Positions 1 through 64,000 of a DNA stretch of 64,000 bases are shown here, one piece after another. Position 1 is the stretch's first letter, and every line of letters begins with the position of its first letter. This DNA comes from Kiloniella litopenaei (lineage in GTDB: Bacteria; Pseudomonadota; Alphaproteobacteria; Kiloniellales; Kiloniellaceae): NCBI RefSeq assembly GCF_000982415.1, contig NZ_LANI01000009.1, positions 69,501-133,500 of the forward strand, given 5' to 3'. The position numbers and the translations under genes are program-made. The notes below the pieces were generated by a model. It saw only the letters and a program-made list of their open reading frames with translations, searched no databases and was not told where the DNA came from.

Positions 1-268
1 CAACGATATCAAGATTATCTTCCATATCACGGACCACATCACCCAGATTTATTTCTGCAGCAGAGCGCGCCAGCAACATACCACCTTTTTTACCGCGGAT
101 AGTTTTGAGATATCCATCTTGAGAAAGCTGATTAACGACTTTCATCAAATGGTTACGGGAAATATCATAGCGTTCAGAAATTTCCGTAATCGTTGTTAAC
201 TCATCACCCTTTAGGCCGACAAAAATCAGGACACGTAGCGAATAGTCAGTATAGGTTGTCAGTCTCAT
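1..268 (-). CDS. nsrR: Rrf2/NsrR-type transcriptional regulator, 3' part beyond the window
   Basis: The first 89 residues are visible and the gene runs off the left edge. The N-terminus (MRLTTYTDYSLRVLIFVG) and the winged-helix segment with ISRNHLMKVVNQLS followed by GYLKTIRGKKGGM and the GDVVRDME turn are the typical signature of the NsrR branch of the Rrf2 family. NsrR is a cytoplasmic iron-sulphur repressor that senses nitric oxide and controls NO-detoxification genes. The three cysteines that would hold the cluster (usually about residues 90-105) fall outside the window, so the NsrR call rests on the DNA-binding half only. A different Rrf2 member such as RirA or IscR is possible, but they fit the visible part less well. 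Confidence 0.75.
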   Translation of the reverse strand, partial: MRLTTYTDYSLRVLIFVGLKGDELTTITEISERYDISRNHLMKVVNQLSQDGYLKTIRGKKGGMLLARSAAEINLGDVVRDMEDNLDIV

Positions 269-395
269 CTCTGGTCTAATATCTCAAGGTATTTCATTAA
301 TTGTCCACGCAATATAAACACAAATTAGGACCAGAACATACGGAAAACAATAGGACAGGATGACGCTATTACAAACAGAACCAGTCTTTTATTGT

Positions 396-1184
396 TCACG
401 AAAAGATATTTCGTGCCGTCTCAAGCCACCCAAGGCCAGACTTTGTATCTGCCTTTGGGGTATATTCACATCCAATCCAACCATCGTATTTGACCTTTGC
501 CAGTTCCGAGAAAATCCAGCCATAATTGATTTCACCATCAGACGGTTCGTGTCGATCTGGTACACCGGCGATTTGAATATGTCCGACATAATCCATTTGA
601 TGACGGATCAATACCGATAAATCGCCCTCCATAATCTGGGCGTGATACAGATCCATTTGTAACTTTATGTTTGGCATGGCGATATGATCGATAATTTTTC
701 GCGCCTGAGCTTGATGAGACAAAAGATATCCGGGAAAAGCCCGTGTATTCAACGGCTCAATCAAAACAGTAACATTTGCCGATTGCGCCTGTTCACAAGC
801 ATATGCCAAGTTGGCCAGATAAACTTCGAAGCAAGCTTCCAGTGCTTCACCTTCGGGACAGATCCCCGCCATGACATGCAGTTTGCGACAATTCAGATGC
901 TCGGCATAATCCAATGCCAACTCAACACTCAACTGAAACTCACTTTCCCGCCCTGGCAAAGCTGCAATCCCGCGTTCACCCTTTTCCCAGTTACCGGCAG
1001 GAAGATTGAACAGCACCTGTTCCAGACCCGTACTATCCAACCGGGCCTTTAGGTCCTGTTTAGAAAACTCGTAAGGGAAAAGAAACTCAACTCCTTCAAA
1101 GCCGGCATCCTGCGCAGCCTTAAAACGATCGAGAAAAGGATCTTCGGTAAAAAGCATGCTGAGGTTAGCGGCGAAACGATACAT
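396..1184 (-). CDS. hyi: Hydroxypyruvate isomerase family TIM-barrel protein
   Basis: 262 residues, matching the usual length of Hyi/OtnI (about 258). The family interconverts hydroxypyruvate and tartronate semialdehyde, or acts on 2-oxo-tetronates. The N-terminus MYRFAANLSMLF and the two glutamates expected in the active site, in VLIEPLN (about residue 143) and GCEYTPK (about residue 240), are present, as is the metal-site stretch LQMDLYHAQ. The ATG at 1184 was chosen over a longer frame because it matches the family start and has AAAGG upstream. It lies 4 bp after the stop of the dehydrogenase gene, so the two are co-transcribed. No glyoxylate carboligase is visible, so the exact substrate (glyoxylate pathway or C4 acid sugar) is open. 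Confidence 0.85.
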   Translation of the reverse strand: MYRFAANLSMLFTEDPFLDRFKAAQDAGFEGVEFLFPYEFSKQDLKARLDSTGLEQVLFNLPAGNWEKGERGIAALPGRESEFQLSVELALDYAEHLNCRKLHVMAGICPEGEALEACFEVYLANLAYACEQAQSANVTVLIEPLNTRAFPGYLLSHQAQARKIIDHIAMPNIKLQMDLYHAQIMEGDLSVLIRHQMDYVGHIQIAGVPDRHEPSDGEINYGWIFSELAKVKYDGWIGCEYTPKADTKSGLGWLETARNIFS

Positions 1185-1188
1185 ACTA

Positions 1189-2121
1189 TCAGCCTTTAGT
1201 TTGATTGTTATTATCGATTGTTTTTTCGACAGCGTTAATAAAGCCAGCTTGATCAAGATCCCCAAGCCCGTCATCAACCATTTTTTGCCACAAGGTCAAA
1301 GCGGTTTCCAATCCAGTGAGCTTGAGGTCATAATGTTTTGCCAGCTCTGAAGCTTGCTTTACATCCTTTAGCTGAACGGTTGCTCTTGCTCCTGGTTCAA
1401 AGTTGCGCTCTATCATACGCTGACCATGCAGTTCCAGTATCCGGCTATCTGCAAAGCCCCCTAACAGGGCGTTACGTACTTTGGCAGGATCGGCACCTGC
1501 CCTTGATGCCAGGGTCAAAGCCTCAGCAACAGCATCAATTGTCATCGCGACAATCATCTGATTTGCCGTCTTGGCAATCTGACCAGCCCCCAGAGAGCCA
1601 ACATGATTAATATTCTCACCCAGAACATTGAAAAGCGGCAAAGCTCGGCGAAAATCAGTCTCTGAGCCACCAACCATAATCGAAAGTGTTCCATTCTCGG
1701 CCCCAACAGCGCCACCGCTTACGGGGGCATCCAAATACCCCGCCCCGACATGATCAACCCTTCCGGCGAGAACGCGCGTGTTCATAACCTGGGTCGTGCC
1801 CATATCGATCACAAGCGTATCCGGGTTCATAGACAGTAACAGCCCTTGATCCCCGCAAATTACCTGCTCTACAGCCACTGTATCTGTAACGCAGATAACG
1901 ATAAATCCACTCTTGATTTTTCGGGCAAGGTCCTGCGGCGTTTTACAGTATATCAGGCCCAGTGCCTCCAGATCCGTAGCCTTGCCACGGGATCGGGAAT
2001 GGATAAAGACTTCCGCCCCCGCATCATGTAAGCGTTTGGCAAAATGCCAGCCCATTTTTCCGAGCCCGACAACACCGACTTTTGTTCCGGAAAAAGAAGA
2101 TAATTCAGAAGGACCATTCAT
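1189..2121 (-). CDS. 3-hydroxyacid dehydrogenase, tartronate-semialdehyde reductase-like (GlxR/GarR family)
   Basis: About 310 residues. It has the N-terminal Rossmann motif VGVVGLGKMG (about residues 14-23), the substrate-loop motif DAPVSGGAVGAENGTL and the catalytic-lysine motif GAGQIAKTANQM, which define the beta-hydroxyacid dehydrogenase family (3-hydroxyisobutyrate dehydrogenase and tartronate-semialdehyde reductase). The neighbouring hydroxypyruvate isomerase, read 4 bp downstream in the same operon, favours NAD(P)H-dependent reduction of tartronate semialdehyde to glycerate. The ATG at 2121 (MNGPSELS) is the first ATG in frame; its Shine-Dalgarno is weak. 3-hydroxyisobutyrate dehydrogenase remains an alternative. 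Confidence 0.82.
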   Translation of the reverse strand: MNGPSELSSFSGTKVGVVGLGKMGWHFAKRLHDAGAEVFIHSRSRGKATDLEALGLIYCKTPQDLARKIKSGFIVICVTDTVAVEQVICGDQGLLLSMNPDTLVIDMGTTQVMNTRVLAGRVDHVGAGYLDAPVSGGAVGAENGTLSIMVGGSETDFRRALPLFNVLGENINHVGSLGAGQIAKTANQMIVAMTIDAVAEALTLASRAGADPAKVRNALLGGFADSRILELHGQRMIERNFEPGARATVQLKDVKQASELAKHYDLKLTGLETALTLWQKMVDDGLGDLDQAGFINAVEKTIDNNNQTKG

Positions 2122-2203
2122 ATACAAGACAATCTAACAGCTGTTTATTCGTAAACATTCTGAAAGAGTTACCCGGTAAGGTCAAAATAATTAAGTGAAT
2201 TGT

Positions 2204-3205
2204 CTAACCAACACGAGCAAGACGATCTTCCCGCGGCGTTGATCCAAAATAGCCACGATAAGCGCGAGAGAAATATGAAAAGGATGTAAAACCACAGGCT
2301 ATGGCGACTTCACTTACGGGCAAAGCTGTTTGCCGAAGAAGGGCACGTGCTCGCTTTAATCGTAAACGCTTATAATATCGCTTTGGGCTACAGCCGAGAT
2401 GGCGGGCGAAAAGACGTTCTATTTGACGTTTGGAGCTGCCGATTTCTTTGGCGATCTCCTCTGCTGTCAATAAAACTTCGAGGTTCTCTTCCATTATCCG
2501 TACCGCATCAGCCAGCTTCCCCGACAGTTTTTGCAAGGTAAGATTGCGTTGACGTAAAGGAATAGATGCGCCGCCTCGAACTTCGTAATTAAAGGCTTCG
2601 GCGACTTGCCCGGCTATATCCGTACCACACTGATGCTCGATAATATTAAGGATTAAATCAAGGCACGCAGCTTTACCTGTACAGGTGATGCGCTTACGAT
2701 CCCATGAAAAAAGGGCATCCTGTATTTCAACAGATGGATAAAGCTCTTTAAAACTATCGTGATAAGCCCACGGCACAGCACACCGATAACCACTTAACAA
2801 CCCCGCACTGGCAAGTTCATTACAAGCCCCGCCAACAGCACCGACATAAACGCCTTGGCGATCCAACCGCTTAAGCCAGTTGATAAAAAGATCCGATTTA
2901 CCTGTACGAACCCCCCACTCACCAAAGACAAGCGCAAGATCAATTGCCTCGTCATCGCCAACGGCCATATCGGGCTTTAGAATAAATCCGTCTTCCAGAT
3001 CAATATTCTGACCATCCATTGTTGCAATACGCCAATGAAAAGCCGCATAGCCAGCAACAGCATTAGCCGTTTTTAACGCCTGAATAGTTAAACTGGTATC
3101 CAAAGAGGCTGTACCGGGAAGAACGGCAAAAACCACACGTTGCAAATCTCTGCGAGGCGCTTTTTTCTTTAGATGTGGTTCTGCACTATACACCTTTAAA
3201 TGCAT
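2204..3205 (-). CDS. GlxA-family transcriptional regulator (DJ-1/PfpI-like domain plus AraC HTH)
   Basis: 333 residues. The first ~190 residues resemble the class I amidotransferase-like (DJ-1/PfpI) sensor domain (VVFAVLPGTASLDTSLTIQAL). The last ~100 form an AraC double helix-turn-helix with AKEIGSSKRQIERLFARHLG and the second-helix signature EVAIACGFTSFSYFSRAYRGYFG. This architecture is found in GbdR, CdhR and ArgR-type regulators of amine and amino acid catabolism. The ATG at 3205 (MHLKVYS) is preferred over a longer frame because GGAAGG lies just upstream. It may regulate the hyi/dehydrogenase pair, which follows in the same direction after an 82-bp gap, but the effector is unknown. Confidence 0.87.
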   Translation of the reverse strand: MHLKVYSAEPHLKKKAPRRDLQRVVFAVLPGTASLDTSLTIQALKTANAVAGYAAFHWRIATMDGQNIDLEDGFILKPDMAVGDDEAIDLALVFGEWGVRTGKSDLFINWLKRLDRQGVYVGAVGGACNELASAGLLSGYRCAVPWAYHDSFKELYPSVEIQDALFSWDRKRITCTGKAACLDLILNIIEHQCGTDIAGQVAEAFNYEVRGGASIPLRQRNLTLQKLSGKLADAVRIMEENLEVLLTAEEIAKEIGSSKRQIERLFARHLGCSPKRYYKRLRLKRARALLRQTALPVSEVAIACGFTSFSYFSRAYRGYFGSTPREDRLARVG

Positions 3206-3315
3206 AAATGCCCTTCCTTTCCAGACCGACACCCCATTTCTGAACGGGTCGCCAGATACCTATCAATTCGTTATTTCAAAATTATGCAGCATCCATTGTC
3301 ATCCGCAAAACGAAC

Positions 3316-3363
3316 ATATAAAGAATTCTTTATTTAGTCAACCAAATAAAGAATTCTTTATAT
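3316..3363. repeat. Perfect 20-bp inverted repeat made of two self-palindromic 12-mers
   Basis: Arms 3316-3335 and 3344-3363 are perfect reverse complements around an 8-base spacer (AGTCAACC). Each arm itself contains the palindrome AAAGAATTCTTT (3320-3331 and 3348-3359). The repeat lies 111 bp upstream of the GlxA-type regulator and downstream of the MEKHLA gene. It could be a paired operator or an AT-rich transcription terminator, but it has no GC stem or clear T-tail, which favours a protein-binding site. Confidence 0.75.
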
Positions 3364-3492
3364 TGATTTTGAAATCAAATTAATATATTTATTTTCAATA
3401 TGTTAATCGAATTTTCTTCGAACTAAGATTTAAATTTGTGAAATTTTTCTTCTTGTTTGCGACTTTTATTTACGTAAATGCGCCTCATAAAT

Positions 3493-3966
3493 TTACAAAA
3501 ACGTCCAAGAGCTGAACGTGGCTGCCTGCCCTGCTCTTAAAGCATCGGGATTATTGCTCTCTTTAATGGGCGGTACAGTCCAAATAATAGCTTCTTCTAT
3601 TAAAAACCTCTTCCCCTTACTTGAAATCCTTATTCCTCTGTAGTTATCAAAATACCCCTTTTCCTTGGCTTGTTGCAGCATTATAGCCCGGTCATCACGG
3701 AATTCAGGTTCTGCTGTCTTACGCGAAGGTATCTTGGTAAAATCATCCCATGACATTTCCCAAAGGTTGAGAGCGATTAAATTTCCGTAATTCAGAACTG
3801 GATCAGCCCCACCATTATGCGATACGACAACAAACGGCGCTTCGAATAATTGCCGCCCCCAGCTCTTCTCTTTATCCAATTTAATTAAGTCTTTCCCGGT
3901 TACGGCCTTGAAACTGTCGATCAATCGTTTCGCATGCTGTTCCTGAAACTCGCTTATTTCTGGCAC
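3493..3966 (-). CDS. MEKHLA domain-containing protein
   Basis: 157 residues. The segment FEAPFVVVSHNGGADPVLNYGN followed by ALNLWEMSWDDFTKIPSR and the ending GQAATFSSW match the bacterial MEKHLA domain, a PAS-like fold also found at the C-terminus of plant HD-ZIP III factors. The whole protein is this one domain. Translation most likely starts at GTG 3966, which has AGGAG ten bases upstream. Its function in bacteria is not established; ligand sensing by the PAS-like fold is a reasonable guess. It stands alone between two non-coding stretches. Confidence 0.8.
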   Translation of the reverse strand: MPEISEFQEQHAKRLIDSFKAVTGKDLIKLDKEKSWGRQLFEAPFVVVSHNGGADPVLNYGNLIALNLWEMSWDDFTKIPSRKTAEPEFRDDRAIMLQQAKEKGYFDNYRGIRISSKGKRFLIEEAIIWTVPPIKESNNPDALRAGQAATFSSWTFL

Positions 3967-4395
3967 AGAATAATTTCTCCTGGTAGCTCTTGATGATAGC
4001 GGATTTTTTTCCTGAAATTAAAATTCAAAAGAACAAAACTTAAAAGTTTTCTCCCCAAAAGGTTGTCAAAACAACAGAAAACAAATTAATCCTTGCTTAA
4101 AATCATAATATTTCAAATACTATAGGCATACGATTATTATCTTATTTTTGAAATGGGCCACCAGTTGACAAGAGAATGCCGTATTCAGGCGTTTCTCAAA
4201 ACTTTAACATGCCCAAATCCCGATAATACTTGACTTTTCTCTAAATTCGTAGATAAAGCTAGTATGGTTTTAAAAGTCCCGGCCTCCTCTGCCTGCCCTA
4301 CACTGGTCACTAAAGAAGATTCCCGGCCTTGCCGAACCCTTTACCAACGGCTGATTTTGGCCGTCACACAAGATAAGTAATTAGGAGTCTCTTTA
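3967..4395. promoter_or_regulatory. Intergenic region with candidate promoter and long leader of the cold-shock gene
   Basis: This 429-bp gap holds no gene that I can support. A sigma70-like pair, TTGACT at 4230-4235 and GATAAA at 4252-4257 with a 16-bp spacer, would give a leader of about 130 nt before the csp start codon. Long structured leaders are typical of cold-shock genes. A small hairpin (ACGGC 4347-4351 with GCCGT 4360-4364) lies about 30 bp before the ATG. The promoter call is by eye. Confidence 0.4.
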
Positions 4396-4605
4396 ATGGC
4401 GACTGGCGTAGTAAAATGGTTTAACTCCACTAAAGGTTTTGGCTTTATCGAGCCTGATGCTGGCGGTGATGATGCTTTTGTTCATATTTCTGCTGTAGAA
4501 CGTGCAGGCCTACAAGGTTTGAACGAAGGCCAACGTGTTGAGTTCGAACTAGAACGCGGCCGTAACGGCAAAATGGCTGTCTCAACAATCGCGGTTGCTG
4601 AGTAA
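4396..4605 (+). CDS. cspA: CspA-family cold-shock protein
   Basis: 69 residues forming a single cold-shock (OB-fold) domain. Both nucleic-acid binding motifs are present: RNP1 KGFGFI (about 13-18) and RNP2 DAFVHI (about 26-31), with the N-terminal VKWFN. Such proteins bind single-stranded RNA and DNA and melt mRNA secondary structure, often after temperature downshift. A good Shine-Dalgarno, AGGAG, lies 9-13 bases before the ATG. The gene is monocistronic, with its own long leader and a strong terminator right behind it. Alphaproteobacteria carry several csp paralogues, so the symbol denotes the family only. Confidence 0.95.
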
Positions 4606-4646
4606 TGCCATGCTGCAATCATTAATTTGATTGCAAGCGACAGACT

Positions 4647-4674
4647 AAAGGGTACCAAATCGGTACCCTTTTTT
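4647..4674 (+). terminator. Rho-independent terminator of the cold-shock gene
   Basis: A 10-bp stem (AAAGGGTACC 4647-4656 with GGTACCCTTT 4662-4671), a 5-base loop and a T-run to 4674, 42 bp after the csp stop codon. Confidence 0.9.
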
Positions 4675-4804
4675 CGTGCCTGATTTCTGATTTTTGCTGA
4701 TTTAAAAACGCACTAGCTTAAACACACGATCCACTCAGCGCTCAAGCTCGTGATTAAAACATCACGGCAACAACATCTGATGCATCAACCATCAACGTCG
4801 CGAG

Positions 4805-6433
4805 CTACTCCCACACATTCGGTACTTTCATGTGAATAAGGGCGGGCTTGCCGCTTTCTTTTGCCTGCTCAAACGCCTCGGGGAACTGATCTGCATGATC
4901 AACAGTAACCCCAACACCACCATAGGCCCGCGCCAGAGCGGCAAAATCAGGGTTGTTTAAACGGGTTGAAATAACACGGTCTGGATATTCACGTTCCTGA
5001 TGCATACGAATTGTTCCAAAGCACCCGTTATCGACCACGATAATGATGACATTGGCCCCGTATTGTACGGCAGTTGCTATTTCCTGCCCGTTCATCATAA
5101 AGCAACCATCCCCGGCCAAAGTCACAACCACTCTGTCAGGCTCTGTAATCTTGGCACTGATCCCCGCGGGAACACCATAGCCCATCGCCCCTGAAGTCGG
5201 GGCCAGTTGACTTGGGTAGGACGAGAACTGATAGAACCGCTGCCCCCAGATGGTGTAGTTTCCCGCACCATTGGTAATGATCGCATCATCCGGTAAATTT
5301 TCCCTCAGATAGCGGCTGATCTTGTGCATGGGGAAATCTTTGATACCAGCTTCTTCCGCAATAAAGGCCTCATATTCAGCACGTGCTTGTGCAACCGTAC
5401 CTTTCCAAACAGGCGCATTAACGGGGTCAAGATCCAACGCCGCTTTGGTAAAGGCTGTCAAATCACTCAGGATAGCCAACTCTGCATTAAAAACGCGGTT
5501 AAGCTCTTCTGCACCGGGGAGAATGTGAACAAGCTTCTGTTTGGTATTGGGACTGTCCAGCAAACTGTATCCACTGGTTGTCATTTCCCCCAGACGTGGG
5601 CCAACAACAATCAGAAGGTCACTTTCCTTGACCCGGGCAGCCAGCTTTGGATTAAGCGCAATACCAACCTCGCCAATATATTGAGGGTGGTGATTATCGA
5701 AGGTATCTTGCCTGCGGAAAGCACAGGCGACAGGCAAGTGATTGCGTTCAGCAAAGGCCGTTATGTTCCGACTGGCGTCTTTTGACCACCCGCCACCGCC
5801 AATAAGCAACAAAGGTTTCTGCGCTTCACTCAGCAATGTTCTGAAATCAGCCATATCCTCGGGCCGAGGGGCGGAAGCGACCTTTTTATAGGATGGCGTA
5901 TCCACCACGCTTGCCATTTCGGTCAACATATCTTCGGGCAGCGCCAACACCACAGGCCCCGGTCGGCCGGACGTTGCCGTATGGAAAGCGCGATTAAGAT
6001 ATTCCGGGATACGGTCAGCAGTTTCAATCTGGGCAACCCATTTCGCCATCTCACCAAACATGCGGCGATAATCAATTTCCTGAAAGGCTTCCCTGTCTTC
6101 CTGATCCCGAGCCACCTGACCGATAAACAAAATCATCGGCGTGGAATCCTGAAACGCAGTATGAACACCGATAGAGGCATTGGTCGCCCCCGGCCCCCGC
6201 GTCACAAAACAGATCCCCGGTGTGCCTTTCAGCTTGCCATAGGCTTCCGCCATATAGGCCGCGCCACCTTCTTGCCGACAGGTCACGATATTGATGCTCT
6301 CTGTCAAATCATAAAGACCATCCAGAACAGCCAGATAGCTTTCACCCGGCACACAGAACACCGTATCGACACCGTGGGCCTGTAGGCCCTGAGCCAGAAT
6401 TTCCCCGCCTGAACGTTCCGTTACATTTGCCAT
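4805..6433 (-). CDS. Thiamine diphosphate-dependent enzyme (acetolactate synthase-like), glutarate operon
   Basis: 542 residues with the three-domain layout of ThDP enzymes: N-terminal pyrimidine-binding domain with the activating glutamate in CRQEGGAAYMAEAYGK, a central domain, and a C-terminal diphosphate-binding domain with GDGCFMMNG and VVDNGCFGTIRMHQE. The glutamate shows it is not glyoxylate carboligase, where this residue is replaced. No regulatory small subunit is present, so biosynthetic acetolactate synthase is unlikely. It is the last gene after gcdH and the CoA-transferase (60-bp gap). I infer a 2-oxoacid decarboxylase or lyase role feeding glutarate metabolism, possibly on 2-oxoadipate. 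ATG 6433 is supported by AGGAAAG. Confidence 0.8.
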   Translation of the reverse strand: MANVTERSGGEILAQGLQAHGVDTVFCVPGESYLAVLDGLYDLTESINIVTCRQEGGAAYMAEAYGKLKGTPGICFVTRGPGATNASIGVHTAFQDSTPMILFIGQVARDQEDREAFQEIDYRRMFGEMAKWVAQIETADRIPEYLNRAFHTATSGRPGPVVLALPEDMLTEMASVVDTPSYKKVASAPRPEDMADFRTLLSEAQKPLLLIGGGGWSKDASRNITAFAERNHLPVACAFRRQDTFDNHHPQYIGEVGIALNPKLAARVKESDLLIVVGPRLGEMTTSGYSLLDSPNTKQKLVHILPGAEELNRVFNAELAILSDLTAFTKAALDLDPVNAPVWKGTVAQARAEYEAFIAEEAGIKDFPMHKISRYLRENLPDDAIITNGAGNYTIWGQRFYQFSSYPSQLAPTSGAMGYGVPAGISAKITEPDRVVVTLAGDGCFMMNGQEIATAVQYGANVIIIVVDNGCFGTIRMHQEREYPDRVISTRLNNPDFAALARAYGGVGVTVDHADQFPEAFEQAKESGKPALIHMKVPNVWE

Positions 6434-6493
6434 CAATCTTTCCTGTCCAACTTTTTCATTTGCACTTTGTTGATTTATTTGTGGTCCACCCGG

Positions 6494-7735
6494 TTATGCA
6501 ATGGCCCCTATAGTTCGTAGCTTTTCAATGTCATCGCGTTCAGTGCCAAGGATTTCACCGAGCACTTCATCCGTGTGCTGGCCTAGCATCGGCGGCGACA
6601 ACTCTGCACCTGACTTTGCCTGTCCATATTTGATCGGCGTTGAAACCAGTTTCTGCCTTGCACCGCCGGGATGCTCATACTCCTTGAGAATACCGCGCTG
6701 CTGGATGTGCGGGTCAGCAAAAACCTGTGAAAGGTCATTAATAGGCCCACAGGGCACCTTTACCTTTTCGAGGGATGAAATCCAGAAATCAGTCGGCTTT
6801 TCTTTCAGCACTTCCTGAACAAAAGGAACAAGCTGCTCTCGGTTTTCTACCCTTGTTGTATTGGTCTGGTACTTGGGGTTTTCTGCAAGTTCCATACACC
6901 CGGCAACATCACAAAAAGCCTCGAACTGACGGTCGTTACCAACGGCCAAAATCATGTAACCGTCTGCGGTTTCAAAAACTTCATAGGGGGAAATATTCGG
7001 GTGCGCATTCCCTCTGCGATGGGGCACCTTATCTGAAACCAGATAGTTTGTTGCCTGATTGGCCAGCATCGCCGCCTGACAATCCATCAAGGCAATATCG
7101 ATATGATCGCCGCGCCCAGTGCGTTCGCGCTTGAACAATGCCGCAAGGATGCCTGTTACCCCATACATGCCGCTAAAAAGATCCACCACAGCCACGCCGA
7201 CCTTCATCGGCTGTCGGCCAGCTTCCCCAGTGATGCTCATCAAACCGCCCATGCCCTGTATCATCAGGTCATAGCCCGCCTTGTCTGCATAGGGGCCTTC
7301 CTGTCCAAAACCCGTGATCGAACAATAAATAAGCTTGGGATTTATCTTTGATAGCGCCTCGTAATCAAGGCCGAACTTCTTTAGTCCACCGACCTTGAAG
7401 TTCTCGATAACAATGTCGCAGTGCAGCGCAAGATCCTGAAGGATTTTCTGACCTTCGGCCTTGGTCATATCCACAGCCAGAGATCGCTTTCCCCGATTGG
7501 CAGACATGTAATAGGCAGACTCTTGCGTATTCTCGCCTGCCGAAGTCTTCACAAAGGGAGGCCCCCAGGCACGGGTATCATCCCCGCAACCCGGGCGCTC
7601 TACCTTGATCACATCACATCCCAGATCGGCCAAAGTCTGACCAACCCAGGGACCGGCTAGTACACGTGACAGATCAAGAACCCTAACCCCTTCAAGAGGC
7701 ATATCATTTTTCTGATTATCCGAAGGCTGTGTCAC
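6494..7735 (-). CDS. Family III CoA-transferase, probable succinyl-CoA:glutarate CoA-transferase
   Basis: 413 residues, the normal length for CaiB/Frc-type (family III) CoA-transferases. Recognisable stretches are LEGVRVLDLSRVLAGPWVGQ near the N-terminus, NRGKRSLAVD, and the catalytic aspartate in GYDLMIQGMGGLMS (about residue 156). Its position between gcdH and the ThDP enzyme matches the arrangement in glutarate degradation, where this enzyme makes glutaryl-CoA from glutarate using succinyl-CoA. The likely start is GTG 7735 with GGA about nine bases upstream; the first ATG in frame would remove 11 residues. Substrate specificity is inferred from the neighbourhood. Confidence 0.87.
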   Translation of the reverse strand: MTQPSDNQKNDMPLEGVRVLDLSRVLAGPWVGQTLADLGCDVIKVERPGCGDDTRAWGPPFVKTSAGENTQESAYYMSANRGKRSLAVDMTKAEGQKILQDLALHCDIVIENFKVGGLKKFGLDYEALSKINPKLIYCSITGFGQEGPYADKAGYDLMIQGMGGLMSITGEAGRQPMKVGVAVVDLFSGMYGVTGILAALFKRERTGRGDHIDIALMDCQAAMLANQATNYLVSDKVPHRRGNAHPNISPYEVFETADGYMILAVGNDRQFEAFCDVAGCMELAENPKYQTNTTRVENREQLVPFVQEVLKEKPTDFWISSLEKVKVPCGPINDLSQVFADPHIQQRGILKEYEHPGGARQKLVSTPIKYGQAKSGAELSPPMLGQHTDEVLGEILGTERDDIEKLRTIGAIA

Positions 7736-7788
7736 CGCTTTGAATTCCGTGTGTTACATAAAGGCCCGATTTACATGAAAGCCCAGTA

Positions 7789-8976
7789 CTACATAAAAGC
7801 TTGCAAGCCGGTTTGCGCCCGTCCCAGAATAAGCGCGTGCACATCATGCGTACCTTCGTAAGTGTTTACGGCTTCCAGGTTCATCACATGCCGGATGACA
7901 TGAAATTCATCGGAAACACCATTACCACCATGCATATCCCTTGCGGTTCTGGCAATCTCCAGCGACTTGCCACAGGAATTACGCTTGATCATGGAAATAA
8001 GTTCCGGGGCAATCTTGCCTTCGTCAAACAACTGCCCCGCACGCACGCAGCCCTGTAATCCCAAAGAGATTTCGGTCTGCATATCTGCCAGCTTTTTCTG
8101 TACCAGTTGGGTCTGCGCCAAAGGACGGCCAAACTGTTTGCGGTCCAGCGTATATTGACGCGCCGCGTGCCAGCAAAACTCTGCCGCCCCCAATGCGCCC
8201 CAGGCAATGCCGTACCGCGCCCGGTTAAGACAGCCAAAAGGACCTTTGAGGCCTGTAACTTCCGGGAACATATTTTCTTCTGGCACAAAGACCTTATCCA
8301 TAACGATCTCACCCGTTACAGAGGCTCGCAAACTGAACTTGCCCTCGATCTTTGGCGTGGAAAGTCCCTCCATACCGCGTTCGAGAACAAAGCCGCGAAT
8401 AATGCCCTCGTCATTTTTCGCCCAGACCACCATCACATCGGCGATGGGCGAGTTCGTGATCCACATCTTCGCGCCAGATAACTCGTACCCACCGTCAACT
8501 TTACGCGCGCGGGTTTTCATACCGCCGGGATCAGACCCGGCATCGGGTTCTGTTAGACCAAAGCAACCGACATATTCACCCGTCGCCAGTTTTGGCAGAT
8601 ACTTTTGCTTTTGCTCTTCTGATCCATAGGCGTAGATCGGGTGCATCACCAAAGAAGACTGCACAGACATCGCAGAACGATAACCGCTGTCGACACGCTC
8701 GATCTCTCGAGCAATCAGGCCATAGCTGGTATAGCTGACACCTGCACAGCCATAACCGTCGATGGTCGCGCCCAAAAACCCAAGCTCACCCATCTCACGC
8801 ATAATGTCGCGATCAAAGGTTTCGTTGCGGTTCGCGTCCAGAATACGCGGCATCAGCTTGTCTTGCGCATAGTCACGCGCGCTGTCCCTGACCATGCGCT
8901 CTTCTTCATTCAACTGAACGTCTAACAGGAACGGGTCTTCCCAATCGAATTTTCCAAGTTTGGCAGATGCAGACAT
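7789..8976 (-). CDS. gcdH: Glutaryl-CoA dehydrogenase
   Basis: 395 residues, full length. It is an FAD enzyme of the acyl-CoA dehydrogenase family that oxidises and decarboxylates glutaryl-CoA to crotonyl-CoA. Diagnostic features are [18 protein letters not shown] (substrate-binding arginine region), the FAD-contact motif [24 protein letters not shown], and the catalytic glutamate in [12 protein letters not shown] (about E374), which match human and Pseudomonas GcdH closely. It is the first gene of the operon, with GGAAAGAAGA before the ATG. The LysR regulator at 9181 is transcribed divergently across a 204-bp intergenic region that probably holds both promoters. Confidence 0.95.
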
Positions 8977-9180
8977 GTTCTTCTTTCCGAGCTATACGCG
9001 GCACATAAAGTGCCTCAAGGTTTTTATTCGCCGTAATTTTATAGCTTATTGTCCCCTGCGTTAATGATAAAGGCCAACGATTATTTTTCCAAACATCATT
9101 CACTAAACTCATGACTAATGGATCAAAGATCTATACAGTCATGCAGATAATTCTTTGTTTGATATCCGAGCATTAATCCT

Positions 9181-10086
9181 GTGATATACCGATACGTCCC
9201 CTCTCTCACCGCGCTGCGCACCTTTGAATCTTCTGCACGACACATGAGCTTTACGAAAGCCGCCGAAGAATTGAACGTGACACAAAGCGCCGTCAGCCGC
9301 CAGATCAGACAGCTTGAAGACGAACTCGGCATCCGGCTTTTTGAACGGGTCCGGCAACGACTGGTCCTCACCGAAGCTGGCGCAAGCTATGTTCAGGAAG
9401 TCAGAAAAGGCCTTGATCAACTTAAATCAGCCACCCTTAACCTGCTGGCCTATCAGGGTGTGGGTGGGGAGCTGGTTCTGGCCTGCCTGCCAACCTTTGG
9501 CAGTCGGTGGCTGATCCCGCGTCTGGGGCGCTTTACATCCCAGCACCCGGAAATCAACGTGAACCTTGTCACCCGTATCGAGGCCTTTAATTTCGAGAGC
9601 GAAGATATTGATGCGGCGATCTATTTTGGCGACAGTAACTGGCCCGGCACAATTTCCGACAAGCTGATGGGCGAAGAGATGATCCCGGTTTGCAGCCCCT
9701 CACTGCTGCAAGATGTCGGCCCGATAAACACCCCCGCAGACCTGAAACAACATACCCTGCTGCAACTCCGCTCCAGACCCTATGCCTGGCAGGAATGGCT
9801 CAAGGGCAAGGAAACACAAGATATCAACCCCGCCGCAGGCCCCAAGTTCGAACAGTTTCACATGATTATCAATGCGGCACTTACTGGTCTGGGTGTCGCC
9901 CTTTTACCTGCCTTCCTGATCAAAGAAGAACTGAGCAAAGGCCTACTGACCCAGCTTTTTGATGACAGCGTGCGCGGCAAAAATGCTTACTACCTCGTCT
10001 ATCCCGAAAACAAACGCGGCCTGCCCCGCCTGCAAACCTTTCGCCGATGGCTACTCCGCGAAGCCGCCCGGCAGGAAAAACAATAG
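9181..10086 (+). CDS. LysR-family regulator of the glutarate operon (GcvA/GcdR-like)
   Basis: 301 residues. The N-terminal helix-turn-helix MSFTKAAEELNVTQSAVSRQIRQLED and the following FERVRQRLVLTEAG are classic LysR of the GcvA branch; residues ~95-295 form the periplasmic-binding-protein-like effector domain. It is divergent from gcdH, as GcdR is in Pseudomonas, where it activates glutarate utilisation. The start is GTG 9181: the upstream ATG hits a stop in its frame and no ATG lies before the HTH. The Shine-Dalgarno is weak. The assigned target is inferred from position. Confidence 0.88.
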   Translation: MIYRYVPSLTALRTFESSARHMSFTKAAEELNVTQSAVSRQIRQLEDELGIRLFERVRQRLVLTEAGASYVQEVRKGLDQLKSATLNLLAYQGVGGELVLACLPTFGSRWLIPRLGRFTSQHPEINVNLVTRIEAFNFESEDIDAAIYFGDSNWPGTISDKLMGEEMIPVCSPSLLQDVGPINTPADLKQHTLLQLRSRPYAWQEWLKGKETQDINPAAGPKFEQFHMIINAALTGLGVALLPAFLIKEELSKGLLTQLFDDSVRGKNAYYLVYPENKRGLPRLQTFRRWLLREAARQEKQ

Positions 10087-10097
10087 GGTTGCGCCCC

Positions 10098-10208
10098 TTA
10101 AATAAGAAACTCAAGAAAAAGCCAGATATACAAAGGCATCGGAACCAACACCCAGATCAGGCTGATGGTCAGGGCTTTGATGAGCAGTTTATCGACTTCC
10201 AAAGGCAT
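10098..10208 (-). CDS. Tiny predicted single-pass membrane protein (36 aa)
   Basis: An open frame of 36 codons starting at ATG 10208, MPLEVDKLLIKALTIS followed by a hydrophobic stretch rich in I, L, V, W and F and ending FLEFLI. It has a strong Shine-Dalgarno (AAAGGAGAG) placed correctly before the ATG, better than most large genes here. It follows the 73-aa membrane gene on the same strand by 58 bp, so both probably form one transcript. One transmembrane helix is expected. I do not recognise a family. Its stop lies 11 bp beyond the convergent LysR stop. Confidence 0.6.
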   Translation of the reverse strand: MPLEVDKLLIKALTISLIWVLVPMPLYIWLFLEFLI

Positions 10209-10266
10209 TTTTCTCTCCTTTTAATATGTTCCTATATTGAGACTTAAATAGGCAAACTACTTAAAA

Positions 10267-10488
10267 TCAGCCCGCCAGCCCGTACACATAGACAACAGTT
10301 CCCGCATAGACAGTTGTCAAACCAACAACGATGGCCCACTTGGCATTGGCAATAAAGAACCGGACCAGTGGATCTTTCCTTGGAAAAGCCGCCTTCTCCC
10401 CTTCTTTGACAAAGCCGGATATCAACAGGATGTAATTCACAAACCAAAAGGCCGTAAAAAGCTCGGCGGCAAGTACAACATAGGCCAT
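10267..10488 (-). CDS. Small membrane protein of unknown function (73 aa)
   Basis: 73 residues with two predicted transmembrane helices (about residues 3-24 and 48-70) separated by a charged loop, VKEGEKAAFPRKDP. A clear Shine-Dalgarno (AAAGGAG) precedes ATG 10488. It is upstream of the 36-aa membrane gene, which has an equally good ribosome-binding site. I do not recognise the family. The pair could be subunits of a small membrane complex, but nothing nearby indicates which. Confidence 0.7.
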   Translation of the reverse strand: MAYVVLAAELFTAFWFVNYILLISGFVKEGEKAAFPRKDPLVRFFIANAKWAIVVGLTTVYAGTVVYVYGLAG

Positions 10489-10929
10489 AAGCTTCTCCTT
10501 TAATGTGTATTCATTTTAAACATGTATTTTATATGCATGTTATAATATTAAACTCAACACCAGATATTGATACCGGTCAAAATGCCGCAGCTTCGGCTTC
10601 ATTCTTTAGCTAATCGAGCTGTAATTAGGAAGGACCAGTTCACCTTAAATGAGGAAAACTCAGTTCTTTATTTAAGGTTTAAGTCGATTTTATATTATGA
10701 AACTGATACTTAGGACAAAGGCTTCGGACCATGGATTCTATGATGTCAAGTACCAACAGAAAACGAAAAACAATAAACTTGAAAGCTTAAAACAAATACA
10801 AAGAAACACCAAAGGTTGTAATTTCATTTATTTTATATAATTTTTGATTTGTTATTTGAGTATCCAATTCTAGCGCCTAATAAATAAGAAAAATAAAATT
10901 ATTTTCTCAATAAGATTGAGCCCCCCCTA
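10489..10929. other. AT-rich intergenic region without a supported gene
   Basis: 441 bp between the divergent small membrane gene and the PD-(D/E)XK gene. The composition is clearly more AT-rich than the gcd region to the left, consistent with an accessory segment. I see no convincing coding frame, terminator or tRNA. Confidence 0.5.
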
Positions 10930-11961
10930 ATGCCTCATACTCCCTCGCATCCAAACCTCTTTAAATATGCAACGAGTGAACTTAGCCAAGATGCTTTTCT
11001 TTGTTGGCTTGCTAAATGGGGGAATATTGACTTAGAGCATCTCGATAAGAAGATGCACCTTGTCGGAAAACATTTTATCGAGCACTTACTCGGTGATGAC
11101 ATTGACCATATTACAGAACCTTGCACGGTCAAAGTACATCGACAATACAAAAATATTGATATTTTGTTAGAAATTAATAGTAAGCATTTGATTTTGATTG
11201 AAGATAAAGTTCATAGCAGTGAACACAGTAACCAATTAGCCCGATATTACAATCTATTAATCAATGAACCTGAATTCAAAAATCATACTGTAGTCAGCAA
11301 GATTTTTTTGAAAACTGGTGAACAACAAGATTACTCAAAAGAAGTAGCAGAAGGATATAAACTAGTCACTCGACAAGACTTACTAACCATTCTGAATAAA
11401 GGTGTTGAGGATGGGGTAACGAATAATATCCTTCTTGATTTCACCAACCACTTAAATACTATCGAGACTGAGTATTCATCATGGAATACAGAAAATTTTG
11501 ATAATTTCCCGAAATGGTCTCATATGAGATGTTTTGGATTATATTCTGCATTATCAAAACACTTGGAAAATTGTAAATATTCATCTGTATCTAATGCTCA
11601 AGGCGGATTTGCATGTTTTACTTTTGGGTGGACACAATTAAATTTTGGCCCTTATCTCTATGCTCAAATAGATCAAAATTTTGATGTATATCTTAGAATT
11701 GGGTGTTGGGATGGTTCAGTATCACCAGGTAAAATAAGCGACTATCGGTCAAAGCTGATTAATTATTTAGAAAACAAGCCAGCTCTAAATTATGAAGTGG
11801 CACGCTCTCGCAAAGGAAAAAGCATGAGAGTATTTAAATTTTCAAAGTGTTTAGTACCATCAAACGAAGGCACTATTGATATAAAGAGTTCACTTAAAAA
11901 AATACAACAAATCCTGCCACTTATTCATGATTTATCAACTAAGCTTAGCTTTGGCGAATAA
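10930..11961 (+). CDS. PD-(D/E)XK nuclease superfamily protein
   Basis: 343 residues. The opening NLFKYATSELSQDAFLCWLAKW and the core with D77, E91-D92-K93 and Q102 (NIDILL, then LIEDKV, then NQLARYY) match the PDDEXK_4 nuclease family. This supplies the D, (D/E)-x-K and Q residues expected at a metal-dependent nuclease site. The remaining ~230 residues have no motif I recognise. The gene is AT-rich and stands alone, with no methylase or other partner, and its Shine-Dalgarno is poor. Members of this family are often orphan genes in variable islands, and a defence role is plausible but unproven. Confidence 0.75.
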   Translation: MPHTPSHPNLFKYATSELSQDAFLCWLAKWGNIDLEHLDKKMHLVGKHFIEHLLGDDIDHITEPCTVKVHRQYKNIDILLEINSKHLILIEDKVHSSEHSNQLARYYNLLINEPEFKNHTVVSKIFLKTGEQQDYSKEVAEGYKLVTRQDLLTILNKGVEDGVTNNILLDFTNHLNTIETEYSSWNTENFDNFPKWSHMRCFGLYSALSKHLENCKYSSVSNAQGGFACFTFGWTQLNFGPYLYAQIDQNFDVYLRIGCWDGSVSPGKISDYRSKLINYLENKPALNYEVARSRKGKSMRVFKFSKCLVPSNEGTIDIKSSLKKIQQILPLIHDLSTKLSFGE

Positions 11962-12195
11962 AAAACACCCTATAAAGCCAGACTCTCTAAAAAGGCACAC
12001 CCACAACTCAATCCCTAATAATAGTTAATATGTTCTGGCATGAGCATTCGCAAATCAACGCCTCTAATAATCGTTTGCCCTCACTGACAAATACCTAACA
12101 ATCATTTTAGCTTGACCAATTCACCTTCCTGACATGGAATACAGAAAAACAAAACACGTATCCCTCGCCTTCTTTTGAAAAGTTCGTCGCACGCC

Positions 12196-13536
12196 ATGAA
12201 ATATCTTTATGATACGCACGCCTTCTCTGCCAAAAATCATGCACCGAGTTATTGGCGGGATACGGCGCCTGAGCTAGCGGATTTCCCAAGTCTGACAGCA
12301 GATACCAAGTGTGACGTTGCGGTAATCGGCAGTGGCTATACGGGCATGATGGCGGCCTATCGCTTGGCAACAAAGTACCAGATTGATGTAAAGGTCTTTG
12401 AGGCCGCGCAGCCAGGTTGGGGGGCGTCGGGGCGCAATGGTGGCTTTTGTTGCATGGGGTCAACCAAGCTCAGTTATCAGCAGATGATCAGCCGTTACGG
12501 GCTGGAAGCCACAAAAGACTTCTTTGCGGTCCAAAAGCAGTCTGTTGCCTTTGTGAAGTCTTTTCTGGAAACCCACAACATTGATGCAGATGTGACGGGC
12601 ACCGGAGAGATTGAGTTGGCCCACAAGGCCAACCGTGTGGATGACCTGCGACAGGAACAGGACTTTCTGGCCCAAACCTTTGATCACGAAACACACATTT
12701 TATCCCCGGAACAATTAAGGGAAATGGGCTTGGCCGGTGACTTTCACGGCGGTCTGCACAACCCGACCGGATTTGGTCTTCATCCGCTAAAATATGCCAG
12801 AGGGCTTGCCAAACTCCTACGCGATACAGGTATCGAGATTTTTGGCAATAGTCCTGTGACCAAATGGGAAAAGCATGTGGATGGTCATCACCTTCACACG
12901 CCACAGGGTATTGTCAAAGCAAACCACGTCATCATGGCCACCAATGGCTATACCCCGGAAAACCTGTCGGCAAATGCGGCTGGTAAGTTGCTCCCCGCCC
13001 TGTCCTCTATCCTGGTGACGCGCCCCTTGAGCGAACAGGAACAGCAGGATCAGGGCTGGACCAATACAACGACCGTCTATGACAGCCGTATTTTATTGCA
13101 TTATTTCCGTCTGTTGCCTGACGGGCGGTTCCTTTTCGGGGGGCGTGGTGGAACGGATAGCTCGGCCACAGGGGAAAAACAGGCCGAAAAGCGCGTTCGG
13201 GCAGATTTTGAAAAGCTCTTCCCTGCTTGGTCCCATGTTGAGCATACACATTTCTGGCAGGGCTTTATTTGCCTCGCCAATGATCTGGTTCCCTATATCG
13301 GGCCAATAAACAAAGATAAAACGGCTTGGACCTCTCTTGCCTATCACGGCAATGGTGTCGCCATGTCCGGTTGGGCGGGAAGTGCTTTGGCAGACGAGAT
13401 CGCCGGAGACAGAAACCAGAGCAAGCTCCCCACTGTCTTTACAAAGCGATTTGATAAATTCCCCTTGCCAGCCCTGCGCTTACACTATTTAAAAGCAGCA
13501 TATGCCTTCTATCAAATCAAAGACGAATGGCTTTAA
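12196..13536 (+). CDS. FAD-dependent amine oxidase (PuuB/DadA-like)
   Basis: 446 residues of the DAO (D-amino acid oxidase-like) family. The dinucleotide-binding motif VAVIGSGYTGMMAAYRLA and the PuuB hallmark GWGASGRNGGF near residue 85 are clear; the C-terminal FAD motif is in LAYHGNGVAMSGWAGSALADEIAG. Relatives oxidise gamma-glutamylputrescine, glycine derivatives or other secondary amines. Start at ATG 12196 (MKYLYDTH); a TTG 21 bases upstream would extend the frame. It is followed after 66 bp by a second gene of the same family in the same direction, probably as one operon. The substrate cannot be told from the sequence. Confidence 0.83.
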   Translation: MKYLYDTHAFSAKNHAPSYWRDTAPELADFPSLTADTKCDVAVIGSGYTGMMAAYRLATKYQIDVKVFEAAQPGWGASGRNGGFCCMGSTKLSYQQMISRYGLEATKDFFAVQKQSVAFVKSFLETHNIDADVTGTGEIELAHKANRVDDLRQEQDFLAQTFDHETHILSPEQLREMGLAGDFHGGLHNPTGFGLHPLKYARGLAKLLRDTGIEIFGNSPVTKWEKHVDGHHLHTPQGIVKANHVIMATNGYTPENLSANAAGKLLPALSSILVTRPLSEQEQQDQGWTNTTTVYDSRILLHYFRLLPDGRFLFGGRGGTDSSATGEKQAEKRVRADFEKLFPAWSHVEHTHFWQGFICLANDLVPYIGPINKDKTAWTSLAYHGNGVAMSGWAGSALADEIAGDRNQSKLPTVFTKRFDKFPLPALRLHYLKAAYAFYQIKDEWL

Positions 13537-13538
13537 GC

Positions 13539-13582
13539 TTCTGGTCTTTAATCCTCTGGCCTTTAATCCTCTGGCTTCAATC
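13539..13582. repeat. Three imperfect 15-bp tandem copies just after a stop codon
   Basis: The unit CTCTGGCCTTTAATC is repeated three times (13539-13553, 13554-13568, 13569-13582) with small changes, directly after the first FAD oxidase gene and before the second. Confidence 0.8.
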
Positions 13583-13602
13583 ACGAACAACAAGTAATCA
13601 CC

Positions 13603-14883
13603 ATGACCTATCCAGATACCTATTACAGTCGAACAGCGATTGAACATTCAACTTATCCCACTCTGACAGAAAATCTGGACGCAGATGTCTGTATCGTCGG
13701 GGGCGGCCTGGCGGGACTAAGCTGTGCGCTGGAACTTCTGAACAGGGGAAAGTCCGTTGTTATTCTAGAAGCCAACCGCGTGGCATGGGGTGCATCAGGG
13801 CGAAATGGCGGCTTTGTATCACCCGGTTTTGCAGGCGGCCAGGCCATTGTGAAAAAACGGCTGGGCATTGACAAGGCGCGCGAGGTTTTTGCCTTGTCAT
13901 TGGAAGGTGTCAATATGGTCCGGGACAATATCGCCACCCTAAAGCTCGAAGGTGTAAACCCAAGCCCCGGCATGCTGTCGGTCATCCGCTACAACGATCC
14001 CGATGGCATGAAACGACACTGTGATGACATGGCAGCGCAATATGACTATCCGCTGGACTATTTATCCCGCGACGATCTACAGGAAAAATTCAAGACCACA
14101 CGCTATTATCAAGGTAACTTTGACAAGGGAGCTTTTCATTTTCACCCTCTGAACTATTGTCTGGGTATCGCACAGGAAATCACAAACAAAGGTGGCCTGA
14201 TCTTTGAAAATACCGAAGCTGTTGAAATGAATCTCGACGGTCCGGTCAAAGAAATAAAAGCAGCAGGTGGTAGCATCAAGGCAAAAGACGTTGTTCTCTG
14301 TGGTGGCGGCTATTCTGGCAATGTATTTGCCCGTCTCAGACGTGCGTTGTTACCAATCGCGACCTATATTGTTGTTACCGAAAAGCTTGGCGCGCGCGTC
14401 CATGAGCTGGTAAAAACCAGTGCGGCTATTCTGGATGATCGTCAGGCGTCGGACTATTACCGCATTGTTGACGGGGATCGGCTGCTGTGGGGTGGCCGGA
14501 TCACGACAAGAACAAGCCAGCCCAAGCGTTTGGCACACCTGTTGAAACAGGATATCACCAACGTTTATCCTGATTTATCGGACGTAAAGATTGATATGGC
14601 CTGGACCGGTCTGATGGCTTATGCCCGCCACAAAATGCCCTATATCGGTGAACAGAAACCCGGTGTCTGGTCCTGTACCGCTTTCGGCGGGCACGGCATG
14701 AACACGGCACCTATCGGGGGACGTCTTGTTGCCGAGGGCATAGCCAAAGCATCTGATCGTCACAAACTGTTTCAAGCCTTTGATCTGGAATGGAACGGTG
14801 GATTTTTTGGCCCCCTCGCCGCGCAGAGTGTTTATTGGGGCATGAGACTATCCGACAGATGGCGCGAAGCGACATCGCGTTAA
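13603..14883 (+). CDS. FAD-dependent amine oxidase, gamma-glutamylputrescine oxidase-like
   Basis: 426 residues, the usual length of PuuB. The FAD motif VCIVGGGLAGLSCALELL lies at about residues 30-47, followed by EANRVAWGASGRNGGF, and the C-terminal FAD-contact region CTAFGGHGMNTAPIGGRLVAEGIA near residue 365. The enzyme is expected to oxidise an N-substituted amine with oxygen, giving an aldehyde and hydrogen peroxide. It resembles the preceding gene in family but not closely in sequence, so they are paralogues rather than a recent duplication. The DeoR-type regulator downstream is convergent. The absence of other puu genes leaves the pathway open. Confidence 0.85.
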   Translation: MTYPDTYYSRTAIEHSTYPTLTENLDADVCIVGGGLAGLSCALELLNRGKSVVILEANRVAWGASGRNGGFVSPGFAGGQAIVKKRLGIDKAREVFALSLEGVNMVRDNIATLKLEGVNPSPGMLSVIRYNDPDGMKRHCDDMAAQYDYPLDYLSRDDLQEKFKTTRYYQGNFDKGAFHFHPLNYCLGIAQEITNKGGLIFENTEAVEMNLDGPVKEIKAAGGSIKAKDVVLCGGGYSGNVFARLRRALLPIATYIVVTEKLGARVHELVKTSAAILDDRQASDYYRIVDGDRLLWGGRITTRTSQPKRLAHLLKQDITNVYPDLSDVKIDMAWTGLMAYARHKMPYIGEQKPGVWSCTAFGGHGMNTAPIGGRLVAEGIAKASDRHKLFQAFDLEWNGGFFGPLAAQSVYWGMRLSDRWREATSR

Positions 14884-14917
14884 TTTACCGGATCTTCTTT
14901 CGGTTAACTTGCTGAGT

Positions 14918-15676
14918 TCAGGTCGCGATTAAAGTTTCCACCCCGGCTTCTTTCAGCGCATCCTGAAGCTCTCGGGGTGGTTCTCTGTCTGTCACCAGAA
15001 GATCCATGTCTTCAAGATTGGATATATGAACAATGCCCTTGCGCTCGAATTTCGTGTGGTCAACGGCAACGATGACGCGCTCAGAACGCTCCATCACCGC
15101 CTGACAGAATTCCTTTTCACTAAGTCGGAAATCCATCAAACCTGCGGGGCTAACTGCCCCAATGGCAAACACAGCCGTTTTAACCTGAAAGGTTTTGATA
15201 AACTCAATTGCCGTGGGTCCGACAGAGGCCGCATCGTCTGTACGCAACAGGCCACCCGCCATATACACTTCGTTACCCTCACCACTTACCAGTGTGCGGG
15301 AAATTTCAGCAGAGTTGGTCAGGATGACCAGATCACTGTGATCGCATAGCGCGCGTGCCACATAGTTTGTTGTCGATCCGGGATGTAAAAAAACTGTCTC
15401 GCCATCTTCGATCATGCGGGAAACCGCCGTGGCAATCTTGACCTTGGCGTCCATATTTTCCTGCATACGCATATGGAACGGTGGCTCTTTGATATCATCC
15501 GGCATGGTTACCTTGCCGTGGGTTTTAATAACCAACCCTTTGGCAACCATTGGCTTGATGTCACGCCTGATTGTTTCTTCCGAAACAGATAGGGATGTCG
15601 CAATTTCAGATATGGCACAGGTGCCCTTCAAACGAATTGCCCGTAGTATTTCTTGCTGTCGAGACGAAGCAGACAT
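14918..15676 (-). CDS. DeoR/GlpR-family transcriptional regulator
   Basis: 252 residues. The N-terminal DeoR helix-turn-helix (AISEIATSLSVSEETIRRDIKPMVAKGLVIKTHG, residues ~19-53) is followed by the phosphosugar-isomerase-like sensor domain with VFLHPGSTTNYVARAL and the final VDHTKFERKG. Such proteins sense phosphorylated sugars or polyols and usually repress catabolic operons. It is convergent with the FAD oxidase genes and lies ~3 kb from the ugp operon, so it could control either. A second DeoR member closes the ugp operon at 23010. Confidence 0.87.
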   Translation of the reverse strand: MSASSRQQEILRAIRLKGTCAISEIATSLSVSEETIRRDIKPMVAKGLVIKTHGKVTMPDDIKEPPFHMRMQENMDAKVKIATAVSRMIEDGETVFLHPGSTTNYVARALCDHSDLVILTNSAEISRTLVSGEGNEVYMAGGLLRTDDAASVGPTAIEFIKTFQVKTAVFAIGAVSPAGLMDFRLSEKEFCQAVMERSERVIVAVDHTKFERKGIVHISNLEDMDLLVTDREPPRELQDALKEAGVETLIAT

Positions 15677-15902
15677 GACACCCCCAAAAGATAAACTCGT
15701 TATCTTTATGCCGTTCTAACAACTAATTTTCAAGAAATAACCTGACATAACCACAAATATCCCAAACTTTTGTGTGTTTGAATCAAAAGACACCTATTTC
15801 TAATTGTCTCGACCATTTAACTATCTGGTATATATTTCTTTCAGACAAAGCCTATCAGGCCGCCGATATCAGACTGACAAATTGTTAGCTGCAAGATTTA
15901 GA

Positions 15903-18362
15903 TCAGGTATTTTTTTTCTTATCCTCGGTGTCTTCAGCGGAAACATCGATGGATTTTGATACACCCGGCGCCTGTTTGATGTAAATGTCCTGTTGCGGAA
16001 ACGGTATCTCAATACCCTCATTCTGAAAGGCCTTGCGAATTGAAAATCTGAGATCGCTGGCAACACTCATTTTATTCTCAATATCTTTCAGGAAACATCT
16101 GAGTTCAAAATCAAGAGAACTAGCCCCAAAATCCATGAACAGGACGTAAGGTTCCGGACGGGCAAGAACGCCGGGATGTTCCGTCGCAATCTTGGTTAAA
16201 ATCTCCCTCACCTTCTCTTCGTCAGAATCATATGAAACACCGATACGGACTTCGAGCCGGCCCAACTTGCTCTTGTGGGTCCAGTTTTTCATTGTCCCCG
16301 AAATAAGATCAGAGTTCGGGATAATGACGGATGCACGGTCAAAGGTTTCTATTTCGGTGGCCCGTACCTTGATTTTTTTGACGTGCCCCTCTTCATTGCC
16401 AACAACAACCCAATCCCCCTGTTTGATCGGGCGTTCAAAAATCAATATCAAACCGGAAACAAAATTGTTTACGATGGATTGCAGGCCAAAACCAATACCC
16501 ACAGAAAGCGCACCAGCAACAATCGCAATATTGGATAGATCAAGCCCCGCAGCTGACACCCCGATCAGAACGGCAAGCCCCAAACCGGCATATCCGACCG
16601 ATGCTTTAATCGCATTGCGGACCCCTGCATCCAACTTTGTTTTTGGTAAAAGTCTTTCATCCAGAACATTGGCAAAAACTTTTGTCAGGGCCAGCATACC
16701 GATAAAGAGAATGCCCGCGACGGCTATATCGATAAATGATATTCTGACCTCGCCAATCTTAAAGCCTGTCAACGCTGTCTGGATAATGCCAAACAGTCGC
16801 TGCGCACTCATCCCCCAAATCAGCAGGGTTCCAATAACCCCAAGCAGGATAAGACCGCACCCGACACAAAGCACAATCCAGAAACCCAGACGATCAGCGC
16901 CATCATCATCCAAAGACAGTACATTTCGAAGACTACGACCAATATCGGCCTCTCCGGAAAGTTCGTAATGGGCGACTTCGTGAACAATTACGTGCACCAG
17001 CAACAACAACAAAAACAGCTCTAATGTCGCAACCAGATTAAAAACGGCAAAATGAGCCATTGGGATAAAACCGATAAAAGCCGCCGCAATCATAGCCGAC
17101 ATAAAGGCAACGATTGTTACCCGGAACCTGGACCAGAGTCTGGAAACGCGACTTATTTCCTCGGGGATATCCCCGGCTAGATTCCAAAGGCTTTTCCGAT
17201 GCAAGAGAATAACAAGCACAGCCATCGTTGTGGCCGTAAAAAATTTACCTAACAAATGCTGACTGGCCGAAGCATGCACAACATCATTAAGGACACGGAT
17301 CAAAAGATCTGCGGCAAAGGTAAAGGCAATAATAATCGCAATAACCCTGACCTGTTGAGCAGAAGGTATTGCCATATCAAGAACACGCCACGATGAACGG
17401 TCCGGAAACAAGGTTGCCTTGGTAATAGCCTCGGCAATGGTAATGAAAAGCAACCCTAGAATTACAGCCTTGACCATCTGTTCTATTTCAGGGTCCAGAA
17501 CATTACTCCACACAAATGTTCCCGCCACCAAGGTCAGGAACGTAACAGGTATCAGGGCACGTTTCAGGGCATTCAAAGATGCTGCGAGGACTCTTTTATG
17601 GTAATCGGGATCAGTTACATCCGACTGTACACCGTAGCGACGTCGCATAACCCGCAAGATAAGAGACACAACAAAGGCAGCAGCAAGAACAATCACCCAT
17701 AGCGGAATCACTTCTTCCCATTCAATCTGTCCCCCCACGGTGCTCTGGGCCAGTTCAAGTTGTACAAGAAACGCTTCCCAGTCAGTACCACTTAATTCAA
17801 AAACCTCGCCCCATAACGAACGGGAAACGGGAACAGGTCCACGGCTAAAGACTTCATCAACAAAACGTTGCCTTTCGATCCTGTTAAATCGCCCGACCAG
17901 TTCATCAACACGCGGTGAAATCAGTTCAGCCTGTTTTATTTGGCTGTTCACAATCGAGAGTTCAGTCTCTAGATTTTGTCGGATCGTAACAATTTGCTCG
18001 GTTTCAGGTGTTTGATTTTGCTCGGGTTCTGGCCCCAATCCCCTCAACTGTTTTGTCAGTTGATTTTGAATAGGCTGTAGCCGGGAAATAAATCCACGCG
18101 ACTGCATTCGTACACGATCCAGATCGTCACGAATATTTTCAAAGTCGCTCTGGGAAAGGTTTTTATTATCTAAATCCTGCGTTTTCTCATAGAGTTCCAG
18201 TTCCCATGTTGCCATCGCCTCATCAAAGTTTCGCCGCAAATCCCCGCTTGCAGAAACGTTTGCCGAAACATTTGCAGAAACAATTATAATCAAAAGAGCA
18301 GAAGCCACACAGATATGGACAATAAACAATGTCTTTTGAAACATTGCATTCAATATATTCAT
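15903..18362 (-). CDS. Large mechanosensitive ion channel of the MscS family (DUF3772-type)
   Basis: 819 residues, about three times the size of E. coli MscS. In order: a signal peptide (about 1-38), a charged, coiled-coil-prone periplasmic part (about 40-190), a series of about ten transmembrane helices (about 220-600), the MscS pore helix and beta domain (GIGFGLQSIVNNFVSGLILI, then ERPIKQGDWVVVG near residue 660) and the C-terminal alpha/beta cage, with a lysine-rich end (EDKKKNT). This is the MscK/MscM-like architecture. It opens on membrane tension after hypo-osmotic shock to release solutes. It stands alone, divergent from ugpB. Confidence 0.9.
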   Translation of the reverse strand: MNILNAMFQKTLFIVHICVASALLIIIVSANVSANVSASGDLRRNFDEAMATWELELYEKTQDLDNKNLSQSDFENIRDDLDRVRMQSRGFISRLQPIQNQLTKQLRGLGPEPEQNQTPETEQIVTIRQNLETELSIVNSQIKQAELISPRVDELVGRFNRIERQRFVDEVFSRGPVPVSRSLWGEVFELSGTDWEAFLVQLELAQSTVGGQIEWEEVIPLWVIVLAAAFVVSLILRVMRRRYGVQSDVTDPDYHKRVLAASLNALKRALIPVTFLTLVAGTFVWSNVLDPEIEQMVKAVILGLLFITIAEAITKATLFPDRSSWRVLDMAIPSAQQVRVIAIIIAFTFAADLLIRVLNDVVHASASQHLLGKFFTATTMAVLVILLHRKSLWNLAGDIPEEISRVSRLWSRFRVTIVAFMSAMIAAAFIGFIPMAHFAVFNLVATLELFLLLLLVHVIVHEVAHYELSGEADIGRSLRNVLSLDDDGADRLGFWIVLCVGCGLILLGVIGTLLIWGMSAQRLFGIIQTALTGFKIGEVRISFIDIAVAGILFIGMLALTKVFANVLDERLLPKTKLDAGVRNAIKASVGYAGLGLAVLIGVSAAGLDLSNIAIVAGALSVGIGFGLQSIVNNFVSGLILIFERPIKQGDWVVVGNEEGHVKKIKVRATEIETFDRASVIIPNSDLISGTMKNWTHKSKLGRLEVRIGVSYDSDEEKVREILTKIATEHPGVLARPEPYVLFMDFGASSLDFELRCFLKDIENKMSVASDLRFSIRKAFQNEGIEIPFPQQDIYIKQAPGVSKSIDVSAEDTEDKKKNT
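18250..18285 (-). repeat. Three 12-bp tandem units inside the MscS signal-peptide region
   Basis: The units GCAGAAACGTTT, GCCGAAACATTT and GCAGAAACAATT are adjacent (plus-strand reading). On the coding strand they give VSANVSANVSAS, around the expected signal-peptidase site, so the repeat has lengthened the region after the hydrophobic core in frame. Confidence 0.75.
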
Positions 18363-18748
18363 AAAACCAAATTCTCGAACTCAGATAATATAAGCCGCGC
18401 GGACTATAACACACCTTTACTTTGGAAAGATATCTAAAGGTACATATAAAGGATATTCAATAGGACAGATTATAATATTGGCAAAGCCCACACAAATAAG
18501 GCCACTTTAACCCCATCAATGATACCAATTAATACACACTATTTATTCAAATAACCCAAGAAAACCTTTAAGTAAAAGCCGATTCAACAGATCAAATTCC
18601 TTGAAAACCCTAAGGCTTGGATTTTGTCTTTTATTTGACCAATTTTTGTAGTTATAGTTTCATATGAAGGCTATAAATGGTTCAAATGAACCCGGCAAAC
18701 GGGTCTGAATTTATTCTTTCGATACTTTACCTACAGGGAGTTATCTCT
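18363..18748. promoter_or_regulatory. Divergent intergenic region between the MscS gene and ugpB
   Basis: 386 bp, AT-rich, with no supported gene. It must contain the ugp promoter. I looked for a Pho-box-like direct repeat, expected if phosphate starvation controls ugp, and saw no convincing copy. A TTGACC at 18635-18640 is a possible -35 element but no well-spaced -10 follows it. Confidence 0.35.
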
Positions 18749-20053
18749 ATGTTAAAACGTACTCTTACTGCCATTGGTGCATTTTCGTGCCTGGCAACAA
18801 TCAGCGTGGCTCATGCTGCGACGGAAGTTCAATGGTGGCACGCTATGGGCGGTCGCCTGGGCGAAGTTGTTGACGAAATTGCCGTTAAATACAACGAAAG
18901 CCAAAGCGAATACAAGCTCGTACCAACCTACAAAGGTGGTTACGAAGACACAATGACAGCTGGTATCGCTGCATTCCGCGCCAAGCAACAGCCGCATATC
19001 CTTCAGATCTTTGATGCCGGTGCAGCAACTATCATTAACGCCAAAGGTGCGACTGTTCCTGTTGCCGATCTGTTGGCTGAACATGGCGACGGCTTCAACA
19101 AAGAAGACTACATCGCTGGTGTACGTAACTTCTATGCTGATTCCGATGGCAAGATGATCGGTATGCCGTTCAACTCTTCCACACCGCTTCTTTATTACAA
19201 CAAAGACGCTTTCAAAAAAGCTGGTATCGCTAATCCACCGAAGTCATGGGAAGAATTTGAAGAAATTGCACCCAAGCTGAAAGAAGCTGGCTACATTGCG
19301 CTTGCACAAAGCCACAGCCCGTGGATTTTTACTGAAAACTTCCACAGCCGCCACAACCTTCAGATGGCGACAGCTAACAACGGTTATGACAGTACAGATG
19401 TAAAAATCATGTACAACAACCCAGAACTGAAAATGCACTGGGGCAAAGTCAAAGAATGGTTGGACAAAGGCTGGTACGGTTATTATGGCCGCGCATGGGG
19501 TGACAACCAGGATGCCTTCATCCAGCAGAAAACAGCTATGTGGCTAGGTTCTTCAGGCTCTTTTGGTGGCCTGACAAAGAGTGCTGAATTTGAATTCGGC
19601 GGTTCTTTCTTGCCATACTGGAAATCAATCATTGATGAGCCTAAAGGTACCTTCATCGGTGGTGCTGCGCTATTCACAATGGCCGGTCACGACGACGAGG
19701 AATACAAAGGCGTTGCCGACTTCATGAAGTTCCTGACCAGCCCGGAAATGCAGTATTTTTGGCACAAGGAAACTGGTTATGTGCCAATCACAAATGCAGC
19801 TTATGATCTTGCAAAGAGTGATGGTTACTACAAAACAACACCAGACGCTGAAATCGGTATTCTTCAGCTGAACCAGCCTGGTGGCGACTGGACGAAAGGC
19901 TATCGCCTTGGTTATTACGTTCAGATCCGTGAAGTTCTCTACAAACATTACGATGATATTTTCGCAGGAAAAACATCTGTTGACGATGCTTTCGCTAAAA
20001 TCGAAGAAGAAAGCAACGATCTGCTAGAGCGCTTTAACGCGACCTATAACTAA
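18749..20053 (+). CDS. ugpB: sn-glycerol-3-phosphate ABC transporter, periplasmic binding protein
   Basis: 434 residues. A signal peptide ends at VAHA and the mature protein begins ATEVQWWHAMGGRLGEVVDEI, the signature of UgpB (family 1 solute-binding protein). It captures glycerol-3-phosphate or its diesters in the periplasm for UgpAEC. ATG 18749 is chosen because GGGAG sits at 18736-18740 and the sequence downstream is a proper signal peptide; an in-frame start 72 bases upstream has neither. It is the first gene of a ugpBAEC-deoR operon and is followed by a hairpin that could limit read-through. Confidence 0.93.
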   Translation: MLKRTLTAIGAFSCLATISVAHAATEVQWWHAMGGRLGEVVDEIAVKYNESQSEYKLVPTYKGGYEDTMTAGIAAFRAKQQPHILQIFDAGAATIINAKGATVPVADLLAEHGDGFNKEDYIAGVRNFYADSDGKMIGMPFNSSTPLLYYNKDAFKKAGIANPPKSWEEFEEIAPKLKEAGYIALAQSHSPWIFTENFHSRHNLQMATANNGYDSTDVKIMYNNPELKMHWGKVKEWLDKGWYGYYGRAWGDNQDAFIQQKTAMWLGSSGSFGGLTKSAEFEFGGSFLPYWKSIIDEPKGTFIGGAALFTMAGHDDEEYKGVADFMKFLTSPEMQYFWHKETGYVPITNAAYDLAKSDGYYKTTPDAEIGILQLNQPGGDWTKGYRLGYYVQIREVLYKHYDDIFAGKTSVDDAFAKIEEESNDLLERFNATYN

Positions 20054-20062
20054 GACTTGATT

Positions 20063-20099
20063 ATGAGCGGCGGTCACTATGATCGTCGCTCATAGTTTT
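20063..20099 (+). terminator. Hairpin between ugpB and ugpA (attenuator or mRNA stabiliser)
   Basis: A 13-bp stem (20063-20075 with 20081-20093, two G-U pairs) with loop ACTAT, followed by AGTTTTA. The T-run is short, so termination is probably partial. Such hairpins after the binding-protein gene commonly raise its expression over the membrane subunits. Confidence 0.65.
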
Positions 20100-20140
20100 A
20101 CGATGTTTACTATCGACGAATATGGAGCGCGCTTTCTGCT

Positions 20141-21019
20141 ATGAAACGAGTTCAATTTAGCCACAGCCCGATACCCTATCTGTTTATCGCTCCACAAATT
20201 ATTATCATTTGTATATTTTTCCTGTGGCCCGCTGCTCAGGCCATATACCAATCATTTTTGCTGGAAGATGCCTTTGGCCTTTCTTCACAGTTTGTCTGGT
20301 TCAAGAACTATAAAGACACCATCCTAAACGATGCCTGGCTTCAGTCCGCGGGTTTTACCCTTGTTTTTTCCTTTCTGGTGACGTTCCTCTCCCTTGCTCT
20401 TGCCATGTTGCTGGCCGTAAAGGCAAACGAAGCCATCCAAGGGGCTCGCACCTATAAAACATTGCTCATGTGGGCCTATGCCATCGCCCCACCAGTGGCC
20501 GGCTTGATGGGTAACCTGATGTTTAACCCCCTGATTGGTGATCTCTACTATTTCCTAAATGCCATGGGATGGGACTTTAACCATAAGCTTGATTCGTTTG
20601 ATGCAGGCTTTGTTGTTGTATTGATCGCGGTCTGGAAACAGGTCAGCGTGAACTTCATTTTCTTCTTGTCCGGTCTTCAGGGTATTCCAAAATCAGTGAT
20701 TGAAGCCGCGACAATTGATTGCAAAAGCAGTCTCCGCCGCTTCTGGACCATGACCTTCCCGCTTTTGGCCCCGACAACCTTCTTCCTTATAGTGATCAAC
20801 ATCACTTACGCCTTCTTTGAGACCTTTGGTATCATTGATACCACAACTGCGGGTGCTCCTGGTGGATCAACCAGCACCCTTGTTTATAAAGTTTATCTTG
20901 ATGGCTTTAGAGGCAGCGATCTTGGGGGGTCATCCGCTCAATCTGTTGTTCTGATGCTTATGGTACTGGCACTAACTGTTATCCAGTTCCGTTTCATTGA
21001 ACGCAAAATTCATTACTAG
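20141..21019 (+). CDS. ugpA: sn-glycerol-3-phosphate ABC transporter, permease A
   Basis: 292 residues, six predicted transmembrane helices. The first begins near residue 13 (PYLFIAPQIIIICIFFLWP), and the cytoplasmic EAA loop is at EAATIDCKSSLRRFWTMTFPLL (about residue 186), which docks on the ATPase. It is one half of the transmembrane channel of the Ugp importer, paired with UgpE. It lies 87 bp after ugpB, across the hairpin, and 11 bp before ugpE. The order B-A-E-C is the standard ugp order. Confidence 0.92.
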   Translation: MKRVQFSHSPIPYLFIAPQIIIICIFFLWPAAQAIYQSFLLEDAFGLSSQFVWFKNYKDTILNDAWLQSAGFTLVFSFLVTFLSLALAMLLAVKANEAIQGARTYKTLLMWAYAIAPPVAGLMGNLMFNPLIGDLYYFLNAMGWDFNHKLDSFDAGFVVVLIAVWKQVSVNFIFFLSGLQGIPKSVIEAATIDCKSSLRRFWTMTFPLLAPTTFFLIVINITYAFFETFGIIDTTTAGAPGGSTSTLVYKVYLDGFRGSDLGGSSAQSVVLMLMVLALTVIQFRFIERKIHY

Positions 21020-21030
21020 GAGGGATCAGA

Positions 21031-21885
21031 ATGTTGAAACTTAATTGGCATGCGATCTCGGGACATCTGATCCTTATCCTCGGTGCAATATTCATGACAG
21101 CCCCCGTTTGGGTTGCTTTTATGTCATCGACACATTCTGCAGAAACTCTTTTCAGAGAAGGTCTGCAGGCTTGGCCGGGCGGACACTTCTTTGAGAACTA
21201 CAACGAAGTTCTCTTTGTAGAAGGCGGCGTAATGAAACGTGTCACCGCTAGTATGATGCTTTGGAACAGCTTTATCCTTGGCATCGGTTTTGCGGTTGGG
21301 AAAGTCGTGATTTCAATGCTCGCGGCCTACGCCATTGTGTATTTCAGGTTTAGACTCGCAACACCGTTATTCTGGATCATATTCATGACCCTTCTCTTAC
21401 CACTAGAGGTCAGAATTATTCCATCCTATGAAGTTGTTGCCGGTATGGGATTACTGGATACCCACACGGGGTTGATCCTGCCGCTCATTGCCTCGGCTAC
21501 CGGAACATTCTATTTCCGACAATTTTATAAATCAGTTCCAGAAGAACTTCTTGAAGCAGCGCGCCTGGATGGTGCAAATGCCTGGCAGTTCTTTATCGAT
21601 ATTCTGGTTCCGATATCCAAAACTATGATCGCTGCGATCTTGATCATTATGTTTGTTGTTGGTTGGAACCAATATCTATGGCCCCTGATCATGACAACAA
21701 ATGAAGACAATTACACCTTGGTCATCGGCATCAAGCAGATTTATCAGGTATTGTCCGAGGGCGGCGAACTCCCCCAATTCCAAAAAGCATATGCCCTGAC
21801 CATTCTGGCCACCCTGCCCCCGGTAATCGTGGTGCTGGTATTCCAGAGCTGGTTTGTTAAAGGTTTGGTAGAAAGTGAAAAATAA
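21031..21885 (+). CDS. ugpE: sn-glycerol-3-phosphate ABC transporter, permease E
   Basis: 284 residues, six predicted transmembrane helices and the EAA loop EAARLDGANAWQFFIDILVP near residue 173. It forms the second half of the Ugp inner-membrane channel. A near-ideal Shine-Dalgarno AGGAGG precedes the ATG. Its TAA overlaps the ATG of ugpC by one base, which points to translational coupling. Confidence 0.93.
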   Translation: MLKLNWHAISGHLILILGAIFMTAPVWVAFMSSTHSAETLFREGLQAWPGGHFFENYNEVLFVEGGVMKRVTASMMLWNSFILGIGFAVGKVVISMLAAYAIVYFRFRLATPLFWIIFMTLLLPLEVRIIPSYEVVAGMGLLDTHTGLILPLIASATGTFYFRQFYKSVPEELLEAARLDGANAWQFFIDILVPISKTMIAAILIIMFVVGWNQYLWPLIMTTNEDNYTLVIGIKQIYQVLSEGGELPQFQKAYALTILATLPPVIVVLVFQSWFVKGLVESEK

Positions 21886-22961
21886 TGGCCGAAGTTAAGC
21901 TCACCAATGTTAATAAAGTTTACTCGAACGGTGCACACGCCGTCAGAGGCGTTAACATGGAAATTGCCGACGGTGAATTTATCGTATTCGTTGGCCCAAG
22001 TGGTTGTGGGAAATCAACACTGTTACGCATGATTGCCGGACTGGAAACCGTTACCGAAGGTGATCTTCACATTGACGAAAACCGGATCAATGATGTCTCC
22101 CCGGCGGAACGTAACGTCGCTATGGTTTTCCAGAACTATGCACTTTATCCCCATATGACCGTTCGCGGGAATATGTCTTATGGTTTGAAAAACCGTGGTG
22201 ATTCCAAAGAAGAAATCGAAAAGAAAGTCATTGCTGCGGCAAAGACACTCCACATCGAAGATTTTCTGGACAGACAGCCGAACCAGTTATCCGGTGGTCA
22301 GCGACAGCGTGTTGCGATGGGACGTGCAATTGTCAGAAACCCCAAAGTATTCCTGTTTGACGAACCGCTCAGTAACCTTGATGCAAAACTGCGTGTACAG
22401 ATGCGCATCGAGATCAAAAAGCTTCAACGTAAAATGGGCGTCACCAGTATCTACGTTACCCACGACCAGACAGAAGCCATGACACTGGCTGACCGTCTTG
22501 CGGTGATTAACAATGGTCAGATAGAGCAAATGGGTAAGCCTATTGAGCTCTATAAAGATCCCAAGACACTCTTTGTTGCCAGCTTTATCGGATCTCCCCA
22601 AGTGAACCTGATTTCAGTCCAGTATGACGGAAAACTTCTAAAGTCCGGTTCATTAGAGATCGGTGGATTTGACGGGCTGCCTATAGCCGAAGAGCTTGTA
22701 CTGGGCCTGCGCCCTGAACACCTTCGCATTGACGATCAGGGCAAATTGGCAATGAAGATTGACCTTGTGGAACAACACGGCGCTGATAACTTGGTCTACG
22801 GTACACTTGAAGGTGCTAAAAACGAGGATGGTGATGATCTTGAGCTCTGCTTACGCCTCAACCAGGATCAGGAACCAACAATCGGGGAAACCATCAAACT
22901 TGGCTACGATCACAGCAATGCACTTGTTTTCAACAAAGAAACAGGTAAACGTTTGATCTAA
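21885..22961 (+). CDS. ugpC: sn-glycerol-3-phosphate ABC transporter, ATP-binding protein
   Basis: 358 residues, typical of the MalK/UgpC group. Walker A is GPSGCGKST (about 37-45), the ABC signature LSGGQRQRVAMGRA (about 134-147) and Walker B VFLFDEPLSNLD (about 154-165). The C-terminal ~120 residues form the OB-fold regulatory domain (GLRPEHLRI). It hydrolyses ATP to drive uptake through UgpA/UgpE. The start codon overlaps the ugpE stop. No glycerophosphodiesterase (ugpQ) follows. Confidence 0.94.
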   Translation: MAEVKLTNVNKVYSNGAHAVRGVNMEIADGEFIVFVGPSGCGKSTLLRMIAGLETVTEGDLHIDENRINDVSPAERNVAMVFQNYALYPHMTVRGNMSYGLKNRGDSKEEIEKKVIAAAKTLHIEDFLDRQPNQLSGGQRQRVAMGRAIVRNPKVFLFDEPLSNLDAKLRVQMRIEIKKLQRKMGVTSIYVTHDQTEAMTLADRLAVINNGQIEQMGKPIELYKDPKTLFVASFIGSPQVNLISVQYDGKLLKSGSLEIGGFDGLPIAEELVLGLRPEHLRIDDQGKLAMKIDLVEQHGADNLVYGTLEGAKNEDGDDLELCLRLNQDQEPTIGETIKLGYDHSNALVFNKETGKRLI

Positions 22962-23009
22962 CCTCTTATTGGCCACAGATATCGGCGAAAAAACGGACAC
23001 CACCTAGTC

Positions 23010-23774
23010 ATGCGTCTGAGCGAGAGACAGAATCAAATACTGGAATGGACCAGCCGGGAAGATGCCCTTAGCATCGAAGACCTGTCCAACCATTTTCAGT
23101 TGAGTACTCAAACTATTCGCAAGGACATCAACGCCCTTTGTGAAACGGGATTACTCAGACGTGTGCATGGTGGTGTCTGTTTGCCTTCGGCCATTGAAAA
23201 CCTGTCTTTCAGCACAAGACAGGTGATGAATGCTAAAAATAAAGATGAGATAGCGCAAGCTGTGGCCGACCAAATACCGGACGGTTCAACAATTTTTCTA
23301 GGCATAGGAACAACTGTTGGCTCTGTCGCTAATGCCCTGCTCAAGTATAAAAACCTACGTGTGCTAACAAACAACCTCAAAGCTGCGGCTGTTCTGTGTA
23401 ACAACCAGAATATTGATACCCATGTTTCTGGTGGACGCCTAAGACATAGTGATCACGATCTGGTCGGCGTAGAAACAATTCGCTTCTTTTCATCGTTCAA
23501 AGCTGATTATGCCATCGTGGGAACCGGTGGGCTTGACCCAACTTACGGTATGCTGGATTTCAAACCGGATGAAGCACATGTAACACAATCTATTCTGGAA
23601 AATAGTCGCAAGAAAATTCTTGTTGCAGATAATACTAAATGGAACAGACCAGCAAACGTAAAGGTTGCCCCTTTTAAGGACCTGGATCTAATGGTGACGG
23701 ATCAGTTGCCAGACGATAATACGCGCGTGCAATTGGAACTATCAAAACTAAAAATAAAAGAATGTAGTGTATAA
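23010..23774 (+). CDS. DeoR/GlpR-family regulator at the end of the ugp operon
   Basis: 254 residues with the DeoR helix-turn-helix (ALSIEDLSNHFQLSTQTIRKDINALCETGLLRRVHGG) and the sensor domain (GIGTTVGSVANAL, then ADNTKWNRPANVK). It starts 48 bp after ugpC on the same strand, so it is probably part of the ugp transcript. A GlpR-like protein sensing glycerol-3-phosphate and controlling its uptake genes is the simplest reading. It is not closely similar to the DeoR protein at 14918, and its DNA target cannot be read here. Confidence 0.87.
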   Translation: MRLSERQNQILEWTSREDALSIEDLSNHFQLSTQTIRKDINALCETGLLRRVHGGVCLPSAIENLSFSTRQVMNAKNKDEIAQAVADQIPDGSTIFLGIGTTVGSVANALLKYKNLRVLTNNLKAAAVLCNNQNIDTHVSGGRLRHSDHDLVGVETIRFFSSFKADYAIVGTGGLDPTYGMLDFKPDEAHVTQSILENSRKKILVADNTKWNRPANVKVAPFKDLDLMVTDQLPDDNTRVQLELSKLKIKECSV

Positions 23775-23809
23775 TCCAATATAGTTTCCCCCCAGCCGAC
23801 TAGAGCGTT

Positions 23810-24583
23810 CTACATGACGGGGGGCGAGTCTTTTCCCAAGTGTCTGGTCCAAATTCCCTGAATAACACCCTTTGCTTTTAGCTTAAGAAACGTTGCGTTA
23901 AATTCTGTAATTAATCCCTGCCCATTCGGATGTTTTTTAGATATGACAAGGTGCTCTGTCGATGTTTTTAGCGGTACCTTTGATTCAGATATAATATCTT
24001 TTGCGTTATCTTTCCAAAGCTTATTCGCAGCAACCCAGGCAACAGACGGGCTAAGAACAACAAAGTCTGCACGCCCCGATGCCACCCCTTGCAAACAGTC
24101 CTCGACACTTTCAGCGCGGAACCGATTGATTTTTTTCGCCTTAATTAAATCTACAAGCTCAATTTCGGTCTTGTACCCCAACGGTTCACAGCCTGTCAGG
24201 CCGATCAAATCATTTGGTGAAGAATAATGATTTTGGCTTCCAGAGTTTTGGAAAACACTTAATTTCATGTGATGAACCGGATCGGAATAGAGGAATTTTT
24301 CTGCACGATCATCAGTATAAGCAAAAGGAAAGGTCGCATCACTGTTAAGGCGATCAACCCTTTTGAGCGCTCTATTCCACGGATAATAGCCCAAACTGAC
24401 GCGATACCCCATTTCGGAAAAAACAGTCGTAACGATTTCAGTGATAACTCCACCACTGGGGGAACTAGGACTTGCATAGGGGGCATAATCAAATCCTGTG
24501 ACTAACTTCACCTCTTTCGCAAAAGCTGTTATCGCACTGAAACAACTATGAAATAGCACAAATAAGAAGAGTAAAAATCTCAT
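23810..24583 (-). CDS. Periplasmic solute-binding protein, family 3-like
   Basis: 257 residues. A signal peptide (about 1-22, ending AFAKE) leads into KLVTGFDYAPYAS and later FPFAYTDDRAEKFLYSDP, typical of SBP_bac_3 domains (amino-acid-type binding proteins). No permease or ATPase gene is adjacent. Such orphan family 3 proteins are common in marine and aquatic proteobacteria and may act as sensors or have lost their partners. The ligand is unknown. It is convergent with the DeoR gene, with a 35-bp gap. Confidence 0.8.
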   Translation of the reverse strand: MRFLLFLFVLFHSCFSAITAFAKEVKLVTGFDYAPYASPSSPSGGVITEIVTTVFSEMGYRVSLGYYPWNRALKRVDRLNSDATFPFAYTDDRAEKFLYSDPVHHMKLSVFQNSGSQNHYSSPNDLIGLTGCEPLGYKTEIELVDLIKAKKINRFRAESVEDCLQGVASGRADFVVLSPSVAWVAANKLWKDNAKDIISESKVPLKTSTEHLVISKKHPNGQGLITEFNATFLKLKAKGVIQGIWTRHLGKDSPPVM

Positions 24584-24656
24584 CCAAAGCCCAATGACCT
24601 GTTTCGAGGTAACTTAATAATATTGGAAATAGGTAAAATTATATTAAAGATTCTAT

Positions 24657-24723
24657 AAAACGAAAAAGCCCCGAAACGAACAAACCCCCGAAAACGAAAA
24701 AGCCCCCGAAAACGAAAAAGCCC
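24657..24723. repeat. Four tandem 17-18-bp copies attached to a terminator
   Basis: The unit AAAACGAAAAAGCCCCCG recurs at 24657-24673, 24674-24690, 24691-24708 and 24709-24723, the last merging into the stem of the terminator at 24717-24744. Read on the minus strand, each unit is a GC-run followed by a T-run, like a repeated terminator tail. Confidence 0.85.
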
Positions 24724-24744
24724 TGACATTTCTGTCAGGGCTTT
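24717..24744 (-). terminator. Rho-independent terminator of the ArsR-SRPBCC-VOC operon
   Basis: A 12-bp perfect stem (AAAGCCCTGACA with TGTCAGGGCTTT) and a 4-base loop. On the minus strand the stem is followed by a T-run, 25 bp after the VOC stop codon. Confidence 0.9.
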
Positions 24745-24768
24745 GGGAAAACGTATTCTTGAACTGGA

Positions 24769-25122
24769 TCATGCCTCGACAAGCCCAACCCGACGGCCAT
24801 CCGGATCATTAAACAAACCAATCGTAGGGCCACCAGGAACATCCAGTGCCTCTAGAACAATCGTCCCCCCTTTTTCAACAACTTGTTTCAAGGTCTCTTC
24901 CACTGACGGTACTTCGACATAAAAGGTCAGATGCTCACCCGTATCGGCCATATCCTCGCCAATACCACCGTTAATACCCTTGTCATCGCTTTCGGTGTCA
25001 ACCATGCCATAGTTCATAGGATTATCTGCATCAATATCCCAGCCAAAGAGGTCTCCGTAAAAGGCCTGTGCCTTTTCAGCGTCCTCGGAAATAATTTCAA
25101 AATGTACAACGGGACATCCCAT
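24769..25122 (-). CDS. VOC-family (glyoxalase/bleomycin-resistance-like) protein
   Basis: 117 residues, a single vicinal-oxygen-chelate domain. MGCPVVHFEIISEDAEKAQAFYGDLFGW at the start and the final FNDPDGRRVGLVE are the two beta-alpha-beta modules' conserved ends. The possible metal ligands include H7 and the glutamate near the C-terminus. It is the third gene of an ArsR-SRPBCC-VOC operon (29-bp gap) and is followed by a strong terminator. The reaction is unknown; small VOC proteins of this kind are often of uncharacterised function. Confidence 0.87.
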   Translation of the reverse strand: MGCPVVHFEIISEDAEKAQAFYGDLFGWDIDADNPMNYGMVDTESDDKGINGGIGEDMADTGEHLTFYVEVPSVEETLKQVVEKGGTIVLEALDVPGGPTIGLFNDPDGRRVGLVEA

Positions 25123-25151
25123 TTATTTTATCCTTCTTGTCTTTTACGTGT

Positions 25152-25676
25152 TCAAAATATTTCAGGAACACCCAATAGTTCGTTTTTTCCCCCTGCGAGG
25201 ACTTCTTCGAGACAATCCCAAGAACTTTTCCACCCTTTACGATGTTGATCCCATTGCTCTGCATCAGCAAAAATCTTTTGGGAAAACTCCATCAAAGTTT
25301 TCTTACCTTCATCATGAAGCAGTATTGTCACTTCTGTTTCATGTCCGCGAATTCCATTCTCGTCGATCCAGGCCCAGGTAAAAACCAGCTTGGAAGGATC
25401 TTCGATTTCGGTGTATACACCGCCAACCTGATTAGAAGAACAATCTCCGTCCGTGTTTTCCAGTGTCGTTTTCCACTGGCCACCAACCCGTAAATCGATC
25501 TCACAAGCACGACAGTCACACCCCTTTGGCCCCCACCAGGTTTTGAAAATCTCTGGCCGGGTTAGGGCTTTGAAAACTGTTTCCCTTGGCGCAGCAAAGC
25601 GTCGTGTAATTTCCAACGTCAAATCAGAAGAAGAAATATTATCAGAAAAATTGCCTGTATTTTTATATTCAGCCAT
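25152..25676 (-). CDS. SRPBCC/AHSA1-domain protein
   Basis: 174 residues. LEITRRFAAPRETVFKALTRPEIFKTWWGPKGC and the C-terminal GWKSSWDCLEEVLA are hallmarks of the AHSA1 (START-like) family, a hydrophobic-pocket fold that may bind small lipophilic ligands. Its ATG directly abuts the stop of the ArsR gene (25677), a conserved arrangement in which both genes are translated together. The exact role is not known. It is wholly cytoplasmic, with no signal peptide. Confidence 0.88.
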   Translation of the reverse strand: MAEYKNTGNFSDNISSSDLTLEITRRFAAPRETVFKALTRPEIFKTWWGPKGCDCRACEIDLRVGGQWKTTLENTDGDCSSNQVGGVYTEIEDPSKLVFTWAWIDENGIRGHETEVTILLHDEGKKTLMEFSQKIFADAEQWDQHRKGWKSSWDCLEEVLAGGKNELLGVPEIF

Positions 25677-26009
25677 CTACTCTGCGTCCTCCTCAGCGAC
25701 TAACACCTTCAAGGTATCATCAAGCTGAGCAAAACTGCCTTCCCAAAAATGGCTGTAATGCTCTAGCCATTCAGAAGCCCCCTTCAAGGGTTTTTCCTGC
25801 AAAATACAACGACGTAACTGCCCATCCTTTTCCTTACGAATAAGCCCGGAACGTTCAAGTATTTTAAGGTGCTTTGTAATAGCCGGTGCAGACATTTCAA
25901 AGGGGGAAGCCAACTCCCCGACAGTTGCATCCCCCTTGGATAGCCTCAAAAGAATGGCTCGTCGTGTCGGATCAGACAGCGCAAAAAATGTATCGCTTAG
26001 ATTATCCAT
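25677..26009 (-). CDS. ArsR-family transcriptional regulator
   Basis: 110 residues. The winged helix-turn-helix (ATVGELASPFEMSAPAITKHLKILERSGLIRKEKDG, about residues 28-62) is typical of the ArsR branch that pairs with AHSA1 proteins. The usual metal-binding cysteines of ArsR/SmtB are missing, so it is unlikely to sense a metal. It is the first gene of the operon and probably autoregulates. Confidence 0.88.
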   Translation of the reverse strand: MDNLSDTFFALSDPTRRAILLRLSKGDATVGELASPFEMSAPAITKHLKILERSGLIRKEKDGQLRRCILQEKPLKGASEWLEHYSHFWEGSFAQLDDTLKVLVAEEDAE

Positions 26010-26095
26010 ACCATAACCAAAAAGAAAATTAACCCATTAGTTAAATATATCACTTATAAGCTAAGGTCAAATCATTCGCCCCATGCATAAACACC

Positions 26096-27472
26096 TTACA
26101 TCTGGAACTTAGTTGCTTGAGGTGCACTGTTGAGAAGCTCGACAACAGCGATTAGGGATTGCCTTAATAAAGTGTCATCAATATTTGTAAGATTAATCCG
26201 AACACCGGATGGTGCTGAGACAGGATCGACAGCAAAGATACTCGAAGGCGAAACCCTGACCCCACGCAACCCCAATGTCTCGGCAAACTCTTCGGCCTTC
26301 CACGTATCTCTCAACGGGATCCAAAGATGTGACGTTGCCTCGTTGAAACGGTATTCGATTTCTGACAGGCAATCAGCTGCTTGCTTGAGCAAGTTAGCGG
26401 TAATCACATTTCGTTGGGTTTCAAGCTCACACGCCGTACCATCCTTAATCCAGTGACACGCAACCTCTGCCATCAGGGGGGGAGCCATCCAACTGGTCGT
26501 CTGACTTGCCGCTAGGAACTGAGACAACAGCCCTTGCGGCGGCATAAGAGCACCCACCCTTAACCCCGGCGAAATAGTTTTGGATAAACTGCTGATATAC
26601 ACAGTTCGTTCCGGGTTAAAGGCTGCAATCGGCTTGAAATCGGACTTTAGACTGCGCGGATTTACGTCATCCTCGATAACAAAAAAACCGTATTGGTCTG
26701 CCATTTTTGCTATTTCAGCAATTCGCGCTTCAGACATTGTGGCTGTGGTTGGATTATGGGCAAAGGGCATACAATAGAGAGCTTTGACAGAATTTCTAAG
26801 GCAAGCTTGCTCGACAGATTGCGGTACCAGTCCGCCCTCGTCCAAAGCAACAGGAACCAGATTGATGCCAAAGAAGCGCGCGTAGTTCTTGATACCTGGA
26901 TAGGAAAGTTCCTCTACCAGCACAGTATCACCAGGAGATGTCAATGCCCCCAAGGCTGTGGTCAATGCCTGTTGAGCGCCGCCTGTAATAATCAGACGAC
27001 CAGGGTTCGCTGCAAATCCTCGTCCACCAAGCCATTCACACAAGACTTCACGGTGACGTAACAATCCCTGGCTCTGGCCATATTCAAGCATTCCATCAAG
27101 GTTGCTATCTTTGCCAATCTCGATCAACGAACGTCTTAGCTGTGCCTCTAGATTAATAAAGGGCGGCGTGTTACGGCTGAGGTCAACGGCCCCTGTTTCA
27201 TCCAACCCGTCCTGTTTATTTTGTTCATGATCCCTGTGGGAACGAACAAAGCTTCCACGTCCCGTTTGCTTGACAAGTAAACCCCGCTGTTCCGCAAGAT
27301 CATAGGCCCGTAATATAGTTCCCACAGTAACACCCAGTTCATCAGCAAGGTCACGCATGGGGGGAAGCTTCTCACCCTCGGCAAGTCGCCCCTGTTCAAT
27401 ATCGATCGCCAAACAATCAGTTATGGCGCGATAGACAGGCAGTTTAGAATCAAGATTTTGTGGAACCCACAT
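26096..27472 (-). CDS. MocR/PdxR-type regulator (GntR HTH fused to aminotransferase fold)
   Basis: 458 residues. Residues ~10-75 form a GntR winged helix (GEKLPPMRDLADELGVTVGTILRAYDLAEQRG). Residues ~120-440 form a fold-type I aminotransferase domain with the PLP-lysine in YISSLSKTISPGLRVG. MocR proteins use PLP as effector. It is divergent from pdxJ across 103 bp rich in ATTGTT/AACAAT palindromes, one of which overlaps its own start codon. This suggests it senses PLP and controls pdxJ, by analogy with PdxR and pdxST, and also represses itself. Confidence 0.9.
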   Translation of the reverse strand: MWVPQNLDSKLPVYRAITDCLAIDIEQGRLAEGEKLPPMRDLADELGVTVGTILRAYDLAEQRGLLVKQTGRGSFVRSHRDHEQNKQDGLDETGAVDLSRNTPPFINLEAQLRRSLIEIGKDSNLDGMLEYGQSQGLLRHREVLCEWLGGRGFAANPGRLIITGGAQQALTTALGALTSPGDTVLVEELSYPGIKNYARFFGINLVPVALDEGGLVPQSVEQACLRNSVKALYCMPFAHNPTTATMSEARIAEIAKMADQYGFFVIEDDVNPRSLKSDFKPIAAFNPERTVYISSLSKTISPGLRVGALMPPQGLLSQFLAASQTTSWMAPPLMAEVACHWIKDGTACELETQRNVITANLLKQAADCLSEIEYRFNEATSHLWIPLRDTWKAEEFAETLGLRGVRVSPSSIFAVDPVSAPSGVRINLTNIDDTLLRQSLIAVVELLNSAPQATKFQM

Positions 27473-27564
27473 TGTTACCCCAACAATGTTTTTGTTGACT
27501 AGAACAATAATAAGAACATTATTCTATGAAATACTACAACAATTTATATTGTTACCATAACAAT
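27471..27564. promoter_or_regulatory. Operator-like palindromes between the MocR gene and pdxJ
   Basis: Two near-identical 17-bp palindromes, ATTGTTACCCCAACAAT (27471-27487) and ATTGTTACCATAACAAT (27548-27564), are in direct orientation. Two related boxes lie between them: TTGTTGACTAGAACAA (27492-27507) and AACAATTTATATTGTT (27538-27553). The first covers the MocR start codon and the last is 11 bp before the pdxJ ATG. Multiple direct repeats of this size are typical of MocR binding regions. Confidence 0.7.
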
Positions 27565-27575
27565 ATGAGGAAATT

Positions 27576-28316
27576 ATGACCGTTCTAAGCATCAATCTAA
27601 ACAAAGTTGCCCTGTTACGTAATCAGCGGGATATCGACTACCCAAGCGTTACCGGAATGGCAAAAATAGCCTTGGCAGCTGGTGCAGGCGGTATAACAGT
27701 CCACCCCAGACCGGACCAGCGACATACCCGTAAATCGGATGTTTATGAGCTATCTAAAATGCTTCGCGAGGAATATGGGGCGCCGATTGAATTCAATATC
27801 GAGGGAAATCCGACCGAAGAATTCATGCAGCTCGTGGCTGATACCAAGCCTGAGCAGGTGACACTGGTTCCCGACGATCCAGACCAAAATACATCTGATC
27901 ATGGCTGGGATATTCGCACCAACAAAGACAGGCTCAAAGAGATTGTTGATCGGCTTCACGCGCAAAATGCGCGCGTGTCTGTTTTCATTGATCACGATCC
28001 AGATGTTGCCCTTGCCGCAGCAGAAATAGGGGCTGATCGTGTTGAGCTTTATACTGGCCCCTACTATGAATGCTTCTTTAGGGATGATCGTGAACAGGTA
28101 CTTTCCTTGTACAAGAGCACAGCGATTGCCGCACGTGATTCTGGCCTAGGTGTAAATGCAGGTCACGATCTAAATCTGGATAATCTGGCGCATTTTTTAC
28201 AAGCAATCCCCTGGACCGATGAAGTGTCGATTGGCCATGCCCTCACTGCGGACGCCCTAATCTATGGAATGGATGGTGCGATCAAGGCTTACCTTGCTGA
28301 GATTGCAAAGAAATAA
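27576..28316 (+). CDS. pdxJ: Pyridoxine 5'-phosphate synthase, divergent PdxJ
   Basis: 246 residues, a TIM barrel. Matches to PdxJ include AGAGGITVHPRPDQRHTR with the first catalytic histidine, EFNIEGNPTEEF with the catalytic glutamate, VSVFIDHDP, and LGVNAGHDLN with the second histidine. The N-terminal motif reads SINLNKVALLRN in place of the common VNIDHVATLRN, so this is a divergent branch. PdxJ condenses 1-deoxyxylulose 5-phosphate with aminoacetone 3-phosphate to make pyridoxine phosphate. It is not next to recO or acpS as in standard loci but divergent from a MocR gene. The Shine-Dalgarno GAGGAAA is good. It may be a second, regulated copy. Confidence 0.85.
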   Translation: MTVLSINLNKVALLRNQRDIDYPSVTGMAKIALAAGAGGITVHPRPDQRHTRKSDVYELSKMLREEYGAPIEFNIEGNPTEEFMQLVADTKPEQVTLVPDDPDQNTSDHGWDIRTNKDRLKEIVDRLHAQNARVSVFIDHDPDVALAAAEIGADRVELYTGPYYECFFRDDREQVLSLYKSTAIAARDSGLGVNAGHDLNLDNLAHFLQAIPWTDEVSIGHALTADALIYGMDGAIKAYLAEIAKK

Positions 28317-28329
28317 AGGACAAATAAGA

Positions 28330-28379
28330 TACCTGGCCTGTATAGTCCAAGGCCATAGCTATACAGTCAGGTAGCTTTT
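28330..28379 (+). terminator. Terminator hairpin after pdxJ
   Basis: Outer arms TACCTG (28330-28335) and CAGGTA (28368-28373) plus inner arms CTGTATAG (28338-28345) and CTATACAG (28359-28366) form a strong hairpin followed by GCTTTTA, 14 bp after the stop codon. Confidence 0.75.
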
Positions 28380-28439
28380 AGATTAAACTGTTGGCTATAA
28401 GTAATTTGCTGGGAATGTATCCGTGAGGCATCAGACCAA

Positions 28440-28853
28440 ATGACTTCCAAATCACTGCCCGTTAATGTCGCAACAGCATATGAAAACTATCCTGCAAACC
28501 TTCGTAACAAGCTATTAGACCTTAGAAAGATAATTCTGGATACAGCAGCCAGTATCCCAGATGTTGGTCCTATCGAAGAAACCTTAAAATGGGGACAGCC
28601 AAGCTTTCTAACCACAAAGTCTAAAAGCGGCACAACAATTCGTATTGATAAGACGGGCGACGATCAGGGGCAATATGCCCTTTATGTTCATTGCCAGACC
28701 ACCCTGCTGGATCAATTCAGAGAACTCTATCCAACTGAATTTACATATAGCGGTAACCGGGCAATCCTGTTCAACGAGCAAGATATTATAGCGAAACAAG
28801 CGCTACAGCATTGTATTTCTCTGGCTCTGACCTATCATTTAAATAAGAAATAA
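28440..28853 (+). CDS. DUF1801 domain-containing protein
   Basis: 137 residues. ETLKWGQPSF (about residues 48-57), a LYVHCQTTLL-like strand and the final alpha helix fit the DUF1801 (YdhG/iron-chaperone-like) fold. These small cytoplasmic proteins have no firmly known function; some are compared to frataxin-like folds. It starts at ATG 28440 after a GAGG about 11 bases upstream and is convergent with the metal-sensing repressor at 28870. Confidence 0.78.
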   Translation: MTSKSLPVNVATAYENYPANLRNKLLDLRKIILDTAASIPDVGPIEETLKWGQPSFLTTKSKSGTTIRIDKTGDDQGQYALYVHCQTTLLDQFRELYPTEFTYSGNRAILFNEQDIIAKQALQHCISLALTYHLNKK

Positions 28854-28869
28854 CGTCAGATATATTACA

Positions 28870-29136
28870 TCAGAGATATTTTGTAATCTCTTTCAGCTCG
28901 TCCAGAGTTTGGCTCGATTGAGGATCATGATCCCCTTGCCCCAAACAGTGATCAATATGATCATGGATTAAGAGCCTCTTGGCTTTAATCACGGCTTTTT
29001 CGACGGCATACAATTGTTGCGCCACATCAACACAAGACCGTTCATTTTCCAGCATCTCCATAATCTTGTGCATGTGTCCATGCGCCCGTTTAAGACGGTT
29101 TATAACCTGCTTATGGGATGTGTGCTGTGTTGACAT
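28870..29136 (-). CDS. CsoR/RcnR-family metal-sensing repressor (NreA-like)
   Basis: 88 residues, all-helical. INRLKRAHGHMHKIMEMLENERSCVDVAQQLYAVEKAV and IHDHIDHCL match the DUF156 family. The conserved cysteine (in RSC) and the histidines of the HDHIDHC stretch would form the metal site, closest to NreA-like nickel or cobalt sensors. No efflux pump gene is adjacent, so its target lies elsewhere or it acts alone. The metal is an inference from the residue pattern. Confidence 0.82.
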   Translation of the reverse strand: MSTQHTSHKQVINRLKRAHGHMHKIMEMLENERSCVDVAQQLYAVEKAVIKAKRLLIHDHIDHCLGQGDHDPQSSQTLDELKEITKYL

Positions 29137-29197
29137 GTTTTCTGCCGTCTCTTGTAAAAGGGTATTCTGAATAGCAAGATTTTATCACGACATAAAG

Positions 29198-29230
29198 AAA
29201 AAGCCGGAGACAAGACAGCTCCGGCTTTTT
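29198..29230 (-). terminator. Bidirectional-type terminator after the MoxR/RDD operon
   Basis: A 12-bp perfect stem (AAAAAGCCGGAG 29198-29209 with CTCCGGCTTTTT 29219-29230) with a 9-base loop. It ends the long minus-strand operon 24 bp after the last stop codon. Confidence 0.9.
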
Positions 29231-29253
29231 CTGTGCTTGTAATCAAACCGTTA

Positions 29254-30024
29254 TCAGTCAAATACGGCAGCAATTTCACCAGAAGAAACGCCTTCTTTAC
29301 TATTGCGCAGATTGTTATAGGTCACAGCGCCAACAATCAGGAAGAAAGTGGTTGTGATAACCTGCACCACAGTCGAGATAACAATGGCAATGACATTCAA
29401 GCTCGTCCCAACAAAGAAAATTGTGATAAAGTTACTAATGAATCCTAGTACAATAGCGATTAACATAATAACCAGGAAGAGTCCCAGGATGGACCAGCGA
29501 TTGCCTTTGGTAAGATCTGCACTTCGCCCAAGGCTTGCAAAGATACCAGGACGCTCGACAACCACAACAGGGATCACAACAAAAAAGCATATCGCCGCAA
29601 AAATACCGGGAACGACCAGTAATACTGTACCGAGAAGAATGATAACATAAGCCAGCAGGCCGGATAGGATGACAGGAACCAAAACACTCAGACTTTTAGA
29701 AAGACATTCGCCAATACTAATATCACGCCCAGTAATATCCAGGAAAACACCGTAAACGACAGCAGCAGCAGAGGCAAAAGACAGAATTGTGGAAACAATC
29801 ATAATCCAGACAAACTGGTTGCTATAGGTACTTAAAACGATTTCGGGATTTTCAACACTCGCTGTAAACAATCCCGAAGAGACAGACCAAATCAACATAG
29901 GCAGTTGAAAGATCAACACGATTAGATTCAACGGAATAAACCGCTTCATGAGAATATTAAAGGTTGTCCCCAAGGTATCGCCAAGACTGAATTGCCCCGC
30001 GACATTCTCATTAAAGTTACTCAT
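29254..30024 (-). CDS. Polytopic membrane protein, last gene of the MoxR operon
   Basis: 256 residues with about six transmembrane helices (first at ~28-50, last at ~215-240) and a short soluble N-terminus (SNFNENVAGQFSLGDTLGTTFNILMKRF). The layout, including PGIFASLGRSADLTKGNRW between helices, resembles the membrane domain seen in glycerophosphodiester phosphodiesterase-related and DUF7847-type proteins. No catalytic site is visible. It follows the RDD gene by 73 bp with a very good Shine-Dalgarno (GAGGGGG) and precedes the operon terminator. Its role is unknown; position suggests it belongs with the membrane complex encoded upstream. Confidence 0.7.
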   Translation of the reverse strand: MSNFNENVAGQFSLGDTLGTTFNILMKRFIPLNLIVLIFQLPMLIWSVSSGLFTASVENPEIVLSTYSNQFVWIMIVSTILSFASAAAVVYGVFLDITGRDISIGECLSKSLSVLVPVILSGLLAYVIILLGTVLLVVPGIFAAICFFVVIPVVVVERPGIFASLGRSADLTKGNRWSILGLFLVIMLIAIVLGFISNFITIFFVGTSLNVIAIVISTVVQVITTTFFLIVGAVTYNNLRNSKEGVSSGEIAAVFD

Positions 30025-30097
30025 ATTACCCCCTCAGATAATAAAATAATTTAAGTTATAGAATAATAGTGAAGATTACATCAGAGATCAAAATCTC

Positions 30098-31159
30098 TTA
30101 TGTCTTATCATACTTGTTTTCCCGACGAACCCCCAAAAGCATTTTGGCTTCGAGCCTTTTACGTAAAGCTGCGTAGTACGCCTTGAGAAACTCTTTTTCT
30201 TTTTCTGTGCTGCCCTTGTGATTTTTCCAGTAAAAAGAAGCCCCCTTGTCTGCTACTGGTTCAACCCATTTGATCTTTGTTTTTATCCGCTCGGCGACTT
30301 CTTTAATGGTTTTAGGTGTCACCTCTGGTTTTCGCAGTAACTCTTCCAAAGTTTGCAGTTCATAAATACCATAGGCATCAACCTGCTCTTCAGAAAAGCT
30401 ATAACCTTGCTCTTTGCCGGGCGTTGTCGAAAGTTTATTCGTTGTGATCCCAAGAATATCTTTATCCTGAACGATATCACCTAACAGATTTGTTTTAGGT
30501 ATTTTAACCACCCAGGTTCCAGCAATCATATCCCCCGCCCTTAAGCGGTCTTTGTTGAAGAAGGGAAGAAAAATAAAGACCCCGAGCCAAATCCAAACCA
30601 GTAAATTAATGACACCATCAACGCCAGAACTGACCGGAGAAAACAGCATTGTAAGGGGTAAAAACAATTCAAGTTCACGCATCAAATTCCGCGCAAAAAC
30701 GGCATCGGGTTTTAATTGACCGCCATGCCGGTCAACAACCCTGATCCCCAAAGCCCGTTTACCCGGTGTTCGACCTTGCCATTTTATCTCAAAGTAACTG
30801 AAATAAAAATTATACCACAGAAACAAGACAACCGTGACGATTGAGATCAGAACATAAATTGCCTCTTTTTTGTCCAATAGGTTTTCCCAAACACCAGAAA
30901 ACAGAAAACCGACAAGCAGCAAAATTGGCAATCCGTAAACAATCATGAGATCCAACAAAACTGCAGCAACACGATCACCACGAGATGCCAGTTGAAAGCT
31001 AACGGGCACCCCTTCGGGTGTTACAACACGCCGCCACTGAGTTGGGTTATTTTTAGTGTAGCCCCTTTTGGCAAAACGCTTGCCTTTATTGAGCTTATTA
31101 TCTTGGCCTTTATTTCGTTCGGAAACTTTTGACGAAGCGGACGTTACCGTCTTTTCCAT
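30098..31159 (-). CDS. RDD-family membrane protein
   Basis: 353 residues from ATG 31159 (MEKTVTSASSK), which overlaps the SpoIIM-like gene by 16 bp; a longer frame into that gene is unlikely. After a basic N-terminus, the RDD domain shows SRGDRVAAVLLDLMIVYG (about 60-78), the WQGRTPGKRALGIRVVD motif and RLRAGDMIAGTWVV. It has about four transmembrane helices. Residues ~260-353 form a charged, soluble C-terminal tail. RDD proteins are often found next to MoxR/DUF58 clusters, but their function is not settled; a transport or envelope role is proposed for some. Confidence 0.85.
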   Translation of the reverse strand: MEKTVTSASSKVSERNKGQDNKLNKGKRFAKRGYTKNNPTQWRRVVTPEGVPVSFQLASRGDRVAAVLLDLMIVYGLPILLLVGFLFSGVWENLLDKKEAIYVLISIVTVVLFLWYNFYFSYFEIKWQGRTPGKRALGIRVVDRHGGQLKPDAVFARNLMRELELFLPLTMLFSPVSSGVDGVINLLVWIWLGVFIFLPFFNKDRLRAGDMIAGTWVVKIPKTNLLGDIVQDKDILGITTNKLSTTPGKEQGYSFSEEQVDAYGIYELQTLEELLRKPEVTPKTIKEVAERIKTKIKWVEPVADKGASFYWKNHKGSTEKEKEFLKAYYAALRKRLEAKMLLGVRRENKYDKT

Positions 31160-32154
31160 AGCCGATGCCCCCAATAGCCAAAATATAGCCCCCAGAATGT
31201 GAGCATGGATCCACCGATCAGAAAACGTGTCGATGTGTCTGTAATCCATTGCCGACCAAAACCTTCGAGAATAGCCGCAATTAACAGCATCAGTACCGCA
31301 CCAATTACAATTTTAGCGGCCTGGCGTCCTTCGTAAGCCAGGTTAGCCAGTCTGGATTTATGCCCTGGCATTATTATTCCCTTGGCAAGACCAAGCCCGC
31401 CTGCACCACAAAGAATAATTGCCAGTAGCTCTGTGGTACCATGGATGGATAACCACCCAGCCAGATCAACACCCAAACCACGTCCACTATACAGAGCAAC
31501 AAATGATCCCAAGGTCAGGCCATTATAAAAAATAAGCAAAACACTTGGTACTCCCAGGGCAAAACCAAGGGCAAAGGAAAGTATCCCGACAGACGAGTTA
31601 TGGGAAAACAAGTATGACGCAAAGACATTTAATTCATGAACATCCATATCCGCACCATCGTAAAGACCTTTGCGTAAATCTTCGGTAGCACTGGCCGGAG
31701 TTCGACCACTGGACATACCATCACTAACAAAGGTGTAATACCATTCTTCGTTAGTGATTGTCAGATAATAGGCGATTACCCCGCCCACAAGCATGATGAT
31801 TGTGGTCAGTAAAATGCGCCAACGAGCATTCCAGACAGCTAACGGAAATTCCTGGAAAAGAAAGTTCAATACTGTTCCGCCAAAGCTGGCATGAACGCCG
31901 TAGATACAAAAATAGGCCCTTGTTGAGAGAAGCTCGAGATATTCAAGCAGATTTCTATCCAGCGAGACACCGCGTGCCACCGACAGAGATGACAGGGTAA
32001 AGCGATACAGGTTTGGCAAGCGCATTAGTTGATCTGCGTCCAGCGACTTCACACCCTTCTTTTCAATCTTCTCTACCAGATCCTGAAGCTCTTTCCACGA
32101 AGCTTCCCGCTCTTTACGAAACTGAGAACTTTTAAGCGTTGTATCTGACATCAT
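31144..32154 (-). CDS. Stage II sporulation protein M-like (SpoIIM/DUF95) membrane protein
   Basis: 336 residues. After a soluble helical N-terminus (~1-105) come five or six transmembrane helices. The core GILSFALGFALGVPSVLLIFYNGLTLGSFVALY and LSIHGTTELLAIILCGAGGLGLAKGII identify the SpoIIM family. In endospore formers SpoIIM works with SpoIID/P in engulfment; in non-sporulating bacteria like this one the homologue lies in MoxR-DUF58 operons and its role is unknown. It begins 15 bp after the DUF58 stop. Confidence 0.88.
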   Translation of the reverse strand: MMSDTTLKSSQFRKEREASWKELQDLVEKIEKKGVKSLDADQLMRLPNLYRFTLSSLSVARGVSLDRNLLEYLELLSTRAYFCIYGVHASFGGTVLNFLFQEFPLAVWNARWRILLTTIIMLVGGVIAYYLTITNEEWYYTFVSDGMSSGRTPASATEDLRKGLYDGADMDVHELNVFASYLFSHNSSVGILSFALGFALGVPSVLLIFYNGLTLGSFVALYSGRGLGVDLAGWLSIHGTTELLAIILCGAGGLGLAKGIIMPGHKSRLANLAYEGRQAAKIVIGAVLMLLIAAILEGFGRQWITDTSTRFLIGGSMLTFWGLYFGYWGHRLWKRR

Positions 32155-32169
32155 GCCTGCCCTTTCATA

Positions 32170-33486
32170 TCAGATAAGATCCTGATCTTTAATCGCGAGA
32201 TAGCGTTCAACAAGATCCGCACTCAGGGAAGCTGCCGGGGCCTGAATACAATGCACACCGAGACGCCGCAAACGTTCAAAGACAACCTGTCGATCCCGCA
32301 AAAAATCGTCCGCGACAACAGACTTGGCAATATCGCTAATTGACCGTGGTTCTCTTTCGGCAAGGCTTGCAAGTTCACGATCTTCCAATGTAACAAAAAT
32401 AATCAAATGTCGTTTGGCCATGCGTGTAAGATTTTCGATCATCAATTCTGCCGTAACAGTATCAACAAAATCGGTATAGAGAACAATCAGAGACCTGCGT
32501 TGTAACTGTCCGGCAAGGTGGGAAAGTCCGAGCGTAAAGTTGGTTTCGTTGTACTGATAATCCAGCTCGGCACAGTTTACCTGTAGATGGCTAAAGGCCT
32601 GATGCCCGCCTAATGGCTTTGCCAGCCGTCTGACCTTGGCATCAAAACCATAAAGACCGACCTTATCCCCGCCTCGCAGCGCCATAAACCCTAACAATAA
32701 CCCTGCATTGATCATATGATCCAACTGAGGCAGGCCATCAAGAGGCCTTGTCATCAAATGCCCTGTATCAAACGCCAGGATCACATTATGATTTCGTTCA
32801 ACCTGAAACTCTTTGCAGACTAATTTTCTGTGTCGGGCTGAATGCTTCCAGTCGATCGAACGTAAATCGTACCCCGATTGATATTCACGCAAGGCATCAA
32901 ACTCGGTGCCGTCGCCACGTTGTTTTTGAGCCTTCGTTCCATGGTAAGCATCGCGACTGTTTATTCGCAGGGCCGCAGTTCTGACTGCATGAACATTCGG
33001 CACAATCGACACTTCGTGTGCCAGATCCCATTTGGTCTGACGCACAATCAACCCCCAAGGGCTATACCACTTGAGCCACAGATGCATGATCTTGGCTTTT
33101 CCCCGACGCTTTACCACCAATGGAAAAGCCAATTCACCAACTGAATTTTGGTCCAGACGATCTATAATTACCGGGGCCGTCTTATCAAGATATTCACTGT
33201 CCACATCCAACAAAGCTGTCACGCCCAAAGCACGTAAGCGGCTATTAACAGTTAAAGAGAAATACGCATAGTCATCGTGCCCGGCATAGAGCAAATCAGG
33301 AATATTTTGCGAAAGCGTTATTCGCCTTGGTGCCAATGCGTTCAGGGCATCAATTCCAATAAGGAAAAGAGCTAACAGTAAATAAACCCCGCCGAACAAC
33401 CACAATCCCTCATCCCAGATAATCAGGAAAAGGCTGAGCGGTACTCCCAGAGAGAGAAGAAAGGCACTACGAAGCGTTGGTCTCAT
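32170..33486 (-). CDS. DUF58 domain-containing protein (MoxR partner)
   Basis: 438 residues. Two hydrophobic helices at the N-terminus (~8-45) anchor it. The DUF58 signature YDLRSIDWKHSARHRKLVCKEF lies near residue 210, followed by a von Willebrand A-like part with VILAFDTGHLM and later LIVLYTDFVD. Such proteins partner MoxR AAA+ ATPases, which may remodel or mature a target protein. Its ATG overlaps the TAA of moxR by one base, so the two are translationally coupled. Confidence 0.92.
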   Translation of the reverse strand: MRPTLRSAFLLSLGVPLSLFLIIWDEGLWLFGGVYLLLALFLIGIDALNALAPRRITLSQNIPDLLYAGHDDYAYFSLTVNSRLRALGVTALLDVDSEYLDKTAPVIIDRLDQNSVGELAFPLVVKRRGKAKIMHLWLKWYSPWGLIVRQTKWDLAHEVSIVPNVHAVRTAALRINSRDAYHGTKAQKQRGDGTEFDALREYQSGYDLRSIDWKHSARHRKLVCKEFQVERNHNVILAFDTGHLMTRPLDGLPQLDHMINAGLLLGFMALRGGDKVGLYGFDAKVRRLAKPLGGHQAFSHLQVNCAELDYQYNETNFTLGLSHLAGQLQRRSLIVLYTDFVDTVTAELMIENLTRMAKRHLIIFVTLEDRELASLAEREPRSISDIAKSVVADDFLRDRQVVFERLRRLGVHCIQAPAASLSADLVERYLAIKDQDLI

Positions 33487-34442
33487 TATCTCGGGGCAGC
33501 TGTCTGTTCCAGAATTTCACGAATAACGCTGTTTGTTTGCGTTCCCTCAATTTCTGCACTTGGGGCAAGAACAACACGATGGTGCAAACCCGGGATAGCA
33601 ACAAACTTCACATCATCGGGAATAACATAGTCCCGTCCTTGCAAAGCGGCATAAGCACGGGACGCTGCAGCAAGCATCGTGGCTGATCGAGGAGAACCAC
33701 CGAATTGAAGCGCCGGGTGCTCTCGCGTGGCCCGCACCACTGATACGATATAGTTTGTTATTTCCGGACTGAGCCTGATTTTACCAACGATTGCTCTCAT
33801 TTCTTCCAATTGAGCCAGATTGGCAACACCCTTCATGCCGAATTCATCTAGCTTTGGCATAGAGGTTTGATGACCATGCATTGCCACGATCGAACGTTCT
33901 TCTGCTTCGCTGGGATATTCCAGAACATACTTGAACATAAACCGATCCAACTGTGCCTCGGGCAAGGGATAGGTTCCCTGTTGCTCAATAGGGTTCTGTG
34001 TCGCAATGACCAAAAACCCGGCGCCAAGCTGGTGGCTGGTACCATCGATTGTCACGGATCGTTCGCTCATGGCTTCCAACAAAGCAGATTGAGTTTTTGG
34101 CGGGGTTCGGTTGATTTCATCCGCCAACAACAAATCAGTAAAGATCGGTCCTTTGGTGAGCGAAAACTCGTTTGTCTGAAAATTAAACAGGTTTGTTCCC
34201 AGTACGTCACCCGGCATCAAATCCGGTGTAAACTGAATGCGTCCAAACTCTAGATTCAAGGCTTTTGAAAAGGACCTGACCAACAGGGTTTTTCCTGTTC
34301 CCGGCACCCCTTCCAGCAATAAATGACCTTTGCACAAAAGACTGACAAGCATCAGGTCCAATGCACCATCTTGTCCGACAATGGTACGGCGGACTTCTTT
34401 TTTTAAACCATCACTAATGGTCCGGATATCATCCAGTTCCAT
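33486..34442 (-). CDS. MoxR-family AAA+ ATPase
   Basis: 318 residues. Walker A is GVPGTGKT (about 45-52), Walker [22 protein letters not shown] (about 106-126) with the sensor region [25 protein letters not shown] and arginine GGSPRSA near residue 257. MoxR ATPases act as chaperone-like motors with VWA or DUF58 proteins. It overlaps the DUF4350 gene by 14 bp and couples to the DUF58 gene. It is the energy-providing centre of the operon. Confidence 0.94.
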
Positions 34443-35685
34443 ACAGCATCTCCTGTTTCCATCGATGGATATTTTGTGCTGCGCGAATAGCAGCCAAAAC
34501 GTTAAATCGGTTTGCCTTGCATAGATCTTCTGCGGCAGTTAATACGTCACTCCCCCTTGTATCAATACCGCGGGCATAACCGACACGGTCAAGCCATTCT
34601 AGAAGTTCGTATGAATGAATGTTTTTGGGCGCGTGCAATTTAAATGCAACCGACTGTAGCGATCGATCTGCATACTGCCTGAGCATCAAGGCCCCATGCC
34701 CACCAAATGCCAATAGTTCTGCGGTGTTGCCAATCAGGAATTCTTTACCCGCCTGATATTCTTTTTTATTTTTCGCCGGAGACCCAAAACGGCTAAAACT
34801 GCTCCAAACCAAAAAGAGAACGGACACAGTGGCCAGTAACGTAACCACAGCAAAGGGGAATTCAAACATCTTTCGCCACAGGCTTGGTTCTGCGGCGAAG
34901 CCATGAGACGTCTCATCAATAATAACACCACCGATACGACCATTGGTAAGTTCGTCAACAACACTAACAATAAAGGCGGCGTTTCCACCATTATCCAGAC
35001 CATGATTTGATAGAACATCCGGATCACTCAAAACCCAGGTACGATCAATATCATAAAAGAAATCAGACCGGATAACTTCTGCTAGCAGAACCCCTTGATC
35101 ATTATATACCAAGGGACGCAAGACAGTGGGGTTATGGGCAATTAACTGTGGCCCTGTAACAGATAGCTGTCGATCCAGCGACAAAATATCAGTATCCCAG
35201 GTAAAGTTTTCAGCCGTCTGGGTTACATCATTCTGAACAAGGATGAGATCATCGCCAATATAGTCCAGAATCCTTCCTACCTGTTCAGGCCGACGCAGTT
35301 TCATGGTACTGACCCAACGACTATTTTTGGGATCTTGACGCACCTGCCATTTGGGTAAAACAATCAACGATCCGATACCGCTAAATCCATTGAGCGTATC
35401 AGACAAACCAGAAACGGATTGCGGCTCTATCACCAACTTTGCGTCAGAAAAGTTAAAACCACCACGCATTTGACGACTGATCCGTGTTCTGAAATTCATC
35501 TTTTGCAGTAACTTGACAAAAGCTTTGTGACCAACTGCTGATTCAGAATAGGAATTTGCGCCATAGGAGCTTATCTGCACGATCTTGCTTTGATAGATAG
35601 AAGCAACAAAAGCCCCGACAAAAGACAGCACACCAATCAACACCAGCCATATCAAAGTACGTCTTGAAAAGACCCGATCATTCAT
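34429..35685 (-). CDS. DUF4350 domain-containing membrane protein
   Basis: 418 residues. A transmembrane helix near the N-terminus (about 11-30) and a second at about 275-295 bracket a periplasmic domain that matches DUF4350 ([20 protein letters not shown]...). The cytoplasmic C-terminal ~120 residues are soluble. The DUF4350 domain resembles a GATase-like/Rossmann fold that may bind a small ligand. Its ATG overlaps the DUF4129 stop in the ATGA manner. The gene is always found in this MoxR/DUF58 type of operon. Confidence 0.82.
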
Positions 35686-36626
35686 TCGGTCTCTCCCTGT
35701 CGCTTGTCAGTATCTGTATTTTTCTCGTCTTTATTCGGTGCCAGTGCCGATCGCGTCGAAAGATTTGGAGCCAAAAAAATCTGAAAGGCGTTACGGCATG
35801 ACGTAAATTCGTCCTGACCAGCAGGCCGTCCACCAAATTCTGTCAATTCTTCAGCGTTTACAATGATCGCCATTTTAGAACTGATATCAGTTGGTAACCA
35901 ATCAGCCTGCAGGATCTCCCTGTTGGTCAAAGCATCCGGCAAGGTTGCATAGTAGCTCTCTCTGACATGTTTCAAACAGCACATAAGAATAACCCTGATC
36001 GCCGCCTCAAATTGCCCTTGGTTCGCCAATTGATCTGCGTGTTCCAGGGTTTCTCTGCTCAATTCTTCAGAAATAGACGTCACTCTGGCATAGGAACTCG
36101 CTTCGTCTTCAACGGTCGTTTTGTTTTGCGGGCGTCGTTTCAAATCACTGAAATAGCTATAGGCAGCTTTAGCAAGTAAAAGCACAACAACCACCAAGAA
36201 CCCGAAAAAAATAATCTTACCCAAAAACTCCAATGCCGAGAAATCATAAGGCTCCCTCTCTTCTTTTTTCTTTTCCGGGACTTTCTTTTCGACCTTCTCA
36301 GTCTTTACATCAAAAGGCGGCTCGTTTTGGTAACGATCACCTGAATAAATATCTTCTATTGCCTCACCAATTTCGCTATCAAAAGATTGAGCACCAGCAA
36401 AGGAAGATGCAAACAACATCCCTCCCAAGTTTAGCAAAAGGAGCAAAAAACTAATAAAAATAAACTTTTGAATAGTCAGATATCGACGACGTAATATCTT
36501 ATTTTGACTTATAGAACACAAAAGATAAGGACCCCCACAAAGCCTTATCAGGGCGATAGTACTTTGGTAAATATTAATCGATTTAAAACGAGAACAAGCA
36601 ATAAAACAGCAACCAGTACCCACCAA
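35682..36626 (-). CDS. DUF4129 domain-containing membrane protein, first gene of the operon
   Basis: The coding frame is open from 36626, but the true start is uncertain: a plausible signal peptide (TIQKFIFISFLLLLLNLGG, ending before QSFDSE) begins near 36470, and no ATG with a good Shine-Dalgarno precedes it, so a TTG, CTG or ATT start is possible. Downstream lie an acidic/basic linker, one transmembrane helix (about 135-160 of the open frame) and the DUF4129 domain at the C-terminus (HADQLANQGQFEAAIRVILMCCLKHVRESY, REILQADWLP). DUF4129 domains are related to the C-terminal segment of transglutaminase-like proteins in such operons. Confidence 0.75.
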   Translation of the reverse strand: MVGTGCCFIACSRFKSINIYQSTIALIRLCGGPYLLCSISQNKILRRRYLTIQKFIFISFLLLLLNLGGMLFASSFAGAQSFDSEIGEAIEDIYSGDRYQNEPPFDVKTEKVEKKVPEKKKEEREPYDFSALEFLGKIIFFGFLVVVVLLLAKAAYSYFSDLKRRPQNKTTVEDEASSYARVTSISEELSRETLEHADQLANQGQFEAAIRVILMCCLKHVRESYYATLPDALTNREILQADWLPTDISSKMAIIVNAEELTEFGGRPAGQDEFTSCRNAFQIFLAPNLSTRSALAPNKDEKNTDTDKRQGETE

Positions 36627-36736
36627 AACCTAGACGAGAATTCAACGCAGAATGACACAGCCATAAGAATAGTGTCTATAGTTTTTTAAGACCTGAGCCA
36701 ATTAAACAAATCTCGTCAGAAAACCAACGACTACTG

Positions 36737-37297
36737 TTACAGATTATAATCAATTATCTGGTCAAAAGTCTTCAGGCCATCCATGGTGCGGGCCACAATA
36801 AGCCCGCCTTCCAGCAATGCCAAAAGTTTCAGGGCTTCACTTTGTGCACTCTCTTCAGAGTAAGCGCTCGCCTTGTCAGACAAAAACACACGGGTAAGCC
36901 AGGACATGTTTTGATCAAAGAAGGCCTTGGATTTCATCATAACATTATCGGGAAGGGATGCAATCTCGGCCCCCAGCATCCCGCACAGGCACATCTGTTC
37001 ACCCGCGGCATAGGACGAACGAAAGGCTTCTTTATAGCGCCGCACCTGCTCCATCACGGGATAGGCATCCGGTTCCCCCAGGCTTTCGATAAAGCGGTCG
37101 GTATAGCGTTGCGTGACGGCGACACCCAAATCAGCTTTGGAGGGAAAGTGATAGTGAATACTGGCTGTCTTGATTCCAATTTCAGCAGAGATATCACGAA
37201 AGCTAAAGGCGTTATAGCCACGTGTCCGAATGTAGTCTTCTGCAATGTCCATAATTGTCGTTGCTGTTTTTGATCTCTCTGTTGATCTTTCGGGCAT
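36737..37297 (-). CDS. TetR-family transcriptional regulator
   Basis: 186 residues. The N-terminal helix-turn-helix (AEDYIRTRGYNAFSFRDISAEIGIKTASIHYHFPSKADLG, about 17-56) is textbook TetR; the rest is an all-helical ligand domain. It is divergent from the cupin gene at 37441, and the 143-bp gap contains a perfect palindrome suited to a TetR dimer. It probably represses the cupin gene and itself. The ligand is unknown. Confidence 0.9.
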   Translation of the reverse strand: MPERSTERSKTATTIMDIAEDYIRTRGYNAFSFRDISAEIGIKTASIHYHFPSKADLGVAVTQRYTDRFIESLGEPDAYPVMEQVRRYKEAFRSSYAAGEQMCLCGMLGAEIASLPDNVMMKSKAFFDQNMSWLTRVFLSDKASAYSEESAQSEALKLLALLEGGLIVARTMDGLKTFDQIIDYNL

Positions 37298-37410
37298 TTG
37301 TCTCTTACCTTTAGCTAGCCAGTCAGCTTACCTATTAATTGATAGATAGCCTCTTGACGTTTCTTTTTAAAGGTATAAATGATAGAATTATATATACCTA
37401 CTCATAGATA

Positions 37411-37427
37411 TATACTTTGAAAGTATA
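37411..37427. promoter_or_regulatory. Palindromic operator candidate for the TetR repressor
   Basis: TATACTTTGAAAGTATA is a perfect palindrome around a central G, 13 bp upstream of the cupin ATG and overlapping the expected promoter or leader. Confidence 0.6.
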
Positions 37428-37440
37428 GACGGAGAGCCCC

Positions 37441-38103
37441 ATGCGTATCAATGCTGATTTCACACAGGCCGCTGAACTGCATCCCTCGGATACAGCTTCT
37501 TCGCCCTCTCCGGCGGCGGGGGTTCACAGAACAATGCTTGACCGCATTGGCGATGAAGTTGCCCGCGCCACAACGATTGTGCAGTTTGACCGCGATAAAT
37601 ACTTCCCGGAACATAGCCACGACGGCGGCGAAGAGTTCTTTGTGCTGGAAGGCGTTTTCTCTGATCAGTACGGCGACTTTCCCGCCGGGACCTATGTGCG
37701 CAACCCAGTCGGCACCAGCCACTCACCGCATACTGTCGAAGGCTGTACAATTTTTGTGAAGCTATGGCAGTTTGATCAAAATGACAGAGAGCAAAAGTCA
37801 GTTAACACTAACGATACAAGCCTCTGGACCAAGGGAGAGTATACAGGTCAAAGCACCATAAACCTGCACCAGTTTGAGAGCGAAAAAGTCACCCTGCAAA
37901 AATGGACCACTGGCGCCAATCTCACCCTGACCACCCCGGATAAAGGCATGGAAGTTCTGGTTGTGAGCGGAGAACTGCAGTCCAATGGCCGTGCCTTCCC
38001 AGCCAGATCATGGTTGCGCTATCCAGCAGAAACAGAGGTCACATACGATTTCACAAAAGACACAACGCTGCTGGTTAAGACAGGACATCTTGAGAAAGTA
38101 TAG
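37441..38103 (+). CDS. Double-cupin protein of the ChrR type
   Basis: 220 residues. The N-terminal cupin holds a possible metal site with H58, H60, E64 and H94 (PEHSHDGGEEFFVLEG, then GTSHSPHT). The C-terminal half is a second cupin that lacks these ligands. This matches the cupin part of ChrR, but the N-terminal zinc anti-sigma domain of ChrR is missing, so it is a free-standing relative, possibly an enzyme or a peroxide/singlet-oxygen-related protein. The Shine-Dalgarno GGAGAG lies 5 bases before the ATG. It is controlled by the divergent TetR protein. Confidence 0.8.
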   Translation: MRINADFTQAAELHPSDTASSPSPAAGVHRTMLDRIGDEVARATTIVQFDRDKYFPEHSHDGGEEFFVLEGVFSDQYGDFPAGTYVRNPVGTSHSPHTVEGCTIFVKLWQFDQNDREQKSVNTNDTSLWTKGEYTGQSTINLHQFESEKVTLQKWTTGANLTLTTPDKGMEVLVVSGELQSNGRAFPARSWLRYPAETEVTYDFTKDTTLLVKTGHLEKV

Positions 38104-38189
38104 TTTGCTGGCCAAACTCTTCCTTTTGTTTTTTGGGCCGCACCTTATAGTTCGCTAACTTTGTAATAGAACCTTCTATGTGCCAGACT

Positions 38190-38243
38190 TTTGGTGAAGC
38201 CTTTCCCTTTGGTGAATCCTTTCCCTTTGATGAATCTTTTCGG
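38190..38243. repeat. Three 18-bp tandem copies in the leader before the desulfhydrase gene
   Basis: TTTGGTGAAGCCTTTCCC (38190-38207), TTTGGTGAATCCTTTCCC (38208-38225) and TTTGATGAATCTTTTCGG (38226-38243). The units have no obvious function. An open frame passing through them reaches the desulfhydrase but lacks a ribosome-binding site. Confidence 0.85.
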
Positions 38244-38469
38244 GGCGCAAACCATAATTATCCAAGCGGCGTATTATCTGTGTGAGCAAAGACGAAGTTT
38301 GCCCCCCCACAGTGATCAGATAGTCACAAGATCAGGCAATAGCAGACCAGCAATTAACGCCATCAAAAAACCAAAGATTTTACCTAGCTCTATTGAAGTA
38401 AAAGCGGAAAAGGATCAAAGTAAGCCTTTAACAGTTTTAGCCTTTTGCCCCTCGTTTCTCAGGTATCCC

Positions 38470-39468
38470 ATGCTTACCGAATTCAATTCATCTGTGCCGC
38501 TGGCCTTCACCCCGACGCCCCTGCATCTGCTAAGTAAGTTATCCAAACATCTCGGCGGGCCAGAGATCTTTATCAAACGGGATGACTGCACAGGTCTTGC
38601 CGGGGGTGGCAACAAAACCCGCAAGCTGGAGTTTCTGATTGCCGATGCACTGGACAGGGAAGCGACCTGTGTGATTACGGCGGGCGGCCTGCAATCCAAC
38701 CATGTTCGCCAGACCGCCGCCGCAGCGGCACGATACGGGCTAAAATGCCATCTGGTGCTGGTGCGAAATGTAGACTGGCCGGATGCGGCTTACCAGACAT
38801 CGGGGAACCTTGTTCTCGACAAATTACTTGGTGCAGAGATTACCATCCATCCCGGCGGTTCTGACCGGGATCGTATTATGGATGAACTGGCCGCTGATCT
38901 AACAAAAGCGGGCGAAAGGCCCTATATCATTCCCGTTGGCGGGTCCAATGCGGTTGGTGCCCTTGGCTATGCCAGCGCCCTGTTGGAAATTCATGAACAG
39001 TGCCGCAGCCTAGGCCTCAGCCCCAAGGCGCTTTACCACGCCACATCCAGCGGCGGCACACAGGCGGGCCTCATTGCCGGAATGATCACCCTGAAACGTC
39101 CCTTCCCCATTCTCGGCGTCGAGGTGGATGGCGACCCCGCCCCTGTGACCGACGCCATCAAGTCCATTGTGCCGGAAACACTCGAACGCCTTGGTCGGTT
39201 CGAGGTCTGGGACCCGGCAGACGATTTACAGGTGATCACGGGCTATGGCGGCAGTAACTATGGCATTCCCTCGGATGCCGGAAACGAAGCCATTGAACTG
39301 CTTGCCAGAACCGAAGGGATATTGCTGGACCCTGTCTATTCCGGCAAAGCCTTTGCTGGCCTTATAGATCATATAAAGCAGGGAAAATTTAAAGAAAACG
39401 ATACTGTAATCTTCCTCCATACAGGCGGCGCACAGGCACTTGGGGCTTACCCGTCCTTATTCAGGTAA
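38470..39468 (+). CDS. D-cysteine desulfhydrase / L-cysteate sulfo-lyase family PLP enzyme
   Basis: 332 residues, the family length. The PLP-lysine motif CTGLAGGGNKTRKLEFLIADAL is near residue 40-60, followed by TAGGLQSNHVRQTAAAAARYG, the phosphate-binding ATSSGGTQAGLIAG and the C-terminal LLDPVYSGKAFAG. The family includes D-cysteine desulfhydrase, ACC deaminase and L-cysteate sulfo-lyase (CuyA), which cannot be told apart by eye. ATG 38470 starts the recognised domain; a longer frame upstream runs through tandem repeats. An SGNH hydrolase follows after 48 bp. Confidence 0.87.
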   Translation: MLTEFNSSVPLAFTPTPLHLLSKLSKHLGGPEIFIKRDDCTGLAGGGNKTRKLEFLIADALDREATCVITAGGLQSNHVRQTAAAAARYGLKCHLVLVRNVDWPDAAYQTSGNLVLDKLLGAEITIHPGGSDRDRIMDELAADLTKAGERPYIIPVGGSNAVGALGYASALLEIHEQCRSLGLSPKALYHATSSGGTQAGLIAGMITLKRPFPILGVEVDGDPAPVTDAIKSIVPETLERLGRFEVWDPADDLQVITGYGGSNYGIPSDAGNEAIELLARTEGILLDPVYSGKAFAGLIDHIKQGKFKENDTVIFLHTGGAQALGAYPSLFR

Positions 39469-39516
39469 TCCCCAAATTCAGATGATACTTACCCAACACC
39501 GAATAAGAACCGAAAG

Positions 39517-40191
39517 ATGAGTGACATGAAACGAGTTTGTTTTCTGGGCGCGTCCGTTATGGAAGGCATGGGGGATGAAGCGCGATTGGGCATGCCCGGA
39601 CGCCTTGCGCTTTTAGAGGCAGAAACCAAACAAAGCTTTATCCACTACAATCTCGGGGTCAGGGGACAAACGCTCAGGGAGATATCGGAGCGCGCCGCAG
39701 CGGAGTGCCGGGCCAGATTTACAGATGCAAAGGACTTTATTGTCTTTGCCACGGGGTCAAACGATTTCGCCCTGATCGAAAGTAGTACGCCCCCAAAATC
39801 CATGCCCAGAACGCCGATGCCCCGAACACCGAGGCATAGAGCCATGAAAAACTTCGAAGCCCTGATGAACGAACTTGCCGAGATTGCGCCCTTGCTTGTC
39901 TTTGGTCCGACGCCCGTAGATGAAAGCAAGCTACCCTTCTTCTCGACCGTATCAAACATGAATTTTGACTTCAAAAACGAGGACCTGGCCAACGGATCTA
40001 TGGAATATGCCGAGATATGTCAGGGCCTGAATATTCCCTATATCAATATGCACCAAGCCCTGAGCGGAAATGATGATTTCATGGCCGGGCTTGCAGAGAA
40101 TGACGGCCTGCATTCAACCGGAAAAGGCTATCAGGCCATGGCAGAAATCGTGCAGTCTTCGCCCCATTGGCAGGGCCTGATTCAAGCCTAA
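39517..40191 (+). CDS. SGNH/GDSL-type hydrolase
   Basis: 224 residues. The four SGNH blocks are visible: GASVMEGMG (the catalytic serine, with GAS instead of GDS), NLGVRGQT (glycine block), FATGSNDFA (asparagine block) and DGLHSTGKGYQAMA (catalytic Asp-x-x-His). There is no signal peptide, so it acts inside the cell, probably as an esterase or acylhydrolase. Residues ~95-105 hold the tandem-repeat-encoded run PRTPMPRTPRHR. It shares a direction with the desulfhydrase gene and may be co-transcribed. Confidence 0.83.
   Translation: MSDMKRVCFLGASVMEGMGDEARLGMPGRLALLEAETKQSFIHYNLGVRGQTLREISERAAAECRARFTDAKDFIVFATGSNDFALIESSTPPKSMPRTPMPRTPRHRAMKNFEALMNELAEIAPLLVFGPTPVDESKLPFFSTVSNMNFDFKNEDLANGSMEYAEICQGLNIPYINMHQALSGNDDFMAGLAENDGLHSTGKGYQAMAEIVQSSPHWQGLIQA
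39802..39831 (+). repeat. Two 15-bp tandem copies inside the SGNH hydrolase gene
   Basis: ATGCCCAGAACGCCG followed by ATGCCCCGAACACCG, coding MPRTP twice in a loop of the enzyme. Confidence 0.7.
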
Positions 40192-40195
40192 ATCT

Positions 40196-40296
40196 AGTTG
40201 TCTAGCTTAACTTTTTCTCATCGTTTCTTCATCGTTCATGTAGAGAAATCTACACGTCTCTCTTCACGCCTTGAGCTAAAATTAAGTTAGACAACT
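40196..40296 (+). repeat. Dispersed palindromic element, copy A
   Basis: 101 bp. The outer arms AGTTGTCTAGCTTAA (40196-40210) and TTAAGTTAGACAACT (40282-40296) pair with one mismatch. The core has TTCATCGTTCATGTAGA, a TGTAGA-GAAA-TCTACA mini-hairpin (40239-40254) and CTCTTCACGCCTTGA. It lies between convergent SGNH and Lrp genes and matches copies B, C and D. Confidence 0.85.
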
Positions 40297-40374
40297 ATCC
40301 CAAACACCTTGGCTTACAAGACTAGAGAGTTCATTAAACTTCAGCAACGCGCCGCCAACTAAAATAGTCGAAGA

Positions 40375-40833
40375 CTATATTGGCAGCTCCAGACCGCGTT
40401 TAACGTTTTCCATCACGACGGTGGTGGTGAATTCCTGTATGGCCGGGTTATCGAAAAACACGCGCTTGGTAAAGCGGTCATAGCTGGTCATGTTTTCCGC
40501 GGTGACGATCAAGAGGAAATCAAAAGCCCCGGTCACGTTATAACACTGCTGGATTTCCGGCTCGGCAAGGAACTGTGCGGTCAGACGGTCCAGCATTTCT
40601 GCATGACAGCGTTCGATAACCACCTGCACGATCAGGGTCAGTTGATGGGTGGAAAGATCCGGGTTGATCACCGCAATTTCCCGCTCGATAGCCCCCATAT
40701 CGCGCAATCGTTTAATCCGGCGTTGACATGCGGTCGCGGACAGACCAACCTGTTCCGCAATGCTATCTGATTTAAGGCGGGAATTTTCCTGTAATAGTCG
40801 CAGGATAGCCTTGTCGAAATTATCTATCTTCAT
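40375..40833 (-). CDS. Lrp/AsnC-family transcriptional regulator
   Basis: 152 residues. The N-terminal HTH (DKAILRLLQENSRLKSDSIAEQVGLSATACQRRIKRLRDMGAI) and C-terminal RAM/AsnC ligand domain (CYNVTGAFDFLLIVTAENM) give the standard architecture. Lrp-type proteins sense amino acids. It is divergent from the DMT exporter at 41047 (213-bp gap), a pairing often seen for amino-acid efflux systems, so it probably controls that gene. Confidence 0.92.
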   Translation of the reverse strand: MKIDNFDKAILRLLQENSRLKSDSIAEQVGLSATACQRRIKRLRDMGAIEREIAVINPDLSTHQLTLIVQVVIERCHAEMLDRLTAQFLAEPEIQQCYNVTGAFDFLLIVTAENMTSYDRFTKRVFFDNPAIQEFTTTVVMENVKRGLELPI

Positions 40834-41046
40834 CTTGGTCTTTAAACTGATCTGTCTTGAAGTGGCCTGTAGGGTGACACTAACCTGTTGCCGTTTCGGG
40901 GTATAGGTTGAAAAAACGCGTCAAATTCTATTTGTTGCAGTTTTTTGATCCGAAAACCACTTATTTTGCCGCAAAAGGCCGCGAACAATCAGCTATGATT
41001 CAAATGGTGAGTTTCAGGTTTATTTTTTGAGTATCGGGTAAGAGTA

Positions 41047-41952
41047 ATGGATCAGGCTTTAAAAGCAGAGCAAAGCACAATGACAATGGGGATTATCTAC
41101 GGCCTGATGGCAGCTCTGTTGTGGGGGGCGTGGCCCGTAGTGTCCAGCCTCGGCCTGCAAAACCAGACCCTGACACCCTATGATATTACCGCGCTGCGCT
41201 TTGGCGTTGCGGGTATTATTCTTTTGCCCCTGATCCTCAAGCGTGGCTTCAAAGGCATTGGCCTGCCCGGCGGGCTTCTGTTTGCCTTCGGGGCGGGTGC
41301 GCCCTATTTGCTCTTCACCGTCACAGGGCTTAAATACGCCCCGGCCAGCCATATGGGGATCATTGCGCCAAGCTGTATGCTGACCCTGTCCACCATCGGC
41401 GGCTGGTTTATTCTGGGGGATCGCCCCGACAGAAACCGTCTGCTTGGTTTGGGCGTGATTATTCTGGGCGTTGCCCTGCTCGGCTGGTCCGGCCTTGCCA
41501 TGGCGGGGGATAACCAGTGGATTGGCCATCTGATGTTTGTCGCCGGGGGCGGTTGCTGGGCCACCTACACCGTTTCCTCCAAATACTTCAAGGCCGATCC
41601 CCTGCACGCCACAGCGCTGGTCTCTGTACTGTCCATGGTCATTTACCTGCCACTCTATTTTACCTTTGGCGACCCACAGATCTTTGTTGCCCCCATGGAA
41701 GAAACCCTGTTTCAGGCGATCTTTCAGGGCATAGGCTCTGCCATTCTCGCCCTGTTGTTCTATACCAAGGCCGTTGCCTTGCTGGGCGCGGCCAAGGGCG
41801 CGGTCTTTGCCGCACTGGTGCCCGGCATCGCCGTTATCCTTGCCCTGCCCGTTCTGGGCGAAGAGCCAACGACCATCGAAATCGTCGGCGTCAGCATTGT
41901 CACCATCGGCATGGTTGGTGCCCTGGGCCTTATCAAGGCCCGCAAAAGATGA
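41047..41952 (+). CDS. DMT-superfamily (EamA) transporter
   Basis: 301 residues with ten predicted transmembrane helices arranged as two EamA repeats (about 14-150 and 160-298). EamA proteins export amino acids and other small metabolites. The divergent Lrp regulator suggests an amino acid or related compound as substrate. The last 28 bases including the stop codon are duplicated directly downstream. The opposite strand also has a long open frame here, but it is a shadow of this GC-rich coding sequence. Confidence 0.9.
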   Translation: MDQALKAEQSTMTMGIIYGLMAALLWGAWPVVSSLGLQNQTLTPYDITALRFGVAGIILLPLILKRGFKGIGLPGGLLFAFGAGAPYLLFTVTGLKYAPASHMGIIAPSCMLTLSTIGGWFILGDRPDRNRLLGLGVIILGVALLGWSGLAMAGDNQWIGHLMFVAGGGCWATYTVSSKYFKADPLHATALVSVLSMVIYLPLYFTFGDPQIFVAPMEETLFQAIFQGIGSAILALLFYTKAVALLGAAKGAVFAALVPGIAVILALPVLGEEPTTIEIVGVSIVTIGMVGALGLIKARKR

Positions 41953-41987
41953 GTACCTGATCAAGGCCCGAAGAAGATAGGTACCTT
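41932..41987 (+). repeat. Tandem duplication of the 3' end of the DMT transporter gene
   Basis: Two 28-bp copies (41932-41959 and 41960-41987) differ at six positions. The first codes IKARKR plus stop; the second, in its own frame, reads IKARRR plus stop. The second copy is non-coding after the first stop. Confidence 0.85.
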
Positions 41988-42001
41988 ATCACAAAATACC
42001 C

Positions 42002-42105
42002 CTGATCGTTTTAATTTTCGGCCATTCAAGGCGTGAAGAGCGAAATGTAGAAACCCTACATGAGCGATGAAACAACGCCGAAGAGTCGCGAATTAAAACG
42101 ATCAG
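42002..42105 (-). repeat. Dispersed palindromic element, copy B
   Basis: 104 bp, in inverted orientation relative to copy A. Outer arms CTGATCGTTTTAATT (42002-42016) and AATTAAAACGATCAG (42091-42105) are perfect complements. The core contains the complement of TTTCATCGCTCATGTAGG and a CTACAT/ATGTAG hairpin. It lies between the DMT gene and the hydantoinase gene. Confidence 0.85.
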
Positions 42106-42226
42106 AAGCTTTGATCTATTTGCGTCAACAGCACTCGTCGCTTTTAGGGAAGCAATATTCATAGTAAATTGCTAGGGGATTTAGGTATAAGTTCTTTTAT
42201 CACTGGCAGTTACGGATTATTCGGGA

Positions 42227-44257
42227 ATGTTGTTAGGTATTGATACGGGTGGCACCTATACGGATGCGGTTCTTTTCACAGAAGAAGACGGTGTGCTGCG
42301 GACCGCCAAATCCCTGACGACCAAACACGACCTGTCCATCGGTATCTGTGATGCGGTCAACCGGATTATGGATCGCGAGGGCGACCAGATCCGCATGGTG
42401 TCCCTGTCCACCACCCTTGCCACCAACGCCATTGTCGAAGCCCACGACAGCCCGGTCTGTCTGATTATGATCGGCTATGACAAGGGATCGCTGGAGCGAT
42501 CCAACCTCGGCACCGCCATTGGCAAGAACCCCTATGTCTTTATTGACGGCGGGCATACGCCCTTGGGCGACGAGCAATCCCCGCTGGATCTCGACGCGGT
42601 GCAACAGGCCATCGACGAACACGCCCCCCATGTGTCTGCCTTTGCCGTTGCGGGCTATTTCTCTGTGCGCAATGCATCCCACGAAGAAGCTGTTCGCAAC
42701 CTGATACTGGAAAAGACAGACCGCCCGGTGACCTGCGCCCACGAACTGTCATCGGGGCTGGATGCGCCGCGCCGCGCCCTCACCGCCTTTTTAAATGCCC
42801 AGTTGATCCCGCAATTACACCAGCTGATCCATTCCGTCGATATCATGTTACAGGAAAAGGGCATCAAGGCCCCCGTGATGGTGGTCAAGGGCGACGGGTC
42901 GCTGATCTCTGCGCAAACCGCGCTGGAACGCCCGGTTGAAACCATTCTCTCCGGCCCGGCGGCCTCTGTGGTCGGGGCCAAATATCTGTCCGGCGCCAGC
43001 GATGTCTTTGTGGTCGATATGGGCGGCACCACCACCGATATTGCGATCCTGATGGATGGCGAACCCAAGCTCAGCGAAGAAGGCGCCAACGTCGGCGGCT
43101 GGCGCACCATGGTCAAGGCCGTCGCGGTCAGCACCTATGGACTGGGCGGCGACAGTGAAGTCGCCCTGAAAGCTTCGCACAAGGGCACGGGTACGCCGCT
43201 CGGCATTGGCCCCCGCAGGGCTTACCCCATCAGCCTATTGACGCAACAACACCCAAGTGTCCTCGACGAGCTACAGCAACAGCTGCGCAAGGAGCGCATT
43301 GGCGAATACGACGGGCGCTTTGCCCTGAAGCTGCGCGAACTCAACACCGCGCTCACCAGCCTGTCGCGGCTGGAACTGGAAATATGGGAAAGCCTCGCCG
43401 ACGGCCCCGTTGCCCTCAACAGCTTGCTGGAACGCCCGGCCATGGCTGGCCCCTTGCAACGCCTGATTGATCGCGGCCTTGTGATTAATGCGGGCCTGAC
43501 CCCCAGTGACAGCAGCCATATCCTGAACAAACAGAACAACTGGACCCGCGACGGCGCCCTGCTCTGCGCGCAGCTGTTTTTAAGACAGGCCCAGCGCGAC
43601 AACCACCTGTTGGGCGTCACGCCCGAAGACCTTGCGGAAATGATTTATCAGCAAACCGTGGTTCAGGCGGGCAAAACCATTCTCGACACCGCTTTTATCG
43701 AAGAAAATATTCCGCAGATGACCAATAGCCAAAGTCTGGGATTGGCCCTGCTGGACAATGCGCTGCGAAACAAGGCAGATAGTCATAAAGGCGACACCAA
43801 AGGCACCTCTCCCCTTCTGGACTTTACCGTCAAACTGGGCAGAGGCATCGTGGCAACGGGCGCCCCGTCAGCCATCTATTACCCGGAAATCACCGCGCGC
43901 CTGAACACTGAACTGAACCTACCGGAAAACGCCGATGTGTCAAACGCGGTCGGTGCCGTGTGCGGCGGCGTTGTCCAGAAATACACCGTCCTGATCTCCT
44001 CCCCCGAAAAGGGCCGCTTCCGCACCCACATGGGCACCGAGCAAAAGAACTTTACCGTTGCGCAAGACGCCATCGACTACGCCAAATCCCACGCCGAAGA
44101 AAAAGCCTATCAAATGGCAGCGGAAAGCGGTGCCACCGATATCATCGTCGAGGTTGACCAGTTCGATAAAATCATCACCGACGCCGGCGGCGACCAACTC
44201 TTTATCGAAAGTTCCATTATTGCGACGGCTAAGGGGCGACCTGTGTTGATGGGGTGA
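42227..44257 (+). CDS. Hydantoinase/oxoprolinase family protein (HyuA-like)
   Basis: 676 residues. The N-terminal ATPase-like domain begins MLLGIDTGGTYTDAVLF and holds STTLATNAIVE; the second domain contains VDMGGTTTDIAILMDG, the actin-fold phosphate loops. Residues ~385-450 (LSRLELEIWESLADGPVALNSLLERPAM...LIDRGLVINAG) look like a winged-helix segment inserted before the C-terminal domain, seen in this ~680-aa subfamily. ATP-dependent ring opening of hydantoins or oxoproline is typical of the family, but no HyuB subunit is adjacent, so the reaction is unknown. A short AGG-poor leader precedes ATG 42227. Confidence 0.85.
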   Translation: MLLGIDTGGTYTDAVLFTEEDGVLRTAKSLTTKHDLSIGICDAVNRIMDREGDQIRMVSLSTTLATNAIVEAHDSPVCLIMIGYDKGSLERSNLGTAIGKNPYVFIDGGHTPLGDEQSPLDLDAVQQAIDEHAPHVSAFAVAGYFSVRNASHEEAVRNLILEKTDRPVTCAHELSSGLDAPRRALTAFLNAQLIPQLHQLIHSVDIMLQEKGIKAPVMVVKGDGSLISAQTALERPVETILSGPAASVVGAKYLSGASDVFVVDMGGTTTDIAILMDGEPKLSEEGANVGGWRTMVKAVAVSTYGLGGDSEVALKASHKGTGTPLGIGPRRAYPISLLTQQHPSVLDELQQQLRKERIGEYDGRFALKLRELNTALTSLSRLELEIWESLADGPVALNSLLERPAMAGPLQRLIDRGLVINAGLTPSDSSHILNKQNNWTRDGALLCAQLFLRQAQRDNHLLGVTPEDLAEMIYQQTVVQAGKTILDTAFIEENIPQMTNSQSLGLALLDNALRNKADSHKGDTKGTSPLLDFTVKLGRGIVATGAPSAIYYPEITARLNTELNLPENADVSNAVGAVCGGVVQKYTVLISSPEKGRFRTHMGTEQKNFTVAQDAIDYAKSHAEEKAYQMAAESGATDIIVEVDQFDKIITDAGGDQLFIESSIIATAKGRPVLMG

Positions 44258-44348
44258 TGAATGCACTATGGTTGTATTTATTTTATTGCGAACGTCCTAT
44301 TCATAAGCAAAACTTGCAGCATCAAAAGAATTTTTAGAAGCTGCAACC

Positions 44349-44648
44349 ATGAATGAAAAATCAGATCTTCTTAGTGTCGTCGTAGATCCTGATGGCGATC
44401 AGGTTTATGTGCATGCTGATTTGAATGGCTTGAAAAAGCTAAGAAACACAATTGATTCAATGATATCCAAACTTGAGTCGGATCAATGTGATCACGATCA
44501 TCTTCGCGCAGAAGAATGGGCTGGCGATGAACTCACCACTTCTATGCTAGAGGCTGAAAAGAAGAATGGTTGCACCCAAGTACATCATGTAAAGCTTTAT
44601 GCATGGAATACAGAGTGGAAAAAGAAGCACGGCCTTTTCAAAGGATGA
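44349..44648 (+). CDS. Immunity protein 32 (Imm32) family
   Basis: 99 residues. DGDQVYVHADLNGLKKLRNTID, HDHLRAEEWAGDELTTSML and HHVKLYAWNTEW match the Imm32 family, which appears in polymorphic toxin systems. No toxin gene is visible, so it is an orphan immunity-type gene, or has another role in an accessory islet. It is AT-rich compared with the hydantoinase gene just upstream, and the DUF2971 gene follows after 29 bp. Confidence 0.75.
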   Translation: MNEKSDLLSVVVDPDGDQVYVHADLNGLKKLRNTIDSMISKLESDQCDHDHLRAEEWAGDELTTSMLEAEKKNGCTQVHHVKLYAWNTEWKKKHGLFKG

Positions 44649-44677
44649 ATAGATATAAAAAGTAAAAAGGTGCAAAG

Positions 44678-45307
44678 ATGAGCGGAATCAGTATTAGACG
44701 ATATACGAATTTAGCAGCAACAATTCACATACTTAAAAATAGAAATATTACTCTTTTAGACCCTAATTATTGGGATGACAAAAATGATAGTTATTTCATG
44801 GATCATTATAAAAAACAAAAAAATCTACAAACTTTACTTGCATTGTGTTTTGCAGAGGATGCTGAAACCTACCACCATTGGAAAGTATTTTCATCGGGGA
44901 GTGACGGTGTTTGCATTGAGTTTAACAAAGAGGAATTAATTCATTCAATTAAGAAAACTCCAGGAATTTCATATGGTGTTGTTGATTACATACCAATTAA
45001 GAAAGCTAAAACTGTCCCCCTCACATTAGACAAACTCCCATTTACTAAACGTTATCCTTATAAGCCAGAGAACGAATTCAGGATTGTTTATCAAAATAAA
45101 GGGCAATATGAGGCAGTCAAAGACATACCTATGCCTCTAAGTACTATTAAGAGGATTACCCTAAGTCCTTGGCTACCCAAAGCGTTAAGAAATTCAACGG
45201 TTGACACACTAAAAACTATCAAGGGATGTAGCAAATTGAAGATCTACCGTACAACATTATTAGAAAACGATCAGTGGAAAAAATTAGTTGACCATGTCAG
45301 TAAATAG
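44678..45307 (+). CDS. DUF2971 domain-containing protein
   Basis: 209 residues. The pattern RRYTNLAATIHILKN, NYWDDKNDSYFMDHYK, CFAEDAETYHHWKVFSSGSDGVCIEFN and RYPYKPENEFRIVYQ matches DUF2971, a family common in accessory islands and often near phage-defence genes. The segment may be a small enzymatic or nucleotide-binding fold, but no activity is known. The Shine-Dalgarno AAAGGTG is good. Together with Imm32 it forms a likely two-gene unit. Confidence 0.75.
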   Translation: MSGISIRRYTNLAATIHILKNRNITLLDPNYWDDKNDSYFMDHYKKQKNLQTLLALCFAEDAETYHHWKVFSSGSDGVCIEFNKEELIHSIKKTPGISYGVVDYIPIKKAKTVPLTLDKLPFTKRYPYKPENEFRIVYQNKGQYEAVKDIPMPLSTIKRITLSPWLPKALRNSTVDTLKTIKGCSKLKIYRTTLLENDQWKKLVDHVSK

Positions 45308-45489
45308 CAAACCGTTATAAATAAGTTTGGTTAACTTGTTGCACCTTTCCCTAAATAAACAATCAACGTTCCTCCCTTTATAACTACCTTCCAATTCATT
45401 GGCATTAATACACTTCTTTCAAGAATACTAGAGTGTTCCAAGGTAGAAATAATAATTTATCAAATAGTATTACTGCGAAAGATTGTCGA

Positions 45490-46758
45490 ATGAATATTTG
45501 CACGCGCTTAAAATGCGATACATGTAGTACTCTAATTGATTGTAGAATAGGCATGTCAAACAGAGATATCCAACCATTTCAGTTCGCCTGTCCATCATGT
45601 GGCGAAGTAATAATGTTCACACTTGGAACTCAAGAAAGTAACTTAAGTGGTGCGATTGAAATTAAAAATTTCAAAGGGTTATTTGACGGTCAAAATCCTT
45701 TTGTAGATCTTCATCTAGATTTTCCAGCTTCATTCGAAACCTATAAAATGGGTGGTACAACTTACATGAAGGCCGTAGAAGAGTTGGGGGCAGAAGCTAT
45801 TGGTAACTTAAGCTATCGACTGTCTATGTTAAATCTACTGTATTCGAAGCAAAGGGACCTTCAAAGGCTTATCACCCAGTATAAGCGAGGTAATATAAAA
45901 AGCTTTAAAAAAATCTGTAATGACTTTGAAATTCCAGAAATTACGTTAAAATCAGAAAAAAAAGAAGATGTGCTTGCAGCACTCTATTCTGTTACTTCGA
46001 TAATGTCTTCGCCAATAACTATTCATGCTCAAAATGAAGAATTATCAAAAAAAATACCACTAATTCTTCAAGATCTCTACGAAAAGTATAATAAAAACAC
46101 TACTAATTTTGTTAATAAAATCATTGAGAATCAGTTTTTAGAAAATTTACATCACGATTGCTTAGATCTGTATCCCAATATAGTTTCACTTGATCTGCCT
46201 ATACGTCCAACTCTTTACTATGATTATATAAACTCCAGTGAACATAGTAAGGTTCCAGCCAGAGTATCAACTTCCGATTTTGGAACTTGCAGTAACTTTT
46301 ATAAAGATCTTGCCGAGGTTTTTTCACGGCAGCTCGTACTCCTTGCAGGATTAAACAACCTACATAATCGAGGAGATCATGATCTGTTTGACGATAAGGT
46401 TAGATTGAATAAGAAGGGGAAAATAATAAAAGAGTTCTCTTCTTTAAATAGTTATGCAAATGTCGATTTGGGAAAGAAACTAGGTGCTATAGATAACCCT
46501 TTCTACCAAATAGATAAACAAGCAATAGATAACAACCTAAGAAACAGTATTGCGCACTATAAATATGATTATGATGAGGCTTCACAACAAATAGCTTACT
46601 ATCCGAAGAAAGAGGGAATGCAAAGAAATATAGAGCACTCACTTTATTTCATACAATTCATGCGTAAAACGCTTCTCTTGTTTCGTGAAGTTCATAATTT
46701 GAATCACGTGATTAAATCATTGCTTTATTTTAAAATCTTTATTTTGAGAAAAGAATAA
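45490..46758 (+). CDS. Uncharacterised protein with N-terminal zinc ribbon and C-terminal HEPN-like motif
   Basis: 422 residues from ATG 45490; a GTG 57 bases upstream is possible. Four cysteines (C9, C12, C34, C37) form a zinc ribbon at the N-terminus. The middle is helical and has no motif I recognise. Near the C-terminus, LRNSIAHYKYDYD contains R351-x4-H356, which fits the R-x4-6-H motif of HEPN RNases, followed by a segment IAYYPKKEG. HEPN domains act as toxins or defence RNases. The Abi_C gene follows after 66 bp. The family is not one I can name, and the HEPN reading is an inference from a short motif. Confidence 0.55.
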   Translation: MNICTRLKCDTCSTLIDCRIGMSNRDIQPFQFACPSCGEVIMFTLGTQESNLSGAIEIKNFKGLFDGQNPFVDLHLDFPASFETYKMGGTTYMKAVEELGAEAIGNLSYRLSMLNLLYSKQRDLQRLITQYKRGNIKSFKKICNDFEIPEITLKSEKKEDVLAALYSVTSIMSSPITIHAQNEELSKKIPLILQDLYEKYNKNTTNFVNKIIENQFLENLHHDCLDLYPNIVSLDLPIRPTLYYDYINSSEHSKVPARVSTSDFGTCSNFYKDLAEVFSRQLVLLAGLNNLHNRGDHDLFDDKVRLNKKGKIIKEFSSLNSYANVDLGKKLGAIDNPFYQIDKQAIDNNLRNSIAHYKYDYDEASQQIAYYPKKEGMQRNIEHSLYFIQFMRKTLLLFREVHNLNHVIKSLLYFKIFILRKE

Positions 46759-46824
46759 AATACTTCATTACTTATAACTCTTTAACTGTTTAAAAAATCA
46801 GGATTTTTTTAAGGGGCTGCATAA

Positions 46825-47595
46825 ATGAGCGGATATATTGAAATTCCGGCCGATATTATCGAACGGGTTGAAATGATGGAGGCTATCCTGACTTCTCGTG
46901 CAACTGGCGGAGGAGAAGAAGAAGATAATAGAATTTACAAGCTGTTACGACAAAACCTCATGGCAGATCAAGTAATCCGCGACCTACTACCGAAATTTGT
47001 AAGGACTTATCGTAATCTTGATGCATTTTGGCCTTTTATAAAAAACGAAGCGTCTTCTTATGCTGAACGTAGAGAGATTATAAACAAAGCCTTCACTCCC
47101 CTCGTTGATCACTTGGAGGGATGTAACAGTGCACCCCCTGATAAAGAATCGTCTAACATTTTAGAAGTCTTTGATGCGAATGGAGTATATGCTGCTTGGA
47201 CAAAAGCACTTGATCGCCGCAACTCTGATCCAGAAGGAGCTATTACTATGGCAAGAACCCTTCTCGAAACGGTGACAAAACGTATTCTTGATGAACTACA
47301 GAAAACTTACTCTGACAAAGACGATCTACCCAAACTTTATAAGTTAGCGGCAAAAGCATTAAATCTTGCACCAAATCAACACACAGAAGAGCCGATAAAG
47401 GCAATCCTTGGGGGAGCGATGCACTTGGTTAATGGCATAGGAACATTACGAAATCGGTTATCAGACTCGCATGGACGAGGAGGAAAATTGCCCGTGAGAC
47501 CATCGCCACGTCATGCAAGTCTCGCAGTTAATACTGCCGGTGCTATCGCAACTTTTCTCGTAGAAACATTCTTGGAACAACAAAAGAATATATAA
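46825..47595 (+). CDS. Abortive infection family protein (Abi_C, HEPN superfamily)
   Basis: 256 residues. The C-terminal part is diagnostic: ARTLLETVTKRILDEL, then LRNRLSDSHGRGGKLPVRPSPRHASLAVNTAGAIATFLVETF, the Abi_C signature. It includes R209-x6-H216, the HEPN RNase motif. Such proteins are believed to cleave RNA in response to phage infection. The N-terminal ~120 residues are helical and probably regulate or sense. A clear Shine-Dalgarno (AAGGGG) precedes ATG 46825. It is the last gene of the AT-rich islet. Confidence 0.8.
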   Translation: MSGYIEIPADIIERVEMMEAILTSRATGGGEEEDNRIYKLLRQNLMADQVIRDLLPKFVRTYRNLDAFWPFIKNEASSYAERREIINKAFTPLVDHLEGCNSAPPDKESSNILEVFDANGVYAAWTKALDRRNSDPEGAITMARTLLETVTKRILDELQKTYSDKDDLPKLYKLAAKALNLAPNQHTEEPIKAILGGAMHLVNGIGTLRNRLSDSHGRGGKLPVRPSPRHASLAVNTAGAIATFLVETFLEQQKNI

Positions 47596-47683
47596 TTTCT
47601 ATTACCAAATTCACAAACAAGTACGATAATCGGCATCCGCGCAACGGATTTCGATGTCGATCAATAAGCACTCTACTCCCCCA

Positions 47684-48223
47684 TCACCCCAAAATCACAC
47701 CACTTGTTACACTACTAATCATCGCACCCGTATTAATCGGGTGATAGATGGGCATGGGCGGGCGGGTGGCGTTTTCGACGCTTCGGTGGATCCATTGTCG
47801 GTCTTCCATGCGGCGCAGGGACTGGGACAGGGCTCGATCTGTGATGGTGGATAGACTGCGCTTGATCTCACTGAACTGACTTGGCTTTTGCAGGCTTGCC
47901 AGCACGGGCAAGGTCCAGGATCTGCGTATCAGGTCCTGTTCTTTTTCTTCCGAAACGTCCAGAATTTTATGCGCCATTTCGGCTGCGACCTGGCCCAGCG
48001 GGGTCAGGCGGAATTCCGGGCGCAGGGGGTGGCCGTGGCCGGGGTTGCGTTCCAACAGGCCGATATCAATCAGATGCGCCATACTTTGCGCGAAGGCGGT
48101 TCGGCTTGCGCCCGTTGCGCTCAGCAAAGGGGCTTGCCGCCCCGGGACGCCAGCGTGGAGCTTGGCAAGGATGGGCAACGCCCATGCCCGTGATGTGATG
48201 TTGACAAATGTATTTATGTCCAT
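47684..48223 (-). CDS. HxlR-like winged-helix regulator with two HTH repeats
   Basis: 179 residues that read as two similar winged-helix halves, each starting with (R/S)WxLPxLAxL: SRAWALPILAKL (about 11-22) and RSWTLPVLASL (about 99-110). The second half contains FSEIKRSLSTITDRALSQSLRRMEDRQWIHR, typical of HxlR. A single-chain dimer-like regulator is expected. It is divergent from the VOC gene at 48276, with a palindrome in the 52-bp gap, so it probably regulates that gene and itself. Confidence 0.83.
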   Translation of the reverse strand: MDINTFVNITSRAWALPILAKLHAGVPGRQAPLLSATGASRTAFAQSMAHLIDIGLLERNPGHGHPLRPEFRLTPLGQVAAEMAHKILDVSEEKEQDLIRRSWTLPVLASLQKPSQFSEIKRSLSTITDRALSQSLRRMEDRQWIHRSVENATRPPMPIYHPINTGAMISSVTSGVILG

Positions 48224-48227
48224 AAAG

Positions 48228-48240
48228 TATAGTTACTATA
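48228..48240. promoter_or_regulatory. Small palindrome between the HxlR and VOC genes
   Basis: TATAGTTACTATA, arms of six around a central T, directly upstream of the HxlR start codon; a candidate operator. Confidence 0.5.
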
Positions 48241-48275
48241 TTTTAAAAATTAAATAAAGCAGTAAAGGATAAATT

Positions 48276-48653
48276 ATGTCGCTCGTAAAATTGAATGAAA
48301 CCATCACAATTGCCCTGTCGGTCACAGATCGCCACAAAAGTGCGGACTGGTACCAGAAAATACTGGGGTTTGAAGTTATGTACCACGCCGATGAAGCAGG
48401 TTGGTCCGAGATTACAACCAAAACGGAAAACGTGACAATCGGCCTGGGCGAACACACAGAACCCGCCCCCGGCAACTGTGTGCCCGTGTTCGGCATTGCA
48501 GATCTGGATAGCGCACGGGCCAAGATGGAAGATGCCGGGGTGCGGTTTGATGGCCCCACAGACGTGGCCGAAGGCATGGTGAAAACCGCAACCTTTTATG
48601 ACCCCGACAACAATGCCCTGATGCTTGCGGAAGATTTAACAGGCGGGGCGTAA
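48276..48653 (+). CDS. VOC-family protein
   Basis: 125 residues, one vicinal-oxygen-chelate domain. ITIALSVTDRHKSADWYQKILGFEVMYHAD begins the first module, and VKTATFYDPDNNALMLAEDL ends the second. The Shine-Dalgarno AAAGGA is well placed. Control by the divergent HxlR protein suggests a response to a reactive or aromatic compound, but the substrate is unknown. It is not closely related to the VOC protein at 24769. Confidence 0.87.
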   Translation: MSLVKLNETITIALSVTDRHKSADWYQKILGFEVMYHADEAGWSEITTKTENVTIGLGEHTEPAPGNCVPVFGIADLDSARAKMEDAGVRFDGPTDVAEGMVKTATFYDPDNNALMLAEDLTGGA

Positions 48654-48962
48654 TACGGCCTAGCCCTTTTCAGGCTTGATCTTTTTTGGGCCTAATATTT
48701 TCGAGACCTAATCTTTTTTGGAGTTGGGGCCTCTTTCGGTATGTGCCCCTGTTCCAGTGTTTGGCCATTTTGGGGGGACTGATCACGCAACAATCATGCA
48801 GAAAATAACCGACCCCGAATAGTCACCTGAATAATCGGGTGAATAATCGGGGTCGGTTATATGTCTGTATATGTCTGCCCAAAAAAACAATTGGACAAAC
48901 CAACCGGACAAAAGATTGGGATAAAATCTCTAGAAAGAATATCGGGGAGAACCTCCCCCCCT
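48654..48962. other. Intergenic region with tandem units and a long hairpin
   Basis: No supported gene. It holds three 16-17-bp units (48675-48690, 48691-48706, 48707-48723; consensus CCTAATCTTTTTTGGA) and a long inverted repeat with perfect 14-bp arms, ATAACCGACCCCGA (48805-48818) and TCGGGGTCGGTTAT (48847-48860), enclosing two copies of GAATAATCGGG. The hairpin has no T-tail and lies downstream of both flanking, convergent genes, so it may end transcription from either side. Confidence 0.7.
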
Positions 48963-49379
48963 CTAGCGTAATCGCCCGAGAACGATTTTTTCCAGCGTGT
49001 TAAAGTCTCTGTTGCCGATATTCACAAAGCGGGCGCCGAGCTTGCCGTTATCAATGTCGGCGCGACGAATTTCAATATCGATCTTAAAGGGATCGGCCTT
49101 TTTCAGCAGAATTTCAAGGTTGACGATATCCCCGACTTTCAGACCCAGTGCGTCGATATCCAGCTTTTCGCCGTCTTCGACAATCACGTCCATATCGCCG
49201 TACTGTTCCAGATCGTCTTCCTCGCCGGAAATACCGACGCCGCCGGGACTGATATCATTAATCGTCACCCGCACGCCCTTGAGGATAGCCTCTATCCCCC
49301 GCAGCTTGGCGGCCAGATTTACCGCGCGGCGATGGTCGCGTCTTCTTTCCTTGTTATAAACCGCTACTACCTTCGCCAT
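48963..49379 (-). CDS. PilZ-domain protein
   Basis: 138 residues. The c-di-GMP-binding arginines lie in ERRRDHRRAV (R13/R14 and R17/R18) and the D/N-x-S-x-x-G motif is D42-I-S-P-G-G47. The protein is one PilZ domain and no effector domain is attached. It should bind cyclic di-GMP and regulate motility, surface attachment or exopolysaccharide by protein contact. It lies alone, transcribed away from the FemAB-like gene, with repeat copy C upstream of its start. Confidence 0.88.
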   Translation of the reverse strand: MAKVVAVYNKERRRDHRRAVNLAAKLRGIEAILKGVRVTINDISPGGVGISGEEDDLEQYGDMDVIVEDGEKLDIDALGLKVGDIVNLEILLKKADPFKIDIEIRRADIDNGKLGARFVNIGNRDFNTLEKIVLGRLR

Positions 49380-49400
49380 AAAACCCTAGAACCCCTTTTT

Positions 49401-49504
49401 ATAGTTATGCAAGCTAACTCTTCCTTAGCGTTGTTTCATCGTTCGCATAGGTCGCCTACACGTCACTCTTCACGCCTAAAGCAAAAGTCAGCTTTCATAA
49501 CTAT
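49401..49504 (+). repeat. Dispersed palindromic element, copy C
   Basis: 104 bp. Outer arms ATAGTTATG (49401-49409) and CATAACTAT (49496-49504) are perfect and continue imperfectly inward. The core 49428-49477 (with TTTCATCGTTCGCATAGG and ACTCTTCACGCC) is 48/50 identical to copy D in inverted orientation. It lies upstream of both the PilZ gene and the FemAB-like gene. Confidence 0.87.
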
Positions 49505-49638
49505 GGCTGTTAAACTTACATAAGAATAGCACGAATATATCGGGAAATCATTTACAAAGCCATAGATAAAGCATTATGGATAATAGATGATTCGCCACAA
49601 AACAATTGCCCTCGACAGTCACGCACAATTACTTGCCC

Positions 49639-50637
49639 ATGCCTGATAAAGCCCGGATAAACGCCCCTGAGACCTCTGGCACCCCTGGCACCCCGCAACT
49701 GGATATAAAATGGAACGACGTTTCCGTGCGCCAGTGGCGAGAGCTGGTGCGCAAGGCCGGGCAATCAAACCTGTTACAAAGCTGGCCCTATGCCCAAGCC
49801 GTCCTGATGACCGAACGGCTGGTCGGCAAGTTCGCCACCATTTACTGGCAGGGACGTATTGTCGGCATCTGTCAGGTGTTGGAACAAAAGCTGTTGGGCG
49901 TGTTTCACAAGGTACGGCTCTATCGCGGGCCGCTGTGGCTGGAACCCGACATCCCGCAAGAGGTGCACGAGTTTTTCTGGGCGGAAATACAAAAACGCTA
50001 TCCCGCGCGTCCCTGGCGCTTTCGATACTTCCTGCCGGAAATGCCGGATACGGAAGCCAACCGCGCCTTGCTGGCGAAGTTTGGTCTGAACCGTATTCAG
50101 ACCGACGGCTATTCGTCAATCTGGCTCGACCTGACACAGCCCGAAGAAACCTTGCGCGCGAACCTGAAACAGAACTGGCGCAATACCCTGAACCAGTCAG
50201 AGAAAAAAGGGCTGGCACTGGAACTGGACACAGAGGGCAAGCACCTGAACTGGCTGCTCAAACTCAGCGAGATGGACAAAATCCTCAAGGAATTCAAAGG
50301 GCCAAGCCCCGCACTGGTCGCGCACCTGAAACGCTTTACAAAGGACCGGGGCGATTTCCTCTTGATGCGCGCGTTGCTTGATGGCGAAGCGGTGGGCGCC
50401 ATTCTGCTGTTCCTGCACGAAGGCAGTGCAACCTATCTGGTGGGTTGGAACTCACAGGAAGGGCGCGACGCCCGCGCGCACAATTACCTCTTGTGGCGTG
50501 GCCTGCTGGAGCTGAAAGAGCGCGATATCAACTGGCTCGACCTCGGCGGGATCAACCCCGATGATGCCAAGGGCGTGACCTTCTTCAAAAAAGGCCTCGG
50601 CGGCACCCCCTTCACCCTCATCGGCAGCTACAACTAG
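49639..50637 (+). CDS. FemAB-like / GNAT-fold peptidoglycan-bridge family protein
   Basis: 332 residues. The opening (WRELVRKAGQSNLLQSWPYAQAV) and the C-terminal GNAT-like domain with LRANLKQNWRNTLNQSEKKGL, YLVGWNSQEGRDARAHNYLLWRGLLELKER and WLDLGGINPDD...VTFFKKGLGG match the FemAB/BioF2-like acetyltransferase family. Gram-negative members are thought to transfer amino-acyl or acyl groups, often in exopolysaccharide or PEP-CTERM loci; the acceptor here is unknown. ATG 49639 starts the protein; a TTG 33 bases upstream is a poorer option. It is bracketed by inverted copies C and D of the palindromic element. Confidence 0.8.
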   Translation: MPDKARINAPETSGTPGTPQLDIKWNDVSVRQWRELVRKAGQSNLLQSWPYAQAVLMTERLVGKFATIYWQGRIVGICQVLEQKLLGVFHKVRLYRGPLWLEPDIPQEVHEFFWAEIQKRYPARPWRFRYFLPEMPDTEANRALLAKFGLNRIQTDGYSSIWLDLTQPEETLRANLKQNWRNTLNQSEKKGLALELDTEGKHLNWLLKLSEMDKILKEFKGPSPALVAHLKRFTKDRGDFLLMRALLDGEAVGAILLFLHEGSATYLVGWNSQEGRDARAHNYLLWRGLLELKERDINWLDLGGINPDDAKGVTFFKKGLGGTPFTLIGSYN

Positions 50638-50651
50638 GTGGCTATAGCCAC
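50638..50651. repeat. Perfect 14-bp palindrome after the FemAB-like stop codon
   Basis: GTGGCTATAGCCAC begins directly after the TAG stop. It may form part of a 3' hairpin. Confidence 0.6.
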
Positions 50652-50679
50652 TTCTAACTATAACTGCTTTACTCTTTTA

Positions 50680-50795
50680 ATAGCTGTTTTACTTAATCCT
50701 AATTCAAGGCGTAAAGAGAGACGTGTAGGCGACCTATGCGAACGATGAAACAACGCATGAGATTTTAGGGAAGAAGGGGTGAGTAAATCAGCTAT
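50680..50795 (-). repeat. Dispersed palindromic element, copy D
   Basis: 116 bp, inverted relative to copy C. Outer arms 50680-50695 and 50780-50795 pair at 14 of 16 positions; core 50707-50756. The right arm overlaps the 3' end and the TGA stop of the YeeE-like gene. Confidence 0.85.
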
Positions 50796-52017
50796 AGGCC
50801 TTGCGAACTCTGACGCCGATCATATTCCCGGCCAATGCTGCGAAGAGCCAGACCCAGCCGTGCACACTGCCCGATGCGACGCCGCTGAAAAAGGCACCGA
50901 TGTTACAGCCATAGGCTAAACGCGCGCCATAGCCCAACATCAGGCCACCGATCAGGGCCGTGACGATGCCTTTGACCGTGACGTTCTGTGACTTGCCAAA
51001 CTTTCCGGCGAGGACCGCCGCGCTCATGGCACCGGCGACAATCCCGATGTTGGTGGCAGAGGCATCGCTTTTGAACAGCGACTGATCCAGCGCCGCCATG
51101 CGCCCGGACCAATAGGGAATGTCGGACAGATCCGCGCCAAGGAAAGACACCAGCTTGCCGCCCCACAGCGTAATGCCCGACGTAATCCCCCACGGATGCC
51201 CCAACAGCGCCAGCATGGCAAAGTTGAGCAAGGCCAGCGCCACAGCCCCGAGCACCAGCGGCCATGGTCCTTGGGTGATGCGATGGAACAAGGGAGCCTT
51301 AGGCGTGCTCTCTCCTTCTTCTAACAGAAAGTTTCTGTTTTCGACCTTACAGACAAAGAGATAGAGCAAGGCAAAGACAATCAGATGCAGGATCAAAGCC
51401 TGTTCCCATCCCCAGAGGTTCACCATGGAAACGGCTTTCCACTTTGGCAATGCGTGCCAGAACGGCAGGTGCACCGTTGCAATGACCGACCCCAGCATAA
51501 AGGTGATCAGGGTCACCACCATGCGAATACTGCCACCGCCAACGGTAAAGAGCGTGCCACTGGCACAGCCCCCCGCGATTTGCATGCCGATGCCAAAGAC
51601 AAAAGCCCCGACCACAACACCCGTTCCGGCTGGCGCCACAAAGCCCGACGCCCTGTGGCCCAGTATCGTACCGCTATCAAGCACCGGGAAGAACAGCGTG
51701 ACCACAACCGCCAGCATGACAATCTGTGCCTTGAGCCCTGCGCCCCAGCCCTCGGTCAGAAAACGTCTCCAGGCCGAGGTAAAACCAAATGCCGCGTGAT
51801 AGAGGCTAATGCCAAGGGCAATACCCAGCCCCGTCGCGATTGCCGATCGTTGCCCCATATAAAAATACAGCACAACAAGCGCCAGCAACGACATTGCCAG
51901 TGGCAAATACTTATGTGGGGAAAAAACATGGCTTGTTTGCGCTTGCATTAAATGGGTCCGCTTGATGGGGTTCGGGTAAGCATATTGGTTTACGGATTTT
52001 GAGCTTATCATACCCAT
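50788..52017 (-). CDS. YeeE/YedE-family (TsuA-like) membrane transporter
   Basis: 409 residues, about ten transmembrane helices. The two conserved cysteine motifs of the family are present: IAGGCASGTLFTVGGG (about residue 150) and ARLAYGCNIGAFFSGVASGS (near residue 375). In TsuA these cysteines pass thiosulfate across the inner membrane. No TusA-like partner (TsuB) is adjacent. Start ATG 52017 has AAAGAG upstream; ATG 51948 (MQAQTSH), nearer the first helix, is an alternative. Its last codons and stop lie in repeat copy D. Confidence 0.86.
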   Translation of the reverse strand: MGMISSKSVNQYAYPNPIKRTHLMQAQTSHVFSPHKYLPLAMSLLALVVLYFYMGQRSAIATGLGIALGISLYHAAFGFTSAWRRFLTEGWGAGLKAQIVMLAVVVTLFFPVLDSGTILGHRASGFVAPAGTGVVVGAFVFGIGMQIAGGCASGTLFTVGGGSIRMVVTLITFMLGSVIATVHLPFWHALPKWKAVSMVNLWGWEQALILHLIVFALLYLFVCKVENRNFLLEEGESTPKAPLFHRITQGPWPLVLGAVALALLNFAMLALLGHPWGITSGITLWGGKLVSFLGADLSDIPYWSGRMAALDQSLFKSDASATNIGIVAGAMSAAVLAGKFGKSQNVTVKGIVTALIGGLMLGYGARLAYGCNIGAFFSGVASGSVHGWVWLFAALAGNMIGVRVRKAYS

Positions 52018-52271
52018 CCAATAACTCTTTTTCTTTCACAATTTTGTCAGAAGGCTGTGTCCGGCCTGTGAACTGCATTCCAGCGCAGAGACAAAAAGCA
52101 GAGCTATTCTGCTGCTTTGGGGCAGAACGTGCCTTATCACGGTGATCACAACCACCTGAAACACTAGGTTTTGACATCTTTTGTGCACTGGAAATCCCCC
52201 CCCAATGCATGCCATATGGGATTCAGGAATTAAAAAAACCGCCGTATAAAAAATTGCTATGGAGGCACCCC

Positions 52272-53675
52272 GTGTTGTTTGATTGTCGTGGACACGCAGT
52301 AACAGCTTTGAATCAAAACGCCGTTGATCACTTTGACAATACAGTCTCCCTCTTTCTCGCCCATTCAAAGAAAACACCCGAAGCTCTTGGCCTGACCCTT
52401 GCCGCCGATCCGCAAATGCTTCTGGCGCTGATCGCCAAGGGCTTTTTCTACAAGATGCTGGCCAAGGTCGAAACCGACCCCGTTGCCCTGGAAGCCCTGT
52501 TCAAAGCAAAGCTGTCGGTCAGAGAACGCGGCGCCAACCACCGCGAAAGCGAGTTGCTCACCGCCTTGGAAGAATGGTGTTACGGCAATCTGGATAAAGC
52601 CATCGCCCGGCTGGATGCACTATTGGATGACTATCCGCTTGATGCCCTGAGCGTCAAGATCACCCACGCCTGTCAGTTTATTCGCGGTCGGAACCACGGC
52701 ATGCGGGCCTCGACCACAAAAATCATGAGTGCCTGGAACGAAGGTGTGCGTGATTACGGCTTTATTCTTGGCTGTCACAGCTTTGGGCTGGAAGAAACCG
52801 GGGCCTATGCCGAAGCGGAAAAAACCGGAAAGCGCGGCGTAGAAATCGCCCCGAACGATGCGTGGGGCACCCATGCCGTCGGTCACGTACTGGAAATGTC
52901 AAACCGCCCGTCCGAAGGCATCAACTGGCTGAGCCAATACCAGAACGAGTGGGAAAACTGTAACAACTTCTCGTACCATATGCATTGGCACAAGGCGCTG
53001 TTCCATCTGGAATTGGGCCAAAAGGACGAAGTTCTGCGCCTGTACGATTCCTATATCCGCAAGGATCACACCGACGATTTCCGCGATATCAGCAACGGCG
53101 TGTCCCTGCTCTACCGTCTGGAGCTGGAAGGCGTCAACGTCGGCAATCGCTGGGAAGAAATGGCCAAGCTGTCTGCCAACCACGTCAATGACCACAGTCT
53201 GGCCTTTGCCGATGCGCACTATCTGCTGGCCATCCTGAGCAGCGGTAACACCAAAGCCGCCGACGCCTTTATTGAAACCATGCACGAAAAAGCAGAGGGC
53301 GAAGGCACGGCGCAGGAAATCTTCCGCAACTATGGCATGCCACTGGCAAAAGCGATCCACGCCTGCAAAACCGGAAATGACGCACAGTGTGTTGATCATC
53401 TGTTGCCCGTCTTTGACGATCTGCAACAGATCGGCGGCAGCCACGCCCAGCGCGATGTCTTTCACAGGCTTCTGATCGATGCCTCTATCCGCGCACAGCG
53501 CTATAGCACAGCCAAAGACCTTCTTGACGCCCGCCTGCAACAACGCCCGGAAAACCCCTGGGCCTTAAAGAGACTGGCCAAAATCCCGGAAATATTGGAA
53601 ACAGTAGAAACAGATGAAGCGCCAACACAAACGGTGAATAGACAACAGAATATTGAACTGGTTTCCTTAACTTGA
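52272..53675 (+). CDS. TTC38-like tetratricopeptide repeat protein
   Basis: 467 residues starting at GTG 52272, which has a perfect GGAGG at 52261-52265; a longer frame upstream has no ribosome-binding site. The protein is helical throughout. The central stretch APNDAWGTHAVGHVLEMSNRPSEGINWL, SYHMHWHKALFHLELG and SLLYRLELEGVNVG matches TTC38-type TPR proteins, which occur in animals and many alphaproteobacteria. A superhelical protein-binding scaffold is expected; no enzyme site is evident. Its stop codon abuts the stop of the convergent oxidase gene (TGATCA). Confidence 0.85.
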   Translation: MLFDCRGHAVTALNQNAVDHFDNTVSLFLAHSKKTPEALGLTLAADPQMLLALIAKGFFYKMLAKVETDPVALEALFKAKLSVRERGANHRESELLTALEEWCYGNLDKAIARLDALLDDYPLDALSVKITHACQFIRGRNHGMRASTTKIMSAWNEGVRDYGFILGCHSFGLEETGAYAEAEKTGKRGVEIAPNDAWGTHAVGHVLEMSNRPSEGINWLSQYQNEWENCNNFSYHMHWHKALFHLELGQKDEVLRLYDSYIRKDHTDDFRDISNGVSLLYRLELEGVNVGNRWEEMAKLSANHVNDHSLAFADAHYLLAILSSGNTKAADAFIETMHEKAEGEGTAQEIFRNYGMPLAKAIHACKTGNDAQCVDHLLPVFDDLQQIGGSHAQRDVFHRLLIDASIRAQRYSTAKDLLDARLQQRPENPWALKRLAKIPEILETVETDEAPTQTVNRQQNIELVSLT

Positions 53676-55007
53676 TCAGGCAGACATGCTCAGTTCAATC
53701 GGCGATCCATCGTGAAACCGATTAAGTCTAAAACGGCTTAGATCATATTCCATGGATCGCCCACATATCAGATCAGCAACAACCTTGCCCATTCCCGGGC
53801 CAATACCAAAGCCATGACCACTCAAGCCTGAAACCATATAAAAACCATCTATGTGATCAGCTTGCGAAACAATTGGCAAAACATCTGGCGTGGTCTCGAT
53901 CATGCCCGCCCAACTCTCTACAAAAGCGGCATTTGCCAATTCAGGCACATGGGACTTTAGAGCTTCGCGCATTTGTTTAAGAATGTTTTCATCTGGTTTG
54001 GGGTTCAGAACTCTATTTTGTTCAAACGGCGATACCTTAGTCGGATTAGTTTTAACCCGATGACCAATCTCATTAAAAAAAGATCGGTCAAACCGTAAAG
54101 AAACATCCCGATAGGATTTTTTCATCAATGGTAAAAACTTGGGCAAATACCTAAAACTATCGGGTGTAATTGAATGCGATGTTTGATCCGCAAGGGCAAT
54201 GCTGTATCCCCCATCTGTTCTTTTTCGAAAAGCAATATTTTCTGATACTGCATTTCCTTCGAAAAAACCTGTGACAGGTTCCGTCCGCGCAACGGTGCCC
54301 TTAACTTTCAACTGAGGAAGGGATATATCATGGATGCCTGCAAAAAGAGAAGACCATGCGCCTGCTGCAGACACAACCTGTGTAGCATCTACGCGCCCCA
54401 ATTCTGTATAGACACCGGATAATTTACCCACCATCACATCCAAGGAACGAACGGCACAGTTTTCAATAATTTTCACACCCAGAACTTGTGCTGCAGAGGC
54501 GAGCCGTGGAACAGCAATCAAAGGTTCTGCCCGACCGTCAGAGGCGGTATAAATCGCACTCTTCCAATACTTGTTTTCCTGACCTAACAGGGATTGTACT
54601 TCCCGCGTACCTAACAGCTTCGTATCCAGATTGTGCTGGCGGGCGATATCAAGCCAATCCTCGTTTTCTTGCTCCATCGCATCAGTTTCAGCAAGATAAA
54701 GACAACCACATTGTCGAAAGCCAAGGTCTTCGCCAATTTCTTCTGCCAGTCCCTGCCATATACGCAGGCTTTCTTTCATAATGGGTAATTCAGAGCTATG
54801 GCGCCCTTGTTGGCGCACCCACCCCCAGTTACGACTGGATTGCTCGCCTGCAACCCGCCCCTTTTCGCAAATCAGAACTTTCTTTCCCTGCTTCGCCAGG
54901 AAATAAGCAATAGAAACACCAATAATGCCTGCGCCAATAACGACGACATCAACACGTTTTGGTAATTGATCGTTAAAAGTGGTCGGAGAGTTTTCATTTA
55001 AAATCAT
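53676..55007 (-). CDS. FAD-dependent oxidoreductase, D-amino acid dehydrogenase/sarcosine oxidase-like
   Basis: 443 residues from ATG 55007 (MILNENSP). The FAD-binding motif VVVIGAGIIGVSIAYFLAKQG is near residue 25; EQSSRNWGWVRQQGRH follows. The C-terminal VSGLSGHGFGIGPGMGKVVADLI is the second FAD-contact region of DAO-family enzymes. Relatives act on D-amino acids or N-methyl amino acids. It is the third DAO-family gene of the window and is unlike the two at 12.2-14.9 kb. The upstream 193 bp has no gene. The substrate is unknown. Confidence 0.85.
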   Translation of the reverse strand: MILNENSPTTFNDQLPKRVDVVVIGAGIIGVSIAYFLAKQGKKVLICEKGRVAGEQSSRNWGWVRQQGRHSSELPIMKESLRIWQGLAEEIGEDLGFRQCGCLYLAETDAMEQENEDWLDIARQHNLDTKLLGTREVQSLLGQENKYWKSAIYTASDGRAEPLIAVPRLASAAQVLGVKIIENCAVRSLDVMVGKLSGVYTELGRVDATQVVSAAGAWSSLFAGIHDISLPQLKVKGTVARTEPVTGFFEGNAVSENIAFRKRTDGGYSIALADQTSHSITPDSFRYLPKFLPLMKKSYRDVSLRFDRSFFNEIGHRVKTNPTKVSPFEQNRVLNPKPDENILKQMREALKSHVPELANAAFVESWAGMIETTPDVLPIVSQADHIDGFYMVSGLSGHGFGIGPGMGKVVADLICGRSMEYDLSRFRLNRFHDGSPIELSMSA

Positions 55008-55225
55008 TGGAATAAGCGCACCCGTTAACAAAACCCAATGAATCTATAAACTTAAACCCGAACCAAGAACAGCAAAAATCGTTTAACTGCCCAACAGGAA
55101 TAGTTAGTGATTTTGTATGCTTGGTATTATGGAAAAAGGGAAATAATCGTCCAGCACGTAACAGTATAAAGCGGTGGGTAAAACCATTAGCTTCACTTTC
55201 CCTTAAAATCAGACACTCTTTCCCC

Positions 55226-56242
55226 TTAAGAACACAAGATAGAGTTTCTGGATACTTTTACTGCCGGGATGATACTATTGTTTTCTGAGTTCCGCGCCTT
55301 GATATCATCACGATTTGCCCCATCAATCTTTGGGGACTTTTCTGATTTTTCGGCCTTAAACTTGCTATCTATAAAAACCAGAGCCTGTTCAATCTCGTTC
55401 CGCCACAGTTTCCATGTGTGATTGCCATTGGTAATGCGCAGTTCTGACGAAAGTTTTCTGCTTTTCAGTTCCCGATAGAGCGCAAAGGTACCTTCATAGA
55501 GACCAAACCAGTCATCATCCCCGACCGTCAGGTACGTATGGGGAAAGCTTTTGGACTTAGCTTTTTCCAACGTGGTAAAAACATTCTCACGGTTAAAGAC
55601 TTCAACTGAAAAAGGCTCGCCAAAGGCCCCGGCAAAAAGCTTTATCTGCACAGGCTTAAAATGGTCTGCACTTTCAACATTGGGAAAAACTGCCGGGCTT
55701 AAACCAGCAGTAGCGATGTATTGTTCCGGGGCTGCAAAGGCAAACTTCAATGCCCCGTAGCCCCCCATGGACAAGCCCGCAATCGCACGTGTTTTCCTTG
55801 ACGCTTTATTGGCCAAAAGATCTTCCATAACGACAGGCAGCTCTTGCCCAAGCCCGGCTTGAAAAGCACCATGCTTTTCTGAATTGAGATACCAGGATTT
55901 TCCCGCAGCGGGCATGACAACAACAAGAGGATCAATCACCTCATCATCAATCAAGCGATCCAACGTCTTGGCAACCTGTCCCGCTTTTAGCCAGTCTTTG
56001 TGCGACCCACCATATCCATGTAACAGATAAAGAACGGGATATAACCTGTTATCAACACAATATTTTTCGGGCAGATAAACCGAATAATCCAACGGGGCGC
56101 TGAAGCTGGGCAGGGTGACTTTCTGATCCGAAAGAACGGTGCCTTCGGCAAAGGCCGTAAAGGACAGTAAAAGCCCTAAACACGTCGAACCAATAGATAA
56201 AAAGAACACCTTAAGTATCTTCGACAAGCGGTCCCCGTTCAC
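55226..56242 (-). CDS. Secreted esterase of the alpha/beta hydrolase fold (Esterase D family)
   Basis: 338 residues with a signal peptide (about 1-32, ending AFAEG). The catalytic serine lies in GLSMGGYGALKFA (about residue 155-170), the aspartate in TVGDDDWFG and the histidine in NGNHTWKLW. YPVLYLLHGYGGSHKDW is the oxyanion-hole region. Such enzymes cleave carboxylic esters in the periplasm; relatives include acetyl-xylan and mycolyl esterases. It follows opgC by 45 bp on the same strand, so a role in editing acyl or succinyl groups on periplasmic glucans is possible but inferred. The last ~45 residues are a charged tail. Confidence 0.83.
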   Translation of the reverse strand: MNGDRLSKILKVFFLSIGSTCLGLLLSFTAFAEGTVLSDQKVTLPSFSAPLDYSVYLPEKYCVDNRLYPVLYLLHGYGGSHKDWLKAGQVAKTLDRLIDDEVIDPLVVVMPAAGKSWYLNSEKHGAFQAGLGQELPVVMEDLLANKASRKTRAIAGLSMGGYGALKFAFAAPEQYIATAGLSPAVFPNVESADHFKPVQIKLFAGAFGEPFSVEVFNRENVFTTLEKAKSKSFPHTYLTVGDDDWFGLYEGTFALYRELKSRKLSSELRITNGNHTWKLWRNEIEQALVFIDSKFKAEKSEKSPKIDGANRDDIKARNSENNSIIPAVKVSRNSILCS

Positions 56243-56287
56243 AAAATACTCCCTAACTTTTCTTCCCTTTTGGATTACCCCACGGAA

Positions 56288-57550
56288 TTATTCTGCGGGT
56301 TGCGCCACAGGTCTGTTTAAATCTTTATTTGACGGCGCCACAGACTGTACAGGTTTATTCCCTGTCTGTCGCCACGGGGATGATTTTACCCATCCCATCA
56401 AATAGGCATAGCCAATCAGGATCGACATACCAGACAGATTGACAAGGCTTAGCCCCAAGGCATCGCGACCGATCTGATCCAATACAATTCCCCCGATCCA
56501 GGATAAGGTCATACCCAACAGGAAAACGGGCAAGGCCTGTTGTCCGCATTTGATCAAGGGTTTGAAATAACGATGCCTCAGGATCTGTTCCCGACCTTTC
56601 AACAAGGTAACGCAAATATAGGCCAGTGCTAAAAAGTGTAACCACCGTAGCAGGCCAAAATTGGTTTTCTTGAAACCAAGAATAAGTTCGGCGCGGATAT
56701 CTTTCAGTTCAGGAATTGCGCGCATGATCGGCCAGTTACTGATCGGCACAAGGGCAAGTACAAAAATGATACAGGCAATAAGCAGCCACTTGTTTGGGGG
56801 TGGTGCCTTAATCCAACCCGCAGAGATGGCAAAGCCTGTGAAGAACAGTAACTGCCAGGTTAGTGGGTTAAAGAACCACGGGCGATCAGAAAAGGGTTCA
56901 GCCGGGAATTCCAGTTGCCACTGCCAACTTGCTGCATATAGAGCAATCGAAAAGGCAGGAACCAGATAAGGATGTACACGGGCAAGGAGGATAACCACAG
57001 GCACCAGTGCCAGAACCCCGATATACATGGGCATGATATCAAAAAAGTTCGGCACATAAGTCAGGGTAAACAAGGCCCCAAGAGCTTCAGACGTGTTATT
57101 GAAAAAATAGGTTAGATTCAATTTTCCAATATAGTTGAAATCAACAAAATAAGCCGTCGCAATGGCACAAACCGTTGCCAGAACAAAGAACAGACCAAGA
57201 TGCGCCACATAAAGCTGTACACAGCGAATGACAATGCGCATCGTCCCCATAAAAAATCCGGACCTGCGGAATGTACCACCAAAAGCAATTGCCGCGGCAA
57301 ATCCGGAACAGAAAACAAACATTTCAGCTGCATCGCTGGGGCCAAAACGTGCAGGAATAAACTTTGCCCAAAAGTTACCGGGCACATGCGCGACAAAGAT
57401 AATCAGCATCGCAACGCCCCGGAAAAAATCCAGCCGAGGATCTCGTTCTTTTTTTACAGCACCAATAACTTGGGCTGCATGCTCGATAGCTTGCGTCTCA
57501 GGTCTTAACTTATTGTTTGGGCTCAACTTATGTTCATTCACTTTGTTCAT
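56288..57550 (-). CDS. opgC: OpgC-type membrane acyltransferase
   Basis: 420 residues from ATG 57550 (MNKVNEH). The N-terminal KERDPRLDFFRGVAMLIIFVAHVPGN opens ten or so transmembrane helices; the sequence matches the OpgC (DUF acyltransferase 3-related) family that succinylates periplasmic glucans. RLDFFRG and the FCSGFAAAIAFG segment are the best-conserved parts. A GTG 30 bases upstream is an alternative start. It is divergent from opgD/opgH and in line with the esterase, so the whole region forms an osmoregulated periplasmic glucan locus. Confidence 0.88.
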   Translation of the reverse strand: MNKVNEHKLSPNNKLRPETQAIEHAAQVIGAVKKERDPRLDFFRGVAMLIIFVAHVPGNFWAKFIPARFGPSDAAEMFVFCSGFAAAIAFGGTFRRSGFFMGTMRIVIRCVQLYVAHLGLFFVLATVCAIATAYFVDFNYIGKLNLTYFFNNTSEALGALFTLTYVPNFFDIMPMYIGVLALVPVVILLARVHPYLVPAFSIALYAASWQWQLEFPAEPFSDRPWFFNPLTWQLLFFTGFAISAGWIKAPPPNKWLLIACIIFVLALVPISNWPIMRAIPELKDIRAELILGFKKTNFGLLRWLHFLALAYICVTLLKGREQILRHRYFKPLIKCGQQALPVFLLGMTLSWIGGIVLDQIGRDALGLSLVNLSGMSILIGYAYLMGWVKSSPWRQTGNKPVQSVAPSNKDLNRPVAQPAE

Positions 57551-57854
57551 GCTTTTTATCCAGCACTCTTGATCAGGCACTCTTTCAGTACGACCGATTC
57601 ATTATTCGGAAAAGAGCTCTCTATAGTGAAAATGATACCTGATCAACCACAGGTACAGTAAACCCTGTTCGCGAACTTGTGATGAGGATTGTATATCCCT
57701 TGACTATGGGAAAGCTTACAACAAACCAATCTGTTATGGAGAGATAGACATCATAATAAGGTAAAAAAAATGCAATGACACAGAAATACCCCTTGAAAAA
57801 CCATTACATTTCAGCGACTTCCTCTGTATTAATTTGAACTTGAATCATTGCACA

Positions 57855-59420
57855 ATGAACCGTAGAAAATTTCTTCTCTCTTCCATAGCACTCTCGACCA
57901 CCGGGTTAATTCCCGGCGTGATTTCGAGCCCTTTTGCCAATAATAATGTTGGTACTGAGGTTACGCGTTATGACGATGTCATACAAAAAGCACAGATTTT
58001 ATCAAAAACGGCCTATAGCAAGCCCGAAAGTACCATAAGTGACTTTTGGAAAAGCATGTCCGTCGAAGAATTTTCCAAGATATACTACAACCCAAACAAG
58101 CCGCTTTGGAATGACGGTGGGCCTTATCAGCTACAGTTTTTTCACCCCGGCGGCCCATGGTTCCACGATACGGTTGATATCAACCTGCAGGAAAACGGTA
58201 GGGAAAAGGACCAAACGATCCAGCCGGGCATGTTCTGGTACGAAGGCAAGCAACCTGCCCCATCCGATATGGAAGACCTGCATTTTGCCGGTTTCAGGGT
58301 ACATCACCAACTCAACAGCGAATACTATGACGAGCTGATCTCGTTTCTGGGGTCCAACTATTTTCGCGTGTTGGGACAAGGACAACAATACGGCCTGTCG
58401 ATCCGTGGACTGGCGATTGATACCGCAGAACCCACAGGGGAAGAATTCCCGCTTTTCAAAGAGTTCTGGATAGAAAAGCCGGAAAAAGACTCTGACGAGA
58501 AGAACCTCGTTATCATGGCATTGTTGGACAGCCCAAGTGTCACGGGTGCCTATCGTTTTACGATACAGCCGGGTAAAGACACTGTTGTTGATGTTGATGT
58601 TTCACTCTTTGCCCGAAAGGATATCAACAAACTTGGCCTGGCACCCTTAACAAGCATGTTCCTTTTTGGTGAGAACACCAAAGGTCTGGATGACTATAGA
58701 CCCGAAGTACACGATTCCGATGGGCTTATGGTCTGTACATCTGCTGATGAATGGATCTGGCGACCTTTGGCCCGACGCAAGAACGTAACGATTTCTGCTT
58801 TCGTAGGTGAAAATACGAATGGTTTTGGCCTTTCCCAACGTGATAGGGATTTTAATCATTACGGGGATCTGGAATCGCGATATCAAAAACGCCCGAGTAT
58901 CTGGATTGAACCCAAGCAGAATTGGGGGCATGGCCATGTAGAACTGGTTGAAATCCCATCAGATCTGGAAACAACAGACAACATAGTCGCCTATTGGGTT
59001 TCTGATAAACAAATGAAAGCAGGAAGCTCGTTAGAATACAGCTATCGATTGACCAGTTATCTGGAATCAACACAGTGGCCCCCGGCTGGAAAGTCCATGA
59101 GTACCCGTGAAGGTCCCGCTAACCGAGCAGGGTTTGCCTATGGTCACAGTGCCGAAGCACGCTTTTTTGCCGTGGAGTTCGAAAGTGATGAACTAAGCAA
59201 ACTTCCAGCTGATAGCCCTATTGAAGCTGTATTCAATTGTCAGGTTGGAAAAATATACGACGTAAAAGCGTTTAAGAATACAGAAAACAAGCTGTGGCGT
59301 GTCCAGTTCAATTTGGAACCGGAAAACGATCAACCTTGTGATTTACGCGGGTATCTGAAAATGGGTGATCGCGCCCTGACTGAAACCTGGACTTATCTCT
59401 ATACAACCAAATATGCCTAG
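57855..59420 (+). CDS. opgD: Periplasmic glucan biosynthesis protein OpgD/OpgG (GH186-type)
   Basis: 521 residues. The twin-arginine leader MNRRKFLLSS (ATG 57855) points to Tat export, like E. coli OpgD. The MdoG/OpgG family core is clear: FHPGGPWFHDTVDINL, YFRVLGQGQQYGLSIRGLAID, FGLSQRDRDFNHYGDLESRY and IWIEPKQNWGHGHVELVEIP. Members shape beta-1,2-glucan backbones in the periplasm. The aspartates in RDFNHYGDLE are likely at or near the catalytic site. It precedes opgH by 15 bp. An earlier TTG would add seven residues and break the leader's position. Confidence 0.9.
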   Translation: MNRRKFLLSSIALSTTGLIPGVISSPFANNNVGTEVTRYDDVIQKAQILSKTAYSKPESTISDFWKSMSVEEFSKIYYNPNKPLWNDGGPYQLQFFHPGGPWFHDTVDINLQENGREKDQTIQPGMFWYEGKQPAPSDMEDLHFAGFRVHHQLNSEYYDELISFLGSNYFRVLGQGQQYGLSIRGLAIDTAEPTGEEFPLFKEFWIEKPEKDSDEKNLVIMALLDSPSVTGAYRFTIQPGKDTVVDVDVSLFARKDINKLGLAPLTSMFLFGENTKGLDDYRPEVHDSDGLMVCTSADEWIWRPLARRKNVTISAFVGENTNGFGLSQRDRDFNHYGDLESRYQKRPSIWIEPKQNWGHGHVELVEIPSDLETTDNIVAYWVSDKQMKAGSSLEYSYRLTSYLESTQWPPAGKSMSTREGPANRAGFAYGHSAEARFFAVEFESDELSKLPADSPIEAVFNCQVGKIYDVKAFKNTENKLWRVQFNLEPENDQPCDLRGYLKMGDRALTETWTYLYTTKYA

Positions 59421-59435
59421 GGCTGGATAAACTGA

Positions 59436-61280
59436 ATGAGCCATAAACCCAACAATTCATGCAAGATTGACGTCGCGAAAACCAAGCATCGTCGCAGATC
59501 TCTGCTTCTCTTGTTGCTCAGCCTGACTGTCGGTGCACTTAGCACAAACCTGGCTCTTAACCTGTTTGAAAACGGTTTGAGTTTGCTCGAAGGCATCTAT
59601 GTTCTTCTTTCGACAATCGCCTTTCTTTGGATTAGCCAGTCATTCTGGACCTCCATTATCGGTTTTGTTATTTGTGCCCTTAGTAACAAGAGTGCTGCAA
59701 AAACCGTTTCACCCCTTGGCCAAAATCTGGACCCATCTGCGATGCCAAACGGCAAAGTTGCTGTGGTCATGCCAGCCTACAACGAAGACCCTGAGCTGGT
59801 TTTTCTGGGGATGGAACAGACATTGAGGTCTGTTCTGGCAACCGGGCATGGTAATTCGTTTGAATTCTTCCTTTTAAGCGACACCACAGATCTTTCCATT
59901 GCTGCACAGGAAGAAACACTGGCCCAGGAATTACTGCACCGCTATGCCTTGCAGGGAAAATTCCATTATCGCCGTCGGGAAAAAAACACACATCGCAAAG
60001 TTGGCAACATCAAGGATTTTTGTGATCGTTGGGGAACATCTTTCGACTATATGATTGTGTTGGATGCAGACAGCATCATGTCAGGTGAAACAATCCTGAA
60101 CATGACCCGAATGATGGATAATAATCCCAACGCCGGATTGATACAGGTCCTCCCCCGTGCCATGGGGCAAAAGACCCTGTTTGGCCGCCTGACACAGTTC
60201 AACATCCGATTGACAGGTGAGCTCTTCACAACGGGCCTTAGTTATTGGACCATGAATGATGGTAACTATTGGGGGCACAATGCGATCCTGCGGATTGCGC
60301 CTTTTATTGAACACTGTGAACTTCCCATCCTTTCAGGCAAAGGCCCCTTATCAGGCGAAATTCTAAGCCATGATTTTGTCGAAGCAGCCTTTTTACGCCG
60401 CGCAGGACTGGACGTCTGGATCTATCCAGAAGGCAAAGGAAGCTACGAACAGGTACCAACGAACATTCTTGACCACATCATAAGGGATCAACGTTGGTGT
60501 CAGGGCAATTTCCAGCACATGCGCCTGGTATCGGAAAAGGGACTGAAAAAGGTCAGCCGTATTCACATGCTAATGGGCGCCATGAGCTACGGGTCCTCTT
60601 ATCTGTGGATGATGCTGTTGTTGATGAGTGCCTTTCTGGTGACAGAGCGCACCATGCCGATCAGTCCGGTTATTCCCCTGCCCTATGAATGGTCAATGCT
60701 AACGCCTTATACAGCATCCCCCCTGACCTTGTTTATCATCGTAATGGGTATGCTGTTCATGCCCAAAATATTGGCACTTCTGCTCGCTTACCGGGAAGCA
60801 TCTGCATATGGTGGTTTTATAAAACTCACTTTGAGTAGTATTCTGGAAATGCTTTTCTCTGCCGTTTCAGCGCCCGTCATTATGATATTCCATGTTCGAA
60901 TTATATCTGCATTACTTGTGGGTAAGACTGTTCAGTGGAACGCGCAAAGCCGAAGTGGACGCAATATTCCATGGAAAGAAGCCTTTAAACAGCATAGAGC
61001 GCATTTACTCGCCGCTGCTGTGCTTGGTTTTGTTTATCTAAATCAAGCACCGGAACTTCTGCTTTGGCTGGCGCCAATCTTGACCGGCCTTATTTTGGGT
61101 GCCCCCTTGGCCGTTGCTTTTGGTCAGGAAAAGATCGGGCTGTTCCTTCAGCGCCACGGTATTCTTCTTATCCCGGAAGAAACCAGCCCCCCCGAGGAAT
61201 TACCACGGATGTTTACCCGGGATATACAAGAAAGCTCGCCTTTTAGTTCACCAGAACTAGCCCCAAAAGCTGCTGAATAG
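59436..61280 (+). CDS. opgH: Glucan biosynthesis glucosyltransferase OpgH
   Basis: 614 residues, shorter than the ~850 of E. coli but usual for alphaproteobacterial OpgH. Two helices at the N-terminus, a family-2 glycosyltransferase domain with MPAYNEDPELV, the catalytic VLDADS, SHDFVEAAF and IIRDQRWCQGNFQ (the Q-x-x-R-W motif), then about six C-terminal helices forming the export channel. It polymerises UDP-glucose into beta-1,2-glucan and exports it to the periplasm, where OpgD and OpgC act. It overlaps nothing and is followed by a terminator. Confidence 0.93.
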   Translation: MSHKPNNSCKIDVAKTKHRRRSLLLLLLSLTVGALSTNLALNLFENGLSLLEGIYVLLSTIAFLWISQSFWTSIIGFVICALSNKSAAKTVSPLGQNLDPSAMPNGKVAVVMPAYNEDPELVFLGMEQTLRSVLATGHGNSFEFFLLSDTTDLSIAAQEETLAQELLHRYALQGKFHYRRREKNTHRKVGNIKDFCDRWGTSFDYMIVLDADSIMSGETILNMTRMMDNNPNAGLIQVLPRAMGQKTLFGRLTQFNIRLTGELFTTGLSYWTMNDGNYWGHNAILRIAPFIEHCELPILSGKGPLSGEILSHDFVEAAFLRRAGLDVWIYPEGKGSYEQVPTNILDHIIRDQRWCQGNFQHMRLVSEKGLKKVSRIHMLMGAMSYGSSYLWMMLLLMSAFLVTERTMPISPVIPLPYEWSMLTPYTASPLTLFIIVMGMLFMPKILALLLAYREASAYGGFIKLTLSSILEMLFSAVSAPVIMIFHVRIISALLVGKTVQWNAQSRSGRNIPWKEAFKQHRAHLLAAAVLGFVYLNQAPELLLWLAPILTGLILGAPLAVAFGQEKIGLFLQRHGILLIPEETSPPEELPRMFTRDIQESSPFSSPELAPKAAE

Positions 61281-61300
61281 AATTCCTTTATTCCTCCCTA

Positions 61301-61340
61301 AACAAACAGCCCCGATTAATTTTAATCGGGGCTGTTTGTT
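61301..61340. terminator. Bidirectional terminator between opgH and the DMT transporter
   Basis: A near-perfect 19-bp inverted repeat (61301-61319 with 61322-61340) centred on CAGCCCCGATTAA, with T-runs on both sides, serving both convergent genes. Confidence 0.9.
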
Positions 61341-61359
61341 TATTAATCAGATATTCAAT

Positions 61360-62247
61360 TCAAGTGGTCTTTAAATCCTTTTTCTTATCCTTGAGCGCAA
61401 CAAAAACAGTTGCAAACAGGATAAAACAACCGGCGATATAAAAATTGTACCCCGGTATAATATTGAAGAAAAAGAAATCAGAGAAAACAGCAAATATCAG
61501 CGATAGATATTCAAACGTCGCCAGTTTTGATGCTTCACTGAATTGATAGCTCAGGGTCATCATAATATGTGCAATCCCGCCAGCAAGCCCGGAACCAATT
61601 AACAACATTAGCTGTGTGTTATCGGGGGTTGGCCATCCAAAGGGCAGAGTTGCCAATCCGGCAAGTGTGCAGGTCAAAGCAAAATACAAAGCAATGGCCC
61701 CAGCATTTTCGGTCAAAGCCAGACTGCGGATTTGAATTTTGGCAATCGCCGTAAATCCAGCCATGGCAAAACCCAGACCGACACCGATCAAATATCCCTG
61801 ATCAACATCAAAACCATTTAGTTGCGGCAAAATCAGCACCAACATGCCCGCGAAACCAAAAACAACACCGATCCAGCGTACCCCGGAAACAGCCTCTCCC
61901 AGGATCAGTCTCGCCAAGAGAACCGTCAGAATAGGTGCCAGGTATCCAATGATCGTGGCATCAGCAATTGGCAGATATTTCAACGACGCAAATGAAGCAA
62001 ACATTGCAATACAGCCAAAAAGACATCGTGCAACATGGCCCCCCGGACGTTTGGTTTTCAAACCGGATGGAAAATCACCCGTTAAAAAGAGGAAAACAAC
62101 CAAAGGGATCAACGCAAAGGCACTTCGATAAAAAACTGTTTGTCCAACAGGGAAATCTGTTGCCAACATTTTGATAAAAAGAACCATAATCGTAAAAAAT
62201 ATTGTGGCACCAATTCGTAATGAAATGCCTTTGAAATCAGAACTCAT
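61360..62247 (-). CDS. DMT-superfamily (EamA) transporter
   Basis: 295 residues from ATG 62247, with GGAAAG just upstream. Ten predicted transmembrane helices in two EamA repeats, ending in a lysine-rich cytoplasmic tail (LKDKKKDLKTT). Motifs such as FYRSAFALIPLVVF and AIADATIIGYLAPIL-like helix 4 (YLPIADATIIGYLAPILTVLLARL) are typical of the family, whose members export metabolites and drugs. The substrate is not predictable. It is convergent with opgH and follows the DppC-like gene by 58 bp on the same strand. Confidence 0.87.
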   Translation of the reverse strand: MSSDFKGISLRIGATIFFTIMVLFIKMLATDFPVGQTVFYRSAFALIPLVVFLFLTGDFPSGLKTKRPGGHVARCLFGCIAMFASFASLKYLPIADATIIGYLAPILTVLLARLILGEAVSGVRWIGVVFGFAGMLVLILPQLNGFDVDQGYLIGVGLGFAMAGFTAIAKIQIRSLALTENAGAIALYFALTCTLAGLATLPFGWPTPDNTQLMLLIGSGLAGGIAHIMMTLSYQFSEASKLATFEYLSLIFAVFSDFFFFNIIPGYNFYIAGCFILFATVFVALKDKKKDLKTT

Positions 62248-62305
62248 TTTACTTTCCAAAGCCCGGTTTATCTGTCTTAAAAGTCAGATAATTTAAAAAG
62301 TTAGG

Positions 62306-63217
62306 CTATTTTTCCAAGGATTGAAGGTAATCACGCAAGTGATCCCCCATAAGATTAAGAACTAAAACAGTGATTAAAACAGCAACCCCGGGAAAGATCA
62401 TGACATGGGGTGCCGTCAACATGTAGGGTTTCCCGTCCAAAAGCATGGCCCCCCATTCCGCTTGGGGAGGTTGCACCCCAAACCCAAGAAAGCTCAAACC
62501 GGATATAGACAGGATTGTTCTGGACCAAGAACTGGTCCAGACAACAATAATACTCAATACAATGTTTGGAATATAGTGTCTTGTTAAAATCAGAAGATAT
62601 GGAATTCTGTTTAACTTTGCCTGAAGAACATAGTCCCGTTGTTTTACATCATCTGTAAGTGCCCGAACCAAGCGCGCGAAACGCATCCAGCTTACAAGGA
62701 TTAAGGCAATCACCATGTTTACAGTATTAGGCCCCAAAACACCCGTAACCACAATGGCAGCAATTAATTCGGGGAAAGCAAAAAAACTGTCCGTTACCCG
62801 CATGCAAAACCCATCGACAAATCGCCCCAGAGACCCAGCAAGCAATCCAACAATCGTGCCGATAACTGCCCCTGTGGTTGAGACAATCAATGCCAACCCC
62901 ACAGACCACCCGGCACCGTAAAGAATACGGGTCGCAATATCACGTCCCATTTGATCGGTTCCAAACCAATTTTGCCAGCTCGGTGGGCTAAGACGGTTTA
63001 GAAAATCTGTTTCAACGGGATCATAGGGCGTGAAAATAAAACCCAATAGAATGACCGCGGTTAAAAGAGCCAGCGAACAAAAGATCAAATAGTGCTTTTT
63101 CAAAACAATCCTTGTTTGAAATGAAAACGAAAGAATGCCTTTGAAAAAGGGCAAATGGTTAAATAAGGAAGTGTTCATAAAGTAGCTCAAATAATTGTCT
63201 TTGCCTGAAAGTTCCAT
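62306..63217 (-). CDS. ABC transporter permease, DppC/NikC type
   Basis: 303 residues. After an N-terminal helix (about 40-60), the segment WFGTDQMGRDIATRILYGAGWSVGLAL is the family hallmark, and RDYVLQAKLNRIPYLLILTRHYIPNI is the EAA loop. With the DppB-type gene directly upstream it forms the channel of a peptide/nickel-type importer. Start ATG 63217 or 63178 (MNTSLFN) are both possible. The binding protein and ATPases are not in the window, so the substrate is unknown. Confidence 0.87.
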   Translation of the reverse strand: MELSGKDNYLSYFMNTSLFNHLPFFKGILSFSFQTRIVLKKHYLIFCSLALLTAVILLGFIFTPYDPVETDFLNRLSPPSWQNWFGTDQMGRDIATRILYGAGWSVGLALIVSTTGAVIGTIVGLLAGSLGRFVDGFCMRVTDSFFAFPELIAAIVVTGVLGPNTVNMVIALILVSWMRFARLVRALTDDVKQRDYVLQAKLNRIPYLLILTRHYIPNIVLSIIVVWTSSWSRTILSISGLSFLGFGVQPPQAEWGAMLLDGKPYMLTAPHVMIFPGVAVLITVLVLNLMGDHLRDYLQSLEK

Positions 63218-63243
63218 TACCAGTGATTATCCACAACCAGTAA

Positions 63244-64000
63244 TTACCCTTGTCTGGAAACGGGGTTCATAACCCATTGGAAAATTTCAACAGCACTATT
63301 TATCGTGACATAGGTCACAGCAGAAAAAAGAACAACGCACTGAATAATCGGGAAGTCCCTACTCATTACCGAATGCACCAATAACGACCCGATGCCACCA
63401 CGGGCAAAGACCACCTCAACAATTACCGCCCCTTCTAACAGAAAAGCCAGCTCAAGCCCCAACATGGTTATAAAGGGAACAAAGGCATGCCGCACGATAT
63501 GACGGCAGAACAGTTCTTTTGATCCAACCCCTCTTATTCTCAACCCCTTGAGAAACGGTGCCGTACTTGCCTCTAGCAAAAAAGATCGGATCAAACGAGT
63601 TTGTGATGCCAACACCCACAACCCAAGGGTTGCAGCAGGCAAAATAAGATGCTCCAGACTTCCTGTACCATAAGCAGGTAACAATTGAAGTTGCGCAGCA
63701 AATATCAATATAAAAATCAGGCCCAGCCAATAGGACGGAATTGCAGCGCCAACAGACGACAACGCAACAGCAAAACGATCAACAAAGCTTTTGGGCTTCC
63801 AAACGGATATCAACGCGAGCGGAATAGCAAGGGACATACCAACAAGCAAAGCTGAGAACGCCAATTCGAGTGTTTCGCCCAGTTGGCTGACAAAAATTTC
63901 ACTAACAGGTTCCTGGGAAACGAGAGAAATACCAAAGTCCAGTTGAACAATAGCTTGAAGCCAGAGATAGAATTGTACCAACAATGGACGGTCGATGCCT
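63244..64000 (-). CDS. ABC transporter permease, DppB/NikB type, 5' part beyond the window
   Basis: The visible 251 codons contain DRPLLVQFYLWLQAIVQLDFGISL near the edge, the PATLEL-like ETLELAFSALLVGM stretch, and the EAA loop near KGLRIRGVGSKELFCRHIVRHAFVPFI. The frame continues without a start to the right edge, so about 60 residues, including the first transmembrane helix, are missing. It is read in the same direction as the DppC-type gene, 26 bp upstream of it. Confidence 0.88.
   Translation of the reverse strand, partial: GIDRPLLVQFYLWLQAIVQLDFGISLVSQEPVSEIFVSQLGETLELAFSALLVGMSLAIPLALISVWKPKSFVDRFAVALSSVGAAIPSYWLGLIFILIFAAQLQLLPAYGTGSLEHLILPAATLGLWVLASQTRLIRSFLLEASTAPFLKGLRIRGVGSKELFCRHIVRHAFVPFITMLGLELAFLLEGAVIVEVVFARGGIGSLLVHSVMSRDFPIIQCVVLFSAVTYVTINSAVEIFQWVMNPVSRQG

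Follow-up and report, generated by a model that had tools for sequence, protein, structure and literature searches.

The four palindromes found in a 64,000-nucleotide stretch of a Kiloniella litopenaei contig (NZ_LANI01000009.1; hereafter the window) most likely represent an ERIC-type family of non-autonomous, protein-less dispersed elements that is kept as a fold, probably of RNA, and that belongs to a phylum-wide superfamily with ERIC and, probably, the Correia elements of Neisseria. A preliminary description of the window offered two readings, structured RNA and mobile palindrome, and both are supported by the number of copies, the covariation of their arms and the differences in site occupancy between species.

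All four palindromes were recovered where they had first been placed, as elements of 106-118 bp with a common core (Table 1). They are described here on the R strand, which reads AAGGCGTGAAGAG...GATGAAACAACG and is opposite to the orientation of the preliminary description. The cores of copies C and D, which lie in inverted orientation, are indeed identical at 48/50 positions (96%). An intergenic location had been ascribed to every copy; this holds for copies A-C, whereas the last 9 nt of copy D fall within the open reading frame at 50788-52017. From 5' to 3' on R, the element comprises a 27-nt arm, AAGGC, GAGNGA, a mini-hairpin (GUGUAG-n5-CUACAY), GARCGA, AACG(C) and a complementary 27-nt arm.

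Table 1. Positions of the palindromic elements and their parts in the window; the strand given is R and the limits of whole elements are those of the covariance model.
Feature	Position	Strand	Length (nt)	Details
Copy A, whole element	40193-40299	-	107	Between convergent GDSL-lipase and Lrp/AsnC genes
Copy A, inner core	40232-40262	-		GAGAGA - hairpin - GAACGA (tandem G.A steps)
Copy B, whole element	42001-42106	+	106	Between tandem EamA and hydantoinase A genes
Copy B, 5' arm	42001-42027	+		Partner 42080-42106
Copy B, inner core	42038-42067	+		GAGCGA 42038-42043, hairpin 42045-42061, GAGCGA 42062-42067
Copy B, 3' arm	42080-42106	+		Partner 42001-42027
Copy C, whole element	49400-49505	-	106	5' region of a PilZ-domain gene, 20 nt ahead of its start in the gene model used
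Copy C, inner core	49439-49468	-		GAGTGA - hairpin - GAACGA
Copy D, whole element	50679-50796	+	118 (including insert)	Between convergent FemAB/GNAT-like and sulphur-transport genes; overlaps the last 9 nt of the latter
Copy D, inner core	50716-50745	+		GAGAGA - hairpin - GAACGA
Copy D, extra segment	50756-50770	+		CATGAGATTTTAGGG

A search for further copies found more in both the genome and the genus. A first, regex-based collection recovered only 14 copies; about ten are present in the K. litopenaei genome itself, copies occur in 7/9 Kiloniella genomes, and 74 of 76 Kiloniella copies show no overlap of more than 40 nt with a called gene. Occupancy of the sites varies between species: copy A is absent from K. 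spongiae, copy D from EL199 and copy B from K. majae, and two further sites are occupied in K. majae and EL199 and unoccupied in K. litopenaei and K. spongiae. No cleanly unoccupied counterpart showing a TA duplication was found; the flanks at sites A-D, A0 and B2 are too diverged.

The window copies fold better than their dinucleotide shuffles in the orientation of the preliminary description (z = -2.9 to -6.9, with 1/200 shuffles of copy D folding equally well) and in R (z = -3.4 to -7.3), and R gives the more stable fold in 4/4 cases. The arms had been reported to differ between copies yet to be complementary within each copy. Their complementarity stands, but within the genus their sequences are not unrelated: the Kiloniella arms align nearly gap-free, as diverged forms of a single arm of ~27 nt (consensus nATAGTTGTTTAAnTTAACTTTTnCTC), and unrelated arms were rejected on this basis.

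The proposed covariation of the arms was confirmed in three sets of copies. In 19 Kiloniella copies, standard pairs fill 84.6% of the arm pair cells, compared with 34-43% when the partners are slid, two-sided changes occur at 23/38 pairs of the Kiloniella alignment, and the differences between arms are largely paired. Across 77 copies from Pseudomonadota, 84.4% of cells pair (33-42% slid), the covariation score is 0.709 (0.107-0.160 slid) and 39/40 pairs carry two-sided changes, against a shuffled mean of 34.3. Site-matched Kiloniella copies show 41 double compensatory differences, compared with 4-9 for slid partners; single differences in this set break pairs (172) more often than they preserve them (96), indicating that many Kiloniella copies are decaying. 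As judged from these alignments, the sequence of the arms is free and their pairing is kept. G-U exceeds A-C in the arms on R in each of four separate counts (54:23, 90:42, 41:14 and 42:17), and copies with more G-U than A-C outnumber the reverse by 21 to 5, 15 to 2 and 15 to 3 (ties excluded); this excess on one strand marks R as the strand that folds.

The core is built as a short helix flanked by two tandem G.A steps, with the mini-hairpin above it. The predicted pairing of the two hexamers (GAGNGA/GARCGA) is G.A, A.G, G-C, C-G, G.A, A.G. Position 42-64 is G.A in 47/56 copies, pair 41-65 occurs as C-G (22), U-A (6), U-G (5) and A.A (14), and pair 37-69 as A-U (31) and G-C (12). GTAG, part of the GTAG/CGTC tag that, alongside a RAYT transposase, typifies REP/REPIN, is not constant in the mini-hairpin, which has GUUUGG and GUUUAG variants.

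These features bear on whether the palindromes are ordinary MITEs, the arms serving a TA-targeting (IS630-like) transposase as its terminal inverted repeats, their complementarity a consequence of shared binding ends, and the fold functionless. The intergenic distribution, the polymorphism of the sites and the existence of isolated arm remnants all suit such elements, as do the TATAG...CTATA-like ends that many copies have in common with Correia elements (the outermost pair is U-A in just 4/19). The ends recognized by a transposase would, however, be expected to be conserved, whereas here no part of the element is less conserved across genomes than the arms, whose pairing is nevertheless retained, and neither the excess of G-U over A-C on one strand nor the conserved core would be anticipated. 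A mobiliser was also not found in the Kiloniella genomes by a search for DDE_3 (IS630-type), the sole Pfam family sought: a DDE_3 mobiliser in K. litopenaei was rejected, as its genome holds no such gene, the family is present in 2/9 Kiloniella genomes, and no matching ends were seen in the stretches examined around the three DDE_3 genes found in the genus. A search for an autonomous element bounded by such ends turned up only remnants in the places examined. Ordinary MITEs are thus, in our assessment, an unlikely explanation. We also think it improbable that a process acting on DNA, rather than selection on RNA, keeps the arms complementary, whether by repair of quasi-palindromes on a hairpin template, by gene conversion of one arm by the other, or through single strands that fold during replication or transposition. 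Such a process would account for arms that change jointly, also between genomes in which their sequences have little in common, and tandem G.A steps can form in single-stranded DNA as well; but repair predicts Watson-Crick pairs, not an excess of G-U on one strand, and it leaves the common core unexplained. A fold of R as single-stranded DNA is still conceivable.

The favored reading, an ERIC-type palindrome kept as a fold, extends beyond the genus. The covariance model R1, built on Kiloniella copies alone, matches 12/289 alphaproteobacteria with the own genome counted (11/288 others), and a second model, R2, matches 53/398 Pseudomonadota, again with the own genome counted. The loci obtained with R2 and R3 are by their nature selected for a match to the model. 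The arms of the R2 matches are largely unrelated in sequence and still pair. All 12 genomes re-examined, which were chosen for having hits, contain 8-48 matches each. Matches of a pattern scan in Nitrospira and Gordonibacter were taken as chance, with no model match (L073, L079) up to an E value of 1. No Rfam family reached its cut-off in scans of part of the window, 20 of 25 distant loci, 37 wider loci, two ERICs and one CREE contig, and a known Rfam family was rejected as the identity of any copy scanned. A known family may be represented among the small alphaproteobacterial genomes that the model matched.

The view that no named family fits was borne out only in part: ERIC emerges as a distant relative and the Correia elements as a probable one. 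ERIC (also IRU or RU-1) is, like the Kiloniella element, palindromic, intergenic, protein-less and multi-copy, is predicted to fold end to end, and carries AAGGC, GAGNGA, an apical hairpin, GAGCGA and ACGC in identical order and on the same strand. It differs in its length (127 bp, compared with 106-118 bp for the window copies), in the longer apical hairpin (CCCCAG..CUGGGG plus CUUAC-AUAA-GUAAG, where the Kiloniella hairpin is short) and in arms whose sequence is unrelated to that of the Kiloniella arms. TATACTC stands at one end in L199 and GAGTATA at the other in L200. ERIC repeats are widely used in strain typing. Two near-identical E. coli ERIC loci match R2 end to end over 127 bp (25.9 and 25.1 bits), and the second ranks first for R2 in 100 kb (runner-up 14.4 bits). 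Taken by itself, the covariance score makes a weak case (E = 0.041 over 100 kb) because the apical hairpin of ERIC is longer, and it did not clearly rise with R3, to which more family members had been added (26.3 and 24.4 bits). A score over four core blocks gave 33.4 for ERIC, which was outside the training set, and 34.4 for copy B, a member of it, with 0/3000 shuffles as high in either case; the blocks were taken from an alignment without ERIC, although the resemblance to ERIC was already in mind when they were chosen. The strict four-block pattern has this ERIC as its sole match in 100 kb. On the R strand, both E. coli ERICs are also matched over the full length of V_AS5 (Rfam RF02818, Vibrio RNA AS5) at 46.9 and 44.5 bits (cut-off 96), which hints that a relative of ERIC is transcribed on R in Vibrio; V_AS5, a Vibrio antisense RNA and probably itself such a relative, was not reported on any Kiloniella-type copy in the Rfam scans made. 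ERIC was described in 1990-91 (cited in PMC2229807) and is reported from enterobacteria and Vibrio in PMC2229807 and PMC2759123. No description of a core common to ERIC and other families, or of an alphaproteobacterial relative of ERIC, was found in the open-licence literature searched.

Correia elements (CREE or NEMIS) have their ends, length, outer core (AAGGCG...AACGC) and central mini-hairpin in common with the Kiloniella element and lack its two G.A hexamers. Their common form is given in PMC2649163 as 104-108 bp, with 26-bp inverted repeats that start TATAG[CT]GGATTAA and TA targets. R2 found one CREE blind (L192, 53.3 bits) and matched another (L152, 34.6 bits), the four-block test was not significant (679/3000 shuffles as high), and by eye the Kiloniella arm consensus agrees with the Correia repeat at 10/12 resolved positions of the outer 13 and not over the rest. 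Correia elements are called unique to Neisseria in PMC5039591. A table in PMC2229807 lists ERIC and Correia together with RUP, RPE, CIR and YPAL as bacterial MITEs with stem-loop transcripts. Compared by the descriptions in that review, RUP of pneumococcus has 107 bp and TA ends, CIR of Caulobacter and Brucella is alphaproteobacterial, with ~110 bp and two arms plus a linker, and RPE are palindromic repeats in Rickettsia. REP/BIME are also intergenic palindromes, but with shorter units of 20-40 bp (PMC3733652), and RU-3, another intergenic palindrome, was rejected as the same element since the sequence published in PMC2759123 lacks the Kiloniella-type core by eye.

Gene ends abut the 3' side of the element more often than the 5' side, in Kiloniella (19/34 vs 5/43) and in distant genomes (10/14 vs 0/10). 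An independent family of small RNA genes, each driven by a separate promoter that precedes the 5' arm, would suit this asymmetry and the V_AS5 match to ERIC on R, but is very doubtful, because the 3'-side gap is not shorter overall in Kiloniella (41/74 copies, p = 0.42; 18/22 in the distant set), no promoter is predicted in or near copies A-D, and neither a common upstream motif nor a 3' U-tract is visible by eye. Identity with an intrinsic terminator was rejected, none being predicted within copies A-D. Some copies (e.g., L065, L080, L092, L140 and L142) lie, by eye, directly 3' of a terminator-like hairpin; such a hairpin would reduce transcription that runs on into R from the gene upstream.

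A transposase acting in trans probably spread the copies, and R, when co-transcribed with a neighboring gene, would fold into a long hairpin whose G.A-rich core is fixed. This hairpin would probably affect how stable the transcript is or how it is translated; for ERIC in Yersinia mRNAs, the review PMC2229807 reports an effect on mRNA stability. The chances are about even that ERIC and the Kiloniella palindromes, together with a large unnamed set from alphaproteobacteria and other Pseudomonadota and possibly Correia, form a superfamily defined by its RNA core (twin tandem G.A steps, a mini-hairpin and arms of free sequence), with selection on the fold rather than on the repeat sequence. Such 'MITEs' would then be structured RNAs that are mobile and that share a partner protein or nuclease throughout the phylum. 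Families of this kind are hidden from sequence searches, as their arms vary freely and only the pairing and a short core last. Kinship with the Kiloniella palindromes could help to explain the role of ERIC: with a covariance model that links ERIC, Kiloniella and dozens of Pseudomonadota genomes, its unsettled origin and role become testable, and the model specifies which bases to mutate, which strand folds and where in the arms a compensatory change would be expected to restore function.

Two minor observations concern the arrangement of copies. Inverted pairs of copies occur in some of the re-examined genomes, and at the insert point of copy D some other Kiloniella copies carry a CCCATGAGATATTGGG-like sequence, which is doubled in a few.

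All four palindromic copies recognized in the preliminary description are present in the window, and copies C and D have the most similar cores of any pair (48/50 identical, in inverted orientation). The arms are complementary within each copy, as described, and the description of them as differing from copy to copy needs one correction, since they are related: on the opposite strand (R), where the element reads 5′ arm, core with mini-hairpin, 3′ arm, they are near-gapless, diverged forms of one arm. The proposed search for further copies was successful. With copy C as the query, BLAST located six places in the Kiloniella litopenaei genome at E ≤ 1e-3 (itself counted), and a weak match (E 1.36) is a seventh, diverged copy. 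R1, a covariance model built from 19 Kiloniella copies, found 10 copies in this genome at E ≤ 0.01 and matched 7/9 Kiloniella genomes between 3 and 20 times each (at least one copy being counted on both strands); the same search matched 0/16 other relatives. In a pattern scan, 12/14 stretches were from Kiloniella, and the other two (Nitrospira, Gordonibacter) gave no model match. Four of the approximately 10 copies in the genome lie within 10.6 kb (window 40193-50796), and K. majae (stretch L124) and EL199 (L125) each carry five copies in the syntenic 10-11 kb of this hotspot.

Coordinates of the elements, related palindromes and Rfam matches
Feature	Location	Strand	Remark
Copy A	window 40193-40299	-	
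Copy B	window 42001-42106	+	
Copy C	window 49400-49505	-	
Copy D	window 50679-50796	+	
CCCATGAGATATTGGG-like insert	window 50756-50770		3′ side
Other palindrome	window 48805-48860		26-nt arms 88% complementary, 4-nt loop
EL199 site B	L125 ~4640-4800		left half of B, then a complete copy
K. majae site B	L124 near 4820-4873		copy B absent
Core-less palindrome (L116)	G007:C1:185043-185100		57-58 bp
Core-less palindrome (L056)	G005:C110:310-366		57-58 bp
Lone arm or remnant	L127 at 2156		by eye
Lone arm or remnant	L128 at 1651		by eye
Lone arm or remnant	L130 at 1874		by eye
V_AS5 match	L199 559-682	R	Rfam, sub-cut-off
V_AS5 match	L200 559-678	R	Rfam, sub-cut-off

All four copies fold end to end below dinucleotide shuffles on either strand (copy D, in the orientation of the preliminary description, was equalled by 1/200 shuffles), and the R strand fold is the more stable in 4/4. 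The expected covariation of the arms was found in the 19 copies: standard pairs fill 84.6% of 722 pair cells, against 34-43% when the partner is slid by 1-3 columns, and two-sided changes occur in 23/38 pairs, against a mean of 14.9 with shuffled letters. Among 17 groups of copies assigned to a common site from their flanks (by alignment for sites A-D, A0 and B2 and by eye for the rest), 41 double compensatory differences were counted over copy pairs, compared with 4-9 for slid partners. Single differences break a pair in 172 cases, a count inflated by groups with indels, and keep one in 96, an excess that marks many copies as decaying. Across 77 copies from Pseudomonadota, both sides change in 39/40 pairs, and pairing is kept in 84.4% of cells (33-42% slid); because these copies were aligned by fitting to the model, the counts are biased towards structure.

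In the arms on R, G-U pairs outnumber A-C mismatches by 54:23. Per copy, G-U predominates in 21 Kiloniella copies vs 5 (5 ties; 19 vs 8 without two G-U-rich columns), in 15 vs 2 from distant alphaproteobacteria (8 ties) and in 15 vs 3 of a wider set (7 ties), the latter two sets sharing two copies (L180, L182). Neither neutral nor double-stranded DNA evolution has any reason for a strand preference, and thus, judging from these substitutions, R is the strand that folds. The core of 56 aligned copies comprises G38.A68, A39.G67, G40-C66, C41-G65, G42.A64 and A43.G63, followed by the hairpin, and leaves A44 without a partner; its inner helix covaries at 41-65 (C-G 22, A.A 14, U-A 6, U-G 5), as does the pair 37-69 (A-U 31, G-C 12). 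Tandem sheared G.A is a standard RNA motif, and the G.A steps would read as T.C mismatches on the other strand. Tandem G.A is also able to form in single-stranded DNA, and it is possible that the copies fold in that state.

Occupancy differs between species, as anticipated for a mobile element: copy A is missing from its site in K. spongiae, D in EL199 and B in K. majae, and K. majae and EL199 carry copies at two further sites where K. litopenaei and K. spongiae have none. Old copies exist as well, since site C is filled in all four. The filled and empty sites compared revealed no clean target duplication. According to a home-made gene caller, 74/76 Kiloniella and 24/25 distant copies overlap no gene by >40 nt, and neighboring genes have mixed orientations. 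Genes end ≤20 nt from the element 3′ end in 19/34 Kiloniella cases and from the 5′ end in 5/43 (distant set, 10/14 and 0/10); Kiloniella gene starts lean likewise to the 3′ side (16/40 vs 4/31, p 0.016), with no clear lean in the distant set (2/8 vs 1/12). Overall, the 3′ gap is not the shorter in Kiloniella (41/74) but is in the distant set (18/22); these distance counts omit 2/76 and 3/25 rows, respectively, and count orthologs separately.

Beyond the genus, R1 matched 12/289 alphaproteobacteria under stricter filters, K. litopenaei included; the other 11 have genomes of 1.2-2.4 Mb with 1-4 matches each. Their arms are mostly unrelated in sequence to Kiloniella arms, although some share a TATAG start, and 543/647 arm cells pair. 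R2, built from the Kiloniella and distant alphaproteobacterial copies, matched 53/398 Pseudomonadota at E ≤ 0.001 with nine candidates scored per genome, a count that includes K. litopenaei and at least two genomes supplying training copies (G166, G234); its E-values are rough and at face value predict 0.4 genomes among 398. As the sole negative control, R1 was run on the corresponding syntenic regions of three genomes that lack copies at these places (L120-L122), with no match up to E 1. A third model, R3, gave 8 to 48 matches per genome at E ≤ 1e-4 in 12/12 genomes, which were picked for having matches and several of which gave copies to the model.

To compare the element with the enterobacterial repeat ERIC, two E. 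coli ERICs (L199, L200) were fetched with a 44-nt ERIC core sequence. R2, which contains no ERIC, matched each along its exact length of 127 bp, scoring 25.9 and 25.1 bits, as against 12.6 and 10.5 bits on the opposite strand. In 100 kb of E. coli, R2 placed an ERIC (the L199 copy) at the top with 25.1 bits, ahead of a match at 14.4; owing to the penalty on the longer apical hairpin, the E-value is a modest 0.041. R3 brought no overall gain (26.3 and 24.4 bits). A four-block score derived from 75 aligned copies, with ERIC and Correia left out, gave 33.4 for ERIC and 34.4 for copy B, each reached by 0/3000 shuffles, and within the 100 kb the strict pattern has a single hit, the ERIC. R2 also found a Correia element blind in a 1.8-Mb genome (L192, 53.3 bits) and matched a short Correia form (L152) at 34.6 bits; the Correia four-block test was not significant (679/3000 shuffles for L152, 1232/3000 for a 155-bp form), and it is the ends, arms, AAGGCG, AACGC and hairpin that carry the likeness. 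On this basis, we regard ERIC as a relative, with Correia a probable one.

No Rfam family reached cut-off on any copy in window 37-54 kb, 20/25 distant loci or 37 wider loci; microRNA families matched two palindromes weakly, far under cut-off. On the R strand of the two E. coli ERICs, the Vibrio antisense RNA family V_AS5 aligns over almost the whole length, scoring 46.9 bits (E 2.4e-7) and 44.5 bits (E 1.1e-6) against a cut-off of 96 bits. Since this family matches ERIC, Rfam may already include a Vibrio ERIC under another name, and the match suggests transcription of the R strand in a Vibrio relative of ERIC.

Co-transcribed Yersinia ERICs are reported to lower the stability of upstream transcripts, with orientation mattering and RNase E implicated (PMC2229807), and the Correia hairpin is bound or cleaved by RNase III (PMC2649163). 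In the simplest carry-over from ERIC and Correia, Kiloniella copies would be spread in trans by a putative transposase and would exert their effect in cis, as structured parts of mRNAs. The best test case for such a cis role would be copy C, whose end lies 20 nt ahead of the PilZ gene start (home-made gene model). The copies may also be plain neutral MITEs.

Several variants were also observed. Abutting inverted pairs of copies (+ then -, with 3′ ends towards each other and gaps of 2-6 nt among the pairs listed) occur in genomes G515, G452, G348, G361, G598 and G674 and at loci L203, L204 and L215, those at L204 and L215 being joined by a CCCUUCGGG link; with at least five occurrences in G515, the pair seems to have multiplied as a unit. 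The optional CCCATGAGATATTGGG-like insert, single or in two tandem copies, is also seen in L030, L061 and EL199 site A. EL199 site B holds the left half of B, a complete copy with different arms and then the B right flank, an arrangement that would reflect either nested insertion or recombination between copies. By eye, K. majae site B instead has a terminator-like hairpin and T run, and in a MAG the element begins at a matching T-rich place. The additional window palindrome, between called reading frames, was judged by eye to be unlike the Kiloniella element. The core-less palindromes, seemingly arms only, are reminiscent of short Correia forms, and the L127 remnant seems, by eye, to lie where a reading frame ends.
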